Positions 1 through 64,000 of a stretch of DNA of 64,000 nt are shown one piece after another; the stretch's first letter is position 1; each line of letters opens with the position of its first letter. The notes under the pieces were generated by a model. It had not been told where the DNA came from. It did no database searches and worked only from the letters and a program-made list of their open reading frames with translations. The DNA comes from Thermoanaerobacterales bacterium. Lineage in GTDB: Bacteria > Bacillota > Thermosediminibacteria > Thermosediminibacterales > Tepidanaerobacteraceae. The position numbers and the translations under genes were made by a program. The stretch lies in NCBI GenBank assembly GCA_012840135.1, contig DUMA01000005.1, positions 1 through 64,000 of the forward strand, written 5' to 3'.

Positions 1-111
1 GCTCCAAGGGAGCAGCACAAAGTCGCATCACAGTCAACCTTGTTAAAATTACCAGTATACTAAAATAAAAGACTGTGATATAATATAATTCCTCCAAAGC
101 AAATCATAATG

Positions 112-545
112 ATGAGCAGGTTAGATGGTCGCGAGCTTCGGCTCGAGGAAAGTCCGAGCTCCATAGGGCAGGGTGCTGGGTAATACCCAGTGAGGGTGAC
201 CTCAAGGATAGTGCAACAGAGATATACCGCCATTCAGATGCCAGAAGTCGGATGTGGGAAGTCAGAATTAGTATCAGTATATGATAATTGTCTATCCAGT
301 CTGACTTCTGACCTCCGGTTTCTGACATCTGTTATGGTAAGGGTGGAAAGGTGAGGTAAGAGCTCACCAGCGGAATGGCGACTTTCCGGCTATGTAAACC
401 CCACCTGGAGCAAGACCAAATAGAGGAGCAATTGCGGTGGCCCGCCGCGCTCCCGGGTAAGGTCGCTAGAGGTGCCAGGCAACTGGCATCCGAGATAGAT
501 GACCATCCGCGACAGAACTCGGCTTACAGACCTGCTCGCTTCAAA
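112..545 (+). ncRNA. rnpB: RNase P RNA, bacterial type A
   Basis: Catalytic RNA of RNase P, which matures tRNA 5' ends. The sequence shows the conserved core GAGGAAAGTCCGAGCTCC near 157, the ACAGAGATATACCGCC block near 216-231, the GGTAAGGGTGGAAAGGTG block near 336, and the 3' closing ACAGACCTGCTCGCTTC. GAGCAGG (114-120) pairs with CCTGCTC (531-537) to close the molecule. P12 is unusually long, about 97 nt (235-331), and is built from two near-complementary copies of a CAGAAGTCAG-like repeat. A TATAAT box lies at 79-84. The ends are estimated from the terminal pairing. Confidence 0.96.
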
Positions 546-548
546 GAT

Positions 549-578
549 AAAAAACGCCTTTCAAAGGGCGTTTTTTTT
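549..578 (+). terminator. Rho-independent terminator of rnpB
   Basis: AACGCCTTT and AAAGGGCGTT form a GC-rich stem followed directly by a run of eight T. It sits just after the RNase P RNA. Confidence 0.93.
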
Positions 579-704
579 GTATAAAGAGGTTATCTTTATT
601 TAATTGTTGGGCAAGAAAATTGCGAAAAAAAGGATTTTAATTTGGGATAGAGAATATAATAAGACGGTAATGATGAAGAAATTACCATGAAAGGAGATAT
701 TATC

Positions 705-1100
705 ATGAAGACCATTGAAATTAAAACTACATCTAGAAATGAAATGATAAATATCACCCGGGAAGTAGAGAAGGTTGTCAGAGAAGCTGGAGTCCGGGAC
801 GGATTATGCTATGTTTTCGTACCCCATACGACAGCAGGAATAACAATAAATGAAAATGCCGATGAAGATGTGAAGTCGGATATCATAAAGGTGCTCGGCA
901 AAATCATCCCATATGATGACGGTTACAGACACATAGAGGGCAATTCCGATGCCCATATAAAGGCCACCCTTACTGGAAGTTCTGTAACGGTGGCCGTGGA
1001 AGATGGGCAACTGGTCCTTGGCACCTGGCAGGGCATTTATTTTTGCGAATATGATGGACCAAGAAGGAGAAAAGTTTATATAAAAATCATCAATGGATAA
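705..1100 (+). CDS. YjbQ / UPF0047 family protein, possible thiamine-phosphate-synthase-like activity
   Basis: Small single-domain protein (131 aa) of the YjbQ family. Visible family motifs are VPHTTAGITINENAD (about residues 39-53), HIEGNSDAHIK (about 76-86) and GTWQGIYFCEYDGPR (about 106-120), which form the conserved trimer active site. Some members, such as E. coli YjbQ, have been reported to have weak thiamine phosphate synthase activity; the true role is unsettled. I chose the ATG at 705 over the in-frame ATG at 687 because AAAGGAG (690-696) lies at normal distance from it. The 3' end overlaps the convergent gene by 11 bp. A TPP-riboswitch-controlled thiamine transporter lies 1.3 kb downstream, which fits a thiamine link but does not prove it. 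Confidence 0.9.
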   Translation: MKTIEIKTTSRNEMINITREVEKVVREAGVRDGLCYVFVPHTTAGITINENADEDVKSDIIKVLGKIIPYDDGYRHIEGNSDAHIKATLTGSSVTVAVEDGQLVLGTWQGIYFCEYDGPRRRKVYIKIING

Positions 1101-1884
1101 AGATTTGCTTCATCTTTTGATTATCCTCTTCCAGCGATACGGCCACTTGTGTCTGCTGCTGGCAGATTACATCCAGTTCTCCGGTGATTTCAGATATATT
1201 TTCGATGTGCTTTTTCATTGTTTCTATTATAGACGTTATATTGGCAGTAGCATCCTTGCTGGAACTAGTGAGCTTTCCTATTTCCTGGGCTACCACCGAA
1301 AATCCTCTGCCGTATTCGCCTGCTCTGGCGGATTCAATAGAGGCGTTTACGCCGAGGATATTTATGCGGGCTGTTATGTCATTTATAAGTTTTATTATCT
1401 GATCTGTCTTTTTAATGCTGTCGAGAGAATCGGATACGGAGTTTATTATTTTTCTGGATATATCATTAATGGCTTCCACGGTGCGGTATATTTCCGATAT
1501 ATTATCTCCTACATGTTTCATTAATGTTTCAATATGGCTTATGTAATTCTTAAGTTTTTCATTCAATGTTTGCTGGTGCTCGGAAAGCAGCAAAGCGAGT
1601 TTTGCGGCTTTGGAGTCGATTATATGGGTTTTTTCATCTTTAATGTTGCGGATATTATCCAGCACCTCATCATGGCCCGTAAGTTCCAGCACTATATCCA
1701 TTTCATTCTGCATCAAGGCCTCAAGATTCGTAAAAATCGGTATACCGTGTTCCTTTGCAAATGCCAGTCCAGGAGCGTTGGCATTTACATCCATTATTCC
1801 AACGATATCCACACCGCTTATATTTAAAAGAGTATTAAGAAAAAGAGTTCCTGCCTTTCCGGCGCCGACTATGCCTACCTTCAT
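1090..1884 (-). CDS. Soluble chemoreceptor-like signalling protein with N-terminal Rossmann domain
   Basis: A 264-aa protein with no membrane segment. Residues 1 to about 95 form a Rossmann NAD(P)-binding unit (VGIVGAGKAG at the start, then a DVN strand end and a DIVLELTG strand). A linker helix follows, then a methyl-accepting-chemotaxis signalling hairpin (about 105-264). Its tip, NILGVNASIESARAGEYGRG followed by FSVVAQEI, matches the conserved MCP tip with several substitutions. The MCP part is shorter than usual. The likely role is a cytoplasmic sensor that couples a nucleotide or redox ligand to a CheA/CheW array; that is inference. No chemotaxis genes are adjacent. It is convergent with the yjbQ-like gene and overlaps it by 11 bp. 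Confidence 0.85.
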   Translation of the reverse strand: MKVGIVGAGKAGTLFLNTLLNISGVDIVGIMDVNANAPGLAFAKEHGIPIFTNLEALMQNEMDIVLELTGHDEVLDNIRNIKDEKTHIIDSKAAKLALLLSEHQQTLNEKLKNYISHIETLMKHVGDNISEIYRTVEAINDISRKIINSVSDSLDSIKKTDQIIKLINDITARINILGVNASIESARAGEYGRGFSVVAQEIGKLTSSSKDATANITSIIETMKKHIENISEITGELDVICQQQTQVAVSLEEDNQKMKQIFIH

Positions 1885-2182
1885 TTTACATCCCCCCTCC
1901 AGTGGACCATTTTACCATATAACCATATTTGAGTCTAGTGTATATTCGTAATATTGTGTGATGTAAAATTTTAATTGTCTTGAATTATATCACTTGTTTA
2001 TCCTGTTGTTTGTGCAGCAGAATATTCTGGACCAAAAACATTAGATGCTGTGACAAATCTTTCTGAAGGTGGGCATGAGTAAAACAGTAGCTTATTGATA
2101 AGCGTTATTTGCAAAAAGCGGTGTGAGTGCATAAAAACCCTGGAAATCATTAAAAAAAACCTGTATTCTACCGATATGAAAT
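1885..2182. other. Intergenic region without a recognised gene
   Basis: About 300 bp between the divergent chemoreceptor-like gene and the thiT leader. It is AT-rich, with only short open stretches and no recognisable protein. It must contain the promoter of the minus-strand gene, but I cannot place it with confidence. Confidence 0.5.
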
Positions 2183-2211
2183 TTGATAAATTTGTAAAAC
2201 CGTGATATATT
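2183..2211 (+). promoter_or_regulatory. Sigma-A promoter of the thiT transcript
   Basis: TTGATA (2183-2188) and TATATT (2206-2211) are separated by exactly 17 bp. The predicted start lies about 55 nt upstream of the TPP riboswitch. Confidence 0.7.
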
Positions 2212-2273
2212 AAAACATAATAAACAAATTTTTATTTCTATAACCCTTATTAAATCAAATCAATAGACTATGT

Positions 2274-2363
2274 CCACTAGGGGAGCGGATAGCTGAGAAA
2301 GCAAGGGCAAGCCCTTGCTGACCCTTTAAACCTGATCTAGGTAATGCTAGCGCAGGGAAGTGG
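2274..2363 (+). promoter_or_regulatory. TPP (THI-box) riboswitch
   Basis: Contains the diagnostic elements in order: GGGGAGC, GCTGAGAA, a variable hairpin (GCAAGGGC/GCCCTTGC), GACCCTTTAAACCTGATC and the TAATGCTAGCGCAGGGAAG block. CCACT (2274-2278) pairs with AGTGG (2359-2363) to close P1. It binds thiamine pyrophosphate and controls the downstream thiamine transporter. Confidence 0.97.
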
Positions 2364-2372
2364 CTTGATAAT

Positions 2373-2402
2373 AAGCCGTGACTTTGCGTTACGGCTTTTT
2401 TA
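2373..2402 (+). terminator. Expression-platform terminator of the TPP riboswitch
   Basis: AGCCGTGA pairs with TTACGGCT, followed by six or more T. It lies ten bases after the aptamer and before the thiT start, as expected for TPP-induced premature termination. Confidence 0.85.
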
Positions 2403-2455
2403 TCTACTCTCCGGACATAGCCGATTGACTATGGGATGGAGAGGAGGTGATTTAT

Positions 2456-3112
2456 GTGGACTATCTTGTCAGTGTATTTCAGGACCTGACCGAGCTTACA
2501 CCCCTTACCCTTTCATTGCTGGCAGCGATTGTGTTGACGGCGGTGCTTCTTATGATATTAGGGCCAAGGGCAAATTTCAATTCCAGGGCCATCGTATATG
2601 GAGGACTGTGCACGGCCATAGCCTTTGTGCTGTCCTATGTGAGATTGTATCACTGGCCTCAGGGCGGGTCGATAACCCCTGCCAGCATGCTGCCCATGTT
2701 TGTCTATGCCAGTATATTCGGGCCCGCCGCTGGAATAGCTGCAGGGGCCGTATACGGCATCCTGCAACTTATACAGGACCCTTTCATAGTTCACCCGGTT
2801 CAGGTGCTTCTGGATTATGTTATAGCCTTTGCCGCTCTAGGCCTTGCGGGCTTCTGCAGAAAGAATATAAGTGCAGGCGTATTGCTGGGAGGATTTGGCC
2901 GCTTTTTCTCCAGCTTTCTTTCCGGCGTCATATTTTTTGCTTCCTATGCGCCGGAGAATATGAGCCCCGTAGTCTACTCCATACTGGTGAACGGCATGAT
3001 TATCGGAACCGATACCCTTATTTGCTTTGTTGTATCGCTCCTGCCGCAGGTCCGGACTCTGGTGGAAAGATTAAAAAAGAACGTCGCAACCCAGGCGGGT
3101 CAACAGGTTTAA
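2456..3112 (+). CDS. thiT: Energy-coupled thiamine transporter ThiT (ECF S component)
   Basis: Membrane S-component of an ECF transporter that binds thiamine and works with a shared EcfAA'T module (not in this window). About six hydrophobic segments are visible. The ThiT substrate signature RLYHWPQGGSITPASMLP lies near residues 63-80. The C-terminus is charged (LVERLKKNVATQ). The GTG at 2456 is preferred because GGAGGTGA (2443-2450) is correctly spaced; the in-frame GTG at 2447 lies inside that ribosome-binding site. Expression should fall when TPP is abundant, through the riboswitch directly upstream. Confidence 0.94.
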   Translation: MDYLVSVFQDLTELTPLTLSLLAAIVLTAVLLMILGPRANFNSRAIVYGGLCTAIAFVLSYVRLYHWPQGGSITPASMLPMFVYASIFGPAAGIAAGAVYGILQLIQDPFIVHPVQVLLDYVIAFAALGLAGFCRKNISAGVLLGGFGRFFSSFLSGVIFFASYAPENMSPVVYSILVNGMIIGTDTLICFVVSLLPQVRTLVERLKKNVATQAGQQV

Positions 3113-3223
3113 AATCAATCTGAAAAATACTGCTCAAAACGGTGTAGAAGCTGGAAAATAAGAAGACAGGAAGATAGGAAGATAGGAGCTTAAAAGGGCA
3201 AGTATAAAAAGGCAAGAAATGTA

Positions 3224-3255
3224 AGGGAATGGGTCTTAATGCCCCTCCCTTTTTG
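3224..3255 (+). terminator. Probable terminator after thiT
   Basis: AGGGA-TGGG and GCCC-TCCCT form an imperfect hairpin followed by five T. Upstream lies a short run of the imperfect repeat ACAGGAAGATAGGAAGATAGG with no obvious function. Confidence 0.65.
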
Positions 3256-3405
3256 TTTGTACGCGTGCGCTTCAAAGTCGTATTTTGATTGTTTGTAAAA
3301 GTCCGGTGCCGGTAGCTTGATATTGATTTGTTAACCCATTGAGCAAAGTGCCGTTTTTATGGTAAATTATTGATATCGAACACCACAAAATGGGGGTTTT
3401 CAAAA

Positions 3406-4839
3406 ATGTCCTTCAAAAAAATTTTACCGGTAATAGTTATTTTAACAGTTTTCTTCAGCTTTTCAATAGGTTTTCCCGACCAGGCGGCCGCTCAGGAAAA
3501 TATTAAAATCTACATAGGCGGCGAGGAAAAATTGTTTGATGTGCCGCCTCAAGTTTTCAACGGTTACACCTTTTTACCCATGCGCGGCATCTTTGAAAGC
3601 CTTGGTGCACAGGTTTTCTGGGATAACGCCCAAAAACGAGTCACCGCCGTCCGCAAAGCCGTTAAAATATCGCTGAAAGTTGGTGAAACCTCCGCTACTG
3701 TCAATGGCAAGTCCGTTAAATTGGATAGAGCTCCTCTGGTTTATAAAGGTACCACTATGGTTCCGGTGAGATTTGTCAGCGAAGCCCTGGGGGAAACGGT
3801 GGAGTGGGACCAAAACGCCCGCTCGGTGTACATTGGCGGCAGGCCCTACATATCATCCGAGACAAAGCAGGTTAAAGTGAATGGAAAAACCTTTAGCCTC
3901 AATATAGTAAGGGTAGATCTGAACAATAAGAAAATCGGTATGAAAATTGTGCTGGCAAAGGATGCCCTGGGCTTTACCGAATCGTTAAAAGACATGGCAA
4001 AAAGAAATCATGCTCTGGCAGCCATTAACGGTACGTATTTTAATGCCTACGAAGATTTAAAGGAACCTACGGGCAATATTATGGTAGACCATCGGGTGGT
4101 GCACCTGGGAAACTACGGAACTACTTTCGGTTTTACCGATGACAATCAGGTCGAATTTGATGTGGTTAAATTTAAGATAAACGGCATTACGAACAAAGAT
4201 GGCCGGGACATAGAATGGGCACCCTATGCCATAAACCGAACTCCTCCGGTAAATTTAAGCACCATAGTGTTATATACTCCAGATCGCGGAAGTGAAACTC
4301 GGTTTAATAGCGGAATCTCGGTCGTGGTGGAAAACGGCGTGATCACCAAACATTTAAAAGGAAATGTTGTTATTCCCAAGAACGGGTTTGTGGTGAATCT
4401 TTCGGGCACCGAAACCAGATACCTCGATAGGTTCCCGATAGGAGGCAAAGCTTCGTTTTCACCGGCATTTGAACCATCCGGCACCGATGTATCCTTCTGG
4501 CAAAAAGCCGCCGGAGCTCTGGGAGTCGGCCCCAGGCTCATTACCGATGGAAAAATCACTGTAGATCCCATAAGTGAAGGGTTTTCCAGCGAAAAAATAT
4601 TGAGTTATTCTATGGCAAGAAGCGCCATCGGGGTTACGGCAAACAATATGCTTCTTCTGGTAACAGTAAACAGGGCAACCATACATGAACTGGCATCCAT
4701 TATGCATTCTCTGGGAGCCTACAATGCCATGAACCTGGATGGCGGAGCTTCCAGTGGACTTTATTATGGCGGGAGGTACCTTACTACGCCGGGCCGGGAC
4801 CTGAGCAATGCATTGATAATATATAAGAAGAATGATTGA
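3406..4839 (+). CDS. Secreted phosphodiester glycosidase-like protein with copper-amine-oxidase N-terminal domain
   Basis: Exported protein of 477 aa. A signal peptide covers roughly residues 1-30, ending near QAAA. A stalk-type 'copper amine oxidase N-terminal' repeat follows (LPMRGIFESLGAQVFWD, then VPVRFVSEALGETVEWDQ), a domain common in clostridial surface proteins, probably for wall or matrix attachment. The C-terminal half is an NAGPA/DUF2233-type phosphodiester glycosidase domain with AINGTYFN, GVGPRLITDG, ARSAIGV and NLDGGASSGLYY. Enzymes of this family cleave N-acetylglucosamine-1-phosphodiesters, and bacterial ones may act on wall teichoic acid or similar polymers; the substrate here is unknown. 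ATG 3406 is chosen since the upstream TTG would add residues before the signal peptide. Confidence 0.88.
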   Translation: MSFKKILPVIVILTVFFSFSIGFPDQAAAQENIKIYIGGEEKLFDVPPQVFNGYTFLPMRGIFESLGAQVFWDNAQKRVTAVRKAVKISLKVGETSATVNGKSVKLDRAPLVYKGTTMVPVRFVSEALGETVEWDQNARSVYIGGRPYISSETKQVKVNGKTFSLNIVRVDLNNKKIGMKIVLAKDALGFTESLKDMAKRNHALAAINGTYFNAYEDLKEPTGNIMVDHRVVHLGNYGTTFGFTDDNQVEFDVVKFKINGITNKDGRDIEWAPYAINRTPPVNLSTIVLYTPDRGSETRFNSGISVVVENGVITKHLKGNVVIPKNGFVVNLSGTETRYLDRFPIGGKASFSPAFEPSGTDVSFWQKAAGALGVGPRLITDGKITVDPISEGFSSEKILSYSMARSAIGVTANNMLLLVTVNRATIHELASIMHSLGAYNAMNLDGGASSGLYYGGRYLTTPGRDLSNALIIYKKND

Positions 4840-4994
4840 TTATAAAAATACTCAAAGATATTAAAAATATCCGTGGCAGAATATAAAAAAACAGAAATAC
4901 GATGATATAAAAGTTATAACATACCCTTATGCTGGGGATGTTTAATATTATAATATTAATAAATAATATATTGAAAAAAGATTAACAAAAAAAG

Positions 4995-5025
4995 AGCAGG
5001 ATTTTAGAAATTTCTGCAGAATTCT
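4995..5025. repeat. Dispersed AGCAGGATTTT...GAATTCT repeat, copy 1
   Basis: A 31-nt motif matching 7901-7931 at 27 of 31 positions. It lies in an AT-rich spacer (4840-5138) that otherwise shows nothing recognisable. Both copies precede genes of the accessory island on the plus strand. Confidence 0.6.
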
Positions 5026-5138
5026 AATTTAAATAAAGAAAAAAACTCTAAAAAATGTAGAATAAAATATGTAAATAAATGTTGATATAAAAATATAAAT
5101 TAAGAATATAAAAAATCAAGCAAAGGAGGAAAATCATT

Positions 5139-5420
5139 ATGGGTTGGCGTTTTAGAAAATCAATAGGAATAGGCAAGTTTTTTAGAGTCAATTTATCGAA
5201 GTCCGGTATTGGCTTTTCAGTAGGCGTTCCGGGGTACCGGATTTCATTGGGGTCAGATAAAAAAATTCGCAGAACTGTGGGCATTCCAGGAACGGGAATA
5301 TATAATACCGAAGTAATTGGAGAAAGAAATACGAAAAAACGCAATGTTTGTCCTCATTGCAACAGCCCGTTAACTGCAAAAGCCAAGTATTGTTCAAATT
5401 GTGGGACAAAAATTAAATAA
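5139..5420 (+). CDS. DUF4236 domain protein with C-terminal zinc ribbon
   Basis: A 93-aa protein with a strong ribosome-binding site (AAAGGAGG) ahead of ATG 5139. The N-terminal half has the DUF4236 pattern: WRFRKSI, then NLSKSGIGFSVGVPGYRISL and a GIPGTGIY turn. The C-terminus is a CPHC...CSNC zinc ribbon. The function is unknown; the family often sits in accessory regions. A decayed relative lies at about 14.93-15.15 kb. No operon partner survives, because the next gene is a broken one. Confidence 0.85.
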   Translation: MGWRFRKSIGIGKFFRVNLSKSGIGFSVGVPGYRISLGSDKKIRRTVGIPGTGIYNTEVIGERNTKKRNVCPHCNSPLTAKAKYCSNCGTKIK

Positions 5421-5464
5421 ATTATATAGTTTCTCCTAATGATAAAATTAAAAAATATGGCGAT

Positions 5465-6134
5465 ATGCACAAAAAAAGACTTATTTTATCAGTACTTTTG
5501 GTTATTATAAGTACAATTTTTTCTATTTTTTCTGGTCTTTCTTTTTCAGTCGTGAAATGGATTATTATTGCTACAGTTGTGACGTCATATAAGATTTCAC
5601 AATGTATACCTCCCGAAATTAAAAAAGAAGTAAAAGATAGATATAATAAAGCTAAAAATAAATTTCAAAATATCATTCAACGATGGGAACAAGAGGCAGG
5701 CGAAGAGTCTTTTATTAAGAAAAAATCAGAGTTTTCTAAAGCTGTAGATCGATATAAAAAACTGCTTTTTTAGAGAGCCACTCTCTTTACAATCATATGG
5801 CATTGAAACCGCCGCTGATATAGATTATCAAAAAATAATATCAATTCCGGGTTTTGGGCATGTATTAACGACCAGCTTGGTTTACTGGAGAAAATCAATC
5901 GAAAGTCAATTTCGATTTGATCCCAGTAAAGGTGTGGATCCAAAATTAATTGCAAAATTAGATAATGAAATTAACCAGGAAAAAGTAAAACTAGAACAAA
6001 TTCTTTTAAATGGTGTCCAGGAACTTAAAAAAATATCAAGTCAAATAATTGCAAAGAGAAAGATTATGCTTAAGGAAATTGAAATGTGCATGATGGAACT
6101 AGCTCAGGCAGAAGCTGATTTTAAGGCACTTTAA
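5465..6134 (+). pseudogene. Remnant of a YegI-like protein: membrane segment plus C-terminal helix-hairpin-helix region
   Basis: Two reading frames joined by a frameshift at the T6 run near 5765-5771. The first (102 aa) has two hydrophobic segments and a charged helical stretch ending KAVDRYKKLL. Continuing in the shifted frame gives QSYGIETAADIDYQKIISIP then GFG and WRKSIESQFRFDP. This resembles the end of COG4248-type proteins, where a kinase is followed by a membrane segment, helix-hairpin-helix motifs and this tail. The kinase domain is missing, and the usual first hairpin motif before SYGIETAADI is also lost, so this is a deletion remnant and not just a frameshift. Family assignment is from motif memory. 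Confidence 0.65.
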
Positions 6135-6311
6135 TTAAAAGAATCTTGCAACCTTAAAAAAGTGGCTTTAGTTATGGTGGCTAAAGATGTCAAGACATTT
6201 TTTTGGTCTTGTATAAGGTGATTTTTTGCTCCTCCTTCCTCGTTTGTATTTAGTAATAGAATACATAAATGTTAAATATTAACTGGAGATTTTCTTTTAA
6301 CTTTTGGTAAA

Positions 6312-6440
6312 CAGCAGTAGCCGTAGCTATGGATATGTGGGCAACGCAATGCGTTGTCCAAGCAGTTGTGGGCTTGCGGGTAACCCGAATGGTTATCCAT
6401 CAAGTCCATAACTGAGGCGTATCCACGGCTGGTGAATATG
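6312..6440 (+). ncRNA. Structured RNA-like element, possibly the 3' end / omega RNA of a lost TnpB element
   Basis: A three-way junction can be drawn by eye. The outer stem is AGCCGT(6319)/ACGGCT(6425-6430) continued by GGATA(6331)/TATCC(6420-6424). Hairpin 1 is GGGCAACGCA/TGCGTTGTCC (6339-6359). Hairpin 2 is a 12-bp stem GTTGTGGGCTTG(6365)/CAAGTCCATAAC(6401) topped by GGTAACC/GGTTATC. One frame through it reads YGYVGNAMRCPSSCGLAGN and then NGYPSSP before a stop, which resembles the low-complexity C-termini of IS200/IS605-type TnpB proteins. No tnpB body is present. The structure is clear; the identity is a guess. Confidence 0.5.
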
Positions 6441-6453
6441 TAGCTTTAATTAT

Positions 6454-6519
6454 TTACTCAAAATCTTTTAATGTGTAGTTCCCATAGTAAACTTCTACTG
6501 GCGTTAAATACTTTAATGT
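6454..6519 (-). pseudogene. C-terminal scrap of an integrase-core (IS3/IS481-like) transposase
   Basis: On the minus strand a frame reads TLKYLTPVEVYYGNYTLKDF followed by E and a stop at 6454-6456. The LTPVEVYYG stretch is typical of the end of rve-type transposases. Nothing upstream of it is left; a 56-nt palindrome abuts it at 6522. Confidence 0.6.
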
Positions 6520-6521
6520 CA

Positions 6522-6577
6522 TGAGACAGGGGACGGTTCAGTGCGCCATGAGGCGCACTGAACCGTCCCCTGTCTCA
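6522..6577. repeat. Perfect 26-bp palindromic repeat (GAGACAGGGGACGG type)
   Basis: Two perfectly complementary 26-nt arms (6522-6547 and 6552-6577) enclose the loop ATGA. The arm starts TGAGACAGGGGACGGTTC. Sequences beginning this way are common dispersed repeats in clostridial genomes. It lies between a transposase remnant and the promoter of the Rpn gene. Confidence 0.9.
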
Positions 6578-6585
6578 ATATTGTA

Positions 6586-6614
6586 TTGACGGATTATAGA
6601 AAAAATTGTATGAT
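6586..6614 (+). promoter_or_regulatory. Sigma-A promoter for the Rpn-type gene
   Basis: TTGACG (6586-6591), a 17-bp spacer and TATGAT (6609-6614). It starts nine bases after the palindrome, so the repeat may insulate or have donated the promoter context. Confidence 0.7.
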
Positions 6615-6701
6615 AATGAGAGAACATATGTTCCATTAAAAACGTAAAATTATTGAAAATCATCACTAAGGATGATAATATAATTGTAAAGGGAGATTGA
6701 T

Positions 6702-7772
6702 ATGGAAAACGGGGAAAAGAATATTATTCATTATGATAAAATCCTGAAAAACCTGTTTAACATCTCCAACAGGCTCACAATATGCGCCATAAATGCCTTA
6801 TTCAAAAAAGACTTTAAAGAAAACGCAAAAATAGAACAATTAAACCGGGAATACATAAGACTTGACAAAACCACTGCCATAGCCGACACTGTCTTGAGCA
6901 TAGAAATAAACGAACAAAAAACAAAATACCACATAGAATTCCAGACCATCAACGACAGGACATTAATAATCCGCATGATAGATTACGGATTTAGAATAGC
7001 CATAGACAACCTGGACTACAGCAAAATAAAACCAGATGAAGAAATAACCGTAGAATTCCCATCTCAAATCATCATATTTCTAAAACACAACGAATCCATA
7101 CCCGACGAACTAAACCTCACAATAAAAATGCCGTATACAGAACAGAAAATAAAATACATAGTGCCTACCTTCAAAATCTGGGAGTATGACCCGGACTACT
7201 ATAAGAAGAAAAAACTCTACATCATGCTCCCGCTGCGGATAATAAACTTAAGCGAAGAATTCGAAAACCTGAAGAAAAGAAAACTTCAGGAAGAAGAAAG
7301 AACAAAACTTCAAAACGAATACCGCTGGAAAATAACAGAAGTAATAGTGAGCATAATAAAAGAATTAAAAGACGCCCTAAAAACAGACGACCTGATCATC
7401 GAAGAATGCAACAAAATACTTCTGGAACTTAGCACCCTGGCCGGGGAACTATTCAACGAAGAGTTAAAAGACATTGAGCAGGAGGTGAATGAAATGGCAA
7501 AAATGATAATCGACCCTGAGATATACAGAAGAGGGTTCGAAGAAGGCTTGGAAAAAGGACTGGAAAAAGGTATTGAAAAAGGGATTGAAAGAGGCGTAGG
7601 GAAAGGTATGGCTGAGACCATAATCAGGCAACTGTGCAAAAAATTTGGAGAGCTACCCTCTGAGTATAAAGAAAGAATCCTGTGTCAGGATAGGCCAACT
7701 CTTGAATTGATTGCGGAAAATATTTTTAACATTGAGTCTCTGAGCGAGCTAGACAGATTCTTGAAGCAGTGA
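6702..7772 (+). CDS. Rpn family recombination-promoting nuclease / putative transposase (PD-(D/E)XK)
   Basis: A 356-aa member of the Rpn (transposase_31-like) family. An N-terminal PD-(D/E)XK nuclease core is suggested by TTAIADTVLSIEINEQ and YHIEFQT (E-x-Q type motif near residue 78), followed by a long helical region. Residues around 280-305 contain the EEGLEKGLEKGIEKGIERGV repeat that typifies these proteins, and a short C-terminal helical domain ends the protein. Rpn proteins are DNA endonucleases that raise RecA-independent recombination; some work as phage-defence factors. The base composition is A-rich. ATG 6702 follows AAAGGGAG. Confidence 0.88.
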   Translation: MENGEKNIIHYDKILKNLFNISNRLTICAINALFKKDFKENAKIEQLNREYIRLDKTTAIADTVLSIEINEQKTKYHIEFQTINDRTLIIRMIDYGFRIAIDNLDYSKIKPDEEITVEFPSQIIIFLKHNESIPDELNLTIKMPYTEQKIKYIVPTFKIWEYDPDYYKKKKLYIMLPLRIINLSEEFENLKKRKLQEEERTKLQNEYRWKITEVIVSIIKELKDALKTDDLIIEECNKILLELSTLAGELFNEELKDIEQEVNEMAKMIIDPEIYRRGFEEGLEKGLEKGIEKGIERGVGKGMAETIIRQLCKKFGELPSEYKERILCQDRPTLELIAENIFNIESLSELDRFLKQ

Positions 7773-7792
7773 AAAGTATAAAGTCAAGAATT

Positions 7793-7823
7793 AACCTGCC
7801 TCCATAAAGGGCAGGTTTATTCT
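7793..7823 (+). terminator. Hairpin after the Rpn gene
   Basis: AACCTGCC and GGCAGGTT form an 8-bp stem followed by a weak T-rich stretch. It is probably a terminator. Confidence 0.6.
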
Positions 7824-7900
7824 TAACTGTGCTTGACGTTTCATGAGTGGTTATGCCCGAATCTATCGCTTGACTTTTTTGCCTTTGTTACCGCATATAA

Positions 7901-7931
7901 AGCAGGATTTTGGCGATTTCTGGAGAATTCT
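7901..7931. repeat. Dispersed AGCAGGATTTT...GAATTCT repeat, copy 2
   Basis: Second copy of the 31-nt motif at 4995-5025 (27 of 31 identical), 77 bp upstream of the BREX chimera start. Confidence 0.6.
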
Positions 7932-8008
7932 TATTAAATCAAAGGATCTTTGATTATTGGCATAGTTTCAAAGCAATATAAATTGATTAAGAATGGCCTG
8001 GTGGGGAA

Positions 8009-8986
8009 ATGTTAAAGGAACTTGACATAAAAAATGCCATAAAGATATTGCCGTATAAATATTACAAGCTCATTCTGATTATGGGGCTGAAGGATCGGCA
8101 AATTTCCGGCATATTGAAGAAAATTTCTTTAGAATTCGGCTATGACTACATCAATTTAAATCTGAAGCTTTCCGAAAAGCTCATTCGACTTCCCTTCGAT
8201 GAGCGCTGTTTTTATGTGGAGGAATATGTAAACGAGATAATCGAATCGTATCACGGCAGCCTGTTGATATTGGATAACATCGAAATCCTTTTTGAAAAGC
8301 ATCTTAAGATAAACCCTTTGCTTTTGCTGAAGAACTTGAGCCGCTATAGACGCATGCTCGCTTTCCACATTCAAAAGGGCGCATCAATACCCATGGGAGC
8401 GGCGGACTTTTACGCAGGGCTAAAACAGAGGTTCCCGGAACGGGACGGCATGTACTTTTTGCCGGATCAGGTAATTATATATGATAAAAAAAGGATGGAA
8501 ATGGAGCTGAATGACCAGATTTCCTTTTTAATTCTGGACGAAAAGACCGCCATCCAGTGGCTCAGAAGGGAGCTGGAAAAAAAGCCTCAGACCTATCAGG
8601 AAATACAACCAAAGTTTCTTCAGGAACTTCATCAGATGAAACATGAAAAACTCCCCGAGCTCTTGGATCTTCTGGAGGAAAATTTCCTGCAGGATGAAAA
8701 GGGAAGATGGTATGTGCCGGATCCAAGCAAGCAGTCGGACCTGGAAAAGCTCAGAAAAAAGACCCTGCTTAAAGAATTTGAGGAGTATAAAAACAGCACC
8801 GGAAGGCTGAAGGTCTTCCGGACCGAGGCCATAAGGGCGGGGTTTAAAAAGTGCTGGAAGGATAAAGATTACGCCACCATAGTGAAAATAGGCGAAAGAC
8901 TCCCCGAAAGCATCCTTCAGGAAGACAGCAGCATATTGATGTATTATGACAACGCCATTACAAGGATGGGCGAAGACCATGTTTGA
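8009..8986 (+). CDS. Chimeric BREX type 3 protein: BrxF N-terminus joined to the C-terminus of the BREX methyltransferase
   Basis: 325 aa, one open frame. Residues 1 to about 118 look like BrxF, the small ATPase of type 3 BREX (LEFGYDYINLNLKLSEKL..LP, then SLLILDNIEILFE as Walker B). The Walker A loop is degenerate, reading GLKDRQIS instead of GxxxxGKS. From about residue 122 (AFHIQKGASIPMGAADFYAG) to the end the sequence is that of the BREX-3 adenine methyltransferase C-terminus (RDGMYFLPDQ, DEKTAIQWLR, KPQTYQEIQPKF, GRWYVPDPSKQ, FRTEAIRAGF, LMYYDNAITRM). The SAM and catalytic motifs are absent. The simplest origin is an in-frame deletion that removed brxC and most of the methyltransferase gene. 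It is probably non-functional in BREX. Confidence 0.78.
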   Translation: MLKELDIKNAIKILPYKYYKLILIMGLKDRQISGILKKISLEFGYDYINLNLKLSEKLIRLPFDERCFYVEEYVNEIIESYHGSLLILDNIEILFEKHLKINPLLLLKNLSRYRRMLAFHIQKGASIPMGAADFYAGLKQRFPERDGMYFLPDQVIIYDKKRMEMELNDQISFLILDEKTAIQWLRRELEKKPQTYQEIQPKFLQELHQMKHEKLPELLDLLEENFLQDEKGRWYVPDPSKQSDLEKLRKKTLLKEFEEYKNSTGRLKVFRTEAIRAGFKKCWKDKDYATIVKIGERLPESILQEDSSILMYYDNAITRMGEDHV

Positions 8987-9142
8987 GCCGAAAGCCACAT
9001 ATCAAATATGCCAGATAATAGATAGCCTGCGATAGACCCATAAAAAATGCAAAACTTTTAACACTTTTCACTGGCTGCAGTATACGTGTGACCCGGCGGC
9101 GGCCGGTCATAAGTATGACCATGCAGCGTTTGGAGTGAAAAT

Positions 9143-11073
9143 ATGATTGAAGATGTGATTGTCCAGAGGTTGCCTTTAAATCAGAATAATTTCATATTGG
9201 TATATGACCCTGACGATTTGATGGCCGGGGAAAAGATTGTATCCCGGATAAATAGCTGCGGTTACACCCTCATTAATTATGAAGACCCGGATGTGTTCAG
9301 GTTTTATTTCGAACAAATTTTAAATAAAGGTACGGATATCGATGAAACAGGCGGGGATAAGATTATACTGAGGCTTACACGAAATACGTATGTACCTTAC
9401 GATATTCAGTCCATATTTCAGGAAATAAGGATAACCATAAAAGACATCTTTCCCGGGCTGAGCTACACTGTTTTAAAGGAAATGGGCAGCGGCATTTTAA
9501 ATGATGTATACGATGCTTATAAAAATTACACGGGTCTGAATCTGGACGACGGCGAAACCATAGATTTCATTCTTGAAAACATCTACGGCATATTTCCGGA
9601 TACCATACACACATACGAAGATTTGATAAAAACATTGATAAAAATATATTACTGCGGGAAAGAGTTGCCTGAAATCATCCTGAATTACCTTTCAAAGAGA
9701 TTCGAGACACATCCGGATTTTATAAGCTTCCCCGTTAAAAAAATTTTATCCGGAAAACAATCCTTCTTTTATTATTTACAGCAGCAATGGGAACTTTATA
9801 TAAAATCTTTTTTTGAAAATAATATCAGATCCGATGTGAATTTTGGCCATGCGGATATCAGAGTGTATATGGACAACCTTTTTTCCGAAGGGTATTTGAC
9901 CCCCGTCCATTGCCATGAAATCCAGAGGATTCCAGTTTGGGCCCGGGATGGGGTAATCTATCAAGAGTTTCTCGATAAAAAGAAGAACTATGAAGAATTG
10001 ATGGAAAAGGTCAGGACGTCCTTGGAAAAGGTGGAATCTTTTAAAGATTGGTGGGGCATAGCTTCCCGGGGGCTGAATTACTGGTGATAGTAAGTGACAG
10101 CAATATAAAAAAGGAGTTGGATCTTAAGGAGTTTGAAAAAACTTCTTTACATCTGGAAAGGTGTTTTAAGGAGTGGCTTCTGGAAAATTACGGTTTGCTT
10201 TCGTCTTTATCGTATACGGCTTTTCCAGTGATGGTACATCATATTACCTGGCACATCCATTACAGGATGCAAAAAGAAAACTTTAAAAAAGCGGCCCTCA
10301 TAGTATTTGACGGCATGTCTCTGGACAACTGGATAATAATAAAAAGGCATCTGAATCAGAGTAAGATATGGATACTGGAGGAGAACCTATCTTTTGCATG
10401 GATCCCAACCATGACCTATATATCGCGCCAGGCCATCTTTTCGGGGCAGGTGCCGGCGTACTTTGCCGATACGTTTTTTTCTACGGATAACGATGAAAAT
10501 CACTGGAAGAGATTCTGGATGGATAAGGGCTTTCGGGCAGATAGCATATATTACATGAGAAATATAAAGCATTTTGACGAAAACGGCCTTGAAGAACTGG
10601 TCAAAAACCCGAAAGCCAGAATACTGGGATTGGTAGTAAACATGATAGATGACTTGGCACACGGCGGACAGCTGCTGCTTTCGGGGATGCATCAGGACAT
10701 AAAACTTTGGCTCAAAGAAGGGGGACTGGAGCGCTTTTTGCTGAAGCTTTCCGCCGGCGGATATGAAATATATATAACCTCGGACCATGGAAACATCAGC
10801 GCCGTATGCCAGGGCAGGATTCAGGAAGGCCTGGGTGTGGATCAGGCGGAAAGCAGGGTCAGAATATACGAAAAATCCAAAAGCCATGATAGCGCCCTTC
10901 AAACATTTAAAGCCTTTAAATGGAAAGGCTATGGCTTGCCCCCGGATTATAATTATATCATCTGCGATGATAACTTCGCTTACGGCAAATATAACGAAAA
11001 AATAATATGTCATGGCGGAACATCCATTGAGGAAGTCATTGTTCCATTCGTCCATGTAAGAAAAGGAGCATAA
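9143..11073 (+). pseudogene. pglZ: BREX type 3 PglZ (alkaline-phosphatase superfamily), frameshifted
   Basis: Two overlapping frames (9143-10087 and 10048-11073) together make a PglZ of about 640 aa, normal for BREX-3. The first frame starts with an IEDVIVQRLP..DPDDLM N-terminus. The second carries the metal-binding motifs AALIVFDGMSLDNW and IYITSDHGN. The break is at the G5 run near 10068-10072: adding one G there restores a continuous IASRGAELLVIVSDSN reading. This can be a real mutation, a sequencing error or a slippage site. PglZ is a core component of every BREX type. The helicase gene normally next to it is absent. An artefact would leave pglZ intact, but the locus would still lack other core genes. 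Confidence 0.82.
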
Positions 11074-11074
11074 C

Positions 11075-11782
11075 ATGATGCAGACAGTGGAGTTTAATCG
11101 ATTCATAAAAAGAGAATGGCTGGATTTCACGGCTTTTCTTGCAGGTCGGGAAAAAGATGAAAAAATAATAAGGGAGAAGCTATATGGATACCTTGAAAAG
11201 GAAACAAAAGCCGAAATCACCCGCCAGAAAACCCTGGCGGAGCTTTTAAGGATCTGGGTAAACGTGCCCGCATCTCATGAGAATCTGAAGCAAAAGGCTC
11301 TAGATTTGTTTGAGAAAGTGCCGGAAGATGAGAAAATGTTACTTCACTGGTCGATGATAATGCTGGCATTCCCCATATTTATCGATGTGGCATCATCATT
11401 AGGAAAGATTTTCAGCCTTCAGGACCGGGTGTCTTTAAAAATCCTGGAAAAGCGCATATTTGAAAAGTGGGGAGAAAGGAGCACCGTAAAATACGCCCTT
11501 CCAAAGATAGTAGGCTCCATGGTCGAATGGGGCGTCATCACCAGGACAAAGGTAGGAGAGTACACTAAAGCCCAGGCTATAGAGATTGAAAAACAGGATT
11601 GTAAACTCTTTTTCATAAACTGCTATATGAAAGCTTTGGAGAAAGATTATCTAAGATTCATTGAAGCAAACAACCTCTCCGCCGCCTTTCCTTTTAAACT
11701 GAACCTGGGGCTTGATGACTTTAATAATTCAAATACCCTGACATTGAGCAGGATGGGAAGTGATGTGGTGATCACTGCTTAA
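11075..11782 (+). CDS. BrxA-like (DUF1819-like) protein of the BREX locus
   Basis: A 235-aa protein, no membrane segment, starting 1 nt after the pglZ stop with its own AAGGAG, so it was translationally linked. The C-terminal half (LEKRIFEKWGERSTVKYALP, then KIVGSMVEWGVI) has the helix-turn-helix-like layout of BrxA proteins, which bind DNA and stand at a BREX operon end. The match is by position and pattern, not by a clear signature, so the name is tentative. It looks intact, unlike the other BREX genes here. Confidence 0.55.
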   Translation: MMQTVEFNRFIKREWLDFTAFLAGREKDEKIIREKLYGYLEKETKAEITRQKTLAELLRIWVNVPASHENLKQKALDLFEKVPEDEKMLLHWSMIMLAFPIFIDVASSLGKIFSLQDRVSLKILEKRIFEKWGERSTVKYALPKIVGSMVEWGVITRTKVGEYTKAQAIEIEKQDCKLFFINCYMKALEKDYLRFIEANNLSAAFPFKLNLGLDDFNNSNTLTLSRMGSDVVITA

Positions 11783-12028
11783 TAATTCAATTAGGAAATA
11801 CACTCTTTGCATTTTGAGATAGTAAATGGACGTGATACAAAAAGTGGAGATTTTCATTAATCTGAGAATTACGAAGTGACATAGCGATTTACAATAGAAC
11901 TAAATATTAACGTTAGTAGTATTATATGGCTTCTGGCATATACAGCAAACTATATTGTGATTCAGACATTGATTAAGCCGTGAAACATATAAATTTTCAA
12001 ACCTCGTCTTTGAAAGGAGTGAAGCCCT

Positions 12029-12943
12029 TTGCCTATTCCTGATTATGAAACCATAATGCTACCTTTGTTAAAATTTGCTGAAGATGATAAAGAGCATTCG
12101 TTAAGAGAAGCAATAGAATACTTGGCAAAGTATTTTAATCTTACTGATGAAGAAAGAAAAGAGCTACTGCCCAGCGGTAGACAATTTATTTTTGACAACA
12201 GGGTGGGCTGGGCATGTACATACTTAAAAAAAGCAGTTCTTCTGGAGTCGGTAAAAAGAGGTTATTTTAAAATAACTGAACGTGGGATTGATGTATTAAA
12301 ACGTGATATAAAGAAAATAACACCCGCCTTTTTAGAGGAGTTCCAGGAATTCAAAGATTTCAAAGCAGTTTCTCGATCACAAGTCTATAACAAACGAAAT
12401 GATAACAAACAGAATGATGGAGATGAGACTCCCGAAGAGAAACTTGAAAATGCATATCAAATAATAAGAAAAAATCTTGCGCAGGAACTGCTCCAAAAGG
12501 TAATGAAATGTTCGCCTTCATTTTTTGAAACCTTGGTAATCGATTTATTAATCAGCATGGGATATGGAGGCTCCCGTATTGATGCAGGAAAAGCCATCGG
12601 TAAAAGTGGAGATGAAGGAATAGACGGCATTATAAAGGAAGATAGATTGGGATTAGATACAATCTATATTCAGGCCAAGCGATGGGAAAACCAGGTTGGC
12701 CGCCCGGAAATCCAGAAGTTTGCCGGAGCTTTGCTCGGTCAGAAGGCCAAAAAAGGTATTTTTATCACAACCTCGAGCTTTACAAAGGAAGCGATAAATT
12801 ATGCCGAAAGCATAGAAAATAAGATTGTTCTCATTGATGGGGAGCAACTGGCAAATTTCATGATAGATTTTAATATAGGAGTTTCAAAGGTGGGGGTCTA
12901 TGAAGTAAAAAAAATCGATAATGACTATTTTGCTGATGAATGA
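12029..12943 (+). CDS. Mrr-type restriction endonuclease (copy 1, intact)
   Basis: A 304-aa type IV restriction enzyme candidate that would cut methylated DNA. Residues 1-90 form the Mrr N-terminal winged-helix domain (PDYETIMLPLLKFAEDDKEH, LPSGRQFIFDNRVGWACTYL). Residues about 155-290 are the Mrr catalytic (restriction endonuclease-like) domain, with FFETLVIDLLISMGYGG, GDEGIDGII and YIQAKRW, giving the D-x(n)-QxK signature. It starts at TTG 12029 behind AAAGGAG. A nearly identical but N-terminally damaged copy lies at 18.5-19.3 kb. A short downstream frame is also shared between the two copies. Confidence 0.9.
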   Translation: MPIPDYETIMLPLLKFAEDDKEHSLREAIEYLAKYFNLTDEERKELLPSGRQFIFDNRVGWACTYLKKAVLLESVKRGYFKITERGIDVLKRDIKKITPAFLEEFQEFKDFKAVSRSQVYNKRNDNKQNDGDETPEEKLENAYQIIRKNLAQELLQKVMKCSPSFFETLVIDLLISMGYGGSRIDAGKAIGKSGDEGIDGIIKEDRLGLDTIYIQAKRWENQVGRPEIQKFAGALLGQKAKKGIFITTSSFTKEAINYAESIENKIVLIDGEQLANFMIDFNIGVSKVGVYEVKKIDNDYFADE

Positions 12944-12967
12944 TGAAAAAAACTAACCAGTAAGAAA

Positions 12968-13102
12968 ATGAAAAATAATCCAAATGTTGGAGATGGAGAA
13001 GAAAGCTATAAAGTTATCATTATGCTATGTTCAGAAGGAATTAGAAGTTATTTGAAGAATATTGAAGTTATAATAAAGTATGGAAATTTATTATGGCTTT
13101 AA
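12968..13102 (+). pseudogene. Short remnant related to the 93-aa gene at 19327
   Basis: A 44-aa frame starting MKNNPNVGDGEESYKVIIML. The first 20 residues match the start of the 93-aa protein after mrr copy 2, and the rest diverges. It marks the right end of the duplicated mrr block. Confidence 0.5.
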
Positions 13103-13126
13103 ATTTGTATAAAGGGGCGGTCGAGT

Positions 13127-13930
13127 ATGGCAAAAGAAACGAGCGGATTACCAGCCTATACAACAATAGAGAATATGTTATCTCTATTGGATATATTTAG
13201 GAATAAGAATGGTGACGAAAAAACATCTAAACCGTTATTTGGTAAGACGTCTTCTTATGGTGTTACAAAATCAGCATTGAGGGCTTTTAAACTAATACAA
13301 GAAGATAGTTGTATATTAACTCCTTTAGGCAGGAAAATTTCTTTTTCAAATGATGATGAGAAAAAGGATGAAGTCCTTAAGCTTATTGTAAATTATAGTC
13401 CATATGAATCTTTACTAATGAATATTTTTCGAGAAAATGAGACTGAAACAGAAATTACAGAAATAGTAAACTTTTGGGGTAAGTTCGAAAAAGGAAGTAC
13501 CCCAAGAAACTTAAAAGATGCAGCAAGACTGTTTGGGACTATGATTGAGTATATTGGTTTTGGCAAATATATTAAGGGAAGTGGAGGAAAAGCAACTCGT
13601 ATTGTTTGGGCTCCTGATGCAAAGCAAAAGTTTGAAGCAGTTATAAATTTATCGGGTAAATCTATTGTTGAGCCAGAAAATTTAAATGCCGAAGTCGTTG
13701 AAATAAAAGAGGAATCCCCAGAAATACATGTTGAAAATGTTAGAAAAGATGAAAAACAGACTAAGGATATAATAAATAATGAGACTACTATAGATATAGT
13801 ACCTGATACTACAATAAGAAATTATACTCCAAATATTAATATTAGTGTAGATATGTCTTCCTGGTCTGATGAAAAGATTAAAAATTTCTTTAAATATGTT
13901 TATGGTATATTTGAGGAGGACAATCAATAG
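13127..13930 (+). CDS. Candidate defence/regulatory protein, first gene of a two-gene unit (DUF5343-like)
   Basis: A 267-aa protein, soluble. The N-terminus (LPAYTTIENMLSLLDIF, then LKAFKLI-type helices and CILTPLGRKISF) reads as a winged-helix-like module similar to DUF5343. Residues about 85-160 (YSPYESLLMNIF, then TPRNLKDAARLFGTMIEYIG) resemble the middle of the next protein (RYEPFITFIQF, FNFLKDLFVTWGTMTNIF), so the neighbours share a domain. The C-terminus is acidic and low complexity, ending in a small helical domain (SWSDEKIKNFFKYVYGIFEE). GGGGCGG precedes ATG 13127. Its stop is 2 nt before the next start. The function is unknown; it may sense, bind or restrain the partner. Confidence 0.6.
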   Translation: MAKETSGLPAYTTIENMLSLLDIFRNKNGDEKTSKPLFGKTSSYGVTKSALRAFKLIQEDSCILTPLGRKISFSNDDEKKDEVLKLIVNYSPYESLLMNIFRENETETEITEIVNFWGKFEKGSTPRNLKDAARLFGTMIEYIGFGKYIKGSGGKATRIVWAPDAKQKFEAVINLSGKSIVEPENLNAEVVEIKEESPEIHVENVRKDEKQTKDIINNETTIDIVPDTTIRNYTPNINISVDMSSWSDEKIKNFFKYVYGIFEEDNQ

Positions 13931-13932
13931 AT

Positions 13933-14922
13933 ATGTATTATATATTACCTTCTCATAACATACCTATAACCTTAGTGTCAGATATTATTGTATTATTAGC
14001 AGTTGACCCTAAAGCTTCAATAGATGATATTTGTTCTTTCACAGGATTCAGCCAATCTTATGTAAAAAGTGGAATCAATATTGCAAAAATGTTAAATTTA
14101 ATAGACCCTGATATTGTAGACAGATATCAAGTCAATATTGAAGCTGTTAATTTATTAGGCAAGACTCCAAATGAAGAAACTAAAATTAGTGTAATTAGAA
14201 AGTATATTCAGCGATATGAGCCTTTTATAACATTTATACAGTTTTGCTTAAATGATGATAGTATTGTTGACTCTGCTCGTAAAGTCTATACATTATATAA
14301 ATTTCAAGGCAAGGATTTTAATTTCCTAAAAGACTTATTTGTAACTTGGGGCACTATGACAAATATCTTTAATGAGAAATCAGGAAAGCTTATTCTCGCA
14401 GAAGAAATTAACTCTACATATAGAAGGTACATAACTGAAGACTTATTACTAAATGATGATATGGCTATTAGGATACATATAGCTGATAGATTAGGAGATG
14501 AAGTATTTACTTTTATGCTCCCTGCCGAAATTGAAGATATTGTAAATGCCTTCAAATCATATAAAAATGACCAGCGAAATGCACTTGATAGTGGCGGTAG
14601 GGCGTTTGAGGATTTTTTAAGAAGGATTTCAGATAAAATAGGTATAAACGTTACTTCTAAAAGTGGTATAGTTGAAGTAATTAATGCTTTATATAACAAT
14701 AAAGATGCTACCGGAAAATTAGATAATAAGGTTCACTATAAACAAAATGCTATTGGTGGAGCAATCGGGAATATAAGAAATATGAGCGGTCATGGATTAG
14801 ATCCTAAAACACTAGAACGATGGGATTTAACGAGTCAAAGCGCCTTGGCGTATTTAGAAATTCTGTTATCTACAATAAGAAGTATTTATATGTTTGTTGA
14901 AAAAGGAGTATACACTTTTTGA
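13933..14922 (+). CDS. Candidate HEPN-type (Abi-C-like) effector, second gene of a two-gene unit
   Basis: A 329-aa soluble protein behind GAGGAGG, 2 nt after the previous gene. Residues about 20-70 form a winged-helix-like DNA-binding unit (SIDDICSFTGFSQSYVKSGI). Residues 95-155 resemble the middle of the preceding protein. The C-terminal third is helical and contains GGAIGNIRNMSGHGLDP: RNMSGH fits the HEPN ribonuclease motif R-x4-H and the abortive-infection C-terminal family. HEPN proteins of this type are often toxic RNases released on infection. Assigning that here is inference from the motif, the partner gene and the defence-island location. Confidence 0.6.
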   Translation: MYYILPSHNIPITLVSDIIVLLAVDPKASIDDICSFTGFSQSYVKSGINIAKMLNLIDPDIVDRYQVNIEAVNLLGKTPNEETKISVIRKYIQRYEPFITFIQFCLNDDSIVDSARKVYTLYKFQGKDFNFLKDLFVTWGTMTNIFNEKSGKLILAEEINSTYRRYITEDLLLNDDMAIRIHIADRLGDEVFTFMLPAEIEDIVNAFKSYKNDQRNALDSGGRAFEDFLRRISDKIGINVTSKSGIVEVINALYNNKDATGKLDNKVHYKQNAIGGAIGNIRNMSGHGLDPKTLERWDLTSQSALAYLEILLSTIRSIYMFVEKGVYTF

Positions 14923-15150
14923 ATTTTGTTTAAAAGGAACATTATGTGAGAACAGTGTTTCATTGGGTGCTGATAAGAAAATTCGCAGAACTGGAGGGAT
15001 TTCGGGAACAGGTGTATATAACGCTGAAATGATAGAAAAAGATAATTCCAAAAAAGCATACCTGTCCTCATTGCAATAGCCCGGTGACTATGAAAGCTAA
15101 TTTTTACCCAAATTGCGGATCGAGGCTTGGAAAATTACTCGGTCTTTCAA
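14923..15150 (+). pseudogene. Decayed DUF4236 gene with zinc-ribbon tail
   Basis: Frame fragments read VSLGADKKIRRTGGISGTGV, then YNAEMIEKDNSKK and, after a frameshift at the A6 run near 15050, CPHCNSPVTMKANFYPNCG. This parallels the intact protein at 5139-5420. The N-terminal third is missing. Confidence 0.75.
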
Positions 15151-15310
15151 ACAGACGCCATTTTGGGTATATATTATATAGGCTGAATCTGAGGAAATAG
15201 AAGATGATTGTAAACTAAAACCCTTGCAAAAGCGGCTAACTTTAAATATGTCCTCGATAAATATTATGAAGAGCTTTTGGAGGAGTTATGATGATAAATA
15301 AATCTGCCAT
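15135..15310 (+). pseudogene. MntA C-terminal remnant and start of hepT, copy 1
   Basis: Nearly the same DNA as 20635-20800: a stretch reading FQT-AILGI, SEEIKDD, then ALAKAA-like DFKYVLDKYYEELLEE, followed by a GGAGG and the hepT start MINKSAIL. Several small indels break the frames. Confidence 0.6.
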
Positions 15311-15493
15311 ACTGAAAATCAGAACATACCAGACGATGATTTGAAAACCGTATGCCTATCTCGTGAGGAAGGTTTTAAGGGTATATTTATTACAAATTCA
15401 AGTAAAATTCACAATCGGGAGGGAATCTATCATAGGTTGGCGTTTACCAAAATTCAGAAGCTTGAAATAAAAAAAATTTTTGATAAGGATTGA
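15310..15493 (+). pseudogene. Unidentified open fragment before the helicase
   Basis: An uninterrupted frame reads DDDLKTVCLSREEGFKGIFI and continues through TNSSKIHNREGIYHRLAF to EIKKIFDKD and a stop at 15491-15493. It is fused to the truncated hepT start with no start codon of its own. I do not recognise the family with confidence. Confidence 0.35.
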
Positions 15494-15501
15494 TTAACTG
15501 G

Positions 15502-18141
15502 ATGTATAATTTTCTGAACCAATGGAGGTGCTCAAAAATAAGTAACAATTTAAATGAAATAATTGATGAATTTTTTCAGGCACTTTATATTGAGATCAAA
15601 AATCTAAAGGAAGTCGGCGGCAAAAAAATTCGTATTTTTGATGGTCGCTTTCTAGCAAAGTTAGAAAATGAATGGGTTTATATATTCGGGATGGATGTTG
15701 AACTTTTTTTGCCGGATTCTACACCTGTTAGAATAGAAATTGATGACAGAAAGTATTACGGAGAGGTAATATCATGTGAAAACTTTGAAATAATGATAGC
15801 CTTAAAGGATAAGATTTTAGAGTCTGTAGCTTACGTAGATATGTACTGCGAGCCATGGAAAATATTGGAAGCATTACAAGCCAGACTTATTGAAATAAAA
15901 AAAGGGAACCACATTAGAAATGTTGAACTAGCTTTGAAGACAGTAAATGAAAGTCGAAACAGATATCTTATTACAAACGGAAAATTAAATCGGGGACAGA
16001 ATTCAGCTATAAAAATGGCATTAAATCAGCCGGTTACTTTTATCTGGGGTCCACCAGGGACCGGTAAAACCCATTCTTTAGCAAAGATAGCTTTAAGGTT
16101 TCTTAAAAAATCAAATAAGGTTCTTATTATATCCCAGAGTAATATAGCTGTCGATGGAGCCATTTTTAAGATTAGCATATTAGGAAATGATTTTCTTAAA
16201 CCGGGTAATGTGATAAGATATGGTTATCCCAAGATGGAAGAAATAAGAAATTCCGATCTTACTTCATTTAATCTAACCCTTCAAAAATATCCGTTATTGA
16301 ATATAAAAAAAGAGGCACTAGAAAAAAGAAGAGATATTTTAAAGAATAAAAAAAACAGTCAAGAATGGATATCTTTAGAAAAGGATTTAGCCTCATTAAG
16401 GCAAGAAATAAAAAAATATGAGTATGAGATAGTTAAAGAAGCAAAAATTGTAGCTACTACTATATCGAAAGCCACAATTGATTCTATTATCTTTGAGGAT
16501 TCTTATGATGTCGTGATAATGGATGAAGCGAGTATGGCATATATTCCTCAGGCTTTCTATGCTGCGAGTCTTGCTAAAAAACATGCTATCTTTTTGGGTG
16601 ATTTTCGACAATTGCCTCCTATTGCTTTAAGCGATGGTGCTCTGGTCAGAAAATGGCTTCTGAGAGATATCTTTGAAGAAGCAAAGGTAAAAGAATCAGT
16701 TGAAACAAGACAATATCATCCATGGATGAGCCTTCTCAATGTTCAAAGACGCATGCATCCCAAGATTTCCGGTTTTATAAATGTAAACATATATGGTGGT
16801 TTACTTGAAGACCATGAAGAGGTTATTGAAAATACACAACACATTATCGACCGGAGACCGTTTCGAGGTGAAGTTATATCACTTTTAAATCTCACTCGGT
16901 TTCCAGCCTTTTGCTGTCAGGATAGTTCACGGTCAAGATATAATATTTTGAGCGCTTTTATTTCCGTGCAGTTAGCTTTGCAAGCTGTGTCTGATGGTCA
17001 GAAATCTGTAGGGGTTATTACACCATATGCGACACAATCACGATTTGTACGGTCGATACTTATGGATATCTTCCGCGGAAGACCATTAAATAAAATACCC
17101 GTAACTGCGGCTACAGTCCATCAATTTCAAGGATCAGAGAAGGATATCATAATATTTGATTGCGTTGATAGTTATAGGCAGACAAGACCAGGTGTATTAT
17201 TAACCGGACAGGACCTTGATAAAGCTATGAGATTAATAAATGTAGCCGTTTCGAGAGCCCGCGGAAAGTTTATCGGTGTGGCTCATAAAGGTTTTTGGGA
17301 TAATAGGTTAAATAAAAATGATATGTTAAATAAGATGTTTGTCTATTTGAAGGAAAAAGGCAAATACATCTTTGAAGAAGAGATAGTAGAGATATTAAAA
17401 GAGTCAATCGCTGATAGATTGCCAAATGTGCCAAGATGGTTTTATAGGGAAGATTATGTAGACATTCTTTTAAAAGATTTTAAGGAAGCTAAGAAAGAAA
17501 TTTATATAGATGTTCCCCATGGAGAATTGGTAGAAAACGTAGACTGGTGGGATGAAGTTTTAAAATCAAGTAAAAAAGGAATACTTGTTAATATTCGATG
17601 CGAATCCGTTGAAGATATCCCCACAAAATTAAGACATATTGCTAGAGAAGCCTCTTTCATTTGGTCACCTATTACAATAATAGATCAAAACATCATCTGG
17701 TATGGTCATCCTATGAAAACTATGGAGAAAGTAGAATATATGCCCATTATGAGGTTCGAAGGTCAAAAGACGGCCCGAATGTTAGTTAGCATGCTTGAAA
17801 TGGCACGAAGTATGGCAAAAAGTCATGAACATGCTATGAATTTACATAATACTCTAGCGACATTTATAGCAGACCATCTCAAATGTCCTAAATGCGGCAG
17901 CCCCTTTAAACTTCGTAGAGGAAGAAACAACAGACCTTTTTTAGGTTGTTCTTCGTATCCAAACTGTATGCAAACTATGCTTGTCCCGGAGGAAGTCGTG
18001 AATGCATATTTGGCATCTACGAAAAAAACATGCCCGGATTGCGGTTACCCATTTGAAGCTAAAGCAGGTAAATATGGCTTATTCATAAGCTGTATGGGAT
18101 TTCCTAAATGTAAAAATACATTAAGTATATGGGAGATATAA
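15502..18141 (+). CDS. UPF1-like superfamily 1 helicase with PLD-like region and two C4 zinc ribbons
   Basis: About 880 aa. All SF1B helicase motifs are present (numbering from 15502): GPPGTGKTHS (about 183), VVIMDEAS (about 338), GDFRQLPPI (about 366), NVQRRMHP (about 412), VHQFQGSEKDIIIFD (about 538) and NVAVSRARGKF (about 580). Residues about 650-765 look like a degenerate phospholipase-D-type nuclease module (ITIIDQNIIWYGHP). Two topoisomerase-type C4 zinc ribbons end the protein (CPKCGSPF..CSSYPNC and CPDCGYPF..CMGFPKC). Such fusions are typical of defence islands; the exact system is not recognised. The start is uncertain: TTG 15490 and ATG 15502 are in frame, but the only good ribosome-binding site (GGAGGTG, 15524-15530) points at an ATA codon at 15538. 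Confidence 0.85.
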   Translation: MYNFLNQWRCSKISNNLNEIIDEFFQALYIEIKNLKEVGGKKIRIFDGRFLAKLENEWVYIFGMDVELFLPDSTPVRIEIDDRKYYGEVISCENFEIMIALKDKILESVAYVDMYCEPWKILEALQARLIEIKKGNHIRNVELALKTVNESRNRYLITNGKLNRGQNSAIKMALNQPVTFIWGPPGTGKTHSLAKIALRFLKKSNKVLIISQSNIAVDGAIFKISILGNDFLKPGNVIRYGYPKMEEIRNSDLTSFNLTLQKYPLLNIKKEALEKRRDILKNKKNSQEWISLEKDLASLRQEIKKYEYEIVKEAKIVATTISKATIDSIIFEDSYDVVIMDEASMAYIPQAFYAASLAKKHAIFLGDFRQLPPIALSDGALVRKWLLRDIFEEAKVKESVETRQYHPWMSLLNVQRRMHPKISGFINVNIYGGLLEDHEEVIENTQHIIDRRPFRGEVISLLNLTRFPAFCCQDSSRSRYNILSAFISVQLALQAVSDGQKSVGVITPYATQSRFVRSILMDIFRGRPLNKIPVTAATVHQFQGSEKDIIIFDCVDSYRQTRPGVLLTGQDLDKAMRLINVAVSRARGKFIGVAHKGFWDNRLNKNDMLNKMFVYLKEKGKYIFEEEIVEILKESIADRLPNVPRWFYREDYVDILLKDFKEAKKEIYIDVPHGELVENVDWWDEVLKSSKKGILVNIRCESVEDIPTKLRHIAREASFIWSPITIIDQNIIWYGHPMKTMEKVEYMPIMRFEGQKTARMLVSMLEMARSMAKSHEHAMNLHNTLATFIADHLKCPKCGSPFKLRRGRNNRPFLGCSSYPNCMQTMLVPEEVVNAYLASTKKTCPDCGYPFEAKAGKYGLFISCMGFPKCKNTLSIWEI

Positions 18142-18470
18142 AATTAAGCTGCCTGAGCAGATTTGTCTTATCATGCTCTTTTGTAAATTATAAAATTGAA
18201 TGGATTCCATGATAAAAATGGTATCCGAGTAAACTTAGAATGAAGGGGGTATCATTATTCTAAACGAAGTCCTGCAATTAATTATGGACGATATTAAACA
18301 GTGCTATGAGAAATGGGATGAAAAATCAAAAATTAAATTTTCTTAATAACTATTCGCAATATATTTAAAGAATATGGGATTAAGGAACATAACGGTTGAA
18401 GGAAACTATGCTAGAAAAACATATAAATTTTCATTTAGAACCTCGTTTTTGAAAGGAGTGGAGCCCCATT
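18142..18470. other. Spacer with no intact gene
   Basis: Contains an AT-rich stretch and a fragmentary frame (NEVLQLIMDDIKQCYEKWDE then a stop near 18345). From about 18415 the sequence matches the leader of mrr copy 1, so the left boundary of the duplicated block lies here. Confidence 0.5.
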
Positions 18471-19302
18471 TTGTCTATTCCTGGCAAAATATTTTAATCT
18501 TGCTGATGAAGAAAGAAAAGAGCTACTACCCAGCGGTAGACAATTTATTTTTGACAACAGGGTTGGCTGGGCATGCACATATTTAAAAAAAGCGGTTCTC
18601 TTGGAATCAGTAAAAAGAGGTTATTTTAAAATAACTGACCGTGGGATTGATGTATTAAAGCGTGATATAAAGAAAATAACACCTGCCTTTTTAGAGGAAT
18701 TCCAGGAATTTAAGGATTTCAAAGCAGCTTCTAAATCACAAGTCTATAACAAACAAAATGATAACAAACAGAATGATGGAGATGAGACTCCTGAAGAGAA
18801 ACTTGAAAATGCATATCAAATAATAAGAAAAAATCTTGCGCAGGAACTGATCCAAAAGGTAATGAAATGTTCGCCTTCATTTTTTGAGACACTTGTCATT
18901 GATTTATTAGTTAGCATGGGATATGGAGGTTCCAGGATTGATGCGGGAAAAGCAATAGGTAAAAGTGGAGATGAAGGAATAGACGGCATCATAAAGGAAG
19001 ATAGATTGGGATTAGACACGATTTATATTCAGGCTAAGCGATGGGAAAATCAGGTTGGTCGCCCGGAAATTCAGAAGTTTGCCGGAGCTTTACTCGGTCA
19101 GAAAGCCAAAAAAGGTATTTTTATCACAACATCAAGTTTTACGAAAGAAGCGATAAATTATGCCGAAAGCATAGAAAATAAGATTGTTCTCATTGATGGG
19201 GAACAACTTGCAAATTTCATGATAGATTTTAATATAGGAGTTTCAAAGGTGGGGGTCTATGAAGTAAAAAAAATCGATAATGCCTATTTTGCTGATGAAT
19301 GA
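18471..19302 (+). pseudogene. Mrr-type restriction endonuclease, copy 2, N-terminal deletion
   Basis: Matches copy 1 (12029-12943) closely from LADEERKELLPSGRQF to the C-terminus NAYFADE, with intact catalytic motifs GDEGIDGII and YIQAKRW. Just after the TTG start, a deletion joins the codons for SIP to the region of the AKYFN codons in the wrong frame, giving a stop within nine codons. An internal TTG at 18601 could still initiate a 233-aa product with the catalytic domain but without most of the specificity domain. Confidence 0.8.
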
Positions 19303-19326
19303 TGAAAAAAACTATCATCTAATAAA

Positions 19327-19608
19327 ATGAAAAATAATCTAAACGTTGGAGATAGAGAAGAAAACTATAAAGTCATCATTATGTTGTGTTTATTAGTAGA
19401 AGAAAACGGAGGGTTTTATTTTATTATGGACAAATACAGGAAAGGTTATTTAATACATGAAACTTCTGATGATCATTACTGCCTTTGTAAAATTTTAAAT
19501 GAATACAATAGCGAAGAAGAAGCAGAAAAAGATTTGATTGATCTTCTTACACATCATAAAACAGAAAAACAAATATTGAAAGAATATAGTAAAAAAGAAG
19601 TGTATTAA
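19327..19608 (+). CDS. Hypothetical 93-aa protein
   Basis: Small, charged, soluble protein (GFYFIMDKYRKGYLIHETSD, then a helical EEEAEKDLIDLLTHHKTEKQ tail). I do not recognise the family. It starts 24 nt after the mrr copy 2 stop, and a truncated relative follows mrr copy 1, so the two genes moved together. No clear ribosome-binding site precedes ATG 19327. Confidence 0.45.
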   Translation: MKNNLNVGDREENYKVIIMLCLLVEENGGFYFIMDKYRKGYLIHETSDDHYCLCKILNEYNSEEEAEKDLIDLLTHHKTEKQILKEYSKKEVY

Positions 19609-19611
19609 TAT

Positions 19612-19742
19612 TTGAATACCCTAATGGAGTGTGTGGCCCCTCTCGCAGATATTGATGTTGGAATAGTTTTAGACCCTTGCAAAAGCAGCTGACTTTAAAT
19701 ATGTCCTCGATAAGTATTATGAAGAGCGTTTAGAGGAGTGAT
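19612..19742 (+). pseudogene. MntA nucleotidyltransferase remnant, copy 2 (internal deletion)
   Basis: Reads NTLMECVAPLADIDVGIVLD, which carries the MNT catalytic D-x-D, then jumps directly to the C-terminal segment (AKAADFKYVLDKYYEERLEE) in another frame. The middle of the gene is missing. Confidence 0.6.
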
Positions 19743-19745
19743 TAT

Positions 19746-20474
19746 ATGTTCTTTACCCCTACCCAGAAAAACTTTAGAAAAGAGATGCAAGAACTTAAGA
19801 AAAGTAACAAATACAATGATATAAATGAAATATATTCAAGCCATAAAAGAACTGTTAAGTTTGAACCCGCTGAAGGGACGAATAGAAGTCCTTTTTCGGT
19901 GTTTTTAAGTATTATAATAACTCTGATACTGTTTATCGGGCCTACTGTTTTATATAAATATATGAATCAAGATAATAGAATTATAAATACTATTTCTCAA
20001 ACATCTACGAGCGATTTAAAAATAATTTCGAAAGAACAGGAAATATATTTAAAAAATCTTCAAACATGCAGAGATTCTATCAATCAGAGCCTGTTAAAAT
20101 TAAGCGATTTTCATAAAGTGCCATATCAGAGTCGAAATATGAAATTATATAAAGAGGTTTTAATTGAAGGAGTTGCCAATTGCGAAAAATGGGAAAACAT
20201 GCTCGCTGGACAGAAAACAGTAAAACCTTTTGAATCATTATTAGTAACCACCCAGGAATATGCCAACATATCAAAACTGGCTTTTAAACATTATCTTGAT
20301 TATATCAATAATAAAAGTAAAAGTGATATAGAAATAGCAAATAAGTACATAGAAATGGTCAACCAAAATAATAGCGGTTATTTTTCTGAACTTAAGAAAA
20401 TTATGGATGAGAACGGTTATAAATATGAAACATTGGAAAACGGTGGAATAAGATACTGGGTGAATTCTTATTAG
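19746..20474 (+). CDS. Hypothetical single-pass membrane protein
   Basis: A 242-aa protein with an N-terminal cytoplasmic part of about 48 residues, one membrane segment (FSVFLSIIITLILFIGPTVL, about residues 49-68) and a long helical outer domain with no recognised motif. The GAGGAGTG that ended the mntA-like gene serves as its ribosome-binding site. Function and family are unknown. It is inserted between two partial MntA copies, so it may have arrived on a separate transfer. Confidence 0.6.
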   Translation: MFFTPTQKNFRKEMQELKKSNKYNDINEIYSSHKRTVKFEPAEGTNRSPFSVFLSIIITLILFIGPTVLYKYMNQDNRIINTISQTSTSDLKIISKEQEIYLKNLQTCRDSINQSLLKLSDFHKVPYQSRNMKLYKEVLIEGVANCEKWENMLAGQKTVKPFESLLVTTQEYANISKLAFKHYLDYINNKSKSDIEIANKYIEMVNQNNSGYFSELKKIMDENGYKYETLENGGIRYWVNSY

Positions 20475-20483
20475 GAGGTGATG

Positions 20484-20793
20484 CTATGCTGGATGGCGAA
20501 GCCCTTGTTAAAATTTCGGAATAGTTTCCTCATATGACATCAATGATGTTGATGGCAGATATAGATTGTATAGCGACATTTATAATGACCTTGTAGAAAT
20601 ATTTCCGAGATTGGATTTGGTTTTTTTGCAGGAAAATCATTCGGTTTTTCAAACAGAAGCCATTTTGGGTATATGTATATACGCTGAATCTGAGGAAATA
20701 AAAGATGATTATGAACTCAAGACCCTTGCAAAAGCAGCTGACTTTAAATATGTCCTCGATAAGTATTATGAAGAGCGTTTGGAGGAGTTATAA
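20484..20793 (+). pseudogene. MntA-like antitoxin nucleotidyltransferase remnant, copy 3
   Basis: The best-preserved C-terminal piece: RLYSDIYNDLVEIFPRLDLV, then FQTEAILGICIYAESEEIKD and DKYYEERLEEL. This fits the middle and end of MNT-domain proteins that AMPylate HEPN toxins. The N-terminus with the GS-x(n)-DxD site is lost; stops interrupt the region before 20560. The stop overlaps the hepT start (TAATG). Confidence 0.65.
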
Positions 20794-20958
20794 TGATAAA
20801 TAAATCTGCCATATTGGAACGGTTAGACTTAATCCAGGCATATTTAAAAGAACTGGAAAATCTCATAAAGGCCTGCAAAAGAAGGAATCGTTGATGAAAA
20901 ACTGGGTAAAAAGCTGTTTCAAATAGCCGGCTATAGGAATCGCGTGGAAGCTATGTAG
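20793..20958 (+). pseudogene. HepT-like HEPN toxin remnant
   Basis: Starts MINKSAILERLDLIQAYLKE as HepT proteins do, stops after about 35 codons, and resumes in another frame with EGIVDEKLGKKLFQIAGYRN and RVEAM. The toxin RN-x3-H motif is destroyed and much of the middle is deleted. Confidence 0.65.
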
Positions 20959-21029
20959 AGGAAAAAGCTCTGCCATTTTATGGACCAAAACCATGCTTGA
21001 GACCTGTTTTTCGTTACTTCATTTGCCTC

Positions 21030-21335
21030 TTAAGTTCTCACCCATTCAGGTTCCTCAACATCAGGACAGGTCTTATACAATACGATAGGATCTAAATCCA
21101 GGCATTTAGTTTCATCATAATTACCTTCTAAATCCCATGCCAGTGTGCCATTTAAAACCGTACAGGCATTCATAAAAAGGTCTATATCCTGCAGTTTCCT
21201 GAATATACCTTTTTTTATTATTTCCCTGGCATCAAATAATTTTATACTGCCATCGTCAAAATATAGATATACTTTAAAATCTCTGGTAGGTATAACCTGA
21301 TCTATCTCAGGGAAATATCTATTATCCATAGTCAT
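21030..21335 (-). CDS. DUF2442 family protein
   Basis: A 101-aa protein (YFPEIDQVIPTRDFKVYLYF, then DGSIKLFDAREIIKKGIF, LNGTLAWDLEGN and DLDPIVLY). This is the standard DUF2442 layout. It overlaps the end of the DUF4160 gene by 4 nt and is the second gene of that pair. The function is unknown; the pair is widespread in accessory DNA and has been suspected to be toxin-antitoxin-like. Confidence 0.85.
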   Translation of the reverse strand: MTMDNRYFPEIDQVIPTRDFKVYLYFDDGSIKLFDAREIIKKGIFRKLQDIDLFMNACTVLNGTLAWDLEGNYDETKCLDLDPIVLYKTCPDVEEPEWVRT

Positions 21336-21610
21336 ACCTCCAAGCCCTTTATCGCATTGAGTTCCTTTCCCTCTCTAGCAAGTTCCCAGTTTTGCATCAG
21401 TTCATCCTTATGTAATTCTGCCCAGGCCAATACCAACCTTAACTGGCGTTTAGGCAAAAATCCTTTAATTACCTTTGTTTTAATAATATCCACGATCGCC
21501 TTATTTTCATTATATTCAACATGAAAATGCGGCGGCATATGGTCATTCCAGTTCATTAATATTTTTATACCAAAAAACATACATATTATAGGCATCTTAT
21601 CATCACTCAC
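21332..21610 (-). CDS. DUF4160 family protein
   Basis: A 92-aa protein. MPIICMFFGIKILMNWNDHM and PPHFHVEYNENKAIVDI give the DUF4160 signature, followed by LPKRQLRLVLAWAELHKDEL. It is first in a two-gene operon with the DUF2442 gene. The function is not established. Its promoter should lie in the AT-rich stretch 21611-21700. Confidence 0.88.
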   Translation of the reverse strand: MSDDKMPIICMFFGIKILMNWNDHMPPHFHVEYNENKAIVDIIKTKVIKGFLPKRQLRLVLAWAELHKDELMQNWELAREGKELNAIKGLEV

Positions 21611-21702
21611 TTACTTAATCTTCTTTTGTCTATATTGATTATAGCATGTAGAATCTTTGATATCAATTTTATTCTAATGGTTATCTTACTTCATGGTAAG
21701 TT

Positions 21703-21979
21703 TTAACCTGACAACTTTAGATCATCCATAATTTTACCTTTCGCAAATACATATTCTATGTTCAAATCCTTATCCATAACCACGATATCCGCGTTCGCTG
21801 CCGATCTGTATAGCACCTTTTTTCGGATAAAACTTCAGTGACTTTGCGGAGTTTTGGGTGATGACCTTTAATGCATCGGAAAGTTTTAACCCTTCATCTT
21901 TAACCAGGGCTTTGAATTCCTGATACAGAGAATCAAGCTCTGCCACCAGTAACCCCCCGGATATTTCCCTTTTCATCAA
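21703..21979 (-). pseudogene. C-terminal remnant of a beta-aspartyl (isoaspartyl) dipeptidase
   Basis: The minus strand reads LLVAELDSLYQEFKALVKDE, LKVITQNSAKSLKFYPKKGA, then with a frameshift NADIVVMDKDLNIEYVFAKG and KIM before a stop. This is the end of an amidohydrolase of the IadA type. The metal-binding N-terminal two thirds are gone. It marks the right edge of the decayed island. Confidence 0.7.
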
Positions 21980-22301
21980 AAAAGGGGCATGCTGCCGTTT
22001 CTGTCAGAGCCTATGGTTGATTTAAAAAAGTCTGGGATTAATCACATTTTTTGCAATAAGCATAAATAATAGGCTTGCATTTTGCTTAAGAATATGGTAG
22101 ATGTTAGATTAGGATAAAAAATTACAATTAGATAAGTTCTGCAAGTGGAGAGAAATAAATTTCTCAAAATAAAAAATTACTTCGTTTTATAAGGAATTTA
22201 ATTTTAACTTTTGCAACATGGACTATAACCTTAAATAAACAATTAATAATTGCAATTGGCATTATGTTAGATACCGTTTTAAGCAGGGGGTTTCTTTTTT
22301 T
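21980..22301. other. Intergenic region upstream of the diguanylate cyclase
   Basis: About 320 bp of AT-rich sequence with no gene seen. GCAGGGGG shortly before 22302 serves as the ribosome-binding site of the next gene. Confidence 0.4.
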
Positions 22302-24308
22302 ATGAATGGAGCTACGTGTAAGAAAATCCTAATTGTGGAAGACAGCAGGCTTAATGCACAGATAACGGCAGATATTTTAAGTAAATACGGATACAAAACA
22401 GAAATGGTGCGCACAGGAGAAGAAGCTATAGAAAAAGCCCGCAGCAGCCAAGGCCCTGATCTCATCCTGATGGATATAGAACTGGAAGGAAAAATTGACG
22501 GGATAGATGCGGCACGCATAATACAGCGGTTTAAAGACATTCCTATTTTATTTCTTACTGCTAATACCAGTAAAGAAATTATGGAAAAAATCCGGTCGAT
22601 TACAGGTTACGGCTATGTGCTGAAAGGCACCGACGAATATGTGCTGGTATCCACGGTGGAAATGGCGCTTAAGCTTTACGAAGCAAATATCCGGGTAAAG
22701 CAAAGTGAAGTGCTGTTCCGCAATATGTTTGAAACACACGAAGCGGTGATGCTGCTTATTGAACCGGAATCAGGCCACATTGTTGACGCTAACAGGGCTG
22801 CCTGCCGTTTCTATGGTTATCCGAAGGAAACTCTTCTTAAGATGAATATGAGAACAATTAATGTCTCTTCCAGCATAAATGGTGCCCAAGAGTGTATGGA
22901 AACTTTTAAAAACAACTGCAATCCCTGTGTTTGTGTCCATCGCCTGGCCAGTGGAGAAGAGCGGTTGGTTGAAATATATTCATCCCCTGTCAATTATCTG
23001 GGGAAAGTGCTGCTTTATTTAATCATCTTTGACATTACCGCGCGCTGGCAGGCTGAAAAAGAATTAAAATTTTACCGGTACCTGTTCGAAAATTCATTGA
23101 ACGAAATCTATATATTTCACCCCGAAACATTAAAATTTATTGCAGTAAACCGCGGTGCCAGGGAAAACCTTGGATATACCCAGGAAGAACTGAATGAGAT
23201 GACCCCCCTAGACTTAAAGCCGGAATTTGACCTGCAGAGCTACAGAGAACTCCTTGCTCCCCTATCTGAAGGGAAACAGAAGCGCATTATTTTTAACACA
23301 CTACACCGCAGGAAAGATGGTTCTCTCTATCCTGCGGAAGTTCACCTGCAGCTTGTAGAATTTATGAAAGAAAAAGTATATGTGGCACTTATAATTGATG
23401 TAACAGAGCGCAGGACGATGGAAAAAGAACTGCATGAAAGGAATGAAATTTTAAGCACTATAATGGAATCTGCGCGGGATGCTATTATCATGATTGACAG
23501 TAAAGGGGATGTAACTTTCTGGAATCCTGCGGCAGAACGGTTATTCGGTTACTCCAGGGAAGAAGTAATGGGTAAGGAACTGCACAGGTTGATGATACAA
23601 GATGAACGACTTTACGACGTATATAAGGAGGCATTCAAGAGATTTCAATTAAGTGGGAAAAGAAGTGCTGTAGGGAAAACCATTGAACTGAAAGCAAAGC
23701 ATAAAGATGGTAATGAGATTGATGTAGAACTCTCGCTATCTGCTGTGAAAATTAAAGACGTCTGGCATGCATTAGGGATTGTGCGTGACATAAGCGAACG
23801 CAAAAGATTTGAAGAATTGCTCTACCGGCAATCTATCACTGACCCTCTGACAAATGTTTATAACCGGCGTTTTTTCATGCAGATGCTGGAACAGGAGATG
23901 GAACGCACACGGCGGTACGGGAAGTCCTTTTCAGTCATTATGTTTGACCTGGACCATTTTAAGAGCGTAAACGACCGTTTTGGCCATTCTGCGGGGGATA
24001 TGGTTCTCAAGAGTGTTGCTGATATGATAAAAGGGAGGACACGCAAAACAGACTATTTTGCGCGCTGGGGTGGAGAAGAATTTATAATTCTATTACCAGA
24101 AACTTCTGTGGAAGACGCAGCAGGTTTAGCAGAAGAGCTTCGAGAACAGCTGAGCAGCATGACCCTGCCGGAAGTAGGGGGTGTGACGGCGAGTTTTGGT
24201 GTAGCCGGTTACAGGCCATCGGATACAATTGATACCATTCTTTTGCGGGCAGACAGCATGCTGTATGAAGCAAAGGCTGCGGGGAGGAATTGCGTAAGAA
24301 GCCAGTAG
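22302..24308 (+). CDS. Response regulator-PAS-PAS-PAS-GGDEF diguanylate cyclase
   Basis: A 668-aa soluble signalling protein. Residues 8-125 form a receiver domain (ILIVEDSRLN; phospho-acceptor in LILMDIEL). Three PAS domains follow at about 135-255, 258-375 and 380-505, each ending in a D(I/V)(T/S)(A/E)R-type PAC motif. The GGDEF domain covers about 510-668: ITDPLTNVYNRRFF, FDLDHFKSVNDRFGHSAGD and the active GGEEF at about residue 590. RKTD sits exactly five residues before GGEEF, an inhibitory I-site, so product feedback is expected. It should make c-di-GMP in response to a sensor kinase and a PAS ligand. The partner kinase is not adjacent. Confidence 0.93.
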   Translation: MNGATCKKILIVEDSRLNAQITADILSKYGYKTEMVRTGEEAIEKARSSQGPDLILMDIELEGKIDGIDAARIIQRFKDIPILFLTANTSKEIMEKIRSITGYGYVLKGTDEYVLVSTVEMALKLYEANIRVKQSEVLFRNMFETHEAVMLLIEPESGHIVDANRAACRFYGYPKETLLKMNMRTINVSSSINGAQECMETFKNNCNPCVCVHRLASGEERLVEIYSSPVNYLGKVLLYLIIFDITARWQAEKELKFYRYLFENSLNEIYIFHPETLKFIAVNRGARENLGYTQEELNEMTPLDLKPEFDLQSYRELLAPLSEGKQKRIIFNTLHRRKDGSLYPAEVHLQLVEFMKEKVYVALIIDVTERRTMEKELHERNEILSTIMESARDAIIMIDSKGDVTFWNPAAERLFGYSREEVMGKELHRLMIQDERLYDVYKEAFKRFQLSGKRSAVGKTIELKAKHKDGNEIDVELSLSAVKIKDVWHALGIVRDISERKRFEELLYRQSITDPLTNVYNRRFFMQMLEQEMERTRRYGKSFSVIMFDLDHFKSVNDRFGHSAGDMVLKSVADMIKGRTRKTDYFARWGGEEFIILLPETSVEDAAGLAEELREQLSSMTLPEVGGVTASFGVAGYRPSDTIDTILLRADSMLYEAKAAGRNCVRSQ

Positions 24309-24442
24309 AGAAGGGGTGACAGCTACGGGCCGCAGAGGTTTATTAATCACTACTTCTGTTTCCACCGTAGGCAGCATTTTTGTCTTTAAACGTACCTTGT
24401 AAAAGAGACCAAAAAAGTATATCTAGAAAGGGGGACAATGAA

Positions 24443-24485
24443 AAGGCCACTTTCTTTTTAAAGTTAAACGGTTCAAGGTGGCCTT
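24443..24485 (+). promoter_or_regulatory. Hairpin in the leader of the next response regulator
   Basis: AAGGCCAC (24443-24450) pairs with GTGGCCTT (24478-24485) around a 27-nt loop, ending 11 nt before the next start codon. It could act as a weak terminator of the upstream gene or mask the ribosome-binding region. Confidence 0.4.
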
Positions 24486-24496
24486 CATAAAAGTGC

Positions 24497-25315
24497 ATGG
24501 AAGAAAAAAATGATAAAAAATGCGTTCTTATAGTGGATGATTCCGCAATAATACGATTTATGGTCAAAGAGATATTGGAAGCAGAGGGTTATGATATTGA
24601 AACGGCCAGTACCGCTGAAGAAGCGATGTTAAAAATAAAAAAGAATAAAGAATTATTTGACTTGGTAATAGTAGATATCAATCTACCGCACCAAGACGGT
24701 TTTGCACTTATGGAGAAACTGAAATCAAGTTCTGAATATAAAGATGTTCCTGTGATGATACTAAGCGGATATGCCACAGCTTCTTCAGTTATGCGAGCGA
24801 TAAAAATGGGTGCAATAGAATATCTTAGTAAACCATTTAAAACAGAGGAACTTTTAAAACGAGTAGAAAAGATAATAGGCCCCCCTACAGAAAAAAATCT
24901 TTATTTAGAACTTCAAAAGATATTGAAAAGCGAAATTAACCGTGCCCGAAGAGGTAATCTAAATCTTTCTCTGGTTCTGGCAAAGTACGAAAAAAAGCTT
25001 AAGAATGAGATTTCAGGAATTGCAGAACGAATAAAGCAAAAAATTCGTGATATTGATACGGTGCTAGATGTTAACAGTAATACTCTAGCTTTAATCCTTC
25101 CACTTACAGGAGCTAATGGTGCAATGGTTGTGATAAAAAAAATTAAGGATAGATTGCCCGGTAAGTGGCATTTTGGTGTGGCTACATACCCTGATAATGG
25201 CAAGGATGAACAAGAACTGATTAATTTTGCAAAAGAGAGTCTGATGAAAGAAATATTAAATTTAAAACAAGAAATGGCTGAAATAAAGCAAAATCAAAAT
25301 GGTAAAACTTCTTAA
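24497..25315 (+). CDS. Response regulator with degenerate GGDEF-like C-terminus
   Basis: A 272-aa protein. Residues 10-125 form a receiver domain (VLIVDDSAII, LVIVDINLP as phospho-acceptor, PVMILSGYA, and K in LSKPF). The remaining part (LVLAKYEKKL, IDTVLDVNSNTLALILPLTG, then FGVATYPDNGKDEQELINFA) has the strand and helix order of a GGDEF domain but no GGDEF signature, so it cannot make c-di-GMP and may bind or dimerise only. It follows the active diguanylate cyclase and could share its kinase; that is inference. Confidence 0.8.
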   Translation: MEEKNDKKCVLIVDDSAIIRFMVKEILEAEGYDIETASTAEEAMLKIKKNKELFDLVIVDINLPHQDGFALMEKLKSSSEYKDVPVMILSGYATASSVMRAIKMGAIEYLSKPFKTEELLKRVEKIIGPPTEKNLYLELQKILKSEINRARRGNLNLSLVLAKYEKKLKNEISGIAERIKQKIRDIDTVLDVNSNTLALILPLTGANGAMVVIKKIKDRLPGKWHFGVATYPDNGKDEQELINFAKESLMKEILNLKQEMAEIKQNQNGKTS

Positions 25316-25339
25316 AATTTAAATTGGGGGAGATTAAAA

Positions 25340-25660
25340 ATGATATTGACGACAACTCCTGGTGTGGAAGGAAAGAAAATCGTGGAGTATAAGGGGATAG
25401 TTTTCGGAGAAGTCATCTCGGGTGTGAACTTTATTAAAGATTTTGCAGCAGGCCTTTCAAACATTTTCGGTGGCCGGTCGAGGTCTTATGAAGAAGAGCT
25501 GCTTGAGGCAAGAGAAGCTGCATTGAGAGAAATGGAGCAAAGAGCAGCATATCTTGGAGCCAATGCCGTCGTCGGAGTGGATGTGGACTACGAGGTGCTG
25601 GGGCAAAACGGCAACATGCTCATGGTGACAGCTTCAGGAACAGCAGTGGTAATTGAATAA
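25340..25660 (+). CDS. YbjQ family (UPF0145) protein
   Basis: A 106-aa protein with the YbjQ features: [20 protein letters not shown], a [20 protein letters not shown] helix and [16 protein letters not shown] near the C-terminus. YbjQ folds as a pentameric, possibly metal-binding ring; the function is not settled. It starts at ATG 25340 behind GGGGGAG, 24 nt after the upstream gene. Confidence 0.92.
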
Positions 25661-25761
25661 AATGGCCTAAACTAGCCTGAACGCATATGGTCTTGACTTA
25701 AAAAGATATACGACATAAAATATACTGTATACAGAAAATGTGCCAGAAAGGTTGAGGCTAC

Positions 25762-27204
25762 ATGCGTTCGTTTAAGTCAGAGGTTGCATTAATAAAGCAT
25801 GAGGTGCTAAAACATATTGTGCGCCTTTTGTTTGATGATAAGCTTGAAGAAGAGATTAACCGGCTACCCAGGACTTTGACTAACATGGGGTTGACACATT
25901 ACCGCTGCTGTGTGTATAAAGAAAGGGCAGTACTTGCGGAAAGGGTCAAGTTTGCTCTGGGTTTTTCACCCAAAGAAGTAGATGAAGAAGAACGGCTGGG
26001 CCAGATAGTTAGGGACAGGTTAAAAGACCATGAAATAAAACTACCTGTCCTAGATATCATTGAAATCGCATGCGACAGGTGCCCCATAGACAAATACCTG
26101 GTGACCGATGCTTGCAGGGGATGTGTGGCTCACTACTGTGTAAACGCCTGTCCTAAAAAAGCTATCACCATAGTTGGAAGAAGGGCTTATATCGATCAGG
26201 AACATTGCGTGGAGTGCGGAAGGTGCAGCAAAGCATGTAAATTTCACGCCATCGTGGAGGTCAGCAGGCCTTGTGAGCGGTCATGCCCGGCCGATGCCAT
26301 TAAACCGGGGCCTAAAAGAAACTCTGTCATACACCAGGATATGTGCACATCCTGCGGCACCTGCACCACTGCATGCCCCTTTGGCGCTATAACGGACAAA
26401 TCCCAGATATACCAGGTAGTAAACTGGCTAAAACAAGGTACAAAAGTTATAGCGGCAGTAGCTCCGGCCATTGCAGGTCAATTTGGACCTAAAGTGAAAA
26501 TGGGGCAGATATTTTCGGCCCTGATTAAAGTGGGTTTTGCAAAGGTCGCAGAAGTGGCCCTGGGGGCCGACGAAGTGGCAAAACTTGAAGCAGAAGAGTT
26601 TAAGCATCTGGTGGAAGATAAAAAATGGGTAGCCAGTTCCTGCTGCCCGGCTTTTGTAAGCATTATAAAAAAGCATTTTCCAGAATTTGAAGACCACATT
26701 GCTCAAACGCCTTCACCCATGGTAGTTTTGGGCCGTAGGTTAAAAAGGGAGCTTCCCGACTATAAAGTGGTATTCATCGGACCCTGCATTGCTAAAAAAG
26801 AAGAAGCAATGGCACAAGATAGCGGTATCGATGCGGTGCTAACCTTTGAGGAACTGGATGCTATTTTTGATGCAAGAGATATAAATTTCACGGATTTGAG
26901 TGAAATACCTTCTTCTTTTGAATGTGCCACATCAAAGGGCCGGGGTTTTGCAGTCAGCGGTGGAGTGGCCGAGGCAGTAAACCGGGTTCTTGAGGAAGGT
27001 GGTTTGTCCGGTTTATTAAAGCCCGTCAGGGCGAATGGGCTGGAAGAATGCAAGAAGTTGCTTTCCCTCGCCCGGGCGGGCAAACTAGAGGGCAATTTCC
27101 TGGAGGGAATGGCCTGCGAAGGCGGCTGTGTAGGCGGCCCTGCAACTTTAGTGGAAGCTCAGAAAAGCGCAAAGGCCGTTGAAAATTATAAAATGACATG
27201 CTAG
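25762..27204 (+). CDS. Monomeric [FeFe] hydrogenase, group B-like
   Basis: 480 aa, no signal peptide. N-terminal cysteine-rich part (about residues 103-215) carries several four-cysteine sets, including C-x2-C-x2-C-x3-C ferredoxin clusters (CVECGRCSKAC, CTSCGTCTTACPFGAI). The H-cluster domain has the three signatures SSCCPAF (about 294), GPCIAKKE (about 340) and EGMACEGGCVGG (about 451). GPC instead of MPC in the second signature and the extra N-terminal cysteines suit group B, whose physiological role is not well defined; ferredoxin-linked H2 turnover is likely. HydEFG maturases are needed and are not in this window. Confidence 0.9.
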   Translation: MRSFKSEVALIKHEVLKHIVRLLFDDKLEEEINRLPRTLTNMGLTHYRCCVYKERAVLAERVKFALGFSPKEVDEEERLGQIVRDRLKDHEIKLPVLDIIEIACDRCPIDKYLVTDACRGCVAHYCVNACPKKAITIVGRRAYIDQEHCVECGRCSKACKFHAIVEVSRPCERSCPADAIKPGPKRNSVIHQDMCTSCGTCTTACPFGAITDKSQIYQVVNWLKQGTKVIAAVAPAIAGQFGPKVKMGQIFSALIKVGFAKVAEVALGADEVAKLEAEEFKHLVEDKKWVASSCCPAFVSIIKKHFPEFEDHIAQTPSPMVVLGRRLKRELPDYKVVFIGPCIAKKEEAMAQDSGIDAVLTFEELDAIFDARDINFTDLSEIPSSFECATSKGRGFAVSGGVAEAVNRVLEEGGLSGLLKPVRANGLEECKKLLSLARAGKLEGNFLEGMACEGGCVGGPATLVEAQKSAKAVENYKMTC

Positions 27205-27253
27205 GTCAAAAAGGCTTTTCAGCAGGACAGTCACTAAAACAGGGAGCATGGCG

Positions 27254-27757
27254 TTATTTAACTTCTACTAGTTCATCAAGATTCTTCCTTATTTTATTGA
27301 AATTATGGGGTTCCGGATAACCCAGAGGGGTAAAAGCCACGGGTTCTATTCCTTTATCGAGGTTGAGCACTTTTTTCGCTGCATCGGGATCGAAAGCGCC
27401 TATCCAGCAGGTGCCAAGTCCCAGGTCTGTAGCTGCCAGTATGATATGGTCCATGACTATCGCAGCATCGATATCGCAGTAATTTTTGCCATCTCTTCTT
27501 ACCCATGCTTTATCAGGTATTGAACAAATGCCTATTATCACCGGCGCCTTTACAAACCAATCCCTGCTATAAATTTTTTTCAATTCCTGTTCCCGACCTG
27601 CAGTATGAATAACAAATACTTTGAAGGCTTGCCGGTTTGCTGCGGTCGGGGCAAGTCTGGCTGCTTCCAGTATCTTGTCGATTTTCTCTTGTTCCACCGG
27701 GTCGGATTTATAAGCCCTCACACTGTGCCTTTGTTTAATAAGGTCAAGATATTCCAT
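27254..27757 (-). CDS. Nitroreductase family protein
   Basis: A 167-aa FMN-dependent nitroreductase-fold protein. RHSVRAYKSDPV near residue 10 is the FMN phosphate-binding element. LEAARLAPTAANRQ (about 31-44) and GLGTCWIGAFD (about 115-125) are standard. The physiological substrate is unknown. It is convergent with the hydrogenase gene and preceded by GGGAGG on its own strand. Confidence 0.9.
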   Translation of the reverse strand: MEYLDLIKQRHSVRAYKSDPVEQEKIDKILEAARLAPTAANRQAFKVFVIHTAGREQELKKIYSRDWFVKAPVIIGICSIPDKAWVRRDGKNYCDIDAAIVMDHIILAATDLGLGTCWIGAFDPDAAKKVLNLDKGIEPVAFTPLGYPEPHNFNKIRKNLDELVEVK

Positions 27758-27865
27758 CAGGATACCTCCCGTTAATGTTGAATGAATTATATTTTTATTC
27801 TTTTGTTAAGAATAATTATAAACCATTTGGGTACAAAATTCTACTTTATGAAAGGGTTGAAGAGT

Positions 27866-28567
27866 ATGCCTTTTTTGCTGTTATTGTTAGTTTTTTTGAT
27901 GTTTTTTCCATACCTTATTGTGCCCGTTATGATTTTTTTGGGGATTGGCTTTCTTTTTCTACTACCTTATGTGCTTATTTTTAACTCTTTTTATAATGTC
28001 ATAACAATACCATGGCAGATATTGAAAATTGCCGCAGACAAACGCATAAGGAAAAATCACAGTCTGGAACATGCTACGGTGAATGTTTTGGAACAGCGAT
28101 ATGGAAGAAACCTCCGCATAGGGGGGCTTGCCTATGCCAATGGTTTTTCTCTGTCCGGGCCGGATATGCCTTCACCCTATGAGGTAATGGACGCCGCAAG
28201 GGAAGGGCACTTCAGGATGACGCGGGGAGAGACCGGCCTTGCCATTCATCCAAGATGTGGCACCTCTATAGCCGCCGCTAACTTTCTTTTTTCTTTAGTA
28301 TTCATACTGGTGCTGTTATCATACAAACATCTCTCATTATTGAATCTTATATTTGCCTTTTTGGTAGCAAACCTTCTGGCAAAACCTTTCGGCACCACTT
28401 TACAGAAATATTTCACTACTTATCCCGACGTAAAAGATATAGAAATCCTGGATATTTACGGCAAACCTGCAACTTTCGGTTTTCCCTTCGAAATAATAGT
28501 AAATCCAAATCGCACCTATTTTATCCGGACCATTTCGGGGAATGGCAACAGGTGGTTTTTTTTATGA
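27866..28567 (+). CDS. DUF6391 family membrane protein
   Basis: About 233 aa. Two or three hydrophobic N-terminal segments (FLLLLLVFLMFFPYLIVPVM and on), then a soluble part with KNHSLEHATVNVLEQRYGR and RGETGLAIHPRCGTSIA, and two further hydrophobic stretches. The HSLEHATV and HPRCGTS motifs are characteristic. The function is unknown. Upstream in-frame starts exist, but ATG 27866 follows AAAGGG at normal distance. The gene ends 4 nt inside sfsA (ATGA overlap), so the two are translationally coupled. Confidence 0.75.
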   Translation: MPFLLLLLVFLMFFPYLIVPVMIFLGIGFLFLLPYVLIFNSFYNVITIPWQILKIAADKRIRKNHSLEHATVNVLEQRYGRNLRIGGLAYANGFSLSGPDMPSPYEVMDAAREGHFRMTRGETGLAIHPRCGTSIAAANFLFSLVFILVLLSYKHLSLLNLIFAFLVANLLAKPFGTTLQKYFTTYPDVKDIEILDIYGKPATFGFPFEIIVNPNRTYFIRTISGNGNRWFFL

Positions 28568-29316
28568 TTATACAGGGCAAAAAAGTTGAAGCAGTTTTCG
28601 AGAAAAGACTCAACAGGTTTGTGGCCATGGTAAATCTGGAAGGTAAAAGCATAAAGGCTCATGTCCCCAACAGCGGTAGGCTGGCAGAACTCCTGAATCC
28701 CGGTGCTATGATAGTTTTAAGGGAGACGGAAAATCCTTTGAGGAAATTTCGCTATGACATCATAATGGCTTACAAAGATAACATATTGGTCTCGGTGGAC
28801 TCTATCCTGCCCAACAAATTAATTACGGAAGTTTTGAAAAATAATAAGAATGATCCGAAAGAAGTGATCATTGGTAAGAATGATAAAAAAATAAGAGCGA
28901 TGTTTGAATATGATTTTGTCAGACCGGAAGTAAAATATAAAAACAGCAGGTTTGACATCGGCCTCGGGATGAAAAATGAAATGGGAGAAAAGGACGGCAT
29001 AAAATATTATCTGGAGGTAAAAGGGGTAACCCTGGTAGAAAAAAATATAGCCCGCTTTCCGGATGCTCCTACCGAGCGGGGCACAAAACATATTTTAGAA
29101 CTTGTCGAGGCAAAGCGCGAGGGGTTTGGTGCAGGTATATTTTTTGTCGTACAGCGCCAGGATGCAGAAGCCTTTTCTCCCAACGATGCCATGGACCCCG
29201 CCTTCGGAAAAGCTTTAAGGCAAGCTGCGAAGGCAGGGGTCGATATATTCGCTTACAGATGCGTGGTAGAGCCTGACAAGATTGAACTGCAGAAACCTGT
29301 AGAAATAAGGATGTAA
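28564..29316 (+). CDS. sfsA: SfsA family protein (putative DNA/RNA nuclease)
   Basis: A 250-aa SfsA homologue. AHVPNSGRLAELLNPGA near residue 34 and the PD-(D/E)XK-like core (RFDIGLGM, YYLEVKGVTLVE, FPDAPTERGTKHILEL) are present. It was first named as a sugar fermentation stimulation protein; later structural work suggests a nuclease. ATG 28564 overlaps the upstream stop; starts further upstream are inside the previous gene. Confidence 0.95.
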   Translation: MIIQGKKVEAVFEKRLNRFVAMVNLEGKSIKAHVPNSGRLAELLNPGAMIVLRETENPLRKFRYDIIMAYKDNILVSVDSILPNKLITEVLKNNKNDPKEVIIGKNDKKIRAMFEYDFVRPEVKYKNSRFDIGLGMKNEMGEKDGIKYYLEVKGVTLVEKNIARFPDAPTERGTKHILELVEAKREGFGAGIFFVVQRQDAEAFSPNDAMDPAFGKALRQAAKAGVDIFAYRCVVEPDKIELQKPVEIRM

Positions 29317-29322
29317 TGCGAA

Positions 29323-30297
29323 TTACCTCAAACCCATTTTTTGCTGCACTTTTTGAAGGGTTTTTTCCGCAATAACCCGGGCTTTATCGGCACCTTCTGA
29401 CAGCACCTTTCTTATTTCATCTTCGGATATTGAATTGTACTTATCCTGTATTCCTTTTAAAGTATTTACTGTGACCTCCACCAGATCTTTCTTAAGCTGA
29501 CCGTATCCCTTTCCATCATATTCGGCCGCTATATCCTCGACGCTCCTGTTGGTCTGCACGCTCATGAGGGTTATAAGGTTGCTTAAACCAGGCTTTTTAT
29601 CAGGGTCGTAATATACGCAGTTTTCTGAATCGGTTACAGCTCTCATTATCTTCTTTTTCACCATGTCGGGGGTATCCAGCAGTGAAATCCTCCCCATCTC
29701 ATCTTCAGCACTCTTGCTCATCTTCTTTTCAGGATCTGTGAGGGACATTATTTTTGCCCCAACATCGCTTATGAGAGGTTCTGGAACCACAAAGGTTTCG
29801 CCGAATCTGTTGTTGAACCTCTGGGCGATATCTCTGGTCAGTTCCAGGTGCTGCTTCTGATCAGCGCCTACCGGCACATAATCGGTATCATACAATAAAA
29901 TATCCGCTGCCATGAGGGCGGGATAGGTAAAAAGGCCTACGGATACGTTTTCTTTGCCGCTGCTTTTATCCTTAAATTGTGTCATTCTGCTCAATTCGCC
30001 AAAGTATGTGATGCACTGCAGAAGCCATGCAAGTTCACTGTGGGCGGGCACATGGGACTGGGCAAAAAGAGTAGTTTTTGCAGGATCAAGGCCTATGGCG
30101 AGATAAATGCGTGCAAGCTGGAGTATTTTGTTTCTCAAGATGTCTGGATTCTGAGGCACGGTGAGGGCATGCAAATCCACCACGCAGAAGAAACATTCAT
30201 GTTCATCCTGCAGCTCCACAAAGCGTTTCATAGCACCCAAATAATTTCCTATATGAATATCACCTGTTGGCTGTACTCCGGAAAAAACTCTCGTCAC
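29323..30297 (-). CDS. trpS: Tryptophanyl-tRNA synthetase
   Basis: 324 aa, normal length for class I TrpRS. PTGDIHIGNYLG (about residues 10-21) is the HIGH motif and KKMSKSAEDE (about 194) is the KMSKS loop. GVQPTG at the N-terminus and the VPVGADQKQHLELTRDIA motif confirm the specificity. It is convergent with sfsA with only a 6-nt gap. No T-box leader was seen in the sequence upstream of its start (30298-30420, reading the minus strand). Confidence 0.97.
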   Translation of the reverse strand: MTRVFSGVQPTGDIHIGNYLGAMKRFVELQDEHECFFCVVDLHALTVPQNPDILRNKILQLARIYLAIGLDPAKTTLFAQSHVPAHSELAWLLQCITYFGELSRMTQFKDKSSGKENVSVGLFTYPALMAADILLYDTDYVPVGADQKQHLELTRDIAQRFNNRFGETFVVPEPLISDVGAKIMSLTDPEKKMSKSAEDEMGRISLLDTPDMVKKKIMRAVTDSENCVYYDPDKKPGLSNLITLMSVQTNRSVEDIAAEYDGKGYGQLKKDLVEVTVNTLKGIQDKYNSISEDEIRKVLSEGADKARVIAEKTLQKVQQKMGLR

Positions 30298-30682
30298 TTA
30301 TTTCAACTCCTTGCGTAAATCTTTTTATCGTTTGATATTATTATAACTATATTTTCCCTGGCATTTCAATATCATTCTATACGAAGCTTTTCGCTTTGTG
30401 ACCTTTTTCGGTATCAACCGACAAAATCCTTAGAATATTTTCATTTTCCGATGGAGGTGTTTTTGGATCAGGAAGGTTTAACAGAAAAAACAAATCCTGT
30501 TATTGCGGATATTATAGATTTAGATCATAAAGATAATAAATATTGCACGGCAAATATCTCAATATTTGCAAATAATATAATGTTCATTTTTTAGTATAAT
30601 TATATATTTTTATGGATTGTGAAGGGGATTTTTCTTAATTATTATATAAGTAAAATAATAATAAAGAGGAGGGAGTTAAAAA
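30298..30682. other. Intergenic region between trpS and the ABC transporter
   Basis: 385 bp. It holds a 43-codon frame (30463-30594) with a good GGAGGTG and a TTG start, reading MDQEGLTEKTNPVIADIIDL and ending IMFIF. I cannot tell whether this is a gene; it has no recognised family. The promoter of the transporter operon must lie in the AT-rich part around 30570-30660. Confidence 0.4.
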
Positions 30683-31738
30683 ATGAAAAAGTTTATTGTC
30701 TTTTTTGTGGTGGCTTGTTTGATTTTTACAATAACAGGCTGCTCGTCAGGCACCAATAGTCAAAACGTCCCGCAGACTAACACAGCACAAGAAGGGAATA
30801 ACAATGCAAGTAAAGAACTCGTAGTATATTGTCCGCATCCGCTTGAGCTGATAAACCCGATAGTGTCAAGGTTTGAATCGGAAACAGGTATAAATGTCAA
30901 TGTGGTTGCAGCCGGTACGGGTGAGCTTCTAAAAAGAGTAGAATCAGAAGCCAGCAATCCTCTCGGGGACGTGCTGTGGGGAGGGTCAATACTAACTGTA
31001 CAACCATATCAAAAGTATTTCGAGAAGTATTTATCTGCCAACGAACCTAATATGCAGGATCAATTTAAAAATGTAGAAGGAACAATGACAAGATTCAGCA
31101 ATATTCCTAGCGTTATCATGGTCAACACCAATCTGATCGGGGACATTCCGATGAAGGGCTTTGAGGATCTTTTAAACCCTGCCTTAAAAGGTAAAATAGC
31201 TTTTGCGGATCCTTCAGCATCATCCTCTTCGTTTGAAATGCTTGTCAATATGCTCTATGCGATGGGCAATGGTGACCCGGAGAAGGGCTGGGATTATGTT
31301 GGTAAACTTATTAAAAATTTAGATGGCAAGCTATTATCTGGATCTTCGGCCGTATATAAGGGAGTAGCAGATGGTGAATATACTGTAGGCCTCACCTTTG
31401 AAGAGGCTGCAGCTAACTATAAGAGAAACGGCGCACCGATAGATATCGTATACATGAAAGAGGGCGTGATGTTCAACCCGGACTGCGTCATGATAATAAA
31501 AGGAGCAAAAAATCTTGAAAACGCCAAGAAGTTTGTAGATTTTGTTACCGGTTCAGAGGCACAAAAGATGCTGGCAAAGGATTTAAACAGACGCCCTGTT
31601 ATAAAAGATATACCTCTGGAAAATGGTCTCATAGAAACAAGTCAGATTGAGAAGACTGTTAGAGCTGATAGAAATTGGGTTCTCGAGAATAAACAGGCTA
31701 TATTGACTCAATTTAAAGATATGTTTACTTCAAATTAG
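30683..31738 (+). CDS. ABC transporter substrate-binding lipoprotein, AfuA/FbpA-like
   Basis: A 351-aa lipoprotein: signal peptide and lipobox TITGC (Cys at about 20), then a cluster C/D-type binding fold (LVVYCPHPLELINPIVSRFE, GDVLWGGS, NIPSVIMVNTNLI, KGKIAFADPSASSSS, YTVGLTFEEAA). Relatives are usually annotated as Fe3+ binding. Several, including AfuA, actually bind sugar phosphates. The typical iron-binding tyrosine pair is not evident near the C-terminus. A HAD phosphatase and a two-component system in the same unit favour an organic phosphate substrate; that is inference. Confidence 0.88.
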   Translation: MKKFIVFFVVACLIFTITGCSSGTNSQNVPQTNTAQEGNNNASKELVVYCPHPLELINPIVSRFESETGINVNVVAAGTGELLKRVESEASNPLGDVLWGGSILTVQPYQKYFEKYLSANEPNMQDQFKNVEGTMTRFSNIPSVIMVNTNLIGDIPMKGFEDLLNPALKGKIAFADPSASSSSFEMLVNMLYAMGNGDPEKGWDYVGKLIKNLDGKLLSGSSAVYKGVADGEYTVGLTFEEAAANYKRNGAPIDIVYMKEGVMFNPDCVMIIKGAKNLENAKKFVDFVTGSEAQKMLAKDLNRRPVIKDIPLENGLIETSQIEKTVRADRNWVLENKQAILTQFKDMFTSN

Positions 31739-31751
31739 ACTGTACAGTCAT

Positions 31752-31786
31752 AGTCATGCAGCCATAGATAATATGGCTGCATGACT
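31752..31786 (+). promoter_or_regulatory. Intercistronic hairpin between the binding protein and ATPase genes
   Basis: AGTCATGCAGCCATA (31752-31766) and its exact complement (31772-31786) form a perfect 15-bp stem with loop GATAA. No T run follows. It probably protects the upstream mRNA so that more binding protein than ATPase is made. Confidence 0.7.
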
Positions 31787-31804
31787 GTAAAGGAGAGGAG
31801 CAAA

Positions 31805-32920
31805 GTGAGCGTTAATATTAGCATCGAAAATGTCGTAAAAAAATACGGATCTAATACTGTAATTCATAATCTTACATTAAACATAAGTGATGGAGAACTT
31901 TTTACACTGCTCGGGCCGTCCGGTTGCGGAAAAACAACGCTCTTGAGAATGATAGCAGGATTTAATTCTATTGAAGAAGGCACCATAAAGTTTGACGATA
32001 GAGTAATAAATGATATTCCAGCAAATAAACGGAACATAGGCATGGTATTCCAGAATTATGCTGTTTTCCCTCACATGACGGTAAAAGAAAATGTGGAATA
32101 CGGTCTAAAAGTGAGAAAACTATCCAAAAGTGAAATAGATAAAAGGGTAAATGAAATGTTAAAACTGGTCAAGATGCAGGAATTCAAAGACAGATTCCCC
32201 GAGATGTTGTCAGGCGGGCAGCAACAAAGGGTTGCCCTTGCACGCGCTATTGTAATTCGGCCGGATGTACTTCTTATGGATGAACCGCTGTCAAATTTGG
32301 ATGCGAAGCTGAGAATAGAAATGAGGAGTGCGATAAGGGATATTCAAAAGGAAGTGGGGATAACAACTGTATATGTCACCCATGATCAGGAGGAAGCCCT
32401 TGCCATATCCGATCGTATTGCTGTAATCAAAGAAGGCACGGTACAGCAGGTAGACAGGCCATACAACATATATGCACGTCCGGAAAACGTTTTTGTGGCC
32501 ACATTTATAGGCCATTCTAATTTGTTTAATGGTAATATACTGCTGAAGGGCGATAAAAAACTGATTCAATTTAGCTCGGGATATAAAATAGAATTAAACA
32601 ATTTGCCGCCCGATGTCAGCGAAGGCCAGAGGGTTATTGTTGGCGTTAGGCCAGAAGAATTTATACCAGCGGATGATGGTTTAAAAGCAAAAATTAAAAA
32701 GCGCGTTTTCCTGGGCAGATACATAGAATATGAGCTTTTATTTCCGGAAGGGATTGCTTTGCCAAATCAGCCCACTTTAAAGTTTTCACAGGATGTTGGT
32801 AAAACAAATATCATCTTTAACGAGGGAGATGTTATTTGCCTCAAAGTGAATGAAGAAAAAATCAACATATTTACAGAAAATGGCATGCACAACCTTGTAA
32901 AGGATGTGATGCCAGTATGA
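31805..32920 (+). CDS. ABC transporter ATP-binding protein, FbpC/AfuC/PotA-like
   Basis: 371 aa. Walker A GPSGCGKTT, Q-loop FQNYAVFPH, signature LSGGQQQRVALARAI, Walker B VLLMDEPLSNLD and the switch histidine in VTHDQEEAL are all present. A C-terminal TOBE-like regulatory domain (VGVRPEEFIPA) follows. It starts at GTG 31805 behind GGAGAGGAG; an in-frame ATG at 31781 lies in the hairpin. It energises the permease encoded directly downstream, with a 4-nt overlap. Confidence 0.93.
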   Translation: MSVNISIENVVKKYGSNTVIHNLTLNISDGELFTLLGPSGCGKTTLLRMIAGFNSIEEGTIKFDDRVINDIPANKRNIGMVFQNYAVFPHMTVKENVEYGLKVRKLSKSEIDKRVNEMLKLVKMQEFKDRFPEMLSGGQQQRVALARAIVIRPDVLLMDEPLSNLDAKLRIEMRSAIRDIQKEVGITTVYVTHDQEEALAISDRIAVIKEGTVQQVDRPYNIYARPENVFVATFIGHSNLFNGNILLKGDKKLIQFSSGYKIELNNLPPDVSEGQRVIVGVRPEEFIPADDGLKAKIKKRVFLGRYIEYELLFPEGIALPNQPTLKFSQDVGKTNIIFNEGDVICLKVNEEKINIFTENGMHNLVKDVMPV

Positions 32921-34575
32921 AGATTACAAAACTTTCGAAATGGGATTTCTGGGCATATGTGACAGTAGGCATAATTATAACTTTTATGGTAATACTTGCC
33001 TATCCGACATTTTCTCTCTTTGTAAGCGGATTTAAAGACCCTTCAAGCGGTTTGTTTTCACTTACGAATTTTATAAAATTTTTTACTAAGAAGTACTATT
33101 ATGAGGGACTTATTCATAGTTTTCTTGTTTCAATAAGCGTTACCCTGCTCTCAGTAATTATAGGGGTTCCTATTGGATATTTTATGACGGCCTTTAAGAT
33201 AAGAGGGAAAAGGTTTTTAGATATTTTGATAACAATTTCTATGCTCTCCCCACCTTTTATCGGCGCCTATTCATGGGTTTTACTTCTCGGCAGAAACGGG
33301 ATTGTAACAAATTTCTTTAAAAATACGGTAGGTATAGAGACTCCTACAATTTATGGGTTTATTGGAATACTTCTTGTATTTACTTTTAAGCTATTTCCAT
33401 ATATATATATTTATGTTTCTGGAGCATTGAAAAGTATAGATGTTTCGTTGAGTGAGGCTGCGGAAAGCTTGGGAAGCGGACATTGGAGAACAGTGCTCAA
33501 TATAATAATGCCTTTAATACTGCCGACTATACTGGCAGGGGCGCTCCTTGTATTCATGAATTCAATTACAGATTTTGGAACACCTATGCTCATAGGTGAA
33601 GGATATAGAGTTATGCCTGTTTTAATATATTCGGAGTTTGTGGGAGAAGTTGGTGGGTCAGCAAATTTCGCAGCAGCAATGGCCCTTATAATGGTAGTCA
33701 TCACTGCTGTGTTGTTTATGATGCAGAAATATATTGTAAACAGGAAATCGTATGTGATGAGTTCGCTGCATCCCATGAGGCCAAAGCCGATTACTGGTAT
33801 CAAGAGCTTTATGGTTCATGCATTCATTTATATTGTTGTGGCCATAGCTATAATACCGCAATTGACTGTTATTTATACTTCTTTTTTGAACACAAAAGGC
33901 CAGGTTTTTCAAAAAGGGTTTTCACTTCGAAGTTATATAACAATATTTGATGAGCTGGGGCTTGCCATTAAAAACACATATGAATTTGGAGCAACAGCTA
34001 TAGTTATAATTATTATACTTAGCATGTTTATAGCATACCTTTCAGTTAGAAAGAGAAGCGCATTAACAGGGCTAATAGATACAATAGCCATGCTACCTTA
34101 TGTTTTACCTGGTTCTGTTTTGGGTATAGCTCTTCTTTTGGCCTTTAATCACGAGCCGTTGATATTAAGCGGAACGGGGACTATAATTGTTATGTCACTT
34201 ATAATAAGGCGCCTCCCTTACACCTTAAGGTCTAGCTCGGCAATACTGTATCAAATAAGTCCAAGTCTTGAAGAAGCTTCAATAAGCTTGGGTTATTCTC
34301 CGGCAAAGACATTTTTCAAAATCACGGCGAGATTGATGATGCCGGGCGTGATATCTGGAGCCATATTGAGTTGGATTACAGCTATTACCGAGCTTAGTTC
34401 ATCGGTGATACTTTATACGGGTTTAACCAAAACCATGTCGGTCGCCATATACACGGAGGTAATACGAGCGAGCTACGGGACGGCGGCTGCATTATCTACA
34501 ATACTTACAATAACCATAGTCATTTCCCTGCTTATATTCCTCAAGATTTCCGGTGACAAGGAAATAAAGATATAA
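32917..34575 (+). CDS. ABC transporter permease, two fused membrane domains (FbpB/AfuB-like)
   Basis: A 552-aa inner-membrane protein with about twelve hydrophobic segments. Each half carries an EAA loop that contacts the ATPase: SEAAESLGSGHWRTVLNIIM (about residue 183) and EEASISLGYSPAKTFFKITA (about 452). The fusion of both permease domains is normal in Fbp/Afu systems. It overlaps the ATPase gene by four nucleotides (ATGA). Confidence 0.93.
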   Translation: MKITKLSKWDFWAYVTVGIIITFMVILAYPTFSLFVSGFKDPSSGLFSLTNFIKFFTKKYYYEGLIHSFLVSISVTLLSVIIGVPIGYFMTAFKIRGKRFLDILITISMLSPPFIGAYSWVLLLGRNGIVTNFFKNTVGIETPTIYGFIGILLVFTFKLFPYIYIYVSGALKSIDVSLSEAAESLGSGHWRTVLNIIMPLILPTILAGALLVFMNSITDFGTPMLIGEGYRVMPVLIYSEFVGEVGGSANFAAAMALIMVVITAVLFMMQKYIVNRKSYVMSSLHPMRPKPITGIKSFMVHAFIYIVVAIAIIPQLTVIYTSFLNTKGQVFQKGFSLRSYITIFDELGLAIKNTYEFGATAIVIIIILSMFIAYLSVRKRSALTGLIDTIAMLPYVLPGSVLGIALLLAFNHEPLILSGTGTIIVMSLIIRRLPYTLRSSSAILYQISPSLEEASISLGYSPAKTFFKITARLMMPGVISGAILSWITAITELSSSVILYTGLTKTMSVAIYTEVIRASYGTAAALSTILTITIVISLLIFLKISGDKEIKI

Positions 34576-34660
34576 AAATTTGTGATTGACCACCGCAGCC
34601 TTTGAATATGGTCTGTAATGATTAAAAGGTAGTTTTGTTGTACGAAGGAGACATAAGTAA

Positions 34661-36382
34661 ATGTCTTACCTTAAACGGGATAAAAGGGAAAGTCATTTTA
34701 AAGATGAAATAAGGAAAACCTTTTTTATATATGCTTTTATCCCTATAATAGTTTTGACCCTGGTAACATATGTTTCGTTCTATTTCATATGGTCTCACAT
34801 TATCAAGACTCAAAACTTGTCTTATAACAGGAATATTTCTGCAAAATTGAATGAAGCTGTTTCCTATTACAATGAAATGGCAATGGAAATATCTCGGGAT
34901 GATGAAATAAAGCAGGTAGTTTATGATAAAAAAGTGACAAATACACTTTATTATAAGATGTATGAGATTGCAAACAAAAAGAATCCCCGGTGTCATTTTC
35001 TAATTTTAGACAGTGCTCTAAAACCGGTTATGACCAATTTCTATTCGCTACCTTCATATTTTACCGATAAGCTCGGTTCTTTTAGAAACATGATAAGAGA
35101 TCTGAATGAAAACCCGGATGATGTCTTGATAATGACTGACCATTCAATAATCCCTAAAAATGATCCGGGTGTGGTGATGATAGGGAAGGCAATAGAGTTG
35201 CATGACAAGATTGCTGGCTATGTTTTATTTGATATTTCCGGATCTGATATAGAAAAAATCTTAGGTGAACGAGCATTATGGAATGTAGTAATAACAGATA
35301 AATATAATCACATTGCCTTTACGACCAATATAAATTTTACGGATCCTATTGGAAAGCTTAATACAAAATTTATAAAAAGGCAGGGCTTTATCAGGACTGG
35401 CGATGACAGTTATTTTGTCATAAGAAATGAGATTGCTGGCGGCGTTCTGTATATATATACATTCACTGCCATTGATTTTTTGGATACTGTTTTTTTTGTG
35501 AGCGGTTCTTTTCTTATTTTAGTTTTTACAGCACTGGCTGTTTCTATGTTTTTTGTTGCAAGATACATAGCAAATAAAAAGACAGCGGTGATAGACGAAA
35601 TCGTTGAAGCGATACACAATGTCCAGAACGGCAACCTTAATAGAAGGCTTTACATAAATACTAATGATGAGTTTAAAATTATAGGTGATTCATTCAACCA
35701 GATGCTGCAGGACATCAAAGAACTGATTGAATTAAACAGGGAAGAAGCAAAACAGAGTATTATCTCCGAATTAAAACAGCTGGAATCGCAGTTTAATTCT
35801 CATTTTTTATATAACACTTTGGAAACCCTGAAATATATGGTGAAATTTGATGGGGAAGCCGCATCAAAAATTATAGTCAAGCTTTCCAACCTGCTTCGCT
35901 ACAGTATGAACGGCTCACTATCGAATGTGACCTTGCAGGAAGACATATCACACACAGAAAACTATTTGTTTATTCAAAGGATTCGCTTCAGCAGCAGATT
36001 TAATTATTTTGTAGATATAGACGAAAGATGCAGGGATTGCGTAGTTCCGAAACTAATAACCCAGCCGCTCATCGAAAATGCAATTCAGCACAATATGGAC
36101 AGATGCGATCAACTGTCGGTAAATATAAATGCAAAATTATTAGAAGATAAACTAGTCATAACCGTACGGGATAATGGGGATGGAATTAGTGCGGAGGAAT
36201 TAAATGCTATAAAAGCCATGCTCAGTAAGACTAAGAATGACACAGAGCATATTGGGCTGTATAACGTCCAAAGAAGGATAAGGCTTATGTATGGCGAAAA
36301 ATACGGTTTAATGATAAAGAGCTGGAAGGGTAAGGGGACGATCGTAAAAATATTTCTTCCTTTCAAAAAGAAGGTGACATAG
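34661..36382 (+). CDS. Sensor histidine kinase, YesM/LytS type
   Basis: 573 aa. Two membrane segments (about 22-45 and 280-303) flank an extracytoplasmic sensor domain. A HAMP domain follows (AIHNVQNGNLNRRLYINTND). The His_kinase domain has QFNSHFLYNTLETLKYM with the phospho-acceptor His at about residue 381; S replaces the usual P before it. The HATPase_c domain carries LIENAIQHN and RDNGDGIS and ends with a KGKGTIVKIFLPF tail. It starts behind GAAGGAG, and its stop is directly followed by the response regulator ATG. It probably senses the transporter's substrate. Confidence 0.93.
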   Translation: MSYLKRDKRESHFKDEIRKTFFIYAFIPIIVLTLVTYVSFYFIWSHIIKTQNLSYNRNISAKLNEAVSYYNEMAMEISRDDEIKQVVYDKKVTNTLYYKMYEIANKKNPRCHFLILDSALKPVMTNFYSLPSYFTDKLGSFRNMIRDLNENPDDVLIMTDHSIIPKNDPGVVMIGKAIELHDKIAGYVLFDISGSDIEKILGERALWNVVITDKYNHIAFTTNINFTDPIGKLNTKFIKRQGFIRTGDDSYFVIRNEIAGGVLYIYTFTAIDFLDTVFFVSGSFLILVFTALAVSMFFVARYIANKKTAVIDEIVEAIHNVQNGNLNRRLYINTNDEFKIIGDSFNQMLQDIKELIELNREEAKQSIISELKQLESQFNSHFLYNTLETLKYMVKFDGEAASKIIVKLSNLLRYSMNGSLSNVTLQEDISHTENYLFIQRIRFSSRFNYFVDIDERCRDCVVPKLITQPLIENAIQHNMDRCDQLSVNINAKLLEDKLVITVRDNGDGISAEELNAIKAMLSKTKNDTEHIGLYNVQRRIRLMYGEKYGLMIKSWKGKGTIVKIFLPFKKKVT

Positions 36383-37182
36383 ATGTTTAAGATATTAATA
36401 GCTGAGGATGAAGAAATTATCAGAAAAGGTCTTGTATGTACCATAGACTGGCTTTCAATGGACTGTACCGTAGTCGCTGAAGCTTCAAACGGCATAGAGG
36501 GGTTGGAAAAAATTGAAAGATATAAGCCTGATATAGTGATTGCGGATATTAGAATGCCAAAAATGGATGGCATAGAGATGATACAGAATGCTCTCAAGAA
36601 TAATGACTTTGAAAGCATCATACTGACAGGTTATTCTGAGTTTGAGTATGCCAGGAAGGCTATAACTTTAAGGGTGTTTGACTATATATTGAAACCTGTC
36701 GATGAAGAGATTTTATTAAAGACTATTGAGAAGTTAAAAATGAGTATTGAGGAAAAAAGGGTTTACAGCAGCGTTTTAAAGAAGATAAAATCAAAAAAAG
36801 AGTTAGCCTTAATTGATCTGGCGTTGTATACAGGGGAGAATATAAACTTCTATGTAAAAGAAACGTTACAGCGTATAAAGGAAAAATATAATAAAAAAAT
36901 CAGTATAGAATCAATTGCTGATGAATTGGGTGTAAGTCCAAGCTATTTGAGCAGAAAGTTTAAAGAGGTGACTTCCCAAACATTTCTTGAAGTGCTCAAT
37001 AAGTACAGGGTGCAAAAAGCTACTGAACTGCTGAATGCAGGTAAATATAAAAATACGAAGTTTCTTATATGGTTGGTTTCAGCGACTATAAGCAGTTTTA
37101 CGGGGTATTTAAGAAATATACGGGAACTACGCCGACGGATTTTGTCAATGAGTGTGTTCCACAGATAAAATTAATAAACTGA
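36383..37182 (+). pseudogene. AraC-type response regulator (YesN-like), frameshifted near the C-terminus
   Basis: A receiver domain (ILIAEDEEIIRKGL; phospho-acceptor in VIADIRMPKMDG; K in ILKPVDEE) and an AraC HTH domain (ISIESIADELGVSPSYLSRK). At the A5 run 37049-37053 the frame is lost: the annotated frame runs on to a stop at 37168 with unrelated residues. One added base there restores YEVSYMVGFSDYKQFYGVF and TGTTPTDFVNECVPQ with a stop at 37180-37182, exactly the expected second helix-turn-helix. As read, the DNA-binding domain is broken. A homopolymer sequencing error is a real alternative. Partner of the kinase upstream. Confidence 0.82.
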
Positions 37183-37213
37183 TTGCTGTTATAAAATAAT
37201 GAGGAGGAACCGA

Positions 37214-38095
37214 ATGCAACATCATAAAGGTTATCTTATTGTATCGGATTTGGATGGGACATTGATTAATTCGAGGCAGGAAATATCAAAAAAAAACATA
37301 GAAGCAATAACCGATTATGTGAAATCAGGCGGACTTTTTACTATTTCTACTGGGAGAACAGAACTCAATGTGAAGCCATTTATAAAAGATCTTACAATTA
37401 ATTGTCCTTGCATACTTTATAATGGAGCTGTAATTTACGATCTAAAAAAACAGAGTTTTATAAAAGTTACTTTTATAGATAATAAGCATTTATATGAACT
37501 GTTAAAAGAGATTTTGAAAAAATATAGAAATTTATGTTTACAGATATTTACTCAAGGTAAAATGTATGTTGTAAATAACGGTTATGTAAAAGACCCGGTG
37601 GTTATAAGAGAAAATCAGCCCTACGAAACTGTCCGTATTGATGATGTAGCAGGTGAAAAATGGGTAAAGTTAATGTTATATGATACAAATGAAGTTTTAA
37701 ACAGCATATACCAGTTCCTGAACAATAACATTACATCTGGAATCATAAAAAGTGTTTTTTCTTCGCCGACTTATCTTGAACTTTTACCGTATGGTATTTC
37801 TAAGGGCAGTGCGTTATTGGATATAATGAGGATCATGAATGTTGAGCGCGATAGGGTAATTGCTATAGGTGATTACTGCAATGACATAGAAATGATTGAA
37901 AACGCAGGTTTGGGAGTTGCCACAGCTAATGCACACCCATTGGTAAAGAATGCGGCGAATATAACTACTGTTAGCAATGATGAACATGCAATCTATCATT
38001 TGATCAATAAAGTTATTCCAGATTACGAACGGGTACTTAAAAATAGTAAAAAAACCTTATTTTTAAATAATAATCGAGTTATGTTTGGATCATGA
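37214..38095 (+). CDS. HAD superfamily Cof-type phosphatase
   Basis: 293 aa. VSDLDGTLINSRQEIS holds the nucleophile Asp, FTISTGR the second motif, and GDYCNDIEMIENAGLGVATA motifs III and IV. The large C2 cap domain is of the Cof/YbiV type that acts on sugar phosphates and similar small phosphoesters. ATG 37214 follows GAGGAGG; the ORF's first ATG (37199) lies before that site. It is the last gene of the transporter unit and may dephosphorylate the imported compound. Confidence 0.92.
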   Translation: MQHHKGYLIVSDLDGTLINSRQEISKKNIEAITDYVKSGGLFTISTGRTELNVKPFIKDLTINCPCILYNGAVIYDLKKQSFIKVTFIDNKHLYELLKEILKKYRNLCLQIFTQGKMYVVNNGYVKDPVVIRENQPYETVRIDDVAGEKWVKLMLYDTNEVLNSIYQFLNNNITSGIIKSVFSSPTYLELLPYGISKGSALLDIMRIMNVERDRVIAIGDYCNDIEMIENAGLGVATANAHPLVKNAANITTVSNDEHAIYHLINKVIPDYERVLKNSKKTLFLNNNRVMFGS

Positions 38096-38102
38096 ATTGT
38101 TT

Positions 38103-38128
38103 GTTCCCCGACGAAGGGAACTTTTTTT
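38103..38128 (+). terminator. Rho-independent terminator of the transporter/kinase/HAD unit
   Basis: GTTCCC and GGGAAC form a stem followed by seven T. Confidence 0.9.
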
Positions 38129-38261
38129 ATAGAATAATGGTTTAAAATCAGGAAACAGAACTATTATGAAATATTCCACTAATAAGTTGTATCCATCGAA
38201 TTGATGCCATTCGGTTGTATAAAATGGCGTAAAATGATAAAATTATTAAAGTTAAAGGTAC

Positions 38262-38317
38262 GGGGATACGCTTCCTTTTCAAGGGTATTCCTCTGGGGTA
38301 GGCGGAGGAATGTCCCC
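38262..38317. repeat. 56-nt imperfect palindrome, copy 1
   Basis: Begins GGGGATACGCTTCC and ends GGAGGAATGTCCCC, so the ends are roughly complementary. The central and right parts (TTCAAGGG.. and GTAGGCGGAGGAATG) match copy 2 at 39179-39234 without length change. It lies just upstream of the NlpC/P60 gene. Confidence 0.85.
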
Positions 38318-38348
38318 ATTGAAATAAAAAGTAGAAGGGGGTCGAAGA

Positions 38349-39179
38349 GTGAGCAGGGTAGATTTTGGGTTTATCATGCAGGAATTTTGTAATCTTGGTG
38401 AAAAACCGTACAGGATTCTGGGAGAAAGTGTGGTTACTCAGGCCAGGCTTTCGGAACCAGTCAGGATCCTCAAGGAAGAAAATAGCTGGTATTACATAGA
38501 AATGTCCGATGGATACAGAGGATGGATACACTCAAAGGATGTCGACACAATGGATGAGGATAGTTGGCGAAGATGGCTGGATAGTCCACATGTGCTGGTA
38601 ACCGAAAGCTTTTCACCGATACTGTCTGTTGCGGATTTAAGACCCGTAAACGGCGCAGTGATGGCCTCAATGCTGAGGCTGATCGGAGAAAATGCCGGGT
38701 ATTACATCGTAGCTTTGCCCGGTGGTCAGGCGGGTTTGCTGTCAAAAAAGGCGGGATTTGTAATATCGTCTTTTGGTGAAATTCCTAAGGGAAGCTATGA
38801 CAACATCATAGAAACTGGCAAGAGATTCATAGGCCTTCCTTATTTCTGGGGAGGCACCACTCCTTACGGTTTTGACTGTTCGGGATTTGTACAAACTCTC
38901 TTTTTGATGAATGGATATAGACTTCCCCGGGATGCGAACCAGCAGTTCGAGGTGGGAGAGGCAGTAGAAAAGCGCGAAGACCTGGTAAAAGGTGATGTTG
39001 TATTTTTCAGCACTTATGCGCCGGGCCCTTCCCACGTAGGCATATATATGGGAAACGGGGAATATATCCATAGTTCAGGCAAAACAGGTGTTGCCATAAA
39101 CAGCTTCAACCCCGAAGCTGAAAATTACCGCGAAGACCTCGATAAAAAATACATCGGGGCGAAGCGGATTATAGGTTAG
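38349..39179 (+). CDS. NlpC/P60 family cell-wall endopeptidase, YkfC-like
   Basis: 276 aa with no clear signal peptide. Two SH3-like regions (about 20-65 and 80-135; WYYIEMSDGYRGWI) precede the NlpC/P60 domain (about 150-276). Catalytic Cys is in FDCSGFVQ (about 177), His in PSHVGIYMG (about 228), and the third residue in the YIHSSG element. This SH3-SH3-NlpC layout is that of gamma-D-glutamyl-L-diamino-acid endopeptidases that trim murein peptides, often in the cytosol. It starts at GTG 38349 behind AAGGGGG. It is flanked by two 56-nt repeats and its stop codon (39177-39179) touches copy 2. Confidence 0.88.
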   Translation: MSRVDFGFIMQEFCNLGEKPYRILGESVVTQARLSEPVRILKEENSWYYIEMSDGYRGWIHSKDVDTMDEDSWRRWLDSPHVLVTESFSPILSVADLRPVNGAVMASMLRLIGENAGYYIVALPGGQAGLLSKKAGFVISSFGEIPKGSYDNIIETGKRFIGLPYFWGGTTPYGFDCSGFVQTLFLMNGYRLPRDANQQFEVGEAVEKREDLVKGDVVFFSTYAPGPSHVGIYMGNGEYIHSSGKTGVAINSFNPEAENYREDLDKKYIGAKRIIG

Positions 39180-39234
39180 GGGACACACCTCCTTTTCTGA
39201 GGAGTGCGCCTTAGGTAGGCGGAGGAATGTCCCC
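39179..39234. repeat. 56-nt imperfect palindrome, copy 2
   Basis: Begins GGGGACACACCTCC and ends GGAGGAATGTCCCC. It has the same length and right half as copy 1. It starts on the last base of the upstream stop codon and lies 30 bp before gatC. Confidence 0.88.
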
Positions 39235-39264
39235 ATCATAAAAATTTTTAAAAGAGGTGAAATC

Positions 39265-39555
39265 ATGAGGATTGCAAAAGAAACGGTGGAGCATGTGGCG
39301 AATCTTGCAAGGCTTTATCTTTCGGAAGAAGAAAAGGCCGAGATGACGGAAAAATTAAACTCCATCCTGGATTACATGGACAAACTCAACGAGCTCGATA
39401 CCAGCGATGTAGAACCTACGGCCCACGTGATACCCATTAAAAATGTATTTCGGGAAGACGTAGTGCAGGAAAGCCTTCCGCTGGAAAAAGCGCTGGAAAA
39501 TGCTCCTGACAGGGATGGAAACTTCTTCAGAGTACCCAGAATTATAGAAGAATAG
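39265..39555 (+). CDS. gatC: Asp-tRNA(Asn)/Glu-tRNA(Gln) amidotransferase subunit C
   Basis: 96 aa. [40 protein letters not shown] and [11 protein letters not shown] are the GatC hallmarks. It stabilises GatA in the complex that converts misacylated Glu-tRNA(Gln) and Asp-tRNA(Asn). First gene of gatCAB, behind AAGAGGTG. Confidence 0.96.
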
Positions 39556-39586
39556 CAATAAGAATATCGGATTGGAGGTTAGTGTT

Positions 39587-41047
39587 TTGGAATTACATAA
39601 GCTTACCATCCATGAGGCTCATGAACTTTTGAAGAAAAAAGAGATTTCTTCGGAAGAGCTCACAAAAGCTCTCTTTGAAAGGATAAAAAATGTAGATGAT
39701 AAAGTAAAGGCTTTTATAACTCTTGATGAAGAAAGAGCCCTGCTTGTGAGCCGGAATGCGGATAAAAAGGGTGATTTTTCACATCCTCTCACCGGAATTC
39801 CGGCAGCCGTGAAAGACAATATTTGCACAAAAGACCTAAAGACCACCTGTTCGTCGAAAATCCTCGCAAATTTTGTACCACCTTACGATGCCACCGTTTC
39901 ATCAAAGTTGAAAACCCGGGATGTGGTAGTCCTGGGCAAGACCAACATGGACGAATTTGCCATGGGCTCCTCCACTGAAAACTCTGCTTTTTTTGCCACC
40001 AGAAATCCCTGGGATCTTGAACGGGTTCCGGGCGGGTCTTCAGGCGGTTCCGCAGCGGCGGTGGCTGCCGATGAGTGTATTTTTGCCATAGGGTCCGATA
40101 CCGGAGGATCCATCCGTCAGCCTGCTGGCTACTGCGGTGTGGTGGGGATGAAACCAACATACGGCAGGGTATCGCGCTTTGGCCTTGTAGCATATGCTTC
40201 ATCCCTGGATCAGATTGGACCTATTACGAAAGATGTCACCGACTGTGCCATTGTATTGAATGCCATTGCGGGACATGACGAAATGGACTCCACATCGGCA
40301 GATATACCCGTGCCGGATTATACCGAAAGCTTAAAACCCGACGTAAGGGGCATGAAGATAGGAATTCCAAAGGAATACATGGGTGAGGGGATTGATGCCG
40401 AGATTCGAGATGCGGTGATGGAGGCAGCCAGAACTTTCGAAAAGATGGGGGCTTTTTTTGAAGAGATTTCCCTTCCGCATACCGAGTATGCTCTGTGGGC
40501 TTATTATATCATTGCTCCGGCAGAAGCCAGTTCCAATCTTGCCCGATATGACGGTATCCGCTACGGTGTGAGGGCAAAGGAATATGATGACCTCATAGAC
40601 CTTTATAAAAAGACCCGCAGCGAGGGATTCGGAGCTGAGGTAAAACGACGCATCATGCTGGGCACCTATGCTCTGAGCTCGGGCTACTATGATGCGTATT
40701 ATCTAAAGGCTCAAAAGGTGAGGACATTGGTAAAAAGAGATTTCGACGAAGCCTTTAAAAAATACGATTTCATACTGGTTCCTACAGCACCTACGGTGGC
40801 CTTTAAGATAGGGGAAAACACCGATGACCCTTTGAAGATGTACATGAACGATGTGTGTACCATACCTGTGAACATGGCCGGCCTTCCGGGCATTTCTCTG
40901 CCCTGCGGCTTTTCCGGAGGAATGCCTATAGGTCTTCAGCTCATAGGCAAGCCCTTTGACGAACCGACGATACTGCGGGCTGCCTATGCTTTCGAACAGG
41001 CCACCGATTTTCACAAAAATAAACCCGGCATAGAGGTGATAGAATGA
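39587..41047 (+). CDS. gatA: Asp-tRNA(Asn)/Glu-tRNA(Gln) amidotransferase subunit A
   Basis: 486 aa amidase-signature enzyme that frees ammonia from glutamine. The Ser-cisSer-Lys catalytic set lies in AAVKDNI (about 76), [15 protein letters not shown] (about 148-162) and [16 protein letters not shown] (about 170-185). The TTG at 39587 is preferred because GGAGG (39574-39578) precedes it at normal distance; the upstream in-frame TTG overlaps that site. The stop overlaps the gatB start by 4 nt. Confidence 0.97.
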
Positions 41048-42471
41048 ATTACGAAACAGTAATAGGTCTTGAAGTGCATGTGGAGCTTTTTACAAAGTCT
41101 AAGGTGTTCTGCGGATGTTCCACAGAATTCGGCGGCGATCCCAACACCCATTGCTGCCCCGTTTGCCTTGGCATGCCGGGAGTGCTTCCGGTGACAAATA
41201 AAAAGGCCGTCGAATATGCCATAAAAGCGGGACTGGCACTAAACTGCGAGATAGCCGAGTATTCCAAGTTCGACCGGAAAAATTATTTTTATCCCGACTT
41301 GCCCAAAGCATATCAGATTTCCCAGTATGACCTGCCTCTGGCAAAAAATGGATATATTGAAATTGAAGTCGGTGGAAAGACCCGCCGTATCGGCATTACG
41401 AGAGTGCATTTGGAAGAGGATGCAGGCAAGCTGGTCCATGAAGAGGGGAAGGGGTATTCTCTCGTGGATTTGAACCGCACCGGGGTGCCTCTCATAGAGA
41501 TTGTATCGGAGCCGGATATGCGATCGCCGGAAGAGGCGTGGCTTTATCTGAACAAATTAAAATCGATCCTTCAGTACATCGAGGTTTCAGACTGCAAGAT
41601 GGAGGAAGGTTCCCTCCGGTGCGATGTGAATATTTCTATAAGGCCCGAGGGTTCCGATGCCTTTGGAACAAAAATTGAAATCAAAAACCTGGGTTCTTTC
41701 AAAGCCGTAAGGCGCAGCCTGGAATATGAAGAAAAAAGGCAGAGGGAAGTGCTGGAGGACGGAGGTTCCTTAATTCAAGAAACCCGTAGATGGGACGAAG
41801 CAAGAGGTATAACGGTATCCATGAGGAGCAAGGAAGAAGCCCATGATTACCGTTACTTTCCCGATCCCGATCTGGTGCCCATGGTCCTTGACAGAGACTG
41901 GATCGAGGAAATAAAAGCAAATCTTCCGGAACTGCCCGATGCCAGAAAAGAGCGCTATATGAGGGAATTTGGGCTTCCTGCTTATGATGCCGGGGTTATC
42001 ACTTCTTCCAGAGCTTTATCTGACTTTTATGAGGAGTGCATCGTCCACTACCACGACCCCAAGACCGTCAGCAACTGGGTGATGGTGGAGATGATGGGTC
42101 TTATGAACGAGCAGGGGTTGGAAGTGGAGCAAATCAGGTTCAAGCCGAAACAGCTGGCGAATATGCTTTCCATGATTGATAAGGGCACCATCAGCGGCAA
42201 AATAGCCAAAGAGGTATTCAGGGATATGTTTGAAACCGGCAAGGATCCGGAAACTATAGTCAGGGAAAAAGGGCTTGTACAGATATCCGATGAATCCGAA
42301 CTTGAGAAAATAGCAAAAAAGGTTATCGATGAAAATCCAAAGTCAGTCCAGGACTATAAAAACGGCAAGGAAAAAGCTCTGGGATTTCTGGTAGGACAGA
42401 TGATGAAGGAAACTAGGGGGAAGGCAAATCCTCAAATGGTCAACGATATATTGAAAAAACTGCTCGGATAA
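41044..42471 (+). CDS. gatB: Asp-tRNA(Asn)/Glu-tRNA(Gln) amidotransferase subunit B
   Basis: 475 aa. [53 protein letters not shown] and [12 protein letters not shown] are the typical GatB motifs; the C-terminal GatB/YqeY domain ends at LKKLLG. It activates the misacylated tRNA by ATP and accepts ammonia from GatA. Coupled to gatA by an ATGA overlap. Confidence 0.97.
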
Positions 42472-42550
42472 AACAAAAATAAAAACAGGAATAAGTATGC
42501 ATTCTAAGAAAAAAACTAAATGTTCAAAGTCCATCTTTTGTTTTAAATCA

Positions 42551-42573
42551 AGGGGGGGGGAAAACCCCCTTTA
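42551..42573 (+). terminator. Terminator of gatCAB
   Basis: A G9 run, AAAA, then C5 and TTT: a short GC-only stem with a weak T tail. The G9 tract is probably slippage prone. Confidence 0.65.
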
Positions 42574-42834
42574 ACAATTTAAATAAACAAAAGCGCTGAA
42601 TAATAATACAATTGCGAAAAATACCTTAATTTATTAAAAATTGAGTTTACAAGAGAAGGATTTTCTAATTTATTATCGAATATTTAAATGTCTGGATAAA
42701 TGCAGATTTATCGATAAAAAGATATGTGAAAATGATTTTGTTTTTGTAAATCTAGAAGGGGGGGATATCTGGAGATAATATAAATATATTTTTTTGCATA
42801 TTTTTATTTTAGATTAAATCTGGGAGGGAATTTA
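42574..42834. other. Leader region of the peptide transporter operon
   Basis: About 260 bp, very AT-rich, with no gene. It must contain the operon promoter. The GGGAGGG just before 42835 is the ribosome-binding site of the binding protein. Confidence 0.4.
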
Positions 42835-44514
42835 ATGTTCAAAAAAAGCCTTGTGTTATTAATTGTAATGTTGCTTGTAGTTACGACTCTTGCTGGTTGC
42901 GGCCAAAAACCTGCCCAGCAAAGCGGCAGTGAGCAACAGCAGCAGGAACAGCAGCCTGCAGCGGAAGCGCCCAAAAATATACTGAGAATGGCGATTATGT
43001 CTAACCCGCCTAAACTTGATCCCGTATTTGCTACAGATACATCTTCTTCAAGAATAATTTACCAGATATTTGAGACTCTGGTGGATTACGATAAAGACGG
43101 CAATGTACAGCCCCTGCTGGCTGAGTCCTGGGATATTTCACCCGACAAGAAGACATATACGTTCCATTTAAGAAAGGGAGTTCATTTCCACAAAACCATT
43201 GAGGGCAAGCCCACCGCCAACGGCGGCCGCGAGGTAAAAGCCGACGACTGGGTATGGACGTTCAATTATATTTTAAACCCCGATACAGCTTCTCCCAGGG
43301 CGTACTTCCTGGATATGATTAAAGGATACAAGGACTACCAGGATAAAAAGACGGATCATATCGCGGGTATTTCGAAGGTCGACGATTACACCCTGAAGAT
43401 TGAAATAGACTATCCCTTTGCACCCTTCCTCAGCGTTCTCGCTTACAACACCTTTAACGTTCTTCCAAAAGAAGACGTTGAAAAATACGGCAAGGAGCAG
43501 TTCAATTTCCATCCTGTAGGGACGGGTCCCTTCAAGTTTGAACAGTGGGTGCAGGACGACAAAATTGTCCTTTCCAAAAATGAAGACTACTGGAAGAAGG
43601 ATAAAGATGGAAACCAATTGCCATATTTAGACGGTCTGGAATTCAGGATAGTAACCGACCTTGCCATGGAATGGACCGAGTTTGGCCTCGGCAACTTTGA
43701 GCAGATCGAAGAAGTAGACGATCCGTATTATGCCGATGCCAAGAAATTGCCCGGCTTTCAGGAAGGACCTACGCTCGGAACGTATTATTATGGTTTTAAC
43801 CTCACAAAAGCGCCTTTCAAAGGCAACAAAGCTCTCCGCCAGGCTTTTAACTACGCCATCGACCGCAAAGGTCTGATCGATATGGTGAGAAACGGCCGGG
43901 CGTTACCCGCCACCGGTGTGCTGCCTCCGGGAATGATGGGCTATGATGAAAGCATACAGCCTCAGTATACCTTCGATCCCGAAAAAGCCAAGGCCCTCAT
44001 GAAGGAAGCAGGCTACCCAAACGGTTTGAAGGTCGAACTGGTATACAACACCAGCGAAGGTCACAAGAGAATAGCAGAAGCTCTGCAATCCCAATTCAAG
44101 AACGTTGGAATCGATGTTTCATTAAAGAACATCGACTGGGGCGCCCTTCTTGACGCTACCGACAAATTGGAGATTCCGTTCTTTAGAATGGGCTGGGTGG
44201 CAGACTATCCGGATCCCGATAACTTCCTTTATGTGTTATTGAATTCTGCAAACATCGGCCCCAAAGGAAATTACTCCGGGTTTAACAACAAAGAATTCGA
44301 CGATCTAACAAACCAGGCCAGAGTCGAAACCGATCCCGCCAAACGGGCAGAGCTTTATAAGAAAGCCGAAAGCATTGCTCGGGAAGAGGCACCATGGCTG
44401 TTTATTTACCACTATACAACCCATTCTCTGACACAGCCTTATGTCAAGAATGTTGTACTTCCGTTCTTTGGTGAGTACTCTATGAAGTACACCGAAGTAA
44501 AGATGGAAAAATAA
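42835..44514 (+). CDS. Oligopeptide/dipeptide ABC transporter substrate-binding lipoprotein
   Basis: 559-aa family 5 solute-binding protein. Signal peptide with lipobox TLAGC (Cys at about 22), a Q/E-rich linker, then the SBP_bac_5 fold: RMAIMSNPPKLDPVFATDTS, PLLAESWDISPDKKTYTFHL, FNFHPVGTGPFKFEQW and RQAFNYAIDRKGLIDMVRNG. It captures peptides or related solutes outside the membrane for the four downstream proteins. A longer spacer (80 nt) before the permease gene is usual for high binding-protein yield. Confidence 0.94.
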   Translation: MFKKSLVLLIVMLLVVTTLAGCGQKPAQQSGSEQQQQEQQPAAEAPKNILRMAIMSNPPKLDPVFATDTSSSRIIYQIFETLVDYDKDGNVQPLLAESWDISPDKKTYTFHLRKGVHFHKTIEGKPTANGGREVKADDWVWTFNYILNPDTASPRAYFLDMIKGYKDYQDKKTDHIAGISKVDDYTLKIEIDYPFAPFLSVLAYNTFNVLPKEDVEKYGKEQFNFHPVGTGPFKFEQWVQDDKIVLSKNEDYWKKDKDGNQLPYLDGLEFRIVTDLAMEWTEFGLGNFEQIEEVDDPYYADAKKLPGFQEGPTLGTYYYGFNLTKAPFKGNKALRQAFNYAIDRKGLIDMVRNGRALPATGVLPPGMMGYDESIQPQYTFDPEKAKALMKEAGYPNGLKVELVYNTSEGHKRIAEALQSQFKNVGIDVSLKNIDWGALLDATDKLEIPFFRMGWVADYPDPDNFLYVLLNSANIGPKGNYSGFNNKEFDDLTNQARVETDPAKRAELYKKAESIAREEAPWLFIYHYTTHSLTQPYVKNVVLPFFGEYSMKYTEVKMEK

Positions 44515-44594
44515 TAAGAAATATTTATGCCTGGTTTCTGCTCATTGAGGGAGGCCAGGCATAATATGATGTACAGCTCGGGGAGGGGGAAAGT

Positions 44595-45521
44595 TTGTTA
44601 AACTATATTATAAGGCGGTTGATAGGAGCTATTCCGGTAGTTCTGGGCGTCATAGCCGTTGTATTTATTCTTACCACCATTGTACCCGGTGATCCAGCCC
44701 GTATCATGGTAGGCCAGAGAGGAGATCCGGCTACCATAGAAAAAATAAGGCATGAAATGGGCCTTGATAAACCTCTTGCAGTCCAGTTTGTGGATTTCAT
44801 GAAAAACGCGCTGACCTTTAATCTGGGTAAATCATATAGAAACAACATGACGGTAGTTCAGGCTTTATTAATACGATTGCCTGTTACAATAAAACTGGCT
44901 TTTGCTTCTATGGTCGTTGCTATTATTGTGGGAGTTCCACTGGGTATTATTTCTGCTGTGAAACAGTATTCATGGTTTGATTACGGAGCCATGTTTTTCG
45001 CCATCTTGGGAATATCCGCACCGGTGTTCTGGGTTGCGCTGCTGTCAGTAGTGCTTTTTTGCGTTATTCTCGGGTGGATTCCGGGCACCGGTACTGGCAA
45101 TGGTGAATGGATATATTACGTCCTGCCATCGGTAGTTTTAGGTTTGCGTCCGGGGGCTCTGATCGCAAGACTTACCCGCTCCAGTATGCTGGAGATAATA
45201 AGGCAGGATTTTATCAGAACAGCAAGGGCAAAGGGACTTGCCGAAAAGGTCGTTATTATGAAGCACGCTTTGAGGAATGCCCTTATCCCTGTGGTTACCA
45301 TTATCGGCATTGAAACCGCGGGCCTTTTGAGCGGTGTTGTAGTTACCGAATACATTTTTTCACTGCCGGGTATAGGAAGATTGAGTGTAGAAGCGCTGGT
45401 AAACCGTGATTTTCCGGTAATCAGGGGTGTTGTATTGTTTATGGCCTTCCTCTTCGTATTAGCCAACCTTATAGTAGATCTTTCTTATCCGTTTTTTGAT
45501 CCGAGAATAAAATATGACTGA
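44595..45521 (+). CDS. Oligopeptide/dipeptide ABC transporter permease, DppB-like
   Basis: 308 aa, about six membrane segments. N-terminal YIIRRLIGAIPVVLGVIAVV, GDPARIMVGQRG and the EAA loop (IRTARAKGLAEKVVIMKHAL) are typical of DppB/OppB. It begins at TTG 44595 after GGGGAGGGGG. The next gene's possible upstream start touches its stop. Confidence 0.94.
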   Translation: MLNYIIRRLIGAIPVVLGVIAVVFILTTIVPGDPARIMVGQRGDPATIEKIRHEMGLDKPLAVQFVDFMKNALTFNLGKSYRNNMTVVQALLIRLPVTIKLAFASMVVAIIVGVPLGIISAVKQYSWFDYGAMFFAILGISAPVFWVALLSVVLFCVILGWIPGTGTGNGEWIYYVLPSVVLGLRPGALIARLTRSSMLEIIRQDFIRTARAKGLAEKVVIMKHALRNALIPVVTIIGIETAGLLSGVVVTEYIFSLPGIGRLSVEALVNRDFPVIRGVVLFMAFLFVLANLIVDLSYPFFDPRIKYD

Positions 45522-45535
45522 TGGGAGGGGAAGCA

Positions 45536-46456
45536 ATGGAAGCTAAAACTGAAATAAAAAATATAGCTCCTGGTAGAGCAAAAAGGAAAATCGAAGGTCG
45601 AAGCCTTTGGATGGATGCATGGCTTCGTTTAAGGAAAAATAAATCTGCCATGTTTGGCATGACGCTGGTAATCATAATATGCCTTGCAGCTATTTTTGCA
45701 CCGTATATTACCCGGTATGATCCTTATGATCAGCTCATATGGAAGGAAGGAGCTTCCGCAAAACTTGCTCCTCCCAGCGCAGCTCACTGGTTTGGCACCG
45801 ATGTATACGGCAGGGATATATATACCAGGGTAGTTTATGGTGCAAGGATTTCTCTGCAGATAGGATTTGCTGCTACAGGTATATCGGTGATAATTGGAGT
45901 GATACTGGGAAGCCTGGCTGGGTATTACGGTGGATTCATAGATGATATAATAAGCTGGCTGACCAATGTCATATTCGCATTCCCGTTTTTGCTTTTCGTG
46001 CTGGCACTGGTGGCATACCTTCCCCCCAGCCTTCCGCTCATGTATATGTCCATAGGCATCATATCCTGGGCATCTTTTGCCAGGGTTGCCCGGGGTCAGG
46101 TGATACAGGTAAAAGGTATGGAATATGTGGAGGCAGCTACGGCCGTGGGGGGCGGCGATGGAAGAATTATTTTCAAGCATATACTGCCCAACATACTGGC
46201 ACCGATTATAGTTCAGGCCACCCTTGAAGTGGGGAGCATTATAATGCTGGAGTCATCCCTAAGCTTTCTGGGGTTTGGAGTTCAGCCACCAAAACCGGCA
46301 TGGGGATATATGATTAATGAAGGCAGGCAATTCTTCCTTTCGGGCCAGTGGTGGTGGTCGGTGTTTCCGGGGATTGCCATAATGGCGCTGGTTTTGGGTT
46401 TCAATCTTTTCGGCGACGGTCTGAGGGATGCTCTTGATCCCCGACTAAAACAGTAG
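45536..46456 (+). CDS. Oligopeptide/dipeptide ABC transporter permease, DppC-like
   Basis: 306 aa, about six membrane segments, with an N-terminal OppC_N segment (WLRLRKNKSAMFGMTLVIII), WFGTDVYGRDIYTRVVYGAR and the EAA loop (YVEAATAVGGGDGRIIFKHI). ATG 45536 is chosen because GGGAGGGG lies just before it; the in-frame ATG at 45521 sits upstream of that site. Confidence 0.94.
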   Translation: MEAKTEIKNIAPGRAKRKIEGRSLWMDAWLRLRKNKSAMFGMTLVIIICLAAIFAPYITRYDPYDQLIWKEGASAKLAPPSAAHWFGTDVYGRDIYTRVVYGARISLQIGFAATGISVIIGVILGSLAGYYGGFIDDIISWLTNVIFAFPFLLFVLALVAYLPPSLPLMYMSIGIISWASFARVARGQVIQVKGMEYVEAATAVGGGDGRIIFKHILPNILAPIIVQATLEVGSIIMLESSLSFLGFGVQPPKPAWGYMINEGRQFFLSGQWWWSVFPGIAIMALVLGFNLFGDGLRDALDPRLKQ

Positions 46457-46468
46457 GGAGGTAGAAAG

Positions 46469-47458
46469 ATGAGTGATATACTGGTAGAAGTAAAAAATCT
46501 AAAAACTTACTTTTTTACGGATGATGGAGTGGTCCCGGCTGTAGACGGAGTAGATTTTTGCATCAAAAAAGGGGAGACTCTCGGAATAGTTGGGGAATCG
46601 GGCTGCGGAAAGAGTGTTACATCCCTGTCCCTGTTGAGACTCGTACCCAATCCACCGGGGAAAATTGTAGATGGTGAAATGTATTTTAAAGGGGAAAACC
46701 TTCTTGAAAAATCTGAAAGCGAGATGCGCAAAATTCGCGGAAACGATATATCCATGATATTTCAGGAGCCCATGACATCTTTAAATCCGGTATTTACCGT
46801 CGGCGAGCAGATAAGCGAAGCTATAGAACTTCATCAGGGTTTGAATAAAAGAGATGCTATGGCAAAAGCCGTTGAGATGCTTAAACTCGTAGGCATACCT
46901 TCAGCGGAACGGAGGGTGCACGAGTATCCCCACCAGATGAGCGGAGGCATGAGGCAGAGGGTGATGATAGCCATGGCGCTTTCCTGCAATCCGGCTCTCC
47001 TTATAGCCGATGAGCCCACCACCGCTCTGGATGTTACCATCCAGGCCCAGATTCTCGAGCTCATGAAGGATTTGAAAGAAAGGCTGGGAACAGCCATAAT
47101 GCTCATAACCCATGATCTGGGTGTCGTGGCCGAGATGGCGGAAAACGTACTGGTCATGTATGCAGGTAAAGTGGTGGAATATGCCGATGTAAAGACCATT
47201 TTCAAAAATCCTAAACACCCCTATACGGTGGGCCTATTGGGTTCAATTCCAAGACTGGACCAGCCCAGGGAGAAACTTTATGTAATCGAAGGTGTGGTAC
47301 CAAACCCCTTTAATATGCCATCGGGGTGCCGGTTCCATCCACGATGCCCTGATGTCCGGGAAATTTGCAGGACGAAAGAACCCGACTTATTGCATATCGA
47401 TGGACAGCAGGTGCGGTGCTGGAAATACACCGATGAGTGGAAAGGAGGCGGCAGGTAA
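46469..47458 (+). CDS. Oligopeptide/dipeptide ABC transporter ATPase, DppD-like
   Basis: 329 aa. Walker [11 protein letters not shown]-loop [10 protein letters not shown], signature [15 protein letters not shown], Walker [13 protein letters not shown], switch His in LITHDLGVV. The C-terminal oligo_HPY region carries the cysteine set [10 protein letters not shown] that can bind an iron-sulfur cluster in this family. Its stop overlaps the next ATG by one base (TAATG). Confidence 0.95.
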
Positions 47459-48432
47459 TGATGAAGAATCAGGAAAAATTACTGGAAGTTAAGGGAGTAA
47501 AAAAATACTTTCCCATAAAGGGCGGTATTTTACAGAAGACCGTAGGTTATGTTAAAGCCGTTGATGGGGTGGATATGTTCATAAAGCGGGGTGAAACCCT
47601 GGGCCTTGTAGGTGAAAGCGGATGCGGAAAATCCACGCTCGGCAGAGTTATTCTAAGGTTGCTTGATGCTACCGAGGGTGAAATCAATTACGGCGGCAAA
47701 AATATATTGAAGCTAAAAAAAGAGCAAATGCGGGAAATGAGAAAGAAAATGCAGATAATTTTCCAAGACCCTTATGCTTCTTTAAATCCGAGGATGACAA
47801 TAGGCGACATAGTGGGAGAGCCCATGGATATTTTTAACCTGGCAAAGGGTCAGGAAAAGGAAGAAAAGGTCCTGGAGCTTTTACACGTAGTCGGACTGGG
47901 AACCCAGCATATCAGGAGGTATCCCCACGAATTTTCTGGCGGACAGCGTCAGAGGATAGGGATAGCCCGGGCGCTGGCCGTAGACCCGGAACTCATCATA
48001 TGTGACGAGCCCGTTTCCGCCCTTGATGTTTCGGTAAGGTCCCAGGTGTTGAACCTTATGCAGGAATTGCAGGAAAAATTTAGCCTTACTTATCTGTTCA
48101 TATCTCACGATTTGAGCGTGGTAAAGCACATCAGCGACAGGGTTTCTGTGATGTATCTGGGCAAAGTGGTGGAGATTGCAGAGAAAAACGAGCTGTATGA
48201 TAAACCACTGCACCCGTACACCCGGGCGCTTCTTTCAGCCATCCCCATTCCGGACCCGGAAGTAAAGAGGGAGCGAATAATCCTGGAAGGAGATGTGCCG
48301 AGCCCGGTGAATCCGCCCAGCGGCTGCCATTTCAATACCCGGTGCAAGTATGCAAAACTGGAATGCAGCAAGATAGAGCCTCAGTTAAAGGACGTAGGCA
48401 GCGAACATTTTGTGGCATGTCATCTGTTTTAG
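47458..48432 (+). CDS. Oligopeptide/dipeptide ABC transporter ATPase, DppF-like
   Basis: 324 aa. Walker [15 protein letters not shown]-loop [12 protein letters not shown], signature [15 protein letters not shown], Walker [13 protein letters not shown], switch His in FISHDLSVV. The C-terminal [14 protein letters not shown] element matches the oligo_HPY cysteine motif. ATG 47458 overlaps the dppD-like stop and is preceded by AAAGGAGG. It completes the five-gene transporter. Confidence 0.95.
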
Positions 48433-48542
48433 GTATGGCTGTCTACAACATTATTGGTATTCAACACGCAAGTTAAATTGATGTAGTTCAACTTTTTACG
48501 GGGCAAGGATTTATCTTTGTCCCATTTATTTTAAAAAAGAAC

Positions 48543-48571
48543 TCGACGACATAAAAAAAGTCTTTTATAAT
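48543..48571 (+). promoter_or_regulatory. Sigma-A promoter of the structured RNA
   Basis: TCGACG (48543-48548), a 17-bp spacer and a perfect TATAAT (48566-48571). The predicted start falls only a few bases before the outer stem of the RNA. Confidence 0.8.
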
Positions 48572-48577
48572 TATGAT

Positions 48578-48760
48578 GTAGCAACGGCCTAAAACACCGT
48601 AGAGTGAAGCGTGGCAGGGGCGGTATGTATCAGATAGTGCCGGCCCTCAGAAAGTCTACCAAATTATCGGCGCAACCCTGCGAAGCAAAGAGGCGAGCTT
48701 TAGAACGTCTGGTTAAACGATCAGGTACCAGGCCGTTATAACCACACAAATGTGACTTTT
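48578..48760 (+). ncRNA. Free-standing structured RNA, possibly raiA-type
   Basis: AACGGCCT (48583-48590) pairs with AGGCCGTT (near 48728-48738) to enclose about 150 nt with several further helices and A-rich internal loops (GTAGAGTGAAGCG, GCAACCCTGCGAAGC, GGTTAAACGA). A promoter abuts its 5' end, and a short hairpin CCACACAAATGTGA followed by six T abuts the 3' end, as for an independent non-coding RNA gene. The overall size, promoter-adjacent closing helix and GAAGC-type loops remind me of the raiA motif of Clostridia. That identity is memory-based and unverified; the structured, independently transcribed nature is well supported. Confidence 0.65.
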
Positions 48761-48797
48761 TTAAAAATAAATCATCATTTTTTGGAGGAAGAAACAC

Positions 48798-50045
48798 ATG
48801 GCGACCATAAAACCATTCAAAGCCTATAGGCCATTGCCGGAGCTTGTAAAAAAAGTTGCTGCCCTTCCCTATGATGTTGTAAGTGTCGATGAAGCCAGAA
48901 AAATGACAAAGGGTAATGAAACATCCTTTTTGCATGTTGACAAGCCGGAGATTGATTTTGATCAATCTATTAATCCTCATGATGAGAGAATATATGAAAA
49001 AGCCCGAGAAAACCTTAATGGAATGATACAAAAAGGAGTATTTGTAAAAGACACCGAGGAATGCCTGTATATATATCGCCTAGAGAAAAATGGCAAATCT
49101 CAGAAGGGCCTGGTCACATGTACATCAATTGACGATTACGCAAGTAATACTATTAAAAAACATGAAAACACACTGGCTCCAAAAGAACAGGATAGAATAA
49201 ACCATGTCAAATACACCAACGCCCATACCGGTCCGATACTAATGGCATACCGGAAAAACCCGGAAATAACCGCCATCATCGATGAATGGTCCTGCGAAAA
49301 GCCTGCGGTGTATAATTTCATATCCGATGATGGTGTTGCCCAGACGGTATGGATAATAGATGATAAAGGAATAATTAAAAAGATAGTGGAACTTTTTTCC
49401 GAAGTTTCATCATTGTATATCGCCGATGGTCATCACAGAGCTGCAGCCGCTGTAAAGGTTGGGATGATGAGAAGGCTGGAAGAACCGGACTTTACCGGCG
49501 ATGAGGAATACAATTATTTTTTATCCGTCATATTTCCCGATGATGAGCTAACCATACTGGAGTACAACAGGGTCATAAGGGACTTAAACGGCCTCAGCGA
49601 GGAAGAACTTTTGCAGAAGATAGCCGAAAAGTTCGACATAGTATATGAAGGAAAAGCGAAGTACAGACCCGAAAAGAGGCATACTTTCGGGATGTATATG
49701 AACGGCCAATGGTACGGCCTTTGCGCCAGGGTAGGCACCTTCAATGAGGATGATCCTGTGGCAAGGCTGGATGTTTCCATCCTTCAAAACAATATCATTG
49801 AACCTGTATTCGGTATCTCGAACCCCAGGAACGATAGCAGAATAGATTTTGTAGGTGGAATAAAAGGATTGGATGAGCTTGAGCGCAGAGTAGACAGCGG
49901 TGAGATGAAAATAGCCTTTTCTATGTACCCCACGTCCATGGAAGACTTGATGAACATAGCCGATGCCGGACAAATCATGCCTCCGAAGTCCACATGGTTT
50001 GAACCAAAACTGAGGAGCGGTATCTTTATTCATAGTCTCGATTAA
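48798..50045 (+). CDS. DUF1015 family protein
   Basis: A 415-aa soluble protein. IKPFKAYRPLPELVKKVAAL, PYDVVSVDEARKM, LYIYRLEKNGKSQKGLVTC, YIADGHHRAAAAVKV and FGISNPRNDSRIDFVGG are the characteristic DUF1015 stretches. The family is widespread in anaerobes, often beside serine-biosynthesis genes; no activity is established. It starts behind TTGGAGGAAG. Confidence 0.93.
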   Translation: MATIKPFKAYRPLPELVKKVAALPYDVVSVDEARKMTKGNETSFLHVDKPEIDFDQSINPHDERIYEKARENLNGMIQKGVFVKDTEECLYIYRLEKNGKSQKGLVTCTSIDDYASNTIKKHENTLAPKEQDRINHVKYTNAHTGPILMAYRKNPEITAIIDEWSCEKPAVYNFISDDGVAQTVWIIDDKGIIKKIVELFSEVSSLYIADGHHRAAAAVKVGMMRRLEEPDFTGDEEYNYFLSVIFPDDELTILEYNRVIRDLNGLSEEELLQKIAEKFDIVYEGKAKYRPEKRHTFGMYMNGQWYGLCARVGTFNEDDPVARLDVSILQNNIIEPVFGISNPRNDSRIDFVGGIKGLDELERRVDSGEMKIAFSMYPTSMEDLMNIADAGQIMPPKSTWFEPKLRSGIFIHSLD

Positions 50046-50171
50046 AATATACATTATTCTACAAAAAAAAAAGTTTCACGGGAAATAATTTATTTTCAGC
50101 AAAAGCAAAAATATTTTGCACCTGTTTGCACCTTTTGCAGTTTTTGGAAAGCTCATGCCGGGGGTGGGAAT

Positions 50172-51590
50172 GTGCCGGGACAGCATGATTTAAAAAAAAT
50201 ACTGTCACTGGAAATAATAAAAAACATTTTTGATACTCTGGATGAGGGAATTCTGATAGTGGACCGTGAATGCCGCATTATGTTTTATAACAGGACTCTT
50301 TCGCACTTCGAGGGCCTGGATGCAGACATGGTGCTTGGCAGAACAATATTTGAGGTATTCCCTTCGATAACGACTGAAGAAAGCACCCTTTATCAGGTGG
50401 TTAAGAATGGAAAGCCGATTAAAGGGAGATTTCAACAGTACTTTAACTATAAGGGAAAGCAGATAAAGACTGTGAATACCACAATACCCATTACCGACAT
50501 GGGCCACATAATCGGTGCGCTGGAAGTATCCAGGGATATATCGGTTATCCTTGACCTCAGTGAAAAAGTCGTCGACCTTCAGCAAGGCTTTGGACGTAAA
50601 TCAGCCAGAACAAGAAATGTAGGGTTAAAATACAATTTTGACAACATTATTGGGAAAAGCGAAGGAATTCAGGATATAATCGGGATATTGAAAAAAGCGT
50701 CACAGACCACTTCTTCAATTTTACTTTACGGTGAGACGGGAACTGGCAAGGAGCTTTTTGCTCAGAGCATCCACAATGCCAGCCCCAGAAAGAATATGCC
50801 ATTTATAGCACAAAACTGCGCTACTCTGCCGGAAAGCATCCTTGAAGGGATTCTTTTCGGTACAACCAGGGGCAGTTTTACAGGAGCTGTGGATAAGCCG
50901 GGACTCTTTGAGCAGGCGGATGGAGGAACCATCCTTCTTGATGAGATAAACAACATGGGACCTGCTCTTCAGACAAAACTGCTGAGGGTGCTTCAGGAGG
51001 GGGTTATCCGGCGCCTCGGAGATGTGACGGATATCCCTGTAGATGTGAGGATTATTGCCACCACCAACGAAAGGCCTTCAGAACTTTTAGAAAGCGGGAG
51101 GCTAAAGCAAGATCTTTTTTACAGGCTCAGCGTGATATATGTGGAAATTCCGCCTCTCAGGGAAAGGCGGGAGGATATATGGGACCTCACGCATTATTTT
51201 ATTAGAAAATATAACGAGAAATTTAATAAAAATATTTCGGGCATCCATGAAGATGTTGTAAAAATATTCCAGGAATACAAATGGCCCGGAAATGTGCGGG
51301 AACTAGAGCATGTTATTGAAGCACTCATGAATTATGTGGATGAGGGCCAGATTAAAAGGGAGCACCTCAGATTTTTAAGTTTTGGGGCTTTTAAGAATTA
51401 TGTCGAAAAAGAAACCCCTGATTTTACAGGGGTACAGTTTAAAAAAAGAACTTTTGATTATGAAAAGAATCTAATCATTGAAGCTATAAAAAGTACCCGG
51501 GGGAATATTACTAAAGCCGCACAAAAGATGGGCATGAAAAGACAATTGTTGCAGTATTACATGAAAAAATACGGGATAAGGCGCTTATAA
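50172..51590 (+). CDS. Sigma-54-dependent transcriptional activator, PAS-AAA-Fis (RocR/PrdR-like)
   Basis: 472 aa. A PAS domain at about 15-120 (ILIVDRECRIMFYNRTLSHF) should sense a metabolite. The AAA+ domain at about 155-390 has GETGTGKELFAQSI, GSFTGAVDKPG, GGTILLDEINNMG and the R-finger region. The sigma-54-contacting loop reads GSFTGA instead of GAFTGA. A Fis-type helix-turn-helix ends the protein (GNITKAAQKMGMKRQLLQYY). It starts at GTG 50172. Two strong -24/-12 sites lie 1.4 kb away between the next divergent genes, which are its obvious targets. Confidence 0.93.
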   Translation: MPGQHDLKKILSLEIIKNIFDTLDEGILIVDRECRIMFYNRTLSHFEGLDADMVLGRTIFEVFPSITTEESTLYQVVKNGKPIKGRFQQYFNYKGKQIKTVNTTIPITDMGHIIGALEVSRDISVILDLSEKVVDLQQGFGRKSARTRNVGLKYNFDNIIGKSEGIQDIIGILKKASQTTSSILLYGETGTGKELFAQSIHNASPRKNMPFIAQNCATLPESILEGILFGTTRGSFTGAVDKPGLFEQADGGTILLDEINNMGPALQTKLLRVLQEGVIRRLGDVTDIPVDVRIIATTNERPSELLESGRLKQDLFYRLSVIYVEIPPLRERREDIWDLTHYFIRKYNEKFNKNISGIHEDVVKIFQEYKWPGNVRELEHVIEALMNYVDEGQIKREHLRFLSFGAFKNYVEKETPDFTGVQFKKRTFDYEKNLIIEAIKSTRGNITKAAQKMGMKRQLLQYYMKKYGIRRL

Positions 51591-52901
51591 CTCAAGATTT
51601 TTTAATACATCGGCTAAGGTCGGAAGCCCTATTTCCTGAAGACTGTATCTTACACGAACAATAGGTTTGTTCGGCTTTATTACCCTGGTCAGGTCTATGG
51701 GTGTGCCTGAGACTACTATGTCACAATCTATCCGGTTAATGGTTTCTTCCAGTTCCTGCATCTGCTTTTCGCCATAGCCCATGGCGGGCAATACAGTGGA
51801 AAGATGAGCGTATTTCTTGTAAGTGTCCTTTATGCTGCCTGTGGCGTAAGGCCTTGCATCAACTATTTCGCGGGCGCCGAATTTTTTGGCAGCCATGTAA
51901 CCTGCACCGAAGGTCATACCTCCGTGGGTGAGTGTTGGGCCATCCTCAATTACCAAAACTCTTTTACCGCAGATTTTTTCGGGTTCTGCCACAAAAATAG
52001 GTGATGCCGCTTCAATAACGATGGCTTCAGGATTGACGTTTTCGATGTTTTCCCTGACTTTATTTATATCATCAATATTTGCTGTATCGATTTTATTTAT
52101 GATGACTATGTGGGCCATTCGAAGGTTAGTCTCTCCGGGGTGGTAATTCAGCTCATGACCTGGCCTGTGGGGATCTACTACGACGATATGCAAGTCTGAA
52201 AAATAGAAAGGAAAGTCGTTATTGCCGCCATCCCATACAATGACATCGGCTTCCTTTTCAGCCTCTGCCAGTATTTTCTCGTAGTCTACGCCGGCATATA
52301 CGACGATGCCGTCATCTATATGAGGTTCGTATTCTTCCCTTTCCTCTATGGTACAATTATGAAAATCCAAGTCTTCATAGGAAGCGAATCGCTGGCAGAC
52401 CTGTTTTTCCAGGTCGCCGTACGGCATCGGATGCCTTATGGCTACCACTCTTTTGCCCATATCCTTCAATATTCGGCATACTTTTCTGGTGGTCTGGCTC
52501 TTTCCTGCTCCCGTCCGGGCAGCACAGACTGAAATCACCGTTTTTGAAGATTTTAAACATGTATTTTTGGGCCCCATAAGGCGAAAATCGGCACCGGAGC
52601 TAAGTACTATGGACGCCTTATGCATTATATCTTCATGGGAAATATCGCTGTAAGCAAAAACTACCTGTTTTACATTCTTTTCTCTTATTAGTTCTTCAAG
52701 TTCGGTTTCGGGGTAAATAGAAATGCCATTAGGATAGAGTCCACCGGCAAGAGAGGGAGGATATTTTCTGCCCTCTATATTTGGAATTTGGTTGGCTGTA
52801 AAAGCCACTACCTCGTATGAATCATTGTCTCTGAAATAAGTGTTGAAAACATGAAAATCTCTACCTGCAGCACCCATAATGATTGTTTTGATTCTTTCCA
52901 A
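51585..52901 (-). CDS. Cyclic 2,3-diphosphoglycerate synthase-like P-loop GTPase
   Basis: 438 aa. An N-terminal Rossmann-like domain (TIIMGAAGRDFHVFNTYFRD) is followed by a P-loop NTPase domain with VCAARTGAGKSQTTRKV (Walker A), DVIVWDGGNNDFPF and VVVDPHRPGHE. It matches bacterial proteins annotated cyclic 2,3-diphosphoglycerate synthase, which often sit in purine or ornithine degradation clusters; the real substrate is uncertain. TTG 52901 is the start because GGGAGG lies just before it on the minus strand; the longer ORF lacks such a site and would run past the sigma-54 promoter. The 3' end overlaps the activator gene by 6 nt. Confidence 0.82.
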   Translation of the reverse strand: MERIKTIIMGAAGRDFHVFNTYFRDNDSYEVVAFTANQIPNIEGRKYPPSLAGGLYPNGISIYPETELEELIREKNVKQVVFAYSDISHEDIMHKASIVLSSGADFRLMGPKNTCLKSSKTVISVCAARTGAGKSQTTRKVCRILKDMGKRVVAIRHPMPYGDLEKQVCQRFASYEDLDFHNCTIEEREEYEPHIDDGIVVYAGVDYEKILAEAEKEADVIVWDGGNNDFPFYFSDLHIVVVDPHRPGHELNYHPGETNLRMAHIVIINKIDTANIDDINKVRENIENVNPEAIVIEAASPIFVAEPEKICGKRVLVIEDGPTLTHGGMTFGAGYMAAKKFGAREIVDARPYATGSIKDTYKKYAHLSTVLPAMGYGEKQMQELEETINRIDCDIVVSGTPIDLTRVIKPNKPIVRVRYSLQEIGLPTLADVLKNLEL

Positions 52902-52935
52902 AATAAAAACCTCCCTTTTTTTTATAAATGTAAAA

Positions 52936-52951
52936 TGCAAAAATTGTGCCA
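52936..52951 (-). promoter_or_regulatory. Sigma-54 promoter (minus strand)
   Basis: Read on the minus strand the site is TGGCACAATTTTTGCA, matching the -24/-12 consensus TGGCAC-N5-TTGCA exactly. It ends 35 bp upstream of the TTG start of the GTPase gene. Confidence 0.9.
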
Positions 52952-53060
52952 TATTTAATGTGCTGTGTTTTTTGTATATACTGCAAAAAATATTTGCATA
53001 TGATCTATTCAAAAAAACCTGATTGATAGAACTGCTGCATTTTTTTAATTAATGATTCCA

Positions 53061-53076
53061 TGGTACAAAAATTGCA
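53061..53076 (+). promoter_or_regulatory. Sigma-54 promoter (plus strand)
   Basis: TGGTACAAAAATTGCA matches the -24/-12 consensus at all but one informative position. It lies 21 bp before the ATG of the racemase-like gene and 110 bp from the divergent site. Confidence 0.88.
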
Positions 53077-53097
53077 AAACATTTGGAGGTTGATGAT

Positions 53098-54165
53098 ATG
53101 ACCTATCCTGTAGTGGAAATCTATATCGATAGAATCCGGTACAATGCAGGTTGTCTGGTGGATTTTTGTTCAAAAAACGGTATCGAGGTCATGGGAATCT
53201 CAAAAGGAGCATGTGCCATGGCTCCGGTGGTTAAGGCCATGCTGCAGGCAGGGATAAAAAAACTTGGAGACTCCAGACTTCAGAACATTATTTCCATGAG
53301 ACAAAATGGTATAAACTGTCCCATTTACCTCATAAGGATTCCCATGCTCTCAGAAATAGATAATGTCGTGCGGTGGGCCGACGGAAGCCTGAACTCGGAA
53401 ATAGATGTAATAAAGGCTCTTTCTCAGGAATCCATGATTCAGGGGAAAAAACACAGGGTGATTCTTATGGTGGATGTAGGAGATTTGAGAGAAGGGGTTA
53501 TGCCTGAAGATGTGCTGAATGTGGCAGGAATGATTCTGGAATTGCCTGGAGTAGAATTTGAAGGTCTCGGCACCAACCTGGGATGTTTTGGAGGCGTTCT
53601 GCCGAGTTTTGAGAATACAAAGATTCTGGCAGAACTGGCAGGTGACATAGAAAAAAGATATGGTATAAAAGTACAAACTCTTTCGGGAGGAAATACGGCA
53701 ACTCTGACACTTTTGGAAAAAGGAAAGCTTGCGCCGGGGATAAACCAGTTCAGGATAGGGGAGGCAATACTGCTGGGCACCGATGCAACTAATTTCAGAA
53801 GAGTTCCCGGAACCTTACAGGATACCATGATACTTAAGACCGAAGTAATAGAGGTAAAAATAAAACCTTCATATCCCAGAGGAGAGATAGGCCGGGATGC
53901 CTTTGGGAATACTCCGACCCATGTGGACAAAGGACCCATGAAAAGGGCAATAGTAGCTCTTGGAAAACAGGATTGCAGGATCGAAGGATTAGTTCCGGTG
54001 GATGAAAACATTGAAATACTGGGGGGCAGCAGCGACCATCTGCTGGTGGATGTGACAAAGAGCGTAAATAACATAAAGGTAGGTTCCATCATCGAATTTC
54101 GCATGTCCTATGGTGCCATGCTGAGCCTAATGACATCGAAATATGTGGAAAAGAAAATAGTATAG
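53098..54165 (+). CDS. PLP-dependent alanine/ornithine racemase-family enzyme
   Basis: 355 aa of the fold III (alanine-racemase N-terminal) type. VVEIYIDRIRYNAGCLVDFC and MGISKGACAMAPVVKAMLQA place the PLP lysine near residue 40. RVILMVDVGDLREGVMPEDV, GLGTNLGCFGG and SGGNTATLTLL are typical of the ornithine-racemase group, which makes D-ornithine for oxidative/reductive ornithine fermentation. ATG 53098 is set by GGAGG (53085-53089). Transcribed from the sigma-54 promoter upstream, together with the next gene. Confidence 0.82.
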   Translation: MTYPVVEIYIDRIRYNAGCLVDFCSKNGIEVMGISKGACAMAPVVKAMLQAGIKKLGDSRLQNIISMRQNGINCPIYLIRIPMLSEIDNVVRWADGSLNSEIDVIKALSQESMIQGKKHRVILMVDVGDLREGVMPEDVLNVAGMILELPGVEFEGLGTNLGCFGGVLPSFENTKILAELAGDIEKRYGIKVQTLSGGNTATLTLLEKGKLAPGINQFRIGEAILLGTDATNFRRVPGTLQDTMILKTEVIEVKIKPSYPRGEIGRDAFGNTPTHVDKGPMKRAIVALGKQDCRIEGLVPVDENIEILGGSSDHLLVDVTKSVNNIKVGSIIEFRMSYGAMLSLMTSKYVEKKIV

Positions 54166-54189
54166 ATTACTTCTTAGAGGAGGCAGGTT

Positions 54190-55833
54190 ATGCCGGATTT
54201 GGGTGAAAAAATAAAAAGGTTATCTATGGAGTTGACCCGAATTGCCAGCATTGTTGGAACCACGGGAGAAATAAGAGCGGCTGGGTATATATATGAATAT
54301 CTAAAAAAAGTGAACTATTTTGTACAAAATCCCGGGAATCTTCAACTGAAGGACCTTAAAAACGACCCTTTGAATAGAAAATATATCATGGCCTTTTTGG
54401 AAGGCAAAAAAACTTCTCCCAACACAATTTTGCTTCTTGGGCATATTGATACGGTTGGTGTGGATGATTATGGTGACCTTAAGGAATACGCTACAGAACC
54501 TGAAATATTAAAATCGATGCTGAGCAAAAAAAGTTTTGATGAAGAAATTAAATCTGATTTGAAGTCCGATAACTGGATTTTTAGCAGGGGAATTTTTGAT
54601 ATGAAGACCGGCGTGGCTTCCCAGATGGTTATGTTAGAAGAGTTTTCCAAACATCTTGAAAAACTACGGGGGAACCTTGTCTTTATCGGAGTGCCGGATG
54701 AAGAGGGAAATTCTTCAGGAATGCTCTCTGCTGTCCAGGATCTGGCCGAATTAACAAAGCAAAAGGGCTGGGAATTTATAGCAGCAATAGATACTGATTA
54801 CATGACCGGACAGTATGCCGGAGATGAAAAAAAATATGTATATGTTGGGACTGTTGGGAAACTTTTGCCATGTTTTTATGTGTACGGGAAGGAAACCCAT
54901 GTGGGGGAGGCCTTCAGCGGCCTTGACGCGAATTTGCTGGCATCGGAGCTAATTAAAGAGATAGATTTAAACTACGACCTTTGCGATGTAGCCGGTGGTG
55001 AGGCCACGCTTCCGCCTATAAGCCTCCACCAGCGGGACCTGAAGGCTGAGTATTCGGTACAGACGGTGAATGCTGTAAACCTGTATTTTAATTTTGCTAC
55101 ACACAAAAGCCAGCCTGATGAAGTTCTGGAGAAATTGAAACAAAAAGCTATAAGGGCCTTTGACAATACCATAAAAAGGCTCAATGAAAACTACAAGAAG
55201 TACTGTGAGCTGAGCGGAATACCGTTTAAAAAACTTCCGTGGCAGTCAAAGGTTTTGACCTTTGAAGAACTATACAAAAATGTTAAAGATGAAGCTGGAA
55301 ATGAATTTGAAGGTAAGTTCGAAGCACTAATCGATGAATTGCTGAAAAAAGGTGCCGATGACAGGGAATTTTCTCTGAGAGTGGTACAGGAAGTGCACAA
55401 GCATTATTCTGACAAAAACCCTATGATCATAATCTATTTTGCACCGCCCTTTTACCCGCACATTTTCGTAGAGGGTGAAAGCCCGAGAGAAGCGAAACTG
55501 CTGAGTGCTGTGGAAGAAGCTGTCGAAGAAGCAAGGGCAAAATCAAAATATGATATAGTAATTAAAAAATTCTATCCTTATATATCGGATTTGAGTTATT
55601 GCGGCATATCGAGAAACGAAGAGAGCATCAAAAAACTTGTGAATAATATGCCGGCATGGCCGAAAAAATATTCATTGCCGGTAGAAGCAATACAACAGAT
55701 AAACATGCCGGTATTGAACATAGGTCCCTATGGAAGAGATGCCCATAAACTGACGGAAAGATTAAGCCAATCCTATTCGTTCGACACCATGCCCTTTATT
55801 TTGGAAAAAACCATAGAAAGGCTATTAAATTAA
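54190..55833 (+). CDS. M20-family peptidase, RocB-like
   Basis: 547 aa. The M20 metal-site motifs are visible: LLLGHIDTVGVDDYG (about residue 79), RGIFDMKTGVASQMVM (about 136) and GVPDEEGNSSGM (about 168), with a large lid domain. RocB of Bacillus lies in the sigma-L/RocR-controlled arginine catabolism operon, though its reaction is unclear. It follows the racemase gene by 24 bp behind AGAGGAGG and shares its promoter. Confidence 0.85.
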   Translation: MPDLGEKIKRLSMELTRIASIVGTTGEIRAAGYIYEYLKKVNYFVQNPGNLQLKDLKNDPLNRKYIMAFLEGKKTSPNTILLLGHIDTVGVDDYGDLKEYATEPEILKSMLSKKSFDEEIKSDLKSDNWIFSRGIFDMKTGVASQMVMLEEFSKHLEKLRGNLVFIGVPDEEGNSSGMLSAVQDLAELTKQKGWEFIAAIDTDYMTGQYAGDEKKYVYVGTVGKLLPCFYVYGKETHVGEAFSGLDANLLASELIKEIDLNYDLCDVAGGEATLPPISLHQRDLKAEYSVQTVNAVNLYFNFATHKSQPDEVLEKLKQKAIRAFDNTIKRLNENYKKYCELSGIPFKKLPWQSKVLTFEELYKNVKDEAGNEFEGKFEALIDELLKKGADDREFSLRVVQEVHKHYSDKNPMIIIYFAPPFYPHIFVEGESPREAKLLSAVEEAVEEARAKSKYDIVIKKFYPYISDLSYCGISRNEESIKKLVNNMPAWPKKYSLPVEAIQQINMPVLNIGPYGRDAHKLTERLSQSYSFDTMPFILEKTIERLLN

Positions 55834-55887
55834 ATCGGTGACAAAAAGAGATTATATTTCACCAGCAGATCGTTGACAAAAGCACTT

Positions 55888-55989
55888 AGCCCGCATGTAT
55901 TGTGGAGCGGGACTAGTTTCTCAGATGCCGGCAGCTTTGCTGCCGCAAACGGCGTGCGAGCGTGTCCGTAGCAAAATATCATGCGGGCT
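55888..55989. repeat. Long imperfect palindrome, likely dispersed repeat
   Basis: AGCCCGCATG (55888-55897) and CATGCGGGCT (55980-55989) close a roughly 100-nt element. Inside it is the perfect hairpin CGGCAGC-TTT-GCTGCCG. On the minus strand it reads ..CTACGGACACGCTCGCACGC.., a sequence I associate with repeats in related clostridial genomes. It lies between two convergent genes. Confidence 0.75.
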
Positions 55990-56001
55990 TTGTCTACAAG
56001 C

Positions 56002-56029
56002 AGAGGGCAAGATTTATATCTTGCCCTCT
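56002..56029. terminator. Bidirectional terminator
   Basis: AGAGGGCAAGAT, loop TTAT, ATCTTGCCCTCT: a perfect 12-bp stem between the convergent rocB-like and NDH-2 genes. CTTTCT follows on the plus strand; the minus-strand gene ends 8 bp away. Confidence 0.85.
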
Positions 56030-56036
56030 CTTTCTC

Positions 56037-57767
56037 CTATGCTATCAGTTTTATCTCGCCGCGCCGCAGGAACCTTTTGACCACCCTGGAAATATAGGGA
56101 ATTACGTAGTAGTCAAGGCCGAAGGACCGTCCGGCACCAGCCAGCATAACTATTGAGACTACCAGGAACCACATGTCTCCGGAACCGGAGATCATAAAAT
56201 TGATATTCATGAATATGGAGCCAAGAGCCGCCAGAACGGTAAAGAGGCCTAGTATAAGGCATATTCCTATGGCCAGTTCTCCAATAGTTATCATGGTCTG
56301 GAACAGCAACGCATGCGGGAACACCACTTTTTCCATGAAGTTCACATACCACTCAGGTGTATTGGGGCCGATGGGAGCAGTGGAAGCTCCAGCCACCAGT
56401 TTGTCGCCGGCTGAAAGCCATCCTGTGTTCACTTTTTCCAGACCGGACATGAGCCACTTATAACCCAGATATATTCTGAGGAATGCCAGCCATGCGGTAC
56501 TTGTGCTGACACCGATATGTTTTATAACTGCAGGTTTGTTTCGGGTCTTGCGGAAGAACTGGTGATCAATATAATCCATGATGAAACCTATGCCACTTAT
56601 GCCAAATAAGTAATGCATGTCGGCCAAGTGTTTTATGGCTGAAGCGAGAAAACCAGTAAGCTTGAACCCCATGACTTCTGCCACGCAGTACTCGGACCCG
56701 ATGGAGACCATGTTTCCGTGCAGTTGCAATTTTAGTTCTTTTTTGGGTTTGTTGTTTATTTCAGCAGCGATGTTATATGCCGCACAGTGGGCCGATTGCA
56801 TGGCCGACTCTACCAGTGCCGGCATGGGTTTGCCGTCCTTTCCAATAAAACAGCAGTTGTCTCCTATGGCATATATTCCCGGTTCGCTGGTCTCCATGTA
56901 CTCATTTACCACAACCCTGCCCCGGCCAGAAGTTTTAAGCCCGATCGATGCTACGAAGCTGTTGGCCTGAACTCCTCCGGTCCAGATAAGGGTTCTAGTT
57001 TTGATGACTTCGCCGGATTTAAGAGTGAAGGAATCGGCAGAAACGCTGGTAATGGAGGAATTGGTAAGGATGCGGACACCTTTTCTCTTGAGATAATTGG
57101 TGGCTTTTTCAATCAAGCTGTCTGAAAGATTTGGCAGGATTTTAGGCAGTGCTTCTATTACCATGAGTGATACCTCATGGCGCTTGATGTTGTAATCAAG
57201 GCACAGGTCTTCAATCCATTCCACCAGCTCGCCTACCATTTCAATGCCGGTAAATCCGCCGCCGCCCACTACAAAGGTAAGATACTCGCGCCTTTTGGAC
57301 TCATCGGGTTCGTTACTGGCAGCTTTGAACATTTTTATGATCTGCTCTCTTATTCTCAAGGCATCTTCATGAGACCACAATGTGAATGCGTTCTCTTTCA
57401 TTCCCGGAATCCCAAAAAAAGCCGGCTCGCTGCCACAGGCCAGAACCAGATAGTCGAAAGAATAGACGCCATCGATACCGTATAGTTTTCTTTCTTTTAA
57501 ATCAGCTTTTTGAATCTCATCGACGACAAGTTTTATTCTGGTTTCTTCAAGGGCTGTTTCGAGAGAATACTCCACGCCTTCCGGCGGTATGCGATTTCCC
57601 GCAACTTCGTGCAGCTCGGTAAGGTAAATCTGATTCGGGCTTTTATTGATGAGCGTTATTTCAACGTTCTTGTTTCGCCTCAAGAGCCTATCCAGAGCTT
57701 GAGCAGCGGTAAGACCTCCAAATCCACCTCCCAGCACTACGATTTTCTTTTTATCTTCCATTGTCAT
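56037..57767 (-). CDS. NDH-2 type NADH dehydrogenase fused to a DoxX membrane domain
   Basis: 576 aa. Residues 1-400 form a type II NADH dehydrogenase: IVVLGGGFGGLTAAQAL (FAD site), TFVVGGGGFTGIEMVGEL (NADH site), GIYAIGDNCCF (second FAD site). The C-terminal 150 residues are a DoxX-like domain with four hydrophobic segments (FLRIYLGYKWLMSGLEKVNT, LLFQTMITIGELAIGICLIL). The fusion would anchor a flavin NADH oxidoreductase in the membrane to reduce a quinone or another acceptor. A Fur-type box lies 53 bp upstream. Start at ATG 57767; ATG 57761 is an alternative. Confidence 0.92.
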   Translation of the reverse strand: MTMEDKKKIVVLGGGFGGLTAAQALDRLLRRNKNVEITLINKSPNQIYLTELHEVAGNRIPPEGVEYSLETALEETRIKLVVDEIQKADLKERKLYGIDGVYSFDYLVLACGSEPAFFGIPGMKENAFTLWSHEDALRIREQIIKMFKAASNEPDESKRREYLTFVVGGGGFTGIEMVGELVEWIEDLCLDYNIKRHEVSLMVIEALPKILPNLSDSLIEKATNYLKRKGVRILTNSSITSVSADSFTLKSGEVIKTRTLIWTGGVQANSFVASIGLKTSGRGRVVVNEYMETSEPGIYAIGDNCCFIGKDGKPMPALVESAMQSAHCAAYNIAAEINNKPKKELKLQLHGNMVSIGSEYCVAEVMGFKLTGFLASAIKHLADMHYLFGISGIGFIMDYIDHQFFRKTRNKPAVIKHIGVSTSTAWLAFLRIYLGYKWLMSGLEKVNTGWLSAGDKLVAGASTAPIGPNTPEWYVNFMEKVVFPHALLFQTMITIGELAIGICLILGLFTVLAALGSIFMNINFMISGSGDMWFLVVSIVMLAGAGRSFGLDYYVIPYISRVVKRFLRRGEIKLIA

Positions 57768-57819
57768 TCCCCCTTGTTTAATTATTATTTGTAGGAACCA
57801 TCACAAACTTAAATAAAAA

Positions 57820-57834
57820 TAATAATAATTATCA
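57820..57834. promoter_or_regulatory. Fur-type operator
   Basis: TAATAATAATTATCA matches the 7-1-7 Fur consensus TGATAATnATTATCA at all positions but one. It lies in the 400-bp space between the divergent NDH-2/DoxX and apbE genes, nearer to NDH-2. Confidence 0.75.
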
Positions 57835-58167
57835 TTTAACTAAAGTATACACTATTTTTACAAAAAAGTAAAGGAGTAACATGTTCATTTTTTAATACAT
57901 TTGTGATACAATGTATTTTGTGTTTATGTACTTTAATTATATAATACTTATTCTATGAAAAAAAGTATTTTCCTTCTTAAAACACGGTAAAATTTATTAT
58001 TCCGGTTGACACATGTTTATGTATAGCGACATTATGTATAAAAATTTTTACATATTTACTGTATTTGCAGGAAATTAAAAGTTTATGGAGAATAAAACTA
58101 AGAATCCAGTTTAAATATTAAATAACACTGATATAAAGGAGGCAAGGCGACAGCGCATATAGCTTTA
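57835..58167. other. Intergenic region upstream of apbE
   Basis: AT-rich, no gene seen. TTGACA occurs at 58006-58011, but no good -10 box lies at the right spacing. An AAAGGAGG at about 58136-58143 lies 25 nt before the apbE ATG, which is too far for a normal start; a non-ATG start closer to it is possible. Confidence 0.4.
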
Positions 58168-59232
58168 ATGCGTGCGCCGCTATATTTGAATGCAAGTGCT
58201 TTTGTAAAAATTATGGCATTGATTCTACTGTCAATGTTTCTTACTTCCTGCGGAAATGTAAAAACAGAAAATCCGGTTACGAAGACGAATTTTTTGCTGG
58301 ATACTCTGATCCAGATAACGGCTTACGGAGATAATGCTTCAAGTGCCATTGACCAGGCTTACGACAGGATAAATGATATTCAAAAAAAGATGACTGCCAG
58401 CGGCGATGACAGCGAAGTCATTGAAATCAACAAAAAAGCTGGCTTGGGTTTTCAAAAGGTGAGTCCCGATACTTTTTATGTTATAAAAAGAGGACTTTAT
58501 TATTCTCAAAGTTCCCATGGCAGGTTTGATATAACAGTAGGCCCTCTGGTTAAATTGTGGGGCATAGGGACGGATAAGGCGCGGGTTCCCTCCGAGGCGG
58601 AAATAAAAAGCGCTCTGTTACACATAGATTATAAAAATGTGGTCTTGAATGAAAATGAAAACAGCGTTATGTTAAAGGAGCCGGGTATGGCCATCGATCT
58701 GGGGGCTATTGCCAAGGGCTATGCCGCCGACGAGGTAGTAAGGATACTTAAGGAGAACGGTATAAAAAGTGCCGCAGCAGACCTGGGTGGAAATATATAT
58801 GTCCTCGGCAAAAAACCAAACGGTTCGCCGTGGAAAATAGGCATCCAGGACCCCTTTGAACCCAGGGGCAATACTTTTGCGACGGTAGACGTGGCGGATA
58901 AAACTCTTGTAACATCCGGTGTATATGAAAGGTACTTTATAAAAGATGGAAAAAGGTATCACCACATTTTGGATACTTCTACGGGCTATCCCGTAGAAAA
59001 TGGTCTTGTAAGCGTTACGATCATTTCTGACCGTTCTATAGATGCCGACGGCCTTTCTACAGCGGTTTTTGCCTTAGGATTAAAGGACGGCTTGAGGTAT
59101 GTGGAAAAGCTGCCCGGCGTAGATGCGGTAATGGTGACAGAGGACCGTAAAGTCTATACCAGTTCAGGAGTCGAGAAATATAATTTTAGGATAGTAAACA
59201 GCCAGTTTAAGCTGGAAAAACTTTCGGAATAA
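58168..59232 (+). CDS. apbE: FAD:protein FMN transferase (ApbE), lipoprotein
   Basis: 354 aa. Lipobox LTSC at about residue 27, then the ApbE domain: LLDTLIQITAYG, GRFDITVGPLVKLWG, AIDLGAIAKGYAADEV, AADLGGNIYVLGKKPNG, HHILDTSTGYP and DADGLSTAVFALG. It uses FAD to attach FMN to a Thr/Ser of an exported acceptor. No acceptor with a clear flavinylation motif is seen in this window. The start is uncertain because of the distant ribosome-binding site. Confidence 0.93.
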   Translation: MRAPLYLNASAFVKIMALILLSMFLTSCGNVKTENPVTKTNFLLDTLIQITAYGDNASSAIDQAYDRINDIQKKMTASGDDSEVIEINKKAGLGFQKVSPDTFYVIKRGLYYSQSSHGRFDITVGPLVKLWGIGTDKARVPSEAEIKSALLHIDYKNVVLNENENSVMLKEPGMAIDLGAIAKGYAADEVVRILKENGIKSAAADLGGNIYVLGKKPNGSPWKIGIQDPFEPRGNTFATVDVADKTLVTSGVYERYFIKDGKRYHHILDTSTGYPVENGLVSVTIISDRSIDADGLSTAVFALGLKDGLRYVEKLPGVDAVMVTEDRKVYTSSGVEKYNFRIVNSQFKLEKLSE

Positions 59233-59288
59233 AATATAAAACACTTTAGTATTTATTTTAAAAGAATTTATTAAAGGGGAAGTGGAAA

Positions 59289-60248
59289 ATGAAGAAACTT
59301 TTTATCTTGCTGCTTGTCTTTATGGTAATCGGGTTGAGCGGGTGCACCAATAGCAAAAATGGGAGTGAAAAAAGTGCTGCACCGCAGGCTGAATCCGGTT
59401 CGGAAATAGTAAAAATAGGTATTCTGCCGGATGTAGACTCCGTACCGTTTATTGCGGCCGATATTAAAGGGTATTTTAACAAAGAAGGAGTGAAGGTAGA
59501 GCTGGTCTCCTTTAAAAATCCCGTGGAAAGAGACGCAGCACTTCAGGGGGGTGCCATAGATGGTGAAGTTGGTGATATCCTGGCTGCAGCTTTTGCCGTT
59601 CAAAACGGGCTGGATGTAAAAATAACGTCCATAACCAATGGAAAGTATGATATCCTGGTCGCACCAAATTCAAACATAAAGGATGCCAATGGTCTGAAAG
59701 GCAAAAAGGTGGCCCTGTCAAAAAACACCATAATAGAATATGCGGTGGACCGGATGCTTTCCCAGAAGGGTCTTTCTGACGGCGATATTGAAAAGGTAGT
59801 AGTAGCTCAGATGCCTGTAAGGCTTGAAATGCTCAAATCCGGCAAGGTGGATGCGGCTTGCTTGCCAGAGCCCCTGTCAACCCTTGCAGTAAAGTCCGGT
59901 GCAAGGTTGTTGCTCTCTACAAGGGATATATCTCTGGCTCCGGGAATAATGCTGTTTACCCAAAAGGCTATCGATAGCAAAGGAAATTACATAAAAAAAG
60001 TATATGAAGCCTATGAGAAGGTGACGTCCGATATCAATGCCAATCCTGAAAATTTCAGAGATGTTCTTTCCACCGCCCACTTTCCGGAAGAAGTAGTGGG
60101 AACCTTTGAGTTTCCTCATTATACAGGGCTTTCAGTTCCATCGGAAAGCGATATAAAACAGGTCATGGACTGGATGAAAGCAAGGGGAATGCTGAAAAAG
60201 CAGCTGACATACGAAGAACTGGTGGATGATACCTTTGTAAAAAAGTAA
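59289..60248 (+). CDS. NMT1/SsuA-like ABC transporter substrate-binding lipoprotein
   Basis: 319 aa. Signal peptide with lipobox GLSGC (Cys at about 19). The binding fold has VKIGILPDVDSVPFIAADIK, GYFNKEGVKVELVSFKN, LQGGAIDGEVGD and LPEPLSTLAVKSGARLL. This group includes binders of thiamine precursors, sulfonates, nitrate and riboflavin-type compounds; the substrate is not assignable by eye. Behind AAAGGGGAAG, 56 nt after apbE, so probably co-transcribed. Confidence 0.88.
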   Translation: MKKLFILLLVFMVIGLSGCTNSKNGSEKSAAPQAESGSEIVKIGILPDVDSVPFIAADIKGYFNKEGVKVELVSFKNPVERDAALQGGAIDGEVGDILAAAFAVQNGLDVKITSITNGKYDILVAPNSNIKDANGLKGKKVALSKNTIIEYAVDRMLSQKGLSDGDIEKVVVAQMPVRLEMLKSGKVDAACLPEPLSTLAVKSGARLLLSTRDISLAPGIMLFTQKAIDSKGNYIKKVYEAYEKVTSDINANPENFRDVLSTAHFPEEVVGTFEFPHYTGLSVPSESDIKQVMDWMKARGMLKKQLTYEELVDDTFVKK

Positions 60249-60275
60249 ATTGTAATATTCCAGGGGAACATTAAA

Positions 60276-61016
60276 ATGGTAAAGATTGAGAATGTATCCG
60301 TGACTTATTCTAGCATAAATGCGAGGGTAAAAGCCCTGGAGGATATCAATCTGACCCTTGAGGATGGAAGGATATATACCATAGTTGGTCCATCGGGAAG
60401 CGGAAAAACAACGCTCATATATGCCATTGCAGGCCTTTTAAAACCATCGGAGGGCAGCGTGTTAATAGATGGGGAAAAGGTCGTTGGGCCATCACGAAAT
60501 ATGGCGGTAATACTGCAGGATTTCGGCCTTTTTCCCTGGAAAACTGTGGAGCAGAACATAGCGCTGGGTCTGGTGATACGAAAGGAAAATCCCGGGAAAA
60601 TAAAAGCGATTGTGGAAGACATTCTTGACAAATTGTCACTAAAACCCTTTGCCCACCACTATCCTGGGCAGTTGTCCGGTGGTCAAAAACAAAGAGTTGC
60701 AATAGGGCGAGCCCTGGCCCTTTCCCCATCGCTTTTATTGATGGATGAGCCTTTTTCATCACTGGATGCATTCACCAGAGAGAATATGCAGCACGAACTT
60801 TTGGACCTGTGGCATCAAAATCCGATGACGGTACTTCTGGTCACACACAGCATTGAAGAAGCCGTTTTCTTAGGGCAAGAAATCATTATACTTTCATCAT
60901 CTCCCGGCAAGATAAAAGATATCATACCAAATAAAGGATGGGGATTCAGGGAAGGTGAATGGTATTATAAAACCGCAGGTATAATAAGAACAAAATTGAT
61001 GGAGTATATAAAATGA
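60276..61016 (+). CDS. ABC transporter ATPase, SsuB/TauB/ThiZ-like
   Basis: 246 aa. Walker A GPSGSGKTTL, Q-loop LQDFGLFPW, signature LSGGQKQRVAIGRAL, Walker B LLLMDEPFSSLD and switch His in VTHSIEEAV. This is the usual small ATPase of NMT1-type importers. It ends with a 4-nt overlap into the permease. Confidence 0.93.
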   Translation: MVKIENVSVTYSSINARVKALEDINLTLEDGRIYTIVGPSGSGKTTLIYAIAGLLKPSEGSVLIDGEKVVGPSRNMAVILQDFGLFPWKTVEQNIALGLVIRKENPGKIKAIVEDILDKLSLKPFAHHYPGQLSGGQKQRVAIGRALALSPSLLLMDEPFSSLDAFTRENMQHELLDLWHQNPMTVLLVTHSIEEAVFLGQEIIILSSSPGKIKDIIPNKGWGFREGEWYYKTAGIIRTKLMEYIK

Positions 61017-61762
61017 CCAGAGTAAAATATTATTTTTATGCCATCATTTCCATAGTTGCAATCTGGTATGGCTTGTCTATAATGGCAGGACCTGTTATAC
61101 CTTCTCCTTATGCTACAATTGTAACGTTTATTTATCTGTTACAGGACGACTTATTGATACATATGGCTGTAAGTCTGTACCGAATAATGACAAGCTTATC
61201 GCTGGCCTTTTGTATCGGTGTTCCTCTGGGCTTGACCCTTGGCCAGGAGAAAAAGTTTGATGATTTCTTTTCAATTGTAATAATGATCCTTTATCCGATT
61301 CCAAAAATAGTTTTTTTGCCTGTACTGCTCATGTTGCTGGGATTGGGAGATTTGCCGCGCATACTTCTTATATCGCTGATTATTTTTTTTCACATGGTTG
61401 TTACCGCAAGGGACGCTTCAAAGAACATTCAGCAGCAGAGCATGGATTCGATAATAAGTCTGGGTGCAGGCAAGTATGACATTTACAGACATGTAATTGT
61501 CCCGGCGTGTATGCCTCAAATCTTCACTTCATTGAGGATAAGCCTCGGAACAGCCCTATCGGTATTGTTTTTTACAGAAACCTTCGCTACTACCCGGGGA
61601 ATAGGATATTTCATAATGGATGCGTGGACCAGGGCGGACTACAATGAACTTTTTTCAGGGATTTTGGCGATGAGCGTAATCGGACTTTTGCTGTTCGCAC
61701 TCACAGATATGTTAGAAAAGACCATCTGCAGATGGAAATATTGCGAAACAAGAATATGTTAA
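61013..61762 (+). CDS. ABC transporter permease, SsuC/TauC-like
   Basis: 249 aa with about six membrane segments. The EAA loop reads DSIISLGAGKYDIYRHVIVP (about residues 144-163), followed by ALSVLFFTETFATTRGIGYF. It is the single permease of the importer with the two preceding genes. Confidence 0.92.
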   Translation: MTRVKYYFYAIISIVAIWYGLSIMAGPVIPSPYATIVTFIYLLQDDLLIHMAVSLYRIMTSLSLAFCIGVPLGLTLGQEKKFDDFFSIVIMILYPIPKIVFLPVLLMLLGLGDLPRILLISLIIFFHMVVTARDASKNIQQQSMDSIISLGAGKYDIYRHVIVPACMPQIFTSLRISLGTALSVLFFTETFATTRGIGYFIMDAWTRADYNELFSGILAMSVIGLLLFALTDMLEKTICRWKYCETRIC

Positions 61763-61819
61763 AAAATTAACAATCTATATGCAAAACTATAACATTGTGA
61801 TTTTTTTCTCTTGTTTCTA

Positions 61820-61848
61820 TTGTAAAAAACCCGGTACTATGCTAAAAT
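61820..61848 (+). promoter_or_regulatory. Sigma-A promoter of the rex operon
   Basis: TTGTAA (61820-61825), a 17-bp spacer and TAAAAT (61843-61848), 26 bp before the rex ATG. A possible Rex half-site (TTAACAA) lies at about 61767, but no full palindrome is seen. Confidence 0.65.
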
Positions 61849-61873
61849 CAAATCAAGGGAGTGATATATTTAC

Positions 61874-62506
61874 ATGTTTAAAAAGTTCAAGATCCCCGAG
61901 GCAACCATAGGAAGATTATCGCTGTATTCACGGTATTTAAAAGAAGCAGATGAAAAAGGAATCAACACCGTATCTTCTCAGCATATAGCAAAAGCAACCG
62001 GAGTAACTCCCGCCCAGGTGCGAAAGGACCTGGCTTACTTTGGAGAATTCGGAACGAGAGGAGTTGGTTATAATTCCAGGGAACTGTACAATTATATAAT
62101 GAAAATTCTCGGTCTCGGCAGAAGATGGCCGGTAGCCATTGTGGGTGCCGGTAATCTGGGGAAAGCCTTATCACAATACAAGGGCTTTTTCGAGAGAGGA
62201 TTCGATATAACATGCATTTTTGATACAGATCCGAATAAGGTGGGCAAAAAGCTGGCAGGTATAGAGATAAGTCCGATGCATTCTTTAAAGGAAAAAGTAA
62301 AGGCTTTCAACATCGAACTGGGTATCATTGCCGTACCGGCGACAGACGCCCAGGAGGTGGCAGAAAAGCTTATTGAAGCTGGAATTAAAGGCATCATCAA
62401 CTTTGCCCCTGTAAATATAAACACCAGAGAAAATGTAATGCTTCGAAGGGTGGATTTGGCCGCACAGCTCGAATACCTGACATACTACCTGGAGGATACC
62501 AGATGA
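61874..62506 (+). CDS. rex: Redox-sensing transcriptional repressor Rex
   Basis: 210 aa. The N-terminal winged helix (PEATIGRLSLYSRYLKEADE, GVTPAQVRKDLAYFGEFGTR) binds operator DNA, and the Rossmann domain (VAIVGAGNLGKAL, IFDTDPNKVGKKLAG) binds NADH. High NADH releases Rex from DNA and de-represses fermentation and hydrogenase genes. It is first in an operon with a DRTGG-HATPase protein and an [FeFe]-hydrogenase-like gene; the 4-nt overlap with the next gene supports co-translation. Confidence 0.96.
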   Translation: MFKKFKIPEATIGRLSLYSRYLKEADEKGINTVSSQHIAKATGVTPAQVRKDLAYFGEFGTRGVGYNSRELYNYIMKILGLGRRWPVAIVGAGNLGKALSQYKGFFERGFDITCIFDTDPNKVGKKLAGIEISPMHSLKEKVKAFNIELGIIAVPATDAQEVAEKLIEAGIKGIINFAPVNINTRENVMLRRVDLAAQLEYLTYYLEDTR

Positions 62507-63312
62507 AACTTTCAAGGATTAAAGAAATATTAAAGGCAGATGTCCTGTGGGGAGAAGAGCTCCTGGATATAGAAGTGTCCAATGCCTGCGGTGCGGACCT
62601 TATAAGCGATATTCTGGCTGACACAAAGACAAATGCTGTACTTCTCACGGGACTTACTCACCGCCAGATAATTCAAACTGCCAGCATGTCGGATTTTGCG
62701 GCTATAGTTTTTGTCAGAGGCAAGGTTCCGGCAAGCGATGTCATAGAACTGGCCAAACAGCAGAAATTGCCGCTTTTTTCGACCAAATATCCTCTATACG
62801 AGACCTGCGGGATACTATACCGGGAAGGATTAAGAGGAGAGCTGGAGAAACTTGCATGCAGTCCCGAGACCTTACCGAAAGAGCAGGAAACCCTGCAGGT
62901 CATGAAGTTAAACTATGAAATTTACGGCAATGATTTTAACAACGCCGGTAAGGCTACTGAACAGGCTAAAAAAATATTAAAACAAATTGGTGTAGATTCG
63001 GCAGCTGTAAGAAAGGTTTCTATAGCTGCATATGAAGCTGAAATGAATATAGTAATCCATGCAGAAAAGGGGAATCTGATATTTAATATAACTCCCAAAT
63101 ATATTGAAGTTATCGCCGACGACACCGGCCCAGGTATAGCCGATATCGAAAAGGCCATGCAGGAGGGTTATTCCACAGCTCCGGCCCGGATCAGGGAACT
63201 GGGTTTCGGGGCAGGCATGGGTCTTCCAAATATGAAGAAGTTTTCTGACATTTTTGAAATAAGTTCTGTTATCGGAAAAGGAACAAAAGTAAGAATGATT
63301 ATCAACCTATAG
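62503..63312 (+). CDS. DRTGG-type domain fused to anti-sigma-like histidine-kinase ATPase domain
   Basis: 269 aa. Residues 1-110 are DRTGG-like (LLTGLTHRQIIQTASMSDFA, VIELAKQQKLPLFSTKYPLY). Residues 130-269 form an RsbW/SpoIIAB-type ATPase (KVSIAAYEAEMNIVIHA as N-box, EVIADDTGPGIAD and GFGAGMGLPNMKKFSD). In many Clostridia these two parts are separate genes in hydrogenase operons; here they form one protein. The role is probably signal-responsive control of a partner phosphatase or hydrogenase expression; that is inference. Confidence 0.85.
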   Translation: MKLSRIKEILKADVLWGEELLDIEVSNACGADLISDILADTKTNAVLLTGLTHRQIIQTASMSDFAAIVFVRGKVPASDVIELAKQQKLPLFSTKYPLYETCGILYREGLRGELEKLACSPETLPKEQETLQVMKLNYEIYGNDFNNAGKATEQAKKILKQIGVDSAAVRKVSIAAYEAEMNIVIHAEKGNLIFNITPKYIEVIADDTGPGIADIEKAMQEGYSTAPARIRELGFGAGMGLPNMKKFSDIFEISSVIGKGTKVRMIINL

Positions 63313-63323
63313 CCAAATGAAAG

Positions 63324-64000
63324 ATGGTGAAATCCTTGTGGCAATATTATCATTCGGTGACTTTAGATTTAGAAAAGTGTAAAGGCTGCACAAATTGTAT
63401 AAAGGGCTGCCCAACCGAAGCCATAAGGGTAAGAAACGGAAAGGCGCATATACTGGAAAACAAGTGCATAGACTGCGGTGAGTGCATAAGGGTGTGTCCG
63501 AACCATGCAAAATATGCATCGGCTGATAGTCTTGAACGGCTGAAGGAATTCAAATTCAACGTGGCGCTGCCGGCACCCGGCTTTTTCGGTCAATTTAAAG
63601 AAGGCACTTCCTTAAATAGTGTACTGAGTGCTCTCAAAAAAATAGGCTTTGACGAAGTGTATGAAGTGCCGCTTGCGGCTGAAGAGGTATCTGTTGCCAT
63701 AAAGGAATATATAAAGCGGCATAAAGAAGTGCGACCCCTTATTTCATCGTCGTGCCCGGCGGTGCTGAGGCTCATACAGGTCAGGTTCCCCGAGCTTATA
63801 AAAAATATTATACCTATAAAAGCACCTATGGAAATAGCCGCCAGGAGGGCAAAAGAAATACTGGTTCAAGCCTACGGACTGAAAAAAGAAGACATCGGTG
63901 CATTCTTTATAAGTCCATGTCCTGCCAAAGTTACTTCTGTAAAACAGCCCATAGGCACAAAAGAGTCTTATGTGGACGGCGTGGTATCGATAGCTAACGT
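63324..64000 (+). CDS. [FeFe]-hydrogenase-like sensor (HydS type), 5' part only
   Basis: Open frame running off the window end (225 codons visible). Two ferredoxin clusters open the protein (CKGCTNCIKGCP and CIDCGECIRVCP), then the start of an H-cluster domain with SSSCPAVLRLIQVRFPELI and SPCPAKVTSVKQP. The SSCP and PCPAK variants are those of group C/D hydrogenases, thought to sense H2 rather than make it; group C also has a C-terminal PAS domain, which would lie outside. The start is ATG 63324 or TTG 63336; neither has a strong ribosome-binding site. Cotranscribed with rex. Confidence 0.82.
   Translation, partial: MVKSLWQYYHSVTLDLEKCKGCTNCIKGCPTEAIRVRNGKAHILENKCIDCGECIRVCPNHAKYASADSLERLKEFKFNVALPAPGFFGQFKEGTSLNSVLSALKKIGFDEVYEVPLAAEEVSVAIKEYIKRHKEVRPLISSSCPAVLRLIQVRFPELIKNIIPIKAPMEIAARRAKEILVQAYGLKKEDIGAFFISPCPAKVTSVKQPIGTKESYVDGVVSIAN

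Follow-up and report, generated by a model that had tools for sequence, protein, structure and literature searches.

The window considered here is a 64,000-nucleotide stretch of a Thermoanaerobacterales contig, and on its forward strand it carries, at 8009..8986, an open reading frame of 325 codons without an internal stop, in which residues 1-113 of BrxF run in frame into the C-terminal part (residues ~643-852) of PglXI, the methyltransferase of BREX-3. The BrxF part (codons 1-113, 8009..8347, +) was delimited by family models and nucleotide alignment, and it stops 50 codons short of the end of brxF. The PglXI part (codons ~643-852 and the stop codon, 8353..8986, +) was delimited by family models, alignment, structure prediction, and the published description of the protein (PMC12839542), and corresponds to the C-terminal helical, helix-turn-helix (HTH) region, devoid of methyltransferase motifs. 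Residues 5-118 resemble the PADLOC BrxF family (E 1.1e-40), and the NCBIfam model BREX_3_BrxF (NF033453) matches residues 6-118 with 109.7 bits, above its curated cut-off of 50. This match covers profile positions 3-115 of 149 only, i.e., the chimera is truncated and does not hold the full-length BrxF P-loop domain with its region beyond residue 113. The PADLOC PglXI profile aligns from residue 94 onward almost to its own end (position 918 of 919), with E 5.8e-100 for the whole protein. No Pfam model matches the chimera.

The chimera is followed on the same strand by two other BREX genes. The first, pglZ (9143..11073, +; family models and alignment), is frameshifted: one T is missing at ~10069/10070 with respect to the relatives, so that the gene is split into two overlapping frames (9143-10087 and 10048-11073) and has no open PglZ frame. 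The second, brxA (11075..11782, +; family models and comparison with relatives), looks intact with 235 amino acids against 236 in the relatives, and matches PADLOC BrxA over its full length (E 1.5e-85). Upstream, a terminator-like hairpin (7793..7817, +) lies between a DUF4351 gene and the chimera; it comes from a consensus scan only, which found two such hairpins in the region against 1.4 expected. Further downstream (region 11983-19390), an Mrr restriction-enzyme gene is present in two direct copies (12123-13031 and 18482-19390) that share 92.6% identity. Between the copies lie ~5.4 kb with two unnamed open reading frames (13127-13930 and 13933-14922) and a gene for an 883-amino-acid SF1 helicase with zinc ribbons (15490-18141). 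A single Mrr copy is present in the same-genus genome G001.

Undeleted counterparts of this locus occur in two relatives, and family models assign both to BREX-3. One, L004, is a near-identical undeleted locus that was retrieved by scanning 84,980 species genomes; it lies on a contig of a metagenome-assembled genome from the Tepidanaerobacteraceae, with brxF (163 amino acids), brxC (1223), pglXI (852), pglZ, and brxA. Its genome, judged from identical coordinates to be G004 of the whole-genome search, belongs to another genus of the family, and its DNA is 94-95% identical to that of the window. The other is L035, the orthologous locus of G001, a complete genome from the same genus; here brxF encodes 156 amino acids, and the locus is bordered by the same DUF4351 gene upstream and an Mrr gene downstream. 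The window is therefore collinear with an intact orthologous locus and interrupted by loss, as expected of a BREX-3 remnant. These loci with the same flanks, together with the matches of both halves to BREX families, bear out the central claim of an earlier note on this DNA, namely that the frame is an in-frame BrxF-methyltransferase chimera left by a deletion, and they supply the full locus that the note suggested seeking in related strains. In G001, pglXI is itself frameshifted (L035 ~12050) at CATTTTTATACG / CATTTT-ATACG, giving frames of 385 and 445 amino acids, close to a part of the gene that has diverged strongly; the locus is otherwise full.

Nucleotide alignment to the two relatives places the deletion join at 8348..8352 (+), with a shared TAT just before it. 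Window positions 7772-8348 correspond to L004 3514-4090 (95.0% identity) and 8352-11772 to L004 10008-13431 (94.5%), whereas in L035 the two blocks are 6805-8348 with 5440-6984 (95.1%) and 8352-8986 with 12937-13571 (86.1%). The loss amounts to 5,914 bp relative to L004 and 5,949 bp relative to G001, and takes in the BrxF codons after 113, the whole of brxC, and the first 642 codons of PglXI with the methyltransferase motifs. The earlier note had named the correct genes, and its estimate of 6-7 kb was slightly too large for a loss of 5.91-5.95 kb. Its placement of the join, near the motif AFHIQKG at about residue 120, was roughly right as well, since the two-block alignments put it at residues 114-117, slightly before that motif, which begins at residue 118.

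At the join, the window reads CGCTATAGACGCATG, the left parent CGCTATAAAGCC, and the right parent CTGTATGACAGCATG. A few bases match neither parent exactly, and the search for short homology in the intact loci gave only the three bases TAT as clearly common to both. Deletion between long flanking direct repeats thus finds no support, and because only TAT is clearly shared, the sequences point to illegitimate or microhomology-mediated recombination as the probable route. The exact join was not found in viral contigs.

The deleted DNA is absent from the rest of the source genome, an assembly of 3.18 Mb in 56 contigs that is 99.4% complete with 2.3% estimated contamination. A 5,917-bp query spanning the deleted DNA has no match there, while it matches G004 and G001 over its full length; neither protein nor family searches detected BrxC in the source genome, and its remaining PglXI-family matches belong to different methyltransferases or to a short relic. 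Transfer of the segment to another place in the genome was rejected on this basis. The same results bear on the possibility that the join is an assembly artefact. It is known from the assembly alone, and the contig number and estimated contamination would allow for such an error, but the missing 5.9 kb lies on no other contig, the contig around the join is 143 kb long, the breakpoint has no long repeat, and pglZ is broken independently. We consider an artefact very improbable, although the strain may be a mixed population in which some cells carry the undeleted locus.

One apparent sign of decay turned out to be inherited. The Walker A loop of the BrxF part (chimera residues 26-33) is degenerate, as the earlier note had stated, and reads GLKDRQIS. 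The intact BrxF proteins of L004 (GPKDRQIS) and L035 (GPKERQIS) already have degenerate versions, so the change predates the deletion and was rejected as a mark of decay; the more distant L005 reads GPIGSGKT. BrxF has been described as a relative of BrxB with an inactive STAND domain (PMC12839542).

If the chimera belonged to a conserved stand-alone family of BrxF-methyltransferase fusions, the deletion reading would fail, and we searched for the architecture in other genomes. Among 149 relatives and 398 genomes from across the phylum, which are overlapping sets, only the source genome matches both halves (residues 1-325), and the scan of 84,980 species genomes returned PglXI matches only, all of them starting at residue 88 or later. 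In every other match, BrxF and PglXI are separate genes, each in its own frame. Within the sampled genomes a conserved family is therefore rejected, its probability being negligible, and the chimera is an ordinary deletion product and a clean example of decay.

Similar losses have affected other BREX-3 loci. When the 398 genomes were searched for BrxC and BrxF, brxC adjoined ~50 of the ~70 BrxF loci by a hand count, and several of the other loci are decayed. The source genome holds a second BREX-3 relic on contig C19 (C19:22938-24707; L037 6939-8708, −), in which a BrxF piece (residues 87-134) is followed directly by broken pglZ and brxA, with brxC and pglXI missing. In G019 (contig C123) there are pieces of BrxF, BrxC, PglXI, PglZ, and BrxA, and in G069 (C81) BrxF stands before a stub of BrxC, part of PglZ, and BrxA. 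Two further loci have open fusions: G364 (C11; L045 1391-2887, −) encodes 498 amino acids in which BrxF residues 1-~130 are joined to the second half of the helicase BrxHII, with PglZ after it, a chimera independent of that in the window, and G234 (C80, a 3.6-kb contig; L049 1259-2140) encodes 293 amino acids in which BrxF residues 1-~58 are joined to BrxC from residue ~11. All five loci resemble the window in that brxC and/or pglXI are deleted and brxF sequence is kept, but they differ in their endpoints, and the fusion is in frame only in G364 and G234, the C19, G019, and G069 loci being more degraded. The two in-frame cases are compatible with chance. Recurrent core loss with an in-frame BrxF fusion might instead have been selected, e.g., because it ends self-toxicity while the downstream genes are still expressed, though we regard this as improbable.

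Some further observations were made during these searches. A third, short relic in the source genome (C10; L036 11533-11692) consists of the last ~50 PglXI codons, and its DNA is 85.6% identical to window positions 8835-8994. Just 3' of the fusion in G234, a BrxC piece is in one frame with an apparent type I restriction methylase. In G095 (C9; L053 5095-5571), a lone BrxF-like gene of 158 amino acids with an intact Walker A motif (GSPGSGKS) is flanked by the lysyl-tRNA synthetase gene and by further genes of housekeeping type, and no BREX genes adjoin it. BrxF matches without BrxC that resemble it occur in G034, G180, G204, G312, G342, G362, and G392, and this type of gene may represent a conserved orphan family.

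Whether the chimera has been kept for a new role, e.g., as a DNA-binding protein or as a dominant-negative BREX-derived protein acting with BrxA, was considered by means of codon comparisons and structure prediction. Changes unique to the window lineage, relative to G004 and G001, number 11 synonymous and 2 non-synonymous in the PglXI part and 5 and 6, respectively, in the BrxF part; the corresponding counts are 4 and 11 for the first part of pglZ and 12 and 7 for brxA. The branches are short and mostly older than any datable deletion. The PglXI part is clearly constrained on the window branch; yet, as this branch may mostly predate the deletion, the same 11:2 ratio is equally expected without any role of the fusion, and does not demonstrate that the fusion has a function. 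The structure prediction of the chimera (mean pLDDT 56.3) is reliable in residues 173-325 only, where pLDDT is ~80 over most of the length, in agreement with the HTH domains reported at the end of BrxXI, another name for PglXI (PMC12839542). The BrxF half is unreliable, as is the prediction for the intact L004 BrxF (mean pLDDT 44.5), and in this low-confidence model the join cuts off the predicted BrxF strands beyond residue 113. The ratio in the PglXI part, the 325 codons free of stops and frameshifts, and the intact brxA count against a dead remnant, and the first two, along with the predicted fold of the C-terminal half, speak for a new role. Against it stand the nearly equal numbers of synonymous and non-synonymous changes in the BrxF part, the lack of a second genome with the chimera, the removal of the predicted BrxF strands and of the entire catalytic part of PglXI, and the frameshift in the adjoining pglZ. 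The open frame, which the earlier note took as a sign of either a recent event or a retained function, needs no special explanation, because both parents were open and a join falls in phase by chance in one case out of three. On balance, a retained function is unlikely.

The reading that we hold to be very probable is that of a pseudogene-like fusion at a locus that is now dead, left behind when one deletion removed ~5.9 kb from inside a chromosomal BREX-3 operon. The ancestral operon would have had the order brxF-brxC-pglXI-pglZ-brxA, and one deletion within it would have joined brxF codon 113 to pglXI codon ~643 in the same phase, depriving the host of the BrxC ATPase, of the catalytic region of the methyltransferase, and of the end of BrxF; the pglZ frameshift would have been acquired separately. 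The brxF promoter may still transcribe the chimera, giving a truncated BrxF half linked to a foldable, DNA-binding-like helical C-terminal half, a product that is most likely inert and for which there would have been too little time for a stop to arise. In one type 1 BREX system, methylation failed when brxC was deleted, and restriction required wild-type BrxC and PglZ (PMC9009780). Judged by these established requirements, methylation and phage exclusion of the BREX kind would both be unworkable, and neither is credible, at a locus that lacks BrxC and the methyltransferase core and whose PglZ is broken. As a defence system it is almost certainly dead.

The locus documents the exact manner in which a chromosomal BREX-3 system died, with intact orthologues for comparison, and it indicates that domain-level annotation could mislabel such a remnant as a BREX system or as a new fusion gene. 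The presence of several relics in the same lineage hints that BREX-3 has been lost repeatedly through removal of brxC and pglXI. Compared with BREX type 3 as it is known, i.e., brxF, brxC, pglXI, brxHII, pglZ, and brxA, the window shares the halves of brxF and pglXI, pglZ, and brxA in the canonical order, but it differs in that brxC, whose ATPase a functional system requires, is missing, the end of brxF is gone, pglXI is reduced to codons ~643-852 without the catalytic motifs, pglZ is frameshifted, and brxHII is absent. The last of these differences is not part of the deletion, because the intact L004 and L035 loci, like L005, also lack brxHII, a gene reported in 77% of type 3 loci (PMC12839542).

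Follow-up and report, generated by a model that had tools for sequence, protein, structure and literature searches.

Three described systems come closest to the locus analysed here. In Clostridiales, OrdR stands for a sigma-54 regulon of ornithine catabolism comprising ord-ortBA-oraSEF-orr-nhaC (PMC6615313, PMC7438776). In Bacillus subtilis, RocR is described as belonging to a SigL regulon of arginine degradation (PMC4813224, PMC4348106), in which the control of RocR over its own gene is negative (PMC4813224). In the sox locus of Bacillus thuringiensis, one site of SoxR serves two sigma-54 promoters and also the regulator's own promoter (PMC4941409).

The window, i.e. the whole stretch of 64,000 nucleotides under analysis, probably contains a regulon of this ordinary, known type, and it is the target of the regulon that is informative. 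Two -24/-12 elements, TGGCACAATTTTTGCA at 52936-52951 on the minus strand and TGGTACAAAAATTGCA at 53061-53076 on the plus strand, are separated by 109 bases. The first faces the gene of a GTPase-like protein of 438 amino acids (51588-52901, minus strand, TTG start), which on the basis of a structure model, a profile and motifs is predicted to have the fold of cyclic-2,3-diphosphoglycerate synthetase (cPGS). The second faces the genes of an Orr-type (ornithine) racemase (53098-54165, plus strand) and of an M20 family hydrolase (54190-55833, plus strand; PF01546, 45.5 bits), the latter 24 bp behind the racemase gene. We take the hydrolase to be RocB-like, a name given by the first, sequence-only reading of this DNA. 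That reading had also placed a sigma-54 activator next door, and indeed a gene at 50172-51590 (plus strand), one gene away from the divergent region and convergent with the GTPase gene, encodes a protein with the order PAS - AAA+ - Fis HTH (PF00158, 201.5 bits; PAS; HTH_8), the probable regulator of both promoters.

We read the locus as a compact sigma-54 regulon in which the neighbouring activator would act through one dyad on two divergent promoters and would also regulate its own gene, and give this reading a probability of roughly 0.7. Promoters, dyads, conservation, fold and gene neighbourhoods were all obtained by sequence comparison. From these we infer that the activator would bind a 15-bp dyad, GCAAA-N5-TTTGC, located at 52983-52997 between the two promoters, and that it would, with hydrolysis of ATP, open both of them, the GTPase-like gene and the racemase and RocB-like genes thereby being expressed together. 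A second copy of the dyad at 50105-50119, 53-67 bp upstream of the activator gene, is a candidate autoregulation site and suggests that the activator may also control its own gene. The inducer would probably be a basic amino acid of the arginine/ornithine group. What is new here is the dyad between the promoters together with its copy upstream of the activator gene.

Like the OrdR system, the locus has a sigma-54 promoter preceding genes one of which encodes a likely ornithine racemase, and an adjoining activator with the same domain plan. Unlike in that system, the targets are the GTPase-like gene, the racemase gene and the RocB-like gene, no oraE is present, and the activator forms a branch of its own in the tree, separate from the activators adjoining ora operons (support 1.000), with which it shares 38-44% identity in the HTH region. 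The GCAAA dyad is absent from the ora locus of Acetoanaerobium noterae, and no dyad within one mismatch was found upstream of the activators adjoining ora operons (0/5). Membership of the OrdR regulon is rejected on two tested features, the missing oraE and an activator that does not group with the ora-linked ones. With RocR, the locus shares sigma-54 promoters, an activator with upstream sites, a rocB-type target and a regulator that may control its own gene, but the targets here are a racemase and the GTPase-like gene, not rocA/rocD. The analogy with SoxR lies in one candidate activator site for two sigma-54 promoters combined with possible own-gene control, whereas the pathway of SoxR is that of sarcosine and the sequence of its site is different.

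Judged from their sequence, both -24/-12 elements are very probably real, correctly placed sigma-54 promoters. They are exact (TGGCAC-N5-TTGCA on the GTPase side, TGGTAC-N5-TTGCA on the racemase side) with intact GG and GC dinucleotides, and each lies upstream of a start codon, the distance from the end of the element being 34 nt to the TTG of the GTPase-like gene and 21 nt to the ATG of the racemase gene. The pattern TGGYAC-N5-TTGCW has no other exact match in the window. When up to one mismatch was allowed, the window alone gave six sites versus 3.25 expected, a weak signal with 11 of 100 shuffles reaching six. Genome-wide, the exact pattern was strongly enriched, with 19 sites versus 2 for the reversed-pattern control, and by our own reading of these matches an open reading frame of at least 150 amino acids begins within 150 nt downstream of 16 of the 19. 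The genome encodes rpoN (sigma-54; PF04552, 209.7 bits), and a simple scan for sigma-70 promoters found none in the intergenic region and fewer than expected overall. A chance pair of motifs is rejected on the strength of the genome-wide enrichment together with the conservation in relatives described below. The back-to-back elements proposed from the sequence alone are thus confirmed in position and strand, as are the genes that they were said to face.

The GTPase-like protein has relatives in 120 of the 398 genomes of the phylum (E <= 0.001), mostly as full-length matches, and is 65-77% identical to proteins of Chloroflexota, Thermotogota, Thermococcus and Asgard archaea, among others. We take the family to be COG2403, a designation that was not mentioned in the literature searched, which likewise contained no paper joining diphosphoglycerate synthetase with ornithine. 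The predicted structure (pLDDT 92.7) matched cPGS (PDB 8oru/8ork/9sxb) with Z 21.7 over 355 residues and an rmsd of 11.7, LpxK with Z 19.2 over 281 residues (rmsd 3.4), HypB with Z 16.8 over 182 residues (rmsd 2.9), and UreG with Z 15.4. Profile similarity to cPGS extended over about 110 residues (E 9e-11), and the identity to cPGS was 14-18%. The motifs RTGxGKS and DGGNND were found in all 94 family members compared, and NKxD in 65 of them.

According to the model, the protein shares with cPGS a two-domain fold over its full length. In cPGS a K-R pair contacts the substrate (PMC10690619). In the GTPase-like protein, T-G takes the place of this pair, the residues ahead of the P-loop lysine being AARTGAGKS as against GTGKRVGKT in 9sxb in a weak alignment anchored on the P-loop. 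Because of this replacement, and because the family has conserved motifs of its own, the protein, which has the cPGS fold, very probably does not perform the cPGS reaction, and a true cyclic-diphosphoglycerate synthetase is unsupported.

The gene neighbourhoods point to the pathway in which the protein may act. Across 94 neighbourhoods of the family (the window and 93 others), in which a gene was counted if it lay within three genes of the GTPase-like gene, there were 20 with ornithine carbamoyltransferase (OTC), 12 with carbamate kinase and 31 with an arginine/ornithine gene of any kind; with the window and its nearest relatives left out, the last figure was 29/82. The neighbourhoods include arginine-biosynthesis runs (argC, argJ, argB, argD, argF) as well as ornithine-degradation operons (OrtB, OraE, Or-4, Orr, AmmeMemoRadiSam proteins, carbamate kinase, OTC). 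In 80 named loci the same distance covered argS in 34, OTC in 10, carbamate kinase in 9 and any arginine/ornithine gene in 50, the argS adjacency perhaps representing a single event since nearly all of these loci come from Anaerolineae and other Chloroflexota. In the thermophile Coprothermobacter platensis (L205), the GTPase, OTC and carbamate kinase genes adjoin one another. Over the 398 genomes, and uncorrected for relatedness, carbamate kinase was found in 73/115 genomes with the GTPase versus 86/283 without it, and an orr-like racemase in 51/115 versus 45/283. These comparisons support a link of the family to arginine and ornithine that is independent of this window and extends over several phyla.

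In different phyla, then, the family travels with argF, arcC, argCJBD, argS or ornithine-degradation genes, and the search for a substrate is narrowed to arginine, ornithine, citrulline or carbamoyl phosphate. Most likely the GTPase-like protein is an NTP-dependent enzyme, which would act as a kinase or ligase, using a P-loop of the LpxK/cPGS fold, at the ornithine/citrulline/carbamoyl-phosphate node. This is the most economical guess, and its rival is a chaperone of the G-protein type. In that account, which we consider somewhat unlikely, a SIMIBI-type G protein (HypB/UreG/MeaB-like) would aid a partner enzyme of arginine/ornithine metabolism, in line with the structural matches to HypB and UreG and with the NKxD motif in the majority of members. 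However, the whole-length match is better to cPGS and LpxK, both of which are kinases, NKxD is missing from 29 of the 94 members, and the neighbourhoods share no single partner enzyme.

Returning to the NTP-dependent enzyme, we propose tentatively, and at less than even odds, that the family constitutes a conserved and so far undescribed enzyme at the ornithine/arginine/carbamoyl-phosphate node, the induction of which would be revealed by the present regulon under an undescribed group of activators with a GCAAA-N5-TTTGC site. Regulatory evidence is hereby added to a strong neighbourhood signal for an ancient and highly conserved family without known function. The probable joint induction of the GTPase-like protein and a likely ornithine racemase gives a clue to the job of the former, and the defined DNA site, the regulator and the promoter pair provide a handle for finding the inducer.

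To assess the conservation of this control, the regions upstream of the GTPase gene were compared in 18 loci, drawn from the order and from a single further genome of the class, after two loci truncated at contig ends had been left out. A -24/-12 element was present in 12 of the 18, lying 50-72 bp ahead of the gene start. An orthologue of the window's activator (at least 63% identity) was encoded in 11 of these 12 loci and in none of the six lacking the element. The 12 loci are related, nine of them belonging to one family, and the counts over them are therefore not independent. In the sister genome G341 both divergent elements and the dyad are kept despite a longer intergenic region, the racemase-side element TGGTATAAAAATTGCT occupying the equivalent position. 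On the other hand, six genomes of the same family (G201, G298, G398, G399, G404, G400) keep the GTPase without any of the promoter, dyad or activator, which counts against the regulon reading.

The interval between 52951 and 53061, singled out in the sequence-only reading as the place for shared upstream activating sequences, does hold a candidate, the dyad at 52983-52997. It is kept beside the GTPase promoter in all 12 promoter-bearing loci (perfect in 11, with one mismatch in one), and within one mismatch it was found in none of the six GTPase loci that lack the element. A first-order Markov model predicts 0.0003-0.002 perfect dyads for the intergenic stretch. The genome as a whole has seven dyad sites versus one for the reversed control, two of the seven being the copies described above, at 52983-52997 and 50105-50119. 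Of all 19 exact promoter matches in the genome, the pair in the window is alone in having a dyad within about 300 bp upstream. One dyad at the GTPase gene paired with one at the activator gene is also seen in G341, G250 and G037. Of the 11 loci that have this activator, 5 show a perfect dyad ahead of the activator gene and one shows a copy with a single mismatch; the absence of the dyad from the other five counts against the regulon reading.

On the GTPase side, the distances from the dyad centre to the -24 position in the 12 loci are 39, 40, 50, 50, 50, 52, 92, 51, 51, 39, 52 and 52 bp. On the racemase side the distance is 71 bp in the window and, calculated from positions, 135 bp in G341. 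As a post hoc remark, these distances seem to fall near one helical phase at a 10.5-bp turn. The racemase promoter of another locus (L325), which is under a different activator, has a distance of 75 bp and is out of phase. With 39 bp in the window, the dyad is much nearer the -24 position than are most Clostridiales activator sites, for which 100-250 bp upstream is given (PMC6615313), and this too counts against the regulon reading. The conserved promoters, the shared dyad and the dyad upstream of the activator gene lend good support, at the level of sequence, to the divergent shared regulon claimed at the outset.

The dyad and promoter data also bear on the possibility, which we regard as unlikely, that this activator controls the GTPase promoter alone, and that the racemase and RocB-like genes are neighbours by history whose promoter is used either by chance or by a different activator. 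In sister genera (L313, L318) the racemase occurs without the GTPase or an intact activator, in one family it heads an ora operon with a different activator, the racemase-side element scores 16.9 versus 20.5 for the GTPase-side element, and the divergent GTPase and racemase genes of L311 are without any sigma-54 element. Against this reading stand G341, in which both elements and the dyad have survived a change in intergenic length, and the RocB-like genes that adjoin this activator in the other family too. Quite unlikely is the service of both promoters by another activator, with the dyad as the site of an unrelated regulator: the genome does encode about 27 activator-type AAA+ proteins (30 matches, the last three weak), an abundance that also counts against the regulon reading, and has five more dyads elsewhere, but the orthologue of the window's activator goes with promoter and dyad in all but one of the loci that have them and with none of those that do not, and a dyad precedes its own gene in 6 of 11 loci.

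With the compact regulon thus preferred, the metabolic setting in this organism can be considered. The racemase scores 440.4 bits against NF040742, for which the curated cut-off is 480; this cut-off is passed in only 5 of the 398 genomes, and racemases inside the ora operons of relatives score 450-470. The window's racemase is 60-72% identical to the latter and, from its sequence, likely an ornithine racemase. No ornithine aminomutase OraE over the cut-off was found in the genome or in the single-contig sister genome, and for carbamate kinase the genome gave nothing beyond one weak match. The lack of oraE and of a clear carbamate kinase counts against the regulon reading. Plain Stickland ornithine oxidation in this organism is rejected because of the absence of oraE, OraE being the enzyme that defines that pathway. 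The proposed tie between the GTPase and ornithine metabolism therefore stands in part. It is upheld by arginine/ornithine neighbourhoods in several phyla and by co-occurrence with arcC and orr-like genes over the 398 genomes. Ornithine as substrate or signal at this locus does not receive the same backing, given the absent OraE and the placement of the activator apart from those linked to ornithine degradation.

Some further observations concern the related loci. As in the window, L311 (positions 2-2505, genome G398) has the genes of the GTPase-like protein and of the racemase pointing away from each other, with about 180 bp between them. Sigma-54 elements, dyad and activator are absent between or beside the two genes on this short contig, so the pairing of GTPase and racemase exists without the regulation. 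In L318 (G176) the racemase gene is adjoined at 10549-11112 (minus strand) by a remnant of a sigma-54 activator of 187 amino acids, in which the AAA+ core is missing and the start of the PAS domain runs on in frame into the C-terminal lid and HTH; the element TGGAACGAATTTTGCA is still located in front of the racemase. L313 (8278-15448, G399) retains a block of genes in the order DUF1015 - racemase - NADH dehydrogenase - ApbE-like - Rex, some of these gene names being presumed. Between DUF1015 and the dehydrogenase it has neither an activator gene nor genes for a GTPase or a RocB-like protein; in the window, all three are located inside this block.

The dyad sequence GCAAAACATTTTTGC occurs in both sister genomes, at G000:C51:44437-44451 and at G341:C1:168826-168840, the copy in G000 lying about 300 bp downstream of the AAA+ domain of another activator. 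Plasmid-borne homologues of RocB and of the activator had no informative neighbours. In the Anaerolineae and other Chloroflexota (L192-L250) the GTPase-like gene follows that of arginyl-tRNA synthetase and often precedes obg and a cytidylyltransferase-like gene. AmmeMemoRadiSam genes (a radical SAM enzyme and a Memo-AMMECR1 fusion) are found within ornithine-degradation operons, for example in L043, L046, L051 and L098, where they are near carbamate kinase, OTC and the GTPase-like gene. Finally, a transporter operon at 42835-48432 (plus strand) of the window, which we take to encode a peptide-type ABC transporter, stops a few hundred bases short of the DUF1015 gene.
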